Positions 1 through 64,000 of a stretch of DNA of 64,000 nucleotides are shown piece after piece. Source of the stretch: Anas platyrhynchos (lineage: Eukaryota; Chordata; Aves; Anseriformes; Anatidae); assembly GCF_047663525.1 (NCBI RefSeq), contig NC_092602.1, forward strand, positions 5,463,501 to 5,527,500, in the 5' to 3' direction. Under the pieces are notes generated by a model that saw nothing but the letters and a program-made list of their open reading frames with translations, was not told where the DNA came from and ran no database searches. How positions within the stretch are numbered: the first letter of the stretch is position 1; every line of letters begins with the position of its first letter. The translations under genes and the position numbers were made by a program.

Positions 1-167
1 GCCCGGCGAGCGTCCGAGGGCAGGCAGGCAGCAGAGGAGGATGAGCAGGGGGTGCTGTGGGCAAACGGCCAACTCTCAGCTCCAAAAAACTGCAGGGTGA
101 GGAGCTCAGGGGGGTAACGGAGCGAGAGGAGCGCGGGGCGAGGGTCTGACAGCTCTCTCTCAAGCAG

Positions 168-2307
168 GGGAGCAGCGGCTGAAGGAGCTGCGGCAGGAGG
201 GAGCGGACGTCCCGCTTGGCACCATCGAGGACTGGCTGGAGAAGAGGGCGAAGAGGCTGAGCGCGGCTCAGAGCAACAGGTACCGGGGGCTGGGGGCTGG
301 GGGCGTCCCAGCGAGGTGGGATCACACCCGAGGGGGCTTGGGGACCACGCAGGTGGCCAGGGCTGCCCCAAAGCTTGATACCTGAGCTGTGTGCCGGCTC
401 TTGGCACCCGTGGGGACCTGTCTGCGTGGCACACCTGCCTCGGGGACATGTGCAAGTGTCCCCCCATGATGTTGGGGACAAGGCAGGTCCCACTGCCCGT
501 GGCTGCTCCCCCGGGGAAGGCAGGCAGAGGGCAGGGTACCCCCGTGCCCTTGGCAGCACTCACGGACGTGTCTGGGAGGCCGTGGCGGCGGCGGCGCTGA
601 GTTATTGGTGCCTGCTGCGGGTGGCAGGAGGCCGGGCTCATCTGTTGCCAGCTCCCCCCATCCTCTGCCTGCCCTGTCTGCGCGTCCCTGCCCGTCCCTG
701 CCTTCTCCTTCGCCAGGCAGAGGGTGGGATTAGCTCCTCCTCACGGCAGCGGGACGCCTGCCTGCGGGTCCCTGCTGTTCCCTCGCTCACCTGACTGTGC
801 CGCAGGCTTAATTGGATGACATTTGGGCAGGTGCCAAATCTCTCTTTTGTTCTTTTTTTTTTTTTTTTTTTCCCCTCCTGTTTGCTCCTGTCCTCTCCGT
901 GTTTGGTCTGGGCAGGATCTTCCTTCTGCTGCCTGTCTGGGCGCGTTGCGTTCTGCTCCCTCCATCCATCAGCCTGGCTGCTCTTCGCCCTGCAGCCATG
1001 CTCGCCGGCAGCAGCAAGCTCCCAAGCTCCCTCCCCTTGTTTGTTTGTCCTTTTTTTTTTGTTTGTCCTGCCCGATATCTTTCAATCTCGGGACAGATCC
1101 TCTCCTGCTGATAAAACCCAGCCGAATTCCCAGCCTCCCATCCTCACTTGGTCCCCGCTGCCTCCAAGCACGCGCCAGACCCGGCGTTTTTCGGGCTGTT
1201 GCTTTCCACCCAGCCTCTCCGCCCCCACAGGTCCTGAAACCATCTGCTGCAGCAAACCAACCCCAGCTCTTCAGCACTTCTCTGGCCGTGCCTGGCCTCA
1301 CCGGTGTCCATCCCCATCACCTTCCTTCTCCCCTCGTGTGCTTTCCAGCCCCACCGTTGCCCTTCCGAGCAGCGGTGCGCTTCGCTTCGCCTGCCAGAGG
1401 TCTCCTGGTGCTTTGGGCACGTGTTTCTGCCCTAACAGCCACGGAGCTCCCTCATCTGCCTCCACCAGGCAGGGGTCAGGGCCCTGGGAGGGTGCTGCTC
1501 CCCCGGAGCGTTACGTAAGGGAGCACAATTACATTTCTGCTGGCATCGCAATTAAAAGGATCCAGCAGGATCAGAGCGAGAGGCCCGGGAAGCTGGGAGG
1601 CTGCTGCCAGGGCTTGTGCTGAAGGACAAGTGAGTTTCCTGTGCTGAGGAATGAAGGAAAGGGCACGTTTCCTGGGGATTTAAGCCTGTCCCGGCCCAGC
1701 TCTTTCTCCTCCAGCTGGAGACAAGGCAGCGATGCTTCTCGCTCCGCACTTCTGTCCCACATGCTGCTCGCAGCAGCCTCCCCTCATAAATAGGAGCGAG
1801 AGAGAAAAAAAAAGCGTTCCCCGGGCTGCGAGCTGGAGGAGAAAGCCTCTTCCCTCTGGTGAAGGGTGCTTCTGTGAAAACACCCTGGCGTTTTGGCAGC
1901 TCCTCCGCTTCCGAGGGGCCCTTGTCCTTCGGGAAGTGCGCAGCTGCCTTGGGATTGGGGCTGCTGGGGAAGAGATCATGGAAACATCTGCTGGTGGGGC
2001 TCAACGCTCAGCTGTGCGGGGAGCTTTGGGCAGCTGGGGGACGGAGGGGCTGTGCCTCAGGACAAGCAGAGGGGGCATTGTCATGCTCGCCCCCCCGAGG
2101 ACCCCGCTGTGTCCCCAAGCTCTCGAACGGAGTCAGCCACGGCTCATCTCTGCCCTTTCCCTCTCCCATCTCCGCAGCGCCCTGCCTGAGAAGCCGCTGC
2201 CCTTCCAGTATCCGCCGGGCTGGCCGCCGCCCCAGGAGCTGCCCCCGTCCCTGCAGGCCCCCCCACCTGGGGGGTGGCCGCTGCCCCCCGACCTGCAGTG
2301 GGGCTGA
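168..2307 (+). CDS. ZMAT5: ZMAT5, last two coding exons (5' part outside window)
   Basis: ZMAT5 is the 20-kDa subunit of the U11/U12 di-snRNP of the minor spliceosome (nuclear). Two exons are visible: 168-279 (acceptor CAAGCAG before it, donor GTACCG after it) and 2178-2307, ending in TGA at 2305-2307. The first encodes the helical stretch with the family signature EDWLEKRAKRLS. The split codon AG|C joins it to the second, which encodes the proline-rich tail with FQYPPGWPP, QELPPSL, APPPGGWPL and the terminal QWG, as in mammalian ZMAT5. The two N-terminal zinc fingers (U1-type and CCCH) must lie to the left of base 1. Intron 280-2177 carries a long T-run near 848-871 and no other recognised gene. 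The gene is tail-to-tail with CABP7, as in human. Identification is secure; only about half the protein is present. Confidence 0.93.
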
Positions 2308-2379
2308 GGCGCCCTGCTGGGGCTGGATGTCACCCTCGCCTGAGAAGAGCACTGAATTATTGACCTACACTTTTATTTT

Positions 2380-2385
2380 AATAAA
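2380..2385 (+). terminator. ZMAT5: ZMAT5 polyadenylation signal AATAAA
   Basis: A canonical AATAAA lies 73 bases after the ZMAT5 stop codon in a short AT-rich patch, followed by the GT/T-rich stretch CTTGTGTTATTTC at about 2408-2420. That is the arrangement expected of a vertebrate cleavage site. It implies a very short 3' UTR. Confidence 0.75.
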
Positions 2386-3960
2386 TTTTTCTCCCCCGCA
2401 TCACAGCCTTGTGTTATTTCTCACCTGGCAGCCTCCCGTGGGGCGAGCTGGTCCCTGGAGGTCATTGTTGTGCTCCCCAAACGGGGGGTGAAGCTGAAGC
2501 CCCACTGCTTGTGGAGCCCACGCAGGCTGGGGAAGGAAGCTGTAAGCAGGCCTTTAAACATCCCTGCTAAATATTTCCTCCCGTGTTGATGACTGGGGTT
2601 TGCTTCTGCTAAATGTAGCGGGTAACGCTGGGGGTTCAGGTGCTGGAGCTCCTAATGAAGAGCTCGGGGAGCTCCCCAAAGCCCCGTGCTCCTGCTCCCA
2701 CTAGGCTGGAGGTGAGAAACGAGGAGGAAAAAAACATTTTTCCACGGCTCCTCCTTCTCCAGGAAATGAAGGAAGGGGCGAGTGCCAAGGGGGCGAGTGG
2801 CTGGGGGTCGCTCCCTGCTGGGGGAGCCAGGACTGGGTGTCGGGATTGGACCAGTGGCAAATAAAAGCCAAATATCGGGCACGAAGGGGCTGCCTGAGCG
2901 TGGGGAGAGCACATGAGGAAGGGGCTCGCTCTGCCTGCCCCCAGCACCTGCCCTTCCTCTCCTCCTACCTCCGGGAGCAGCTGGGGGTGCTCGCAGGGCG
3001 CACTTTGGCTTGGCCACCACCCCCCGGAGCTCGGCACCGTGCGCCCCGCTGGTGGCTGTGCCGTGCCAGAGCAGCAACCTGCCAGCAGCTCTGCGGTGCC
3101 AGCGCACTCCAGGTTTGGCCACGGGTGCAGGCAGCGGCTCCAGGCTCGTGGAGAGCACCAGCAGCTGCCTGCGGACAGCGATGCACAGAGGGAGCTGCCA
3201 GCCCTGGTGCAGGACTCCCAGGAGCAGCAGCAACCCCGCTGCCTCCTTCTTTGGCACGAGCAGAGGCTGGATGTGAGCGTGGCTGGAGGCTGGGTGTGCA
3301 GTTACTCGAGCTCAGGGGTGGTTTTACCCTTCCCGGTGTTGTTCTGGCTTGGGCCACGTGCACGGGTCCCTTCCCCTTGGGGCCACAGCTGCTGCTGGCG
3401 GAGGAAAACAGAGAGCCAAACCTCCTGCAGGCATCCCGAGGGGGGCCGTGAGCCGTGTGCCTGCGCCCGCCTCTGCAGCGGTGTTTTGCAATCCGCCATC
3501 CAAATATTCTGCTCTTCCCAGCCTGGGATTTCGAGACTTGCTTTGCTTCCCCTGCTCCCAGCCCCGCGCCCTGCTCGGTGCCACCCGTCCGCCCGAAGCG
3601 GGGCGATTTGTGAACTTGCAAAAAACAAACAAACAAACACAAGTTTGGCACTGCAAACATCAGCTCCAGGGGGGAGGACCCCGCAGCACCCCAAAACAAG
3701 CTGCTGTCCCCCAGGGATGCTGCAGGATGGGGCCCCCCAGCACGTTCCCCCTGGGACTCGGTGTCCCTGGCTGGGATGTGCCGGGGCTGGCAGGGGAGCT
3801 GCAGCCCATGAGCGGTGGCACGAGCCAAAATGCCCCCTGTGCAGCGGGAGGCATCGCTCGGGAAGCTTTTAGGGAAATGAGCCGCTCCTGGGACCCTGCC
3901 AAGGCGCAGCCCCACTGGGCTCTGCCCGGCGTCCTCTGGCAGCTCTTGCTGGGAGAGGAA

Positions 3961-4044
3961 GGGGATGGGGATGGGGATGGAGCAGGGATGGGATGGGGTG
4001 AGAATGGGAATGGGGATGGGGATGGGGATGGGGATGGGATGGGA
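3961..4044. repeat. GGGGAT hexanucleotide array (small)
   Basis: Imperfect tandem copies of GGGGAT with GGGAT and GGGAAT variants. It is the same motif as the much larger arrays near 11.3-12.2 kb and 13.4 kb. The runs of four G separated by two bases fit a G-quadruplex-forming pattern on the + strand. Confidence 0.85.
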
Positions 4045-4350
4045 ACAGGTTCAGGGACAAGGCTGAGGCCACCCCACGCTGCTTGCAGGACTGGAGAGAC
4101 AAAACCACCCTTTCCTCCCCCAAAACCCTTCTCGGTGCTACAGAAACCCCAAACCCAGGTGTTTTATCCTGCCGGCGCGGCACCATCCAGCAGGGACCAA
4201 CAGCAGCAGGGTCCTTCTCGCCCCTCGTCCTGCTGCGCCGCCGTCAAACCGCTCGCAGAGGGAGATTTTTTTTCTCCCAGCGAGCGTTTAATTAAATTAG
4301 CGGGGCGCGTCGCCTCGCGGCAGCCGCAGTGACACAGCCCCGGCTGCGGC

Positions 4351-4398
4351 ACCAGCACCGGGACCAGCACCGGGACCAGCACCGGGACCAGCACCGGG
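4351..4398. repeat. 12-base tandem repeat, four perfect copies
   Basis: Four exact head-to-tail copies of ACCAGCACCGGG. Perfect identity between units suggests recent expansion. Confidence 0.9.
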
Positions 4399-5538
4399 GC
4401 CCAGAGCCGCTCAGGTGCTTCCGAGCCGGGAGCCCAGATCTCCAAACACCCACCGTCAGGAAGCCCCATTCAATTCCCATTAAAATTAATTGAGCATCTT
4501 TGAGGAGCCGAGCTTTGGGGACCGCGCTCTTCCTTTTAGCTGATTTTTCTTTTATGTTACTGTCTTTTCTAGCAAATTAAATTGTCCTCGTTTTCCTTTT
4601 TTTTTTTTTTCCTTTTTTTTTTTTTCTCTTTTTCGCCTTCCTTATGTTTATTCACAGCGTCTATAACAGACCTGGTTAAATATATCTGGCTGTATGTACA
4701 CAGCGCCGAGGGCACGTGGTTTCCCCTGAAAACGCCGGTTCGTAAAAAAGCAAAAGTTTCTGCGGGGAGATGGATGAAATTTCATTACGGGCGCGGAGCC
4801 TCCCCCTCTTTTCGAGGCAGCCGAGATGATTTCACTGCCGTGGAGCGCTTCCCATTTTCATTTCTCATTTGGACGCTCGGTTCAATTTGCGTGATAAATT
4901 ATATGAGATCCAAAAAAAATAAATAAATAAAAAACCCCCAACCAGCCCCCATCGCCCCCCCCCCGGTAACACGCAGCCAATTCCTGGCAGCGCCGCGCCG
5001 AGCCACGGAGATCCCTGTGCCTTGAACCGATCCCTGCACTCCTCAGCTCTCCCTGCCCAGAAATTCCCATTTCCAGCAGTTTTGCACCCAAACTGGGGTG
5101 TCCCCAAGCAGGGAGCGGGCTGGCGGCCCGCAGCCCCGACGCCCCGGGGATGGCCACCTCCTGCAGGGAAGCAGCCGTGCCTGTGATGCTACCGGCACCG
5201 AGAGCTCCCCGGGTTTTTATTTATTATTTTAATCTATTTGCCATTAAAAATGCATCGTCTGGGGGCTCGGGGAGGGCTATCCATCAGGCGGGTGCAGGAC
5301 CCCCCCCCGGAGCTCACGGAGAGGGGATTTCCAGGGTGCTCTCATTAGTGGGATGTTCTCATTAGCGGGACGGCGTCGCCCAGCATGGGGGGCAGACCCC
5401 CCCCCATAACTAAACCAGGAGCTGGGGGGGTCCTGGTGGTGTCCCACAGGTCCCGCGTGGCCTTGACGGAGCTGGGCCGCAGCACCCATGGGTGCCCTGC
5501 GCCCCCCGAGCGTCCCCGAGCAGTTCAGAAATCCCGGT

Positions 5539-5544
5539 TTTATT
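5539..5544 (-). terminator. CABP7: Candidate CABP7 polyadenylation signal (minus-strand AATAAA)
   Basis: TTTATT on the + strand reads AATAAA on the CABP7 strand, about 680 bases past the CABP7 stop. Other minus-strand AATAAA hexamers occur further on (about 4647 and 5216), so the site in use is uncertain. Confidence 0.3.
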
Positions 5545-6220
5545 TCAGATCGGAAACGACCGACCAGGAAGGAAAAAAATAAAATAAAATAAGAACGGAA
5601 CTCCAAAGAATGAGAAACGGACCCAAATCCAAACCGGGCCGGGGCCCGGCGGGTGCTACATACAGGCTGGGGGGGGGGTTGGATGGGGGGGTCCCCAGGC
5701 TGCCGGGACGTGCGGCTCTTCCCAGCGGGTCCTCGTGCGGGCAGCCCCCTCTGGCAGCTGGGGAAACTGAGGCACGGCGCGGGGCTGGGGGGGGTGCACG
5801 GCGGAGGCAGGGGGGGGCAGATCCAGCCTTTGGCGGCGAGGTCCATGCAAACGCCCCCCCCTCTCCGAATTGGGAACAAAAATACAGATCTCAGGCGCGT
5901 GTATTGCTCACGGGGCGCTCGGTTCGGCCATAAATACGGAGCTGCAGGGGCTGGATGTGGTGCAGCAGGGGGGGTGCAAGGGGGGGGCCGGCACCGCGGG
6001 CACGTTTCGCCCCCGGCTCGGGGTTTTGGGGGGGGCAGCGGGTGGGCTCCATGCACAGTGCATGCACTTGGTACTTGCTGGCGGGGTTCCGGGGCTCTGC
6101 CGCAGTCCGGGCGTCGCGCGAGCAGCCCCGCGGGCTCCCCACCCCTGTGCCGGGGTGGGAGGTTTTTTTTTTTTGGGGGGGGTGAGGGTGTCCCCCGATG
6201 TCCCCTGGTGTCCCCTGGTC

Positions 6221-9200
6221 CTACTTCATGCCGCTGCGCAGCACCTGGTTGGCGGCGATGAGCATGACGCTGATGATGAAGGCGATGGCGAAGGCGCAGA
6301 TGAGGCTTTTGCGCACGCACGTCTGCCGGATCTGCTGGCTGGAGCAGGCTGCGGGGACAGCCGGCGTCACCCCCACCCCGCCGTCCCCACGTCCCCCCCC
6401 AGCTCCTTAACCCCCCCCCACCCCATACCCCACGCCCCGCTCACTCTCCACGTCCACGGGGCACTCCTCGGCCGTGCCCATGTGGCTCTCCTCCTCCGTC
6501 ATGATGATGTTCTCGATGTCCTTCATGGAGAGGTGCTCGCAGAAGGTGTCGTACAGCAGCCGCTTCAGCTCGTCCACCGTCAGCTTCTGCATGTCGCACT
6601 GCGGGGCGGACGGGTGGGCTCGGGTACCCCAAGTTGGCCCCCCCCGGTGCCGGGGGGCTGCTCGCCTCGCCCGAGCCTCGGCGGAGCGGGGCTGGGGGCT
6701 CCAGCACCCAAGGGTGCTTGGTCACAGGCCGGGGTTCAGGTCGCTGTGCCCAGGGCGCAGCCTGACCCTAAATATGGCCCTAGAACGCAGCCTGGCCCCA
6801 AAGGTGACCTTAACTCAAAGTTTGAGCCTGACCCCAAACCTGCCCCTGACCCCAATTCTAACCCCAGCCTGAGCCTGGCCATCACCCTGACCCCAGCCCT
6901 AACCTGGAGGCTGACCCCAGGCCCAACCCTGCCCCTAACCCTAAACCCAGCCCCAACCACAGCCTGAGCCTGACCCTGACCTGAGCCCTAACCCCAAGCA
7001 AACCCTGACCCTGAGCCCGACCCCAAGCTCAGCCCCAGCCCTGACCCTCACCCTGACCCTAGCCCTAACCCCAGCCCCAAGCCTTACCTTGACCCCGACC
7101 CCAACCTCAAACCCGACCCAATCCTAACCCTGACCCCAACCCAGCCCCGCCCCGGTGTCCCCGGTGTGCGGGTTGGGGTCGGGTCCCCCCCTACCTTCCA
7201 GAAGACGGTGTCGAAGTCCGTGCCGTGGAACTTCTCCGGGATGCCCGAGGTGGACAGCTTGGGGCCCAGCAGCGTCACGAACTCCTCGAAGTCCACCTGC
7301 CCGTCACCTGCGGGACACGGAGCCGGCGTCACCCCGACACGAGGACGAGCGTGTCCCCTGTCCCCCCCTCAAATGGGGACCCTGAGAAGTGTCCCCACGG
7401 CAGCGTTTTGGGGGGACGCCGCTGGGCTTGGTGGTTTTGGTGGGACCCCGCTCCAGGGTTTGGCACTTTGGGGGCTCCAGTGCCACCCCCCTGACCCTGG
7501 GGCTTCACCGAACGGGGACCCCACACTGCTGGGGGACCCCAGTGCCAGCCAGGGACCCCAAAATCCACCTGGGGACCACGACACCAGCTGGGACCTCCCG
7601 CACTGCTCAGGACCCCGGCAGCAGTTGGGGACCCCCAGGAGCGGCTGGAAAGCCCAGCTCCAGCCGGGACCCCCATGCCCCAGCCCCTAAAACCCCACAG
7701 AAATGGGGCCGGGCTGCCCTCGTGGGGAGGAGGACATCAGCCCCCGGGGCTGTCACGGCGGCACTAACGATGAGTAATGGAGGGAGCCGCGGCTTGGCAG
7801 CCTCGCCTGAAAGGCTTTTAAATGGGGAAAAAAAAAGAAAAAAAGAAAAAGGAATCCAATAAATTAACGCGCTCCTTAAGGTCCCGGTGAGCACGGGAGT
7901 GACGGGGAGGGCAGGGCCACGGGGTGCAGGGCCATGGGGTGTGGGATCTGGCACCAGGGTGTGGGATCCAGCCCTGGGGTGTGGGATCTGGGCCGGGCAC
8001 CCCAATCCCAGGGGGGTTGGCCAGGTCAGGACGCCCCCGTCCCACCCCGGACCGGTTCCAGCCCCGTTAAATCCTCCCGAATGGAGCCACGGGGAGGAAG
8101 AGGAGGGTGACGGACGAGGCTCCGGGCACGAGGCAGGACCCGAACCGGGCCCCTCCAAATCCAGCAGTGATGGGAGAAGGGGGGGGGGGAGCAGCACCGG
8201 GGGGGTGCCGGGGGTCCCGTGCCGGGGTCCTACCGTCCATGTCGAGGCGCTGGATGATGACCTCGAGCTCCACCTCGTTGGGCATGTAGCCCAGCGAGCG
8301 CATGGCCGTGCCCAGCTCCTGCTTGGAGATGAAGCCGTTGCCGTCCCGGTCGAACACCTTGAAGGCTTCGCGGATCTCTGCGGGGGAAACGGGGCTCAGC
8401 CCGGACACCCCAAAAATCCCCCCCCCTGACCTCCCCCAGGCCAGCCGCTCGCCCCCCGCAGCGGGGAAACTGAGGCACGGTGGGGCTGGGCGCATCCCGC
8501 TCCTGGGCACCCAGCGCGGGGCCGGCACCGGTGCCGAGCCCCAAATATCCCGAACCCGCGGTGCTCGACGCCCTGCCGCCCCGTGGGGAAGAGCTGGGGG
8601 GAGAAAGTGAGCAGATCTGGGGGTTCTGGCCCAAAATGCAGCCCCTGGGTGCTGCGGGAGGACGGGGGCAGCTCGGTGGGTGCCGGCCGCCCTAAAGCCG
8701 CGCTCAGCCCCGTTTCCCGGAGGACCACTGGGCAGCATGGGGTGGTTTTGCCCAAATCGCTGCTTTTTAGGGGATTTCCTTCCTCTTGGATCTCCCCCGG
8801 CCAGCAGAGCCCGAGCCAGGCTGAGGGAGTTGAGGGCTCCACATGTGGCAGCGAGGACTTGCACTGGGGGAAACGCGGAATTGGGCTGAAATCGACCCAA
8901 ACTCAACATCGTGCCCCAAAACCACGGGGATGGGGTGGCCTTTGGGGTCTTGGGGGGTGGCATGTCAGCGCAGCAGCCGGTAAGGCCGCCTTGGGATGTA
9001 AAACGCCGTGTTTGGGAGCGGTGCTAAAAACATGAAGTCTCATGCCGGGTGGTTTCCCCCTGCTCTGAGCCCCCAGCCCAGCCGGGTGCCGTCTGAGACG
9101 TCCTGCGAGGCGTTTTGGGGTGAATTTGGTAGGTTTTGGCCTGCTGGCTCGACAGCTTTGCTTCTCCCTGCCAGCCCCCAAAAACCAGGCACAGGGGGCT

Positions 9201-10826
9201 CGGGGCCACCCCCAAGGCTCAGGGGGAGCCAGCAGCGGGTTCCCCCCCCTGCATGGTCCCTCCGTGGGGTCACCTTGGGGGTCTCGAGGGCCGTGGGTCG
9301 TGGCAGGAGCACCCCGTTGGTGCACCGCACGCTGGGTGTGTGTGTGTGTGCAACACTGCAATGGGGCTGTGCACGCTCACTGCAGCAGTGCCCTGCTTGT
9401 GCACGCACACACACACACCCCGAAGTGATGCCGTGCTCGTGCACGCACATGTGCACGCCTTGCAGCGATGCTGTGCTTGTGACGCACACACACACGCCTT
9501 GCAGCCACGCTGTGCTTGTGGTGCGCCCTTTGCAGCCACGCTGTGCCTGTGCGTGCATGCAAACAGCTTGCAGCGAGGCTGTGCCCGTGCATGCACAGCC
9601 CGGCACCGTGCTGGACCTGTGTGTGCACAGACACTTCGCAGCCACGCTGTGCTTGTGCACCCACAGGCACCTTGCAGTGCTGCTGTGCGTGTGCGTGCAT
9701 GCAAACACCTCGCAGTGACGCTGTGCTTGTGCATGCACAAACACCTTGCAGTGACGTTGTGCTTGCATGCACAGACACCTGACAGCCACGCTGTGCTTGT
9801 GCGTGCACAAACACCTTGCAGTGATGTTGTGCTTGTGCATGCACAAACACTTTGCAGTGATGCTGTACCTGTGCATGCACACCCAGACACCTTGCAGTGA
9901 CGCTGTGCTTGTGCACACACACACAGAAACCTTGCAGCGATGTTGTGCTTGTGCACACACACACAAACACTTTGCAGTGATGTTGTGCTTGTGTGCACAG
10001 ACACCTTGCAGTGATGTTGTACTTGTGCATGCACACCCAGACACCTTGCAGTGACGCTGTGCTTGTGCATGCACACACTAACACTTTGCAGTGATGCTGT
10101 GCTTGTGCATGCACACCCAGACACCTTGCAGTGACACTGTGCTTGTGCACACACACACACAACCACCTGAGCGCCACGCTGCACTGGTGCATGCACACAC
10201 GCACCCCCTGCAGCAGTGCTGTGCACGTGAACCCAGCTCCCCCCCCAGCACTGCACGTGTGCGTGCACACACCCTGCAGCGGGGCCGTGCGTGTGCACAC
10301 AGACGTGCACACACACGTACACGTGCCGGGGGGGCTGCAAACAAGCACACACACACTCACACACACACACGGGGGCGTGAAGCTGTAGCAGAGCCCCCAG
10401 CCCTGCACACTGCGGTTTGGGGCCCCCCGGCTGCGTGTCCCCGTGCCTCAGTTTCCCCTGCGGTGCCCGGAGGCTGCGAGCAGCCCCCTGGGGGCCGCGT
10501 CCCCGTCCCGCAGCCAAACTTTTGGGGCGAAAAACCCCCTTTTCGGGGCAGCCCGGCCCTGTGCATGCCACGAGTGGGCTCCCCGACCTCACCGTGCCAC
10601 GCGTGGGGATGGGGGGGGGACCGATGGGGCCAGGCGGAGCGCGGTGCGGGTAGGGGGGTCCCTCCCTCGGGGACCCCCCAGGGCTCACCCCCAGCATCCC
10701 CCCCCCCCGGGGCTCACCCTCCAGCTCGTCCTCGGGGATGTCCACGGGGTGCTGCTCTGCCAGCAGCGGGGGCACGCTGTAGATGCCCCGGTACATCAAC
10801 GCGGCGGTCACCGGGTGGAACGGCAT
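6221..10826 (-). CDS. CABP7: CABP7 (calneuron II), complete, five coding exons
   Basis: Calcium-binding protein 7 is a tail-anchored EF-hand sensor of the Golgi and vesicles; its family inhibits PI4-kinase IIIbeta at low calcium. Exons in transcript order: 10718-10826 (ATG at 10826), 8234-8377, 7195-7307, 6445-6598, 6221-6348 (TAG at 6223). All junctions are GT-AG with matching phases, giving 648 nt and 215 residues, the usual length. EF-hand 1 loop is at residues 46-57 (DRDGNGFISKQE) and EF-hand 2 at 82-93 (DMDGDGQVDFEE, split over exons 2 and 3). Both keep the D/N/G/E ligands. The C-terminal EF-like half is degenerate, as in the family. A hydrophobic segment at about 189-210, followed by a short polar tail, is the membrane anchor. 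CABP7 is co-oriented with NF2 immediately upstream, as in human. Intron 1 carries a minisatellite; the intron at 6599-7194 carries telomere-like repeats. Confidence 0.97.
6755..7150. repeat. Degenerate telomere-like CCCTAA/CCTGACC array in a CABP7 intron
   Basis: Dense short repeats of CCCTAA, CCCTGA, CCCCAA and CCCAGC types fill the intron between coding exons 3 and 4. Runs such as AACCCTAAACCC and CCCTAACCCC resemble vertebrate telomeric CCCTAA, but the array is heavily diverged and mixed with other spacers. Confidence 0.75.
9330..10375. repeat. GT/CA-rich minisatellite in CABP7 intron 1
   Basis: About 1 kb of roughly 35-48-base units, about twenty copies by eye. The core reads CTTGCAGTGAYGYTGTGC and is followed by CTTGTGCATGCAC with a variable CA-rich spacer. 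Many units end in the 10-base palindrome GTGCATGCAC. Unit length varies through the spacer, so the array is not a fixed-frame coding repeat. Alternating purine-pyrimidine stretches (CACACA, GTGCATGC) favour left-handed DNA. A related degenerate block is at about 14460-14640. Confidence 0.85.
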
Positions 10827-11236
10827 CTTCGGAGCCCAAAGTTTCGCCGGCCGAAAAAAAATTGCCCAGAAGAAATCCGAGCCTAACCCGGGACGGGGTC
10901 GGCCCCCCCCCAAAAACCCAAACCCACCTCCACCTCCCCCGGCCCCCCCCCCCCCGAGCAGCCCGTCCCCGCGGCCTCAGGGCGGAGGGGGGGGGGGGCC
11001 GGGGCCGGCTCCCAGCATCCAGGAGCCGCTTTTAAAGGCCGGGACCGGCTCCGGAGCCCCCCCGGCACCCCCCCGGGAGCTGCCCCTTGGGGCCCGGCAT
11101 GGCGGGGCCTCCGCCGCAGCCTCCTGCCGCTGCCCAAGTTTGGCGGAGCAGGAGCCGGGGCTCGGCGCTCGCTGCCCGCCCCCAGCCCCAACCCCCGCCC
11201 CCCGGCCGCGCCTCCCCGGTACCGGGCTGGGGGGTA
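10827..11236 (-). promoter_or_regulatory. CABP7: CABP7 promoter / 5' leader CpG-rich region
   Basis: This GC-dense, CpG-rich block lies directly upstream of the CABP7 ATG (transcription leftward), between coding exon 1 and the GGGGAT array. It has long C-runs and G-runs on the + strand (for example at 10900-11000) and no TATA box. Placement of the promoter is inferred from position and CpG density; the start site is not visible. Confidence 0.5.
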
Positions 11237-12180
11237 AAAAGGGGGGGGGGAGAGGGAGGGGGGGGTGGGGATGGGGATGGGGAAAGGAAGGGATGAGGAT
11301 GAGGATGAAGATGAGGATGGGATGGGGATGGGGATGGGGATGGGGATGGGTGGGGAAGGGGGTGTGATGGGGATGGGAATGGGATGGGGATGGGGTGGGG
11401 TAGGGAGAAGGATGGGGATGGGGTGGGGAAGGGAAGGGAAAGGGATGGGGATGGGGATGGGGATGGGGATGGGGATGGGGATGGGGATGGGGATGGGGAT
11501 GGGGATGGGGATGGGGATGGGGTGGGGTAGGGTAGGGAGAAGGATGGAGATAGGGATGGGATGGGGAAGGGAAGGGAAAGGGATGAGGATGAGGATGAGG
11601 ATGGGATGGAGATGGGATGGGAAAGGGGTGGGGTTGGGATGGAGATGGGGATGTGGTGGGGATGGGAATGAGAATGGGATTGAGGATGGTGATGGAATGG
11701 GGATGGAGATAGGATGGGATGGGGATGGGGAAGGGAAGGGAAAGGGATGAGGATGAGGATGGGATGGGGATGAGGAAGGGATAGGATGGGATGGGAATAG
11801 GGATGGGGAAGAGGATGTGTTAGGGGTGGGATGGGATGGAGAAGGGGATGGGGTGAAATGGGGATGGGATGGGATGGGATGGGATGGGATGGGATGGGAT
11901 GGGATGGGATGGGATGGGATGGGGAAGGGGATGTAACGGGGATGGGGGTGAGAATGGAATTGGGATGGGGATGGGATGGGATGGGATGAATGGAGATGGG
12001 GTTGAGGTGGTATTTCGGATGGGATGGGAATGAGGAAGGGAATGTGTTAGGGATGGGGATGGGGGTAGGAATGGATCTGCTGAAGGAATGGGGAGGGGAT
12101 GGGATGGGGATTGGGAACAGGATGGGGATGGGGATGGGATGGGGATGGGATGGGGATGCTGATGAGGAGGAGGGATGGGA
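11237..12180. repeat. Large GGGGAT / GGGAT tandem array upstream of CABP7
   Basis: Nearly 1 kb of GGGGAT hexamers mixed with GGGAT pentamers (pure pentamer run at about 11866-11922), GAGGAT and GGGAA variants. The clean hexamer stretch at about 11442-11522 is regular. The + strand is almost pure G, A and T with no C, so it is strongly strand-asymmetric and rich in G-quadruplex patterns. Long open frames on both strands here are repeat artefacts. Confidence 0.92.
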
Positions 12181-13375
12181 GGGCCGGTGACACCTGGTGG
12201 TGGGAGCTGCAGCCCAGCTGGGGCCCCCATCGCCCTCCCACCCCGAGCAGCCCGGCTGCCCCATGCCCCTGCCGCTGTCCCCATGTCCCCAGAGCATCCG
12301 GGCAGTGACACAGCGCGGGGCAGCGGGGTCCCAGGGCCTGACCCCATCCTGCTGCCCCCACACACAGCCGGGGGTGGCGGAGGCACCGAGCAGAGGGGGG
12401 GCACCCCAGGGTGCCGGCCTTTCCCCGCCATCCTCCTCTTTTGGTGACATTTTTGACCCATTTCTCACTTTGTCACCGATCCGGCACAGCCCCGCTCCCC
12501 GCTGTGCCGTGGGGACGGTGGCACCCGAACCCCAAAAGTGCCTGGGGACACCAAAAAGTGATGTGTCCCCTGGTGGAATTTCCTCCTCCACAGCCCCCTT
12601 CCCATGGGAAAACCCAAATCCCACAGCCCCGTCCCCCCAGGACGCGTGGACCCACTCCTCCCCGTGCCCCATGGGGATTCTCCGCTGTCTCGTACCAGGG
12701 TTGAGCCCAGCACAGCCCCTGGGGGAGGTGAGGCCGATTTGGGGGTTTTTCGCCCTCCCCAACATCCAAGCTGCTAAAAACCTGGGGGAATTAATTTCTT
12801 TGAGCCCTCTGCGGGCTCTCGGTGCACCCTGAAGGAAAAAAATCAGCACCGGAGCCTGAATTTTGTCGGCTGCTGCTGCAAGGAGCCCGGCGGCAGCGAT
12901 GCAGTGAGGCCGGGGAACGGGGGCGTGCGGTGCCCAAAATCCCCCGGTGGCCTCCCCGCAGGCCCTTTGGGGGTGAAAAAAAAATAAAAATAAATAAAGG
13001 AAGAGGAAAAGGGAAAGCAGCCTAATTGCAAATCTCCTCCTCTTTCCTGGCGGATCCAGCCACTCTTCAATATTAATGAAGTCGCCCTCCCAATTAATTC
13101 TCCGCTTGCCCACTGGAGGCCCAGGGGTGGAAACTCATTAATTTCTCGCCACCCAAATCCGGAAGAAATAAAACCGAAAACCTCAGGGCTGCTTTCCCCC
13201 TGCTCCCCCCGCCGATCTCCAGCCCCCCCCCCCCGATCCCTGCACTTGCCCCCCTCGGCAGGCAGGGAAGGGCAGACGGGGGGGGTAATTAACAGAGATT
13301 TAATTGCATTGGCAATTAAAAACAACTGCTCCCCCTGCACCCAGGGGTGCTGCGCCCCCCCCGGCCCCTGGGATG

Positions 13376-13506
13376 GGATGGGATGGGATGGGATGGGATG
13401 GGATGGGATGGGGATGGAGATGGGGATATGGGAGGGGATGGGAGGGGATGGGATGGGGATGGGGATGTGGGATGGGATGGGGATGATATGGGATGGGATG
13501 GGGATG
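13376..13506. repeat. GGGAT pentanucleotide array
   Basis: Tandem GATGG pentamers with GGGGAT interruptions, the same motif family as the 11.2-12.2 kb array. Confidence 0.88.
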
Positions 13507-14881
13507 TGTGAATATAGGCTGGCAGAACCTCACAGAGCTGGGAATAGGATGTGAAAGCTCCCAGAGTTTAGGATGGGGCAGTTAAACCCCGTACTGCCAG
13601 ACAGGGGTTGGGCAAGCTCACAGGGGTGGCATGGGGAGGTGCAGCCCCAGCCCGGGTGCCCTCAGCTCCCTGGGGCAGCCCCATGCCCGGCTCCCGGGGG
13701 GGCTGCAGAGCATCCCTCATCCCATCACCTGCGGGGAGGGGACGTGGTGGCCCCGCGTGGCCGCCGTGTCCTTTTGAAGCCACCCGCTGGCACCGAGCCC
13801 GCCGAGCCGCCGGAGGCATCCATCTCCCCGTGCCGCCGGTGTCAGCCGGGCATTTAGCGAAATGGTTCTTAAACGAAGGCTTTGATGGAAGAAGAGGGAT
13901 GGCTGCGCAAGGTTAGCTATCCCTGGCACCGGCTGCCAGCTCGCAGGGCTGCGGTAACCTGGGAGGGGCACTGGGGACCCGTCCCCCAGCCCCAAAAACA
14001 CCTCTGTGATGGGGGAGTAACGGGGCAGAGCCTCCGGGTGCAGGGTTTGGGCAAGGAGAAGGGGAAAGGTGTGGAAAGCAGAGCCTGATGTGGGCACCCG
14101 TGGGGTAAAAGAGCCCCTCGTAAGGTTTACGGGGAGGAGATTTAGGAAAATTGGGGAAAATGGAAAAGCCTGGTCCCAAATGTCCTGCACCCGCTGTGTC
14201 CTCCAGCGTCCCACCTCCCCGTGTCCTCTGCTGGTCCCCGGAGCCGTGTCCGGCTGCGGCGGTGCCAGCGGGGCTGGGAGCTGACTCAGAGCCCGGCGCT
14301 GAGTAACGCGGCGTGCCCGCTGCTCCCGGCATGGCTGGGGCGTGCAAACGCGTGCCCCCGGTGCAAGGACCCGTCCCGGGTGTGCACGCACCTGGAGCGT
14401 GACCGAATCCCTTGCGTGAGCAGAGCTCCGCTGCGCACAAACGCAGGGCCCCCGTGGAAACGCCCCGTGCTTGTGCACAAACACAGACACAAACACACAC
14501 AATGGTGCAAATGTGCCCCTTGCACACGCACCGGGGTGCAAAAAGCCCTTGTGCGAGTGCACAGCCCTTGTGCACGCCCCGCTGCACCCCTCGTGCCAGT
14601 GCAACGCCCTCGTGCGCAAACACAGCGCCGCGTGGAGACGCTCGCCACTGGTGCGCACACCCCGGGGAGCAGCAGCAGCTCCTGGGGGGGCAGGAGGCAG
14701 CTGCGTGGTGCCGGGGGGCAGCACCCAAGGGTGCAGGAGCAGCTCCTGGGGGGGTTGCGTCGCCCTCGCCACCGTGCGCCCCATGAATAATGCATGGCTG
14801 CAGGCCCCGCGCTGCCTCGCCGCCGCCGCGCAGGACAAGGGCAGAATACCAAACGGGAGCCCCGCAGGGCAGGCAGCCCCG

Positions 14882-14920
14882 GGGACACGGGCACACGGGG
14901 ACACGGGGACACGGGGACAC
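14882..14920. repeat. 10-base tandem repeat ACACGGGGAC
   Basis: About four near-perfect copies of a 10-base G/C/A unit (first copy has one change). No coding context. Confidence 0.8.
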
Positions 14921-16622
14921 GCCGCTGCCACCCTCCTCCGTGCCTCAGTTTCCCCACCCGCCTCTCCTCGCTGCTAGGACGGCTCCAGCAGCGCTGGGCT
15001 CTCGCTCTGGGGACACCCTGAGCGTCACTTCAGGTCCCCAAGGAGCCCTGGTGATACAGGGGGGACAAGGGCTGTCCCATCCCCCTTTTTGGGTGGGTTT
15101 TGCAGATTTTGGCTGGGCCACCCCCCATCCTTCCCACCCCAGGGGCAGCGGGAGCACCGCGTGTCCACCAGCCGCTGTCCCCCACCCAGAGGTGACCCCT
15201 CCAGCAGCACAGCTTCAGCGTGGGGCTTAAATGATTCTTTTAAGGGCATTTCATGTTTTCAAAGTCACATAAATGCGAGCAGGGGAGGCTTTGGAGTGGT
15301 TCCTGATGTGCCTCGGAGATGCTCGGCGCGGGGCTGGTGCCCTTGGAGGCTGGGGGTGCCCCCACCAGCAGTGCCAGAGCCACCCCCAGCATTAAAGTGC
15401 GCCCAGGAACGCTGCGAAACGGAGCCAGGCCCTTAGTTTGGCAAAGAAAACCCCAAATTCCTTCCCAACCTGCCCCAAGCTTTGCCCTCTTTGGGATCTG
15501 CTCCTGCTGGTGGGCGCTGGCAGCCCCCAGGACCCCCTAAAATCAGCTCCGGGCAGAGCCCCCCGGGTGGCACAGGGCTTGCACCGGGCCCCTTCCCAGT
15601 TTGGGAACAGGCAGGAGGAGGCAGGAGCTGCTCCAGCACGTGGAAAAAGCCATTTAGGTAGTTTTATTTTCTTTTCTTTCTTTTTTTTTTTTTTCCTTGG
15701 GCAAAGTCATCTCGACGCAATCCACATCCTCTCTGAAGCTGTCTAGACTTTGATGAATTTAATTTTGCTAAAAAGGAAAAAAAAAAATAAAATAATAAAA
15801 AATCAGAATGAAATTTCCTTTGAAAGCGCTGGAATTTCCCATTCTGCCGCTGCTGGGAGCGCTCGCACGGAGCTGCCGCGGGGCTGGGGGCGTGCAAGGC
15901 TGTGGGGGTGCAAGGGGGAGCGCACGGCCCTATGGCACCGCAGCAGCCCCCCCGCAGCACCAGGGCTGGGTCCCACAGCTCAGCCTTGCTTTTGAGGCAC
16001 GGGGACCCTTTTGGGGCCGGGCGCTCCCCAAGGGCACAGCCACGACCCCGGGGGTCGTTGTCCCCTGTCCCCAGCCCCTCGGGGGGAGGAGGGCACGAGG
16101 ATACCCCCCTGGGACACGGAGCATCCTCCTCTGGCCTCAGGGTTTCTGGGGCAGCCCTGGAGGCTTTGCTTTGGGGCCAAATCCCCCGGCCCCAGGCTCT
16201 CCCCGTCCTCCGCAGGCGGCTGCGTTATTGCTGCCGAGGCTGCGCCGCGCGCGGGAAATCAGGTCAGCCCCCCTCCCTGCCATCCCCCCATCCCGCAGCC
16301 CCCAAATCCCCCCCTTTTCCCCATCAGCATCCCTTTGACACACAGGAAGAAAGCAGCAATCCCATCTCCCCTGGGCTGCCCTGCTTAAAAACAACAAAAG
16401 AGGGAAAAAAAAAAAAGAAAAAAAAATCACCGCCACCCCCAGCTCCCAACCCGCCCGCGCCTCCCACCCCAAATCCCATCGCCTGGCCTTGGGTGGGAGC
16501 AGGAGCAGCCCCCGGGGTTGGGGACGGTGTGGTGGGACACCCCCTGTCCCCAGGGGGCTTCGTCCTCCAGGGATTAAGAAATCGAGGCCGCGCCGTGCCC
16601 CCCCCTTGTAGTGCTTTGAATT

Positions 16623-16628
16623 TTTATT
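16623..16628 (-). terminator. NF2: Candidate NF2 polyadenylation signal (minus-strand AATAAA)
   Basis: TTTATT on the + strand reads AATAAA in the NF2 direction, about 1.08 kb past the NF2 stop codon at 17707-17709. It would bound a GC-rich 3' UTR (16600-17706). Mammalian NF2 UTRs can be longer, so this may not be the only site. Confidence 0.4.
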
Positions 16629-16717
16629 AAAACAACCGAGAAAAAAAAAACAAAAAAAAAAACGTTATTTCTTCGGAGTACAACGATCCACGGGGATAGA
16701 AAAACGCTGTGCCACGG

Positions 16718-16762
16718 CCAAACCCAAACCCAAACCCAAACCCAAACCCAAACCCAAACCCA
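16718..16762. repeat. CCCAAA hexanucleotide array in the probable NF2 3' UTR
   Basis: Seven near-perfect tandem copies of AAACCC. In the NF2 sense direction this reads GGGTTT, a telomere-like but not telomeric motif with four or more G-triplets, so the RNA could form a G-quadruplex. Confidence 0.9.
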
Positions 16763-17376
16763 TCCGAACCGCAGACGCGCATCGTGCAGGGTCGCCACAA
16801 GGCAGCAAGATGCTAAATAAAGAGGGTTTGGGGCACGCTCTGCCCGGGGGGGCTGCGCCTCCATCCTTGGGGGGTGAGGGAGGAATTGGGGCGCTGGGAG
16901 CCCCCCAGATCCCCACAGAGGGGCAGGAGCGGGGCTGGAGCCACAGGGATGCGCCAGGGACCTCGCTCAGGGGCTTTTTGTGGGGCAGGCGCAGTGCGGG
17001 TGGCCAGGGTTGGGACCTGGGGTGTGTTTTGGGGACAAGACCCCCACTGTTTTGGGGACGGGACCCCCAGTTTGCACAGGGAGGCAGGGCTGGAGGTGGC
17101 CAGGAGCCAGGCGTGGGGGGAGCAGCAGCTGGGGGGCTGTGGAGGAGATTGGGGGGGGTCCCTGCATGTGTTTGGGGGCTCCTGGTCCTGCTCCCCCCAT
17201 GGGGAAGGGGCAGGGTGTGGGGTGAGCTGCTGGGGGATCGGGAGGGTGCAGAGCTGGGGCTGCAGCACCCAGGCAAAAGGCACAGAGGTGGGGGCACCTC
17301 GGTGGGGCCCAGGGGGCACCCGCTGCCTCCCCACAGCCAAAACCGGGGCCGCGATCGCTCTCTGCCAGGATCCCGG

Positions 17377-17419
17377 ATGAGGAGGAGGAGGAGGAGGAGG
17401 AGGAGGAGGAGGAGGAGAA
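17377..17419. repeat. GAG/GGA trinucleotide microsatellite
   Basis: About fourteen GAG units in a row, within the probable NF2 3' UTR. In the NF2 direction it reads CTC/CCT. Confidence 0.9.
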
Positions 17420-17706
17420 GCGCTCCGCTGGGGGCTGCTAACGGGAGCCCCCCATCCCGCTCCTCCACTGCGGCCCCGGCACTGTGCTGCAAAATATAAG
17501 GGGAAAAAAAAAAAGAAAGAAAAAAGAAAAAGGAAAAAGGAAAAAGGCAGGAGAGGCTGGAAAAACCCAAAGCAGGGAGGGAGGAGGAGGGTCGGCACAC
17601 GCCGAGGTGGAGGTGTCGCGGTCCGGGGCGGGATGCGGGACGCGGGACGCAGCCGCGGTGATGCCCGGCGCGGGCACTGGGGCCGGAGGGCGGTGAGGGC
17701 GGCGTC

Positions 17707-50188
<32,482 letters not shown>

Positions 50189-50530
50189 GGCTCCTGGATT
50201 GGGGGGGGGGGTCCCGGGGGTGTCCCCCCAAGGGAAGGGCCCGGGGCCGCTCAGCGCCGCGGGGGCAGCGCCATGGCGGCGGCTCCCGGCCGCGCCGAGC
50301 TTCGCGGCGCCGCCACGCCATTGGTCCGCCGCCGCGCTCGTCCCGCCTCCCTTAGGCACCGCAGCCAATGGGAAGAGAGGAGGACCGGAGGGAGGGGTGG
50401 GGATTGGGGGAGGGGGCTGTCGGTCAAGGGAAAAGGGAGGGAAGGGGGCGGGGCTTAGGGGTGGGATGAGGAGGGTGCGGCGCCGCCTGGCGGAAGGAGG
50501 AGAGAGGGGCGCGGGGTGACGTCATGGGGG
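50189..50530 (-). promoter_or_regulatory. NF2: NF2 CpG promoter and 5' leader
   Basis: This CpG-dense block directly precedes the NF2 ATG. It holds two CCAAT boxes in opposite orientations (ATTGG at 50320-50324, CCAAT at 50365-50369), GC-rich elements and a GCCATGGCGGC motif at 50270-50280. No TATA box is seen. Beyond 50530 the sequence turns into G-rich repeats. The arrangement is typical of a TATA-less housekeeping promoter; the actual start site is not visible. Confidence 0.65.
50251..50274 (-). CDS. Upstream ORF in NF2 leader (7 codons)
   Basis: On the NF2 strand, GCCGCCATGG (a perfect Kozak context) opens a seven-codon frame MALPPRR ending in TGA, 62 bases before the merlin ATG. If transcription starts upstream of 50274 it would be scanned first and could reduce or gate merlin translation by reinitiation. 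Whether it lies in the mature leader is not known. Confidence 0.45.
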
Positions 50531-50539
50531 AGAGTGGGG

Positions 50540-51600
50540 CGGGCACTAGGACCCGGGGGGGAGGTTATGGGGTTGGGGGGCTGTGGGGTGGCCATGGGGG
50601 GCCCATAGGGTGTGGGGGGGCTATGGGGTGGCCATGGGGAGCCCATAGGGGTCTGTGGGGGGCTATGGGGTTGGGGGGGGCTATGGGGTGTCCATAGGGA
50701 GCCCATAGGGTGTGGGGTGTCTGTGGGGGGCTATGGGGTTTGTGGGGGCTATGGGGTGTCCATAGGGAGCCCATAGGGGGTGGGGGGGGCTATGGGGTTT
50801 TTGGGGGGCTATAGGGTGGGAGGGGTGTTTGGGGGGGCTATGGGGTTTGTGGGGGGCTATGGGGTGTCCATAGGGAGCCCATAGGTGTCTGTGGGGGGCT
50901 ATGGGGTTTGTGGGGGGCTATAGGGTGGGAGGGGTGTTTGGGGGGGCTATGGGGTTTGTGGGGGGCTATGGGGTGTCCATAGGGAGCCCATAGGTGTCTG
51001 TGGGGGGCTATGGGGTTTTTGGGGGGCTATAGGGTGGGAGGGGTGTTTGGGGGGGCTATGGGGTGTCCATAGGGAGCCCATAGGGGGTGGGGGGGCTACG
51101 GGGTTGGGGGGGCTATGGGGTGGCCATGGGGCACCCATAGAGGGTCTGCGGGGGGCTATGGGATGGGGGGGGTTGGGGGGGGCTATGGGGTGTCCATGGG
51201 GTGTCTATAGGGAGCCCATAGGGTGTGGGGGGGCTACGGGGTTTGTGGGGGGCTATGGGGTGGGAGGGGTGTTTGGGGTGTCTATAGGGAGCCCATAGGG
51301 TGCCTATAGGGTGTGGGGTGTCTGTGGGGGGCTATGGGGTTTGTGGGGAGCTATAGGGTGGGAGGGGTGTTTGGGGGGGCTATGGGGTGTCTATAGGGAG
51401 CCCATAGGGTGTGGGGTGTCTGGGGGGTGCTATGGGGTTTGTGGGGGGGTTATGGGGTGTCCATGGGGTACCCATAGGGTGCCTGTGGGGGGTAGGAGGA
51501 CTATGGGGTTTGTATGGGGTTATGGGGTGGGGGGGTTATGGGGTGTCCATGGGGTGCCCATAGGGCGTCTGTGGGGCGTCTGTGGGGTCACAGGGTGTCT
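50540..51600. repeat. G-rich minisatellite (GGGGCTATGGGGT family)
   Basis: Tandem units built from GGGGGGCTATGGGGTTTG and TGTCCATAGGGAGCCCATAG recur for about 1 kb. The + strand is strongly G-rich. Reading frames on both strands are repeat-generated (Gly/Trp-rich or Pro/His-rich). Confidence 0.9.
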
Positions 51601-51890
51601 GTGGGGTGCCCACAGTGGGGTGGCCACGTTGGTGTGGGGTGTCCGTGTTGTTATAGGGTGGCCGTGTCCCTGTGGGATGTCCGTGTTGGTGTGGGGTGGC
51701 CACGATGCTATAGGATCTCCACATTGTGGGACCTCCTTGATTTTATAGGATATCCATGATGTTATGGGATATCCACGATGTTATGGGGTGTCTGAGTTGT
51801 TATGGGACGCCCACGTTCCTGGGGGATGCCCATGCTGTTGTAGGATCCCCATGTTCCTGTGGGATGAGTGTGGGACGTCCCCGTTCGGTG
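51601..51890. repeat. GTGTCCGTGTTG / GGGATGTCC minisatellite
   Basis: This is a second, less G-extreme repeat block with units such as GGATGTCCGTGTTGGTGTGG and GATGTTATGGG, following directly on the previous array. Confidence 0.75.
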
Positions 51891-51989
51891 GCCATCCCCG
51901 TCTGTCCCAGTCCGTCCCAGTCTGTGGTGTCACTGTGGGGTTGGGACGGGGGCGGGCGCTGCCCCGTGCCAGCCCCCTGTAGGGTCACG

Positions 51990-52400
51990 GCTGGGCTGGG
52001 ATAACGGGATTGGGATCAGCGCTGGGATAACGGGATTGGGATCAGCACTGGGATAAAGTTATGGAACTGGGACTGGGGTTGGGGTAATGGGATTGGGATC
52101 AGCACTGGGATAATGGGACTGGAATCAGTACTGGGGTAACGGGACTGGGACCAGCACTGGGTTAAGGGTGCGGGACTGGGATTGGGGCTGGGGTAATGGG
52201 ACTGGGACCAGCACTGGGATAAAGGTATGGGACTGGGATTGGGGTAATAGGATAATGGGGTGGGACTGGGATCAGCACCGATGGCGGGGAGGGGGGTAAT
52301 GGGGTGGGACTGGGAGTGGAACTGGGATAACTGGGTGGGACTGGGATCAGAACCGGGACCGGCACTGGGTAACGGGACGGGACCGGGACCGGGATAAGGG
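51990..52400. repeat. GGGATAACGGGATTGGGATCAGCACT minisatellite
   Basis: Units of roughly 25-30 bases sharing GGGACTGGGATCAGCACTGG and GGATAA elements recur about a dozen times. No coding signal is seen. Confidence 0.85.
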
Positions 52401-52577
52401 ATTGGGGCCGGGCAGGATGGGATCGGGGTGGGCGAGGAGCCCCCCCAGGACCCCCCTATCCCGGCCCCGCGCCCCCGCAGGCCGCAGAACGGGGCCTCTG
52501 TGTGCGGGGCGGCGGGGGCTGAATGGGGCCATTCATGGGGCCCCCCCTCCCTAAATCCCCCCCTCCCCACCCTACAG

Positions 52578-54801
52578 CCGCCCCCGCTGGGACCCCATGG
52601 CCTGCAGCCACACGGCCCCCCCCCGGCACCCCAATACCCAGGTGGGGGGCTGGGGGAGGTATGGGGGGGGGTCCTGGGGGGCTATGGGGCCAGGGGGAGA
52701 TATGGGGGAAAGGGGAGATATGGGGGGGTCCTGGGGGGGGTCCAGGGGAGCTATGGGGTGGGGGGCAGGGGGGTCCAGGGGAGCTATGGGGCCAGGAGAA
52801 GATTTGGGGGGGGGATCCTGGGGGGTCCAGGGGAGTTATGTGGGGCCAGGGGGAGATATGGGGGGGTCCAGGGGAGCTATGGGGCCACGGAGAGATATGG
52901 GGGGGGGGTCCTGGGGAGATATGGGGGCAGGGGAAGATATGGGGGGGGGTCCGGGGGGGTCCAGGGGAACTATGGGGGGGCCAGGGGGACATATGGGGGG
53001 GGTCCTGGGGGGCTATGGGGCCAGGGGGAGATATGGGGGGGTCCAGGGGAGTTATAGGGGCCAGGAGCAGCTATGGGGCCAGGAGAAGATTTGGGGGGGG
53101 GTCCTGGGGGGTCCAGGGGAGCTATGGGGCCAGGGGGAGCTGATATTAGGGTATGGGGGGGGGGGGGTCCAGGGGGCTCGAGGAGCTGTTGGTAGGTAAT
53201 GGGGGGGACAGGGGGGGCTATGGGGGGGGCACAGGGAGCTTAAAGGGGTATGGGGGGGGCAGGGGGGCTTGGGGAGTTTTTGGGGTGGGGGGGGGCATGG
53301 GGAGTTATGGGGGGGGCTTGGGGTTGGGGGGCGCATGGGGGGGTCCCAAAGGGGGGACCTGGAGACTAGGGGGGGCTGTGGGGGACAAGGGGAGGTGGGG
53401 GGAGGTGTTTTGGGGGGGGGACAGGGCCCTGGGGGGGCTGTGAGCCCCCCCCCCCCCGGTGAAACCCTATTGCCAGCCCTGCCGCCCCGTGCCGAGGGTG
53501 CACGCTTTTGGGAAGGGGGGGCAGGCCGTGCGCAGGGACCCCCGAGCCCCCCCGGCCATGAGGGGCTGGCTGCACAAACAGGTGGGGCTGGGGGGGGGGT
53601 TGGGGGGGGTTATGGGGTTTGGGGGGGGATTTGGGGGGGTTATGGGGTTTGGGGGGTCTGGAGGGGGATTTGGGGGAGGTTATGGGGTTAGGGGGGATTT
53701 TTTAGAGGGGTTATAAGGTTTGGGGGAGATGGGGGGGGATTTGGGGGGTTATGGGGTTTGGGGGGCTGGGAGGGGTGGGTTTTGGGGGGGGATTTGGGGA
53801 TCAGGAGGGGGGAGGTTGTGGGATTTGGGGATCAGGAGGGTTCTGGGGGGGGTCTAGGGTTGCTGGGGGGGTTATGGGGTTTGGAGGGTTCGGGGGGGGA
53901 TTTGGGGGGGGTTATGGGGTTTGGGGGGGTCAGGGGAAGGTTACGGGGTTTGGGGGATTGAGGGGAGGGTCTGGGGGTGCTGGGGGGGTACCGGGGGGTG
54001 GGGTTGGGATTTGGGGGTGCTGGTTTAGCCCCCCCCCTTTGTGTGTCCCCCCCCCCCAGGACAGCTCGGGGCTGCGGCTGTGGAAGCGGCGCTGGTTCGT
54101 GCTGGTGGATCTCTGCCTCTACTACTACCGGGGTGAGGGGGGGGGCACCGGGGGGGGCACCGGGAGGGGGGGGCAGGAGTGAGGGGGGGGGGGGTCCTGG
54201 GGGTCTTTTTTATTTTTGGGGTGGGGTCTGAGCACAATTGGGGGACCCCAAGACCCCTTGCAGTGGGGCTGGGGGTTTTCAGGGGGGGGGGCAAAGTTTG
54301 GCAGGGTGTTTGGGGGGGGGTCCTTGAAGCCCCCCCCTCCCCGTGCCCCCCCCCCGTTGCCCCCAGACAGCAGCGAGCAGCGGGTTCGGGGGGGGCTCCC
54401 CCTGCCCAGTTATAGGATCCGCGTCCTGGGACCCTCCTCCGGTGCCCCCCGCTTCCTCTTCACGGTCAGTTTGGGGGGGGCACCCCCCTTTTACCCCCAC
54501 CCCAATAGGGGGACCCCAACCCCTTGGGGAACTGGGGTGACCCCAAACCTTTGGGACCTGGCTGACCCCAAAACCCCTTGCGAGCATGAGGGGGGGGCCC
54601 AGCCCTATAGGATGCGGCCCCCCAGCTCCTCGTTGGGATTTTGGGGTGCTGTGGGTTTGGGGGGGGTCACAGCCAGGCCCCCCCCCCGTGCAGGCGGAGC
54701 ACCCCGGGATGCGGCCCTATGTGTTTGGGGTCGACAGCCCCGCGGAGCTGAGCGCATGGGTGGGAGCCCTGCGGCGCTGCGCTGCGCCCCTGGGGGGGTG
54801 A
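52578..54801 (+). CDS. PH-domain gene of the PLEKHA4/PEPP family, five exons, apparently incomplete
   Basis: Exons, all GT-AG and in phase: 52578-52641 (ATG at 52597), 53477-53581, 54060-54132, 54367-54464, 54694-54797. They give about 141 residues. Signatures of the PEPP phosphoinositide-binding PH domain appear in order: RVHAFGKGGQAVRRDP, MRGWLHKQ, DSSGLRLWKRRWFVLVDLCL (basic KRRWF strand), GGLPLPSYRIRVLG, RFLFT, AEHPGMRPYVFGVDS, and a C-terminal helix with AWVGALRR. Remembered PLEKHA4 is the closest match, particularly AEHPGMR. The proline-rich and coiled-coil parts of that family are not seen before NIPSNAP1. If the last donor is not used, the frame stops at once (TGA 54799-54801), giving a PH-only protein of 143 residues. 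Human PLEKHA4 is on chromosome 19, so this location is unexpected. It could be a real relocated gene, a truncated copy or an assembly join. Confidence 0.72.
52650..53444. repeat. G-rich minisatellite in PH-gene intron 1
   Basis: Units combining GGGGGAGATATGGGG, GTCCAGGGGAGCTATGGGG and CCAGG are repeated, then pass into irregular G-runs. It fills the intron between the first two PH-gene exons. Confidence 0.88.
53583..54045. repeat. G-rich minisatellite in PH-gene intron 2
   Basis: Repeats of GGTTATGGGGTTTGGGGGG with GGGATTTGGGG spacers fill this intron up to the C-rich acceptor tract before 54060. Confidence 0.88.
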
Positions 54802-55318
54802 GACCCCCAAAACTGGGGGGGGTGGGGGATAGGGGGGTGTGGGGTGGGGTATTGGGGGGGGTATTGGGGGGTATGGGGGCGGTATTAGGGGATATTGGGG
54901 GGTATTGGGGGATATTGGGGGGTATTGGGGGGTATGGGAGGGTATTGGGGGATATGGGGGGATATGGGGGGGGATTGGGGGATATTGGGGGGATGGGGAG
55001 GTATGGAAGGCCTTGGGGGGACACAGGGGATATGGGGGGCACATGGGGGGGCCTTGGGGACACATGAGGGGACACATGGGGGGGACATGATGAGATTTTG
55101 GGGGCCTTGGGGATATGGGGGGACACTTAGGGGGGATATGGGGTCCTTGGGGGGGGTGGAGGGATCTGGGGGGCCTTTGGGGTCACAGAGGTGGACATGG
55201 GGGATATGGGGTGATCTGGGGGGTATGGGGGGGGTATGGGAGGCCCTGGGGGCACTCAGGGGGCTATGGGGGGGCCCTGGGGGGGGCCCTGGGGGGGGGG
55301 CCCTGGGGGGGGCCTGAC
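54802..55318. repeat. G-rich GATATTGGGGGG array between PH gene and NIPSNAP1 promoter
   Basis: GGTATTGGGG, GATATGGGG and GGGGCCTTGGGG units fill the whole space where further exons of the PH gene would be expected. I see no exon in it. Confidence 0.88.
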
Positions 55319-55680
55319 CCCGCCCCCTCGCCCCGCCCCCAGCCCAGCCCCGCCCCCGCTTCCGCCCCCCCCTCCGGAGCCCCGCCCCCCGGCGGCTCGA
55401 CCAATCAGCGGCAGCCTCCCGCCTCGACCCTCGGAGGGCGGGGGACGGCGGGGGAAGACCCCGCAGCCAATCGCGCGCCGAGCTTCGCGAGCGACCCTTC
55501 CGAATTGGCTGAGGGCGACCGAAGGCGGGGGCGGGCGGCGCGGCGCGGCGGCCAATCAGGATCACGGTGCTGCAGGCCAGCTTCTGATGGAGAGGGGGCG
55601 TGGCCAATCATAGCCCCGCCCATCCCGGAAAAAGGGGGCGTGGCTTGTGAAGACCCCGCCCCCCGAGCCCCCTCGGCAAG
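55319..55680 (+). promoter_or_regulatory. NIPSNAP1: NIPSNAP1 CpG promoter with CCAAT cluster
   Basis: A sharp change from G-repeat to balanced CpG-rich sequence marks the promoter. It has four CCAAT boxes in the forward orientation (55401, 55467, 55552, 55604) and one reversed ATTGG (55504-55508). Two GGGGGCGTGGC GC boxes (near 55594 and 55635) flank the last CCAAT. No TATA box is seen. The start codon is embedded in AAGATGGCGGC (55678-55688), a match to the YY1 consensus often found at start-proximal positions of TATA-less genes. Factor occupancy is inferred. Confidence 0.7.
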
Positions 55681-58607
55681 ATGGCGGCGGCGCTGCGGGG
55701 GCTGCGGCGGGGCGGCGGCGGCCGAGGGGCGCGGTGAGAGGGGGGGGCGGGAACCGAACCGGGAGCGCCCCCCGGGGCCCCACAGAGCCCCCGGGCTGCA
55801 GCTGCCCTCAGGGCCCGGCCGCTCCCACAGGCCCAGACCCCCCCCAATAGGCCTCAGCCCCCCCCTCAGGCCCTGTCCGCCCCTCAGGCCCCGGCCCCCC
55901 CCCCCCCTTAAGGCCCGGACCCCCCCCACAGGCCCAGAAGCCCCAGATCCCATCTCCCCCTCAGGCCCAGACCCCCCCCAGACCCCGTCTCCCCCTCAAG
56001 CCTACTCCCCCCATAGGCCCAGACCCCCCCCCCCTATAGGCCTAGGCCCCCCATAGGCCCAGCCCCCCCCATAAGCCCAGAGCCCCCCCCAGACCCCGTT
56101 CCCCCTTCAGGCCCACCCCCCCATAGGCCAGACCCCCTCTCTATAGGCCCAGGCCCCCAGTCAGGCCCAAACTCCCCCAGACCCCCCCTCCATAGGCCCA
56201 GAACCCCACCCCCAGACCCCATCTCCCCCTTCAAGCCCACCCCCCCCAATAGTCCCAGACCCCCCCCATAGGCCCAGCCCCTCCCCCATAGGCCCAGCCC
56301 CCCCCCCAGGCCCTTTTCCCCTTCCCAGCTCCCCCCATCCCACCCTCCGCTCCCCCTTCCTGCCCTCCCCACCCCCAATCCCTTCCTTTCTCCCCCCCTC
56401 CCCATCCACAGAACTGCTTGGGGGGTTAAAGGGGGGGGGTTTGGTGTCGCCCCGTGCCCCCCCCCCCGTGTGTGTACGGGGCCGTTGACCCCATCCCGCG
56501 CCGTTAATACATGACCAGGGCAAAGGTCTGGCCCCGCTGCGCCGCCTCTGTGTGCTCTGTGCTGCGCCGCAGCCCCTTGGGGGGGGCCCTAGGGGATGAA
56601 GGAGACCCCCCGGGGACACATGAGGGGGGTGGGGGGGGGAAAAGGGGTCCCGGAGGAGGGCTGGGGAGGTTCTGCGCCACCTCCACCCCCCAGCAGGCCG
56701 CAGCGGTCATTCCCTGTGTCGTCCCCTCCCCCCCGAAATGCAGGGCGTACTCGCGGGACAGCGAGGGCAGCTGGTTCCGCTCCCTCTTCGTGCACAAGGT
56801 GGACCCCCGCAAGGACGCCCACTCCAACCTCCTGTCCAAGAAGGAGACCAGCAACCTCTACAAGATCCAGTGTGAGTGCCCCGCGGGCGGATGGGGGGGG
56901 AAATGCCCCCCCCAGAACTCTGCCCATCCCGTTTTGTGCCTCGATCCCCGCCGTGGCAACCGACAGAGCCCCTCTCGCCCTCTTTCCCCCGCAGTTCACA
57001 ACGTGAAGCCAGAATGCCTGGATGCCTACAACAGCCTGACGTGAGCCCCCCGCTGCCGCCCCCTGTCCCACTGGGGTCTTGGGGGGGGGGGCTGAGATGG
57101 AGGGAGACCCCGCAATTGGGCTGGGAGGGCAAATGGGGGGGGGGTCAGGAGCATTGCGGGGTAAAAAAATTCAAAAAATCAGCTCTCCTCTCGCTGGGAG
57201 AGACCCAAGTGCTGCCCACCATGCCCCAGCCTCCCCCTTTTTCATATCTGGGGGGGTCCCAGGAAGACGGGGCCGCCCCCCCACCGCCCCCTGTGCCCTG
57301 AGCAGGGAGGAGGTGCTGCCCAAACTGCACTTGGACGCCGATTACCCCTGCGACCTGGTTGGGAACTGGAACACGTGGTACGGCGAGCAGGACCAGGCAG
57401 GTGAGTGCATCCTTCACGAGGACAGAACCCGCGAGGGGGGCACCCAGAGCCTCCCCCGTCACCCCCCTCCTCGCCCAGACCCCAACGCTGGGCAGGGAGA
57501 GGACGCGGGGCGAGCCCTGGTGTCTCGGGGGGGGCTCTGTGGGGTTCCTGCTGCCTTTCCCCCCACCCCACACCTCTCTGCTCCCCTCCCAGTGCACCTC
57601 TGGCGCTTTTCGGGGGGGTACCCGGCCCTGATGGACTGCATGAACAAGCTGAAGCAGAACAAGGTAGCGCCCGAACCGGCAGCGCGCCGCCCTCCCGCGG
57701 CCCCCCCCGGGCTGCCCCCGCTGGCGGCAGCAGCTGCCCCGGCTCTGGCTGTCCCCAGGAGTACCTGGACTTCCGCAAGGAGCGCAGCCGCATGCTGCTG
57801 TCCCGCAGGAACCAGCTGCTGCTGGAGTTCAGCTTCTGGAACGAGCCCCTGCCCCGCCAGGGGCCCAACATCTATGAGCTCAGGACCTACAAGCTCAAGG
57901 TGAGGCCCCCTCTGTAGGGTTTGGGTGCCTGGTGCTGGTTCTGCGGGGCCAGAGGGGGGTTTAGGGGCTGTTTGGGGTCTGGCCGCTCACCCTGTGGGTT
58001 TTTCCTCCCTTTCCAGCCAGGGACCATGATCGAGTGGGGCAACAACTGGTGAGTCGGCCCCCCCGGGAGCGCGGCGGCCGCCCTCAGCGCAGGGACACGG
58101 TGTGGGGGACACCTCATGCGACCCCTCCCCGCGTTCCTGCCCCCGTTGCCAGGGCTCGGGCCATTAAGTACCGGCAGGAGAACCAGGAGGCCGTGGGCGG
58201 CTTCTTCTCGCAGATCGGGGAGTTGTACGTCGTGCACCACCTCTGGGGTAAGCGGGCTGCCTCGCGCCCCCCCTGCCACCACCGTAGTGACCCCGGCTGT
58301 GCCCTGCACGCACCCAAAGCCCCAAAGTGTGTGGGGTTACGGTGGATTTGGGGTACGAGCCTTCTCCTCCCGGCAGCCTACAAGGACCTGCAGTCCCGCG
58401 AGGAGACGAGGAACGCGGCGTGGCGGAAACGGGGCTGGGACGAGAACGTCTACTACACGGGTGAGCGTGTGGGGCGAGGGGGGGGCCACACCGTGACCCC
58501 ACAGCCCCAAGCACGCCGTGATCCCATTCCTCTCTTCTACAGTCCCGCTGATCCGCACGATGGAGTCACGGATCATGATCCCGCTGAAGATCTCCCCACT
58601 GCAGTGA
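55681..58607 (+). CDS. NIPSNAP1: NIPSNAP1, complete, ten coding exons
   Basis: NIPSNAP1 is a mitochondrial protein implicated in metabolism and, when exposed on damaged mitochondria, as a mitophagy tag. Exons: 55681-55733, 56744-56871, 56995-57040, 57306-57400, 57593-57663, 57759-57899, 58017-58048, 58153-58247, 58377-58460, 58543-58607. All are GT-AG with matching phases; 810 nt give 269 residues (human 284; the difference is in the N-terminal leader). The start gives an Arg/Gly/Ala-rich, acid-free leader ([14 protein letters not shown]), as expected of a mitochondrial targeting sequence. Conserved blocks include [82 protein letters not shown] and the C-terminal [13 protein letters not shown]. 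Synteny beside NF2 favours NIPSNAP1 over NIPSNAP2. Intron 1 is C-rich low complexity; the other introns are short. Confidence 0.97.
55740..56400. repeat. C-rich low-complexity tract in NIPSNAP1 intron 1
   Basis: Repeats of CCCATAGGCCCAGACCCCCC and relatives. In contrast to NF2 and the PH gene, the sense strand of this first intron is C-rich, not G-rich. Confidence 0.88.
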
Positions 58608-58801
58608 CCGGACCCATTCCGGGGGGGGGCCATATGGGGCCGAGTCCCCGCGCCCCCATCCCCGGCCCTATAAGGGTGCTGCAGGACCCAGCCCGGCGCT
58701 GGGGCAGCCCCGGAGTCCGCTGGGGTGCTGGGGAGGGGCTGCGGAGGCGGGGCAGCTGCTGTTAATTACCGCTAATGACGTGCTAATGAGGGGCGGGACC
58801 A

Positions 58802-58807
58802 ATTAAA
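58802..58807 (+). terminator. NIPSNAP1: NIPSNAP1 polyadenylation signal ATTAAA
   Basis: ATTAAA, the commonest variant signal, lies about 195 bases after the NIPSNAP1 stop in the only AT-rich patch of the intergenic space. It is followed by a TG/CT-rich stretch (TTGCTGCTCTCTGTGTCTG), a plausible downstream element. Confidence 0.65.
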
Positions 58808-58829
58808 TATTTAATTGCTGCTCTCTGTG

Positions 58830-59146
58830 TCTGGGCGCCCCCCCCCCTCCCTCCCCCTTCCCGCGTTCCCTGCGGCGCGCCGGCGGGACCGAGGCCACGC
58901 CCACTGAGTCCACAAGCCACGCCCACCGCACCGAGACCACGCCCACACGGTTGCTTTAGGCCACGCCCCCTTTGGAGGACCGCCCGCTAGGGGGCGCTCT
59001 GTCCTCTCCGGGCTACTCTCGTCTGCTCCGCGCGTCACTTCCGGCCGGCGGCGTGAGGCGGCTCAGGGGGGCACCGGGAGGGACCGGAGGGGACCGGGGA
59101 GGGGGGGAGGAGGAGCGGGGCCGGGCCCCTCGCAGCGCCCCCAGCC
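58830..59146 (+). promoter_or_regulatory. THOC5: THOC5 promoter: CACGCCC array, CTCF-like site, ETS-like site
   Basis: Between the NIPSNAP1 polyadenylation signal and the THOC5 ATG are four CCACGCCC elements at 58895, 58917, 58937 and 58961 (GC/CACCC-box type, KLF/Sp family). Next is CGCTAGGGGGCGCTCT at 58986-59001, a close match to the CTCF core. CACTTCCGG at 59036-59044 is the reverse complement of the ETS consensus. The block is CpG-rich with no TATA box. All factor assignments are inferred from motif match only. Confidence 0.6.
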
Positions 59147-62100
59147 ATGGCCTCGGACGCCGGCAAGAAGCGGAAACCCAAAGTGATCCGCACCGACGGG
59201 GCCACGCCCGAGGGCAAGCGCGGCAAGGCGGAGGGCGAGCAGGTAACGGCGGGGCCTTCACCGGGCCCTCACCGGGCTGGGCCCTGCTGGAGGCCTCAAG
59301 GCGAGGCCCGGGCCCTTCACAAAGCCCCGGGGGGACTCGCGGCCTCTCCTCCCCCCCCCGCAGGATGCCCGGTACTACAGCGAGGAGTGCGAGGTGGACC
59401 TGCGGGACCCCATCAAGGACTACGAGCTGTACAAGGAGACCTGCCAGGAGCTGCAGCGCCTCATGGCCGAGATCCAGGAGCTGAAGAGCCGCGGCATCAA
59501 GGACAACGTACGGGAAGCCTCCGGGGGGGTGGCTGGATGTGTAGATTATATCAAATTCCTTGATGTTTTCCCCTTAATTTGGGAGGGTCAGGAGCTGGGC
59601 TGCGTTCTGGGGAGAAATAGGGAAACAAAACAGCCTGTGTCAAGTAAAATAAGATACTATTTAGTTACAGGCATGTGGCCTCTGGCCGTGCACTCATTGC
59701 ACAGATTGGGTCACTGATCGGGGCTCCTGGGGAAGGAGCTGAGCCCCCTGTGATCTGAAAACCCCTCTGGTTATGCCCAGTGGTGACCTGGGGTGCTGGC
59801 AGCGGGAGGCCCGGCTGGGTGCAGAGCTCAGGGGCGGTGCGGCTGGGGCTCCCCCGCCACCCCCCACAGCTCCCTGCTGCCCCCAGGCCTCCGAGATCGA
59901 CGAGCGGCGCGTGCAGAGCTGCGTGCACTTCATGACCCTGAAGAAGCTGAACCGCCTGGCGCACATCCGCCTGAAGAAGGGGCGAGACCAGACCCACGAG
60001 GTACGGGGTGGGGGGCGGCCAGCCCAGGAGGGGGCTGCAGGGAGGGCTGAGCTGTGTGCTGGGTGTGTGTGGGCAGCAGGAAGCCCCAGCAGGTGGTGCT
60101 CTCTGTGATAGAAATCTGCCAGGAGGCTCTGCAGCACGGCAGAGGCTGTAATTGTGATGGATTGTACAGGAGGAACGGCTCCTGTCTGGTGTAGCAGTGA
60201 GGCAGGAAGCTCTGTCTCAGCAGCCCGCTGTGCTGCGGGCCTGAGAAGTGAATTATGGGCTCCAGAGCTTGCACCCGGACATCTCAAAGAGGTTTTCACG
60301 GTGCAGGAGCATTTATTTTCATTGTGTTGCTGGGAAACCAGGCACAGGGACAGACTGAGCCCACGTGTGTGGCCAGGACTGCCTTGTTCCTGTCCCCAGA
60401 ATACGCCCTGTCCCTGAAGGGGAACAGGATCAGTTTGCAGTGATGAGCATTTGCATTCCCAGCCCTGAAAATGACTTTTTTTATCCCCCTAAATGGCTGC
60501 ATACCCCAAAACCTATCATCCCTGGATGGTGCCAGGGGATATGCGGGGTTCAGTGAGTTTTGTGGGGTAGAAATTTATCCCCACTCACCCCGCTGAGCAC
60601 TTCCATGTGCTTGGGGTCTGTGGGAAGGGCGTCCTCACAGCTCTGGGGTCACTGCTTGTGCCTCCTGCTCTGTGTCTGTGGTGCTCACTGGCTGTGTCTG
60701 TGTCTCAGGCGAAGCAGAAGGTGGACGCCTACCACCTGCAGCTCCAGAACCTGCTGTACGAGGTGATGCACCTGCAGAAGGAGATCACCAAGTGCCTGGA
60801 GTTCAAGTGAGCTTGGCCGGGGAGGGCGAGGAAAGGAGGGGCTGCGCGTTTGGCACCCCCCCTTCCCTCACCCACTGGGTGTGCAGGTCGAAGCACGAGG
60901 AGATCGAGCTGGTCAGCCTGGAGGAGTTCTACAGCGAGGCCCCCACCGAAATCAGCCGGCCGGACATCACCCTGACCGAGCCCCACCAGCAGACCCTCGC
61001 CCGCCTCGACTGGGAGCTGGAGCAGCGCAAGAGGTGGGTGGGGGCGGCCTGCAAGGAGCCGTGGGCTGGGCTCTGCGGGCTGCCGGGTGGGATGGGCACA
61101 GAGGAGGGGTTTTTATCAGCCTTTAGGATTGGTAAAGGAAGCAGTAGGTAAGTGTGACGGAGTCCTCGCTGCAGGGAGGGGCTCTCTGGACCCGCTCTCT
61201 CCTTGGGGCTGTGCTGGCTCTGGGGCATGGAAAGGAGAGAATTAATTTTAGAGCCACTGCTGCTGTGCTGGGGGGGCAAGGAGCGGGTTTAAGCAGCTTG
61301 CTCCTTGGATCTAGCTGCCCTAAGGCAGGATCCGGCCCCCTGGGTTCCTCAGTTGATATAGGGCCGCTCGAGGAGCCTCGCTCTGGCAGCTCCTGCCCTG
61401 CTGCAAAGCAAACACCATAACTACACCCCCTCTGCACCAAGCAGCAGGTTTTTCAGGCAGCTGGGAGCAGCTTTCCCCCAAAATCAGCCTAACCCTGCCC
61501 AGCACAGCTCGCTGTGGCAGGCTTTGGGCTCTTTTCCCTCAGCACCAGCACACCCAGGGCTCTGAGTCGTGGCCAGCTTCCCTTTCCCTCAGCTTTCCAG
61601 CTTGGTAACGAGCGCTGCGTGCTGTGCTAGTGAGCTGGCTCTCAGCAGTCGACCCTGGGAGCTGCTGACACAGCACCACGTGGAGAAGCCTTTTCGGGGG
61701 CTTAGCGGGGTCAGGAGGAACCCGTTTGGGTGCTGGCAGCCGAGCTGGTGCGGGAACAGCGCTGCTGGGGGAAGTCATGGTCGCTGCCCTGCCTCGGGAC
61801 AACGCCGGGCTCAGCTTCCCCTTCCTCCTCCTGCTGCTTCTGAGCTCCTGCCTGCCTCTGCCCGCCCTTGGCCTTGAGAGCTCCCTGCGTGTCCCTGCGT
61901 CAGCTCTCCTGGTTCCTGCAGGGATTTGGGGCACCTGGGGCTGCTGAGGGGGCCGGCCCCAGTGGTGCTAACTGAATTCCCACCCCCTGTAGGCTGGCAG
62001 AGAGGTACAAGGAATGCCTGACCATCAAGGAAAAGATCCTGAAGGAGATCGAGGTGAAGAAGGAATACCTGAGCAGCCTGCAGCCTCGCCTCAACAGCAT

Positions 62101-63988
62101 CATGCAGGTACTGCCTGAGCCCTGCAGGGAAGGGAGGAGCCTCCAGGAGCAGCGTTAGGGTTGCACAACACCCACAGCCCCCACAGCCCTTCCCCTCCTG
62201 CTCAGGGGGTGTCGGGTCCCATTGGAGTGACCCCACAGGGCTGCTCCCTGCCCTGTCACCTTCTCCGGATCCCCCTTGTTCCTGCAGCAGCTCCTTTCTG
62301 CTCTCCCACGTGCCGGGGGGCGAGGGAGGCACTGAGAAGGTCGTTCATTCTGTCCCATCCCCGCTCCTGAAGCCTGTCCCTGTGTCCCCCAGGCCTCCCT
62401 GCCCGTGCAGGAGTACCTCTTCATGCCCTTCGACCAGGCGCACAAGCAGTACGAGACAGCCCGCCACCTGCCACCGCCCCTCTACGTCCTCTTCGTCCAA
62501 GCCAGCGCCTACGGGCAGGCCTGCGGTGAGCACCGGGGGCATTGGGGCTGGATTTCCGTGGAAACTCTGCCCTGGGGAGCTTTGGGGTGCTGCGGGACGT
62601 CCCGCTGTGTTCTGCTGAGCCCGGAGGCAGCGCCCTGAGGCAGCAGCATTTGAAACTTCGTTGGCTCAGCTCCGTTGGCCAGAACTGCTGGCGGAGCTGC
62701 CTGCCCGCCTCTGCCCCCGTCCTCAGCACCACACCAAGGTCGGCGGGGATAAAGGCGGCCCGGTGGTGGTGCACATCCCCCCCCCTCATGTGGAGGCCGC
62801 GTGTGGTGCTGCCTGGCAGCTCCTTGCTCCCTCTTCGTGCTATTCAGCCCCCAGCCCCTGCTGGTTCCTGATAGACGTGGTCTTTATGGCTTCTGGTGAC
62901 ACTCCCTCCAACCCCAGTGCTCTGCTTCCTCTGACCCCATCCCACCAGGAGATCTGGCCCCACAGAACCATCTGGGCAGCCTCCTCTTCCTGCTGACCCC
63001 TCGGTTGAGCTTTGTGGGGCTCTGCCTGGGGCAGCCATGGGGCTGGAGCTTTTTGGGGCAGTGCTGCAGCCAGGATTTCCTTCTGCAGGCTCCCTAAACG
63101 CTGCACGGGGTCGTGCTCCTGCAGGCTGTAGCCCCCCCCCAGGCTCCCATCTTACCACCCTGCTCCAAAGCTCTTGCTAACTGCCTGTCCCCGCCGGAAT
63201 CGGGTTGGTGACGTGGTTTCTGTGTCCCCGTGCAGACAAGAAGCTCGTGGTGGCTATCGAAGGCAGCGTGGAGGAAGCCAAAGCCCTGTACAAGCCGCCC
63301 GAGGACTCGCAGGGTGAGCAGCTGTGCCCAGCTCCTTCCCGGGAGCTCCTGGTACTCCCCCCTCTTGCAGTGCATCCATTTGGCTTGCGAGGGGGGGACG
63401 ATGATATTTGGGGGCAGCAGCGGTGTCAGATGGAAGAGCTGGGTGTGGGCAGAGCCCCTCGGCACCGTGTTCATTCCCTCTCCTCTCTCTGGGCAGATGA
63501 CGAGAGCGACTCGGACGTGGAGGAGGAGCAGACCACGGTAAGGCACGGTGATCCCAGGGCAGGGGGGGAGAGCTGGGCACCCCTGGGTGCCCCTCGGGGG
63601 GGCGAGGCTGCCTTCTGGTGTCTGCCCTGAGCACGGCACAACGAGGGGGGCAGAGCTGCTGTGCTCACACCTCTCCTCGCTCGCCTCCTGCCTGCAGCAG
63701 CCTGTGCCCTGCTCTCCTGCAGGAGCTGCCCCACTTTGTATAAATAGCCCCCGGGCCTCCCCACCTGCCCAAAACATCAGCACCAGGCAGGGATTTGGGG
63801 AGGTGGGAAGGGAAGGAGAGGACAGGAGTTGTCCAGAGCTCCCGAGGGGCAGTGGGATGGGGTCCACAGCTTCTGTTCCCCTCCCCAGAAGCGGCGCCGG
63901 CCCACGCTGGGCGTGCAGCTGGACGACAAGCGCAAGGAGATGCTGAAGCGGCACCCGCTGTGCGTCACCATCGACATCAAGTGTAAAG
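59147..63988 (+). CDS. THOC5: THOC5, first ten coding exons (3' part outside window)
   Basis: THOC5 (FMIP) is a subunit of the THO part of the TREX complex, coupling transcription and 3' processing to mRNA export in the nucleus. Exons: 59147-59242, 59364-59507, 59887-60000, 60709-60806, 60887-61033, 61993-62107, 62393-62525, 63236-63313, 63497-63537, 63889-63988 (followed by donor GTAGGC). All phases join, giving 355 residues plus one base. The ATG sits in the good context CCAGCCATGG. Visible features: nuclear signal KKRKPK at residues 7-12; helical, coiled-coil-prone stretches with [39 protein letters not shown] and [11 protein letters not shown]; an acidic [14 protein letters not shown]; and a second basic KRRRP at residue 323 onward. 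Human THOC5 is 683 residues, so about half is here. Orientation after NIPSNAP1 matches the human block. Confidence 0.97.
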
Positions 63989-64000
63989 GTAGGCGAGGGT

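Follow-up and report, generated by a model that had tools for sequence, protein, structure and literature searches.

A PLEKHA4-derived PH-domain gene between NF2 and NIPSNAP1 in the duck Anas platyrhynchos, relocated and likely truncated

A stretch of 64,000 nucleotides from the duck Anas platyrhynchos (hereafter the window; C16:5463501-5527500 in an assembly of 1.26 Gb and 42 contigs) carries, between NF2 and NIPSNAP1, a set of exons whose assignment to the PH region of PLEKHA4 is supported by sequence comparison. We consider it probable that they are orthologous to the 5' half of PLEKHA4 and that this half moved, together with its introns, into the interval between the divergent promoters of NF2 and NIPSNAP1. 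We conclude that the avian PLEKHA4 PH gene is real, relocated and, as far as the assembly was searched, single, and truncation of the relocated gene to its PH half appears likely.

A study of 2022 did not find Plekha4 in birds and concluded that all birds had lost it (PMC8983885). In February 2026, PLEKHA4 was listed among the genes that have left dot chromosomes, its move in Neognathae being from chr31 to chr15 (PMC12954441). The relocation is therefore already published, and the apparent absence of the back half at the locus is the new detail. The duck locus pins the insertion down to a site between two promoters. It also suggests the presence of the PH half alone, and the phrase "not lost but relocated", as applied to PLEKHA4 in birds, may need correcting to "partly relocated".

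The PH-domain exons and their assignment to PLEKHA4

The exons lie on the plus strand. Exon 2 (53477..53581) encodes a pre-PH segment and the first PH strand (..VHAFGKGGQAVRRDPRAPPAMRGWLHKQ), exon 3 (54060..54132) encodes DSSGLRLWKRRWFVLVDLCLYYYR with the basic strand and ends at a phase 1 donor, exon 4 (54367..54464) ends at a phase 0 donor, and exon 5 (54694..54797) encodes the end of the PH domain (AEHPGMRPYVF..) and ends at the phase-2 donor GG/GTGAGA. Together, exons 2 to 5 comprise 380 coding bases free of frameshifts and stops, all eight splice dinucleotides checked are intact, and GC per codon position (0.706/0.579/0.881) follows a coding pattern. Given E-values near 1e-38, the splice dinucleotides and the codon GC, it can hardly be doubted that the exons are genuinely coding and belong to this lineage. 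A candidate exon 1 (52578..52641, +) comprises 5'UTR and a possible ATG at 52597 (MACSHTAPPRHPNTQ), with a pyrimidine-rich acceptor and a GT donor in phase 0; it showed no likeness to a known N-terminus, and what speaks for it is the ATG and the splice signals. The first-pass annotation had described five clean exons, and the borders of all five are indeed GT-AG, with phases 0, 0, 1, 0 and 2 after exons 1 to 5; the description holds for exons 2 to 5, whose borders are also those of paralogues, and extends to exon 1 in its signals, without support from homology. Rfam and tRNA scans returned no matches.

The borders of exons 2 to 5, read from the sequence, coincide with those of three paralogous loci in the same genome, on C5, C1 and C27, which were named PLEKHA7, PLEKHA5 and PLEKHA6, respectively, through identity to the human chains. 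Exon 2 starts at the same position and in the same phase as in bird PLEKHA5, PLEKHA6 and PLEKHA7, and the intron pattern of the PLEKHA4/5/6/7 subfamily, with phase 0 before exon 2 and then 0, 1, 0 and 2, is present throughout. A retroposed copy was rejected, as introns are present at the paralogous positions. In bird PLEKHA7 (C5, about 60790515-60790700), extra open sequence precedes the last PH exon and matches a loop of the human PLEKHA7 chain.

The product of exons 2 to 5 matches the PH domain of Pfam (PF00169, E 1.3e-13) with KRRWF intact, and its closest solved structure is human PLEKHA4/PEPP1 (1upq, E 9.8e-39), ahead of PLEKHA7 (7.3e-34). When eight PH domains were placed in a maximum-likelihood tree, the window copy paired with human PLEKHA4 at support 97/96, and is therein nearer to PLEKHA4 than to PLEKHA5, PLEKHA6 or PLEKHA7; the two branches concerned (0.81 and 0.31, against 0-0.031 for bird PLEKHA5/6/7) were both flagged as long by the tree tool, and the pairing may partly reflect long-branch attraction. 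A topology placing the window copy beside PLEKHA7 was rejected (AU p 0.0177, with the same long-branch weakness). Because both branches are long, we added a count of private residues: the window copy shares 8 of the 28 residues private to PLEKHA4, compared with 0 of 11 for PLEKHA7, 3 of 19 for PLEKHA5 and 3 of 23 for PLEKHA6. A copy of PLEKHA5, 6 or 7 was rejected on the tree, on the private residues and on the finding of all three elsewhere in the genome. Both the full PEPP-type PH domain with its intact basic strand and the PLEKHA4-like identity, which had been proposed from the letters alone, are borne out by these comparisons.

Position, relocation and copies elsewhere in the assembly

The flanking genes, located with human proteins as queries, stand in the order CABP7 (-), NF2 (-), PH exons (+), NIPSNAP1 (+), THOC5 (+) and NEFH (-), which confirms the placement between NF2 and NIPSNAP1 given at first pass. 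Human chromosome 22q12 has the same flanking genes in the same order, the PH exons being the addition here, and in chicken NF2 lies on chr15. NF2 extends over 24553..50188 (-), its first coding exon lying at 50188 and the last exon to be matched at the other end, with 15 exon matches to the human query on this strand. From the NF2 ATG to the NIPSNAP1 ATG there are 5493 bp, of which 884 bp lie between the end of exon 5 and the NIPSNAP1 ATG. The window contains no N bases.

The proposed sequence of events is that the 5' half of PLEKHA4 left its dot chromosome, introns included, and landed between NF2 and NIPSNAP1, whose promoters diverge there; as the introns would have moved along, the transfer would have been by DNA and not by retroposition. 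The part at the locus has an intact PH domain and the splice positions of the subfamily; later exons are not recognised there and have little room.

The neighbours of PLEKHA4 are PPP1R15A, NUCB1 and KCNJ14 according to the passage on its surroundings in PMC8983885, and PLEKHA4/5/6/7 are named as one of the families of paralogues by which four conserved regions of the genome are marked (PMC4015844). At the duck locus, the flanks are NF2 and NIPSNAP1 in place of these neighbours. Searches for NUCB1, GYS1 and RUVBL2 across the assembly did not find them, and the matches obtained were by identity their paralogues NUCB2 (C5), GYS2 (C1) and RUVBL1 (C13); GYS1 and RUVBL2 are neighbours in the human PLEKHA4 block. 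The ancestral dot chromosome, the counterpart of human 19q13.33, is thus probably missing from the assembly at least in part, and it could carry the rest of PLEKHA4 or a complete parent gene. On C5, about 0.2 Mb separate the NUCB2-like gene from PLEKHA7 (60.58-60.79 Mb), an ohnologue image of the NUCB1-PLEKHA4 pair.

No second copy of PLEKHA4 was found in the assembly by genome-wide searches with exons 3, 2 and 5. Exon 3 gave six matches, namely the window, the PLEKHA paralogues on C5, C1 and C27, and two PH-like places that are further removed (C19:572363-572419 and C1:54655975-54656031, both on the minus strand and at 63% identity). Exon 2 gave three at E<=1 (the window, PLEKHA7 and PLEKHA5), and exon 5 matched the window and PLEKHA7. 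A second PLEKHA4 would be expected to outscore the paralogue matches that were seen. A tblastn search with the whole protein was dominated by low-complexity matches.

The 3' end of the locus and the competing explanations

Downstream of its PH domain, human PLEKHA4 has disordered regions, a coiled coil and a C-terminus that is conserved, as outlined in PMC8983885. Five pieces of the human protein (cc1, cc2, cc3, MSAQEQ and ct) were searched against 114 kb of C16, and neither the coiled coil nor the MSAQEQ region nor the C-terminus was recognised there; the matches were at chance level, the best being cc2 at E 0.065 on the minus strand inside the THOC5 gene. PLEKHA6 served as the control, the PLEKHA5 and PLEKHA7 sequences being partial and of no use for this. 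Its exons on C27 were matched by cc1, cc3, MSAQEQ and ct, four of the five pieces, at E 0.009-0.19, a weak control in that cc3 reached E 0.19 there against a best of 0.27 on C16 and cc2 missed PLEKHA6; the sensitivity of the search is limited, and a fast-evolving orthologue could escape it. Genome-wide C-terminal searches returned either one match in a poly-A tract or three at E 2 to 7 and did not return PLEKHA5/6/7 either, so that they say nothing on the missing half. The absence at the locus rests as much on space, as 884 bp are followed by NIPSNAP1 and THOC5. With the later regions of PLEKHA4, the coiled coil and conserved C-terminal regions of the full protein among them, unrecognised in 114 kb of C16 under this weak control, and with so little room, the locus is classed as a PLEKHA4-derived PH gene and not as a full PLEKHA4. 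The word "gene" in the first-pass annotation therefore stands for real PLEKHA4 PH exons, of which the PH half is what can be recognised here. A literature search found no published report of the truncation or of a link to NIPSNAP1; the single paper found to name PLEKHA4 and NIPSNAP1 together is a transcriptome and proteome study of the amyloid precursor.

The gene had been given an end at 54801, with a TGA at 54799..54801 (+) following ...CTG GGG GG/GTGAGA, one base past the donor border. At the equivalent exon end, PLEKHA5 and PLEKHA6 appear to have a phase-2 GT donor and PLEKHA7 a phase-2 GC donor, as judged up to the donors themselves; exon 5 of the window is four or five residues shorter. 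Because the paralogues appear to splice equivalently in phase 2, the exon 5 donor looks real and the TGA probably lies inside the next intron, so the proposed end probably does not hold. NIPSNAP1 (55681..58607, +) has an exon 1 at 55681-55733 that ends in phase 2, an exon 2 that starts at 56744 and a stop TGA at 58605-58607, and exon 5 would consequently join to exon 2 in frame; the joined frame reads on into NIPSNAP1, which makes an in-frame PH-NIPSNAP1 transcript possible. An acceptor-like AG ending at 55342 could open a cryptic terminal exon of 90 codons in the CpG island of the NIPSNAP1 promoter (55343..55680, +; CpG o/e 0.62-0.93 in bins from 55250). It was rejected as PLEKHA4 exon 6, as its GC of 0.811/0.756/0.722 is not coding-like and it has no PGXPP. 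For the fate of the exon 5 donor, a PH-only or short-tail product has somewhat less than an even chance in our estimate, splicing to NIPSNAP1 exon 2 is unlikely, and the remaining weight falls on exons missing from the assembly or on a non-functional gene.

These observations bear on several rival explanations. In a conjoined gene, an alternative promoter upstream would drive a PH-NIPSNAP1 protein, exon 5 being spliced in frame to NIPSNAP1 exon 2. Besides the two phase 2 introns and the continuing frame, it is favoured by an exon 5 donor with no recognised PLEKHA4 exon to join and by the poly(A) signals, the only AATAAA or ATTAAA in 54701-64000 being the ATTAAA at 58802, beyond the NIPSNAP1 stop, preceded only by two weak variants, AAAAAG at 55629 and, within NIPSNAP1 intron 1, AATACA at 56506. 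A match of phase, however, arises by chance in one case in three, and a lack of AATAAA is expected in G-rich DNA; we hold this explanation to be unlikely. Somewhat less likely still is a reading in which the stranded PH half serves NIPSNAP1 as its upstream promoter and N-terminus, a lipid-binding PH domain taking the place of the first exon. NIPSNAP1 is normally mitochondrial. If the chimera were true, NIPSNAP1 would be sent to other membranes, and the arrangement would have arisen as the escaping gene left its 3' half on a decaying dot chromosome; such a splice, if it exists, would make a domain fusion specific to birds and brought about by the relocation.

A decaying remnant, that is, a moved 5' half that has lost its function, would fit the long branch, which agrees with relaxed constraint too, as well as the unrecognised later exons, the absence of a strong poly(A) hexamer of its own and the unsupported start exon. 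The intact frame and splice sites and the high GC3 stand against it, and simulated neutral decay under assumed rates rarely leaves such intactness, which makes decay rather improbable. We likewise give little credence to a partial duplicate, in which a full-length PLEKHA4 would sit on a dot chromosome absent from the assembly and the window would hold a copied 5' half. The failure to find NUCB1, GYS1 and RUVBL2 allows that their chromosome may be missing; yet no second set of PH exons is present in the assembly, and PMC12954441 describes a transfer out of chr31 in Neognathae, and for chicken it relied on an assembly described there as telomere-to-telomere except W. A complete gene in an incomplete assembly would require the remaining exons to have been dropped or collapsed in the G-rich sequence at 54.8-55.3 kb, where the 3' spacer is 69% tandem repeat and hard to assemble. 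The remainder of human PLEKHA4 amounts to several hundred codons over many exons, which would have to vanish without a gap in a window free of N, and this seems quite unlikely. Finally, a contig join inside G-repeats could have misplaced PLEKHA4 beside NF2, as the flanks are repeat-dense. This is very improbable: the flanking gene order is unbroken, there is no N in the window, and PLEKHA4 on chr15 has been reported independently in other birds, in a published relocation from chr31 (PMC12954441, passages on the gene). Of the options left by the first-pass annotation, a genuine avian relocation is thus the best fit and is supported, and a contig join is unlikely.

Tandem repeats, predicted function and comparison with known systems

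The PH exons are embedded in G-rich tandem repeats, with stuttering-like arrays detected by TRF in spacers and introns over 50560..55330. TRF cover is 66, 69, 27 and 32% in introns 1 to 4 and 76% in the upstream spacer; each kilobase of 49-57 kb is 31-81% tandem repeat, compared with 1% in NF2 at 24-49 kb. Forty 1-kb control bins from five other places on C16 reached at most 14%, with a GC of 0.37-0.52 that is unmatched to this GC-rich, gene-dense locus. The first introns of the two long-resident genes that flank the PH exons are 90% (NF2, 49100-50075) and 55% (NIPSNAP1, 55735-56743) tandem repeat. Other repeat-dense blocks on the same chromosome lie at 9001-10000 and 11001-12000, near CABP7, and, in window-based coordinates, at 69, 74-77, 87 and 89-91 kb, around and beyond NEFH. 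That repeats mark PLEKHA4 alone was accordingly rejected: they are not unique to it, as they also occur in NF2 and NIPSNAP1 introns and in other blocks within 114 kb, and their density may reflect local GC-richness.

In simulations of neutral decay with assumed rates, the fraction of runs that remained intact was 0 to 0.00125 at 0.12-0.20 divergence and 0.0125 at 0.08. As the PH exons are intact and simulated neutral copies rarely are, we infer constraint, and the PLEKHA4 PH copy would still be under selection. Mammalian PLEKHA4 is recruited to the plasma membrane by PI(4,5)P2; its oligomerisation and clustering depend on the disordered regions and the coiled coil, and it sequesters the ubiquitin-ligase adaptor KLHL12 (PMC8458771 and PMC7333892), for which PGXPP is the binding motif (PMC7333892). 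No PGXPP was present in the protein of exons 2 to 5 or in the possible 55343 exon. The basic KRRWF strand is kept, and the predicted product would be a PH module of about 140 residues that binds phosphoinositides and has a short or borrowed tail. Without the clustering and ligase-holding parts, such a product would be expected to recognise membrane lipids still, but neither to cluster nor to hold KLHL12. A literature search found no paper on the lipid-binding residues of PLEKHA7.

Compared with known systems, the window PH domain has human PLEKHA4 (PEPP1; 1upq/1upr) as its nearest tree neighbour, at 59.8% identity over 107 columns, whereas the PH domains of PLEKHA5, 6 and 7 from the same bird are 94.9, 93.0 and 89.2% identical to their human counterparts and have PH-region exon boundaries in common with the window copy. 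Unlike human PLEKHA4, the duck locus has no recognised disordered regions, coiled coil or C-terminus after the PH domain. By its flanking genes, it would lie on chr15, the chromosome of NF2 in chicken. The avian PLEKHA4 relocated in Neognathae is the same gene on the same chromosome; the main text of that report contains neither NF2 nor NIPSNAP1, and its two passages on PLEKHA4 are silent on missing exons (PMC12954441). On dot chromosomes, stuttering has been described there as imperfect local tandem expansions that fill introns and spare exons, with medians that range over 7-93% (PMC12954441, relevant passages). The four introns of the duck locus are similarly filled with imperfect tandem repeats, their cover of 27-69% falls inside that range, and the exons are spared. 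The duck locus differs in that it lies on a non-dot chromosome and lacks exon copies above the shuffled control: pieces of exons in adjacent introns, a feature of a subset of stuttering genes, were not found above shuffles (the best of 631 matches scored 28.8 bits, against maxima of 23.3-34.4 in 20 shuffled sets). The locus thereby offers a natural transplant test of whether stuttering is tied to the sequence of a gene or to its chromosome, as the repeats are seen here outside the dot chromosomes in a gene that once resided on one.
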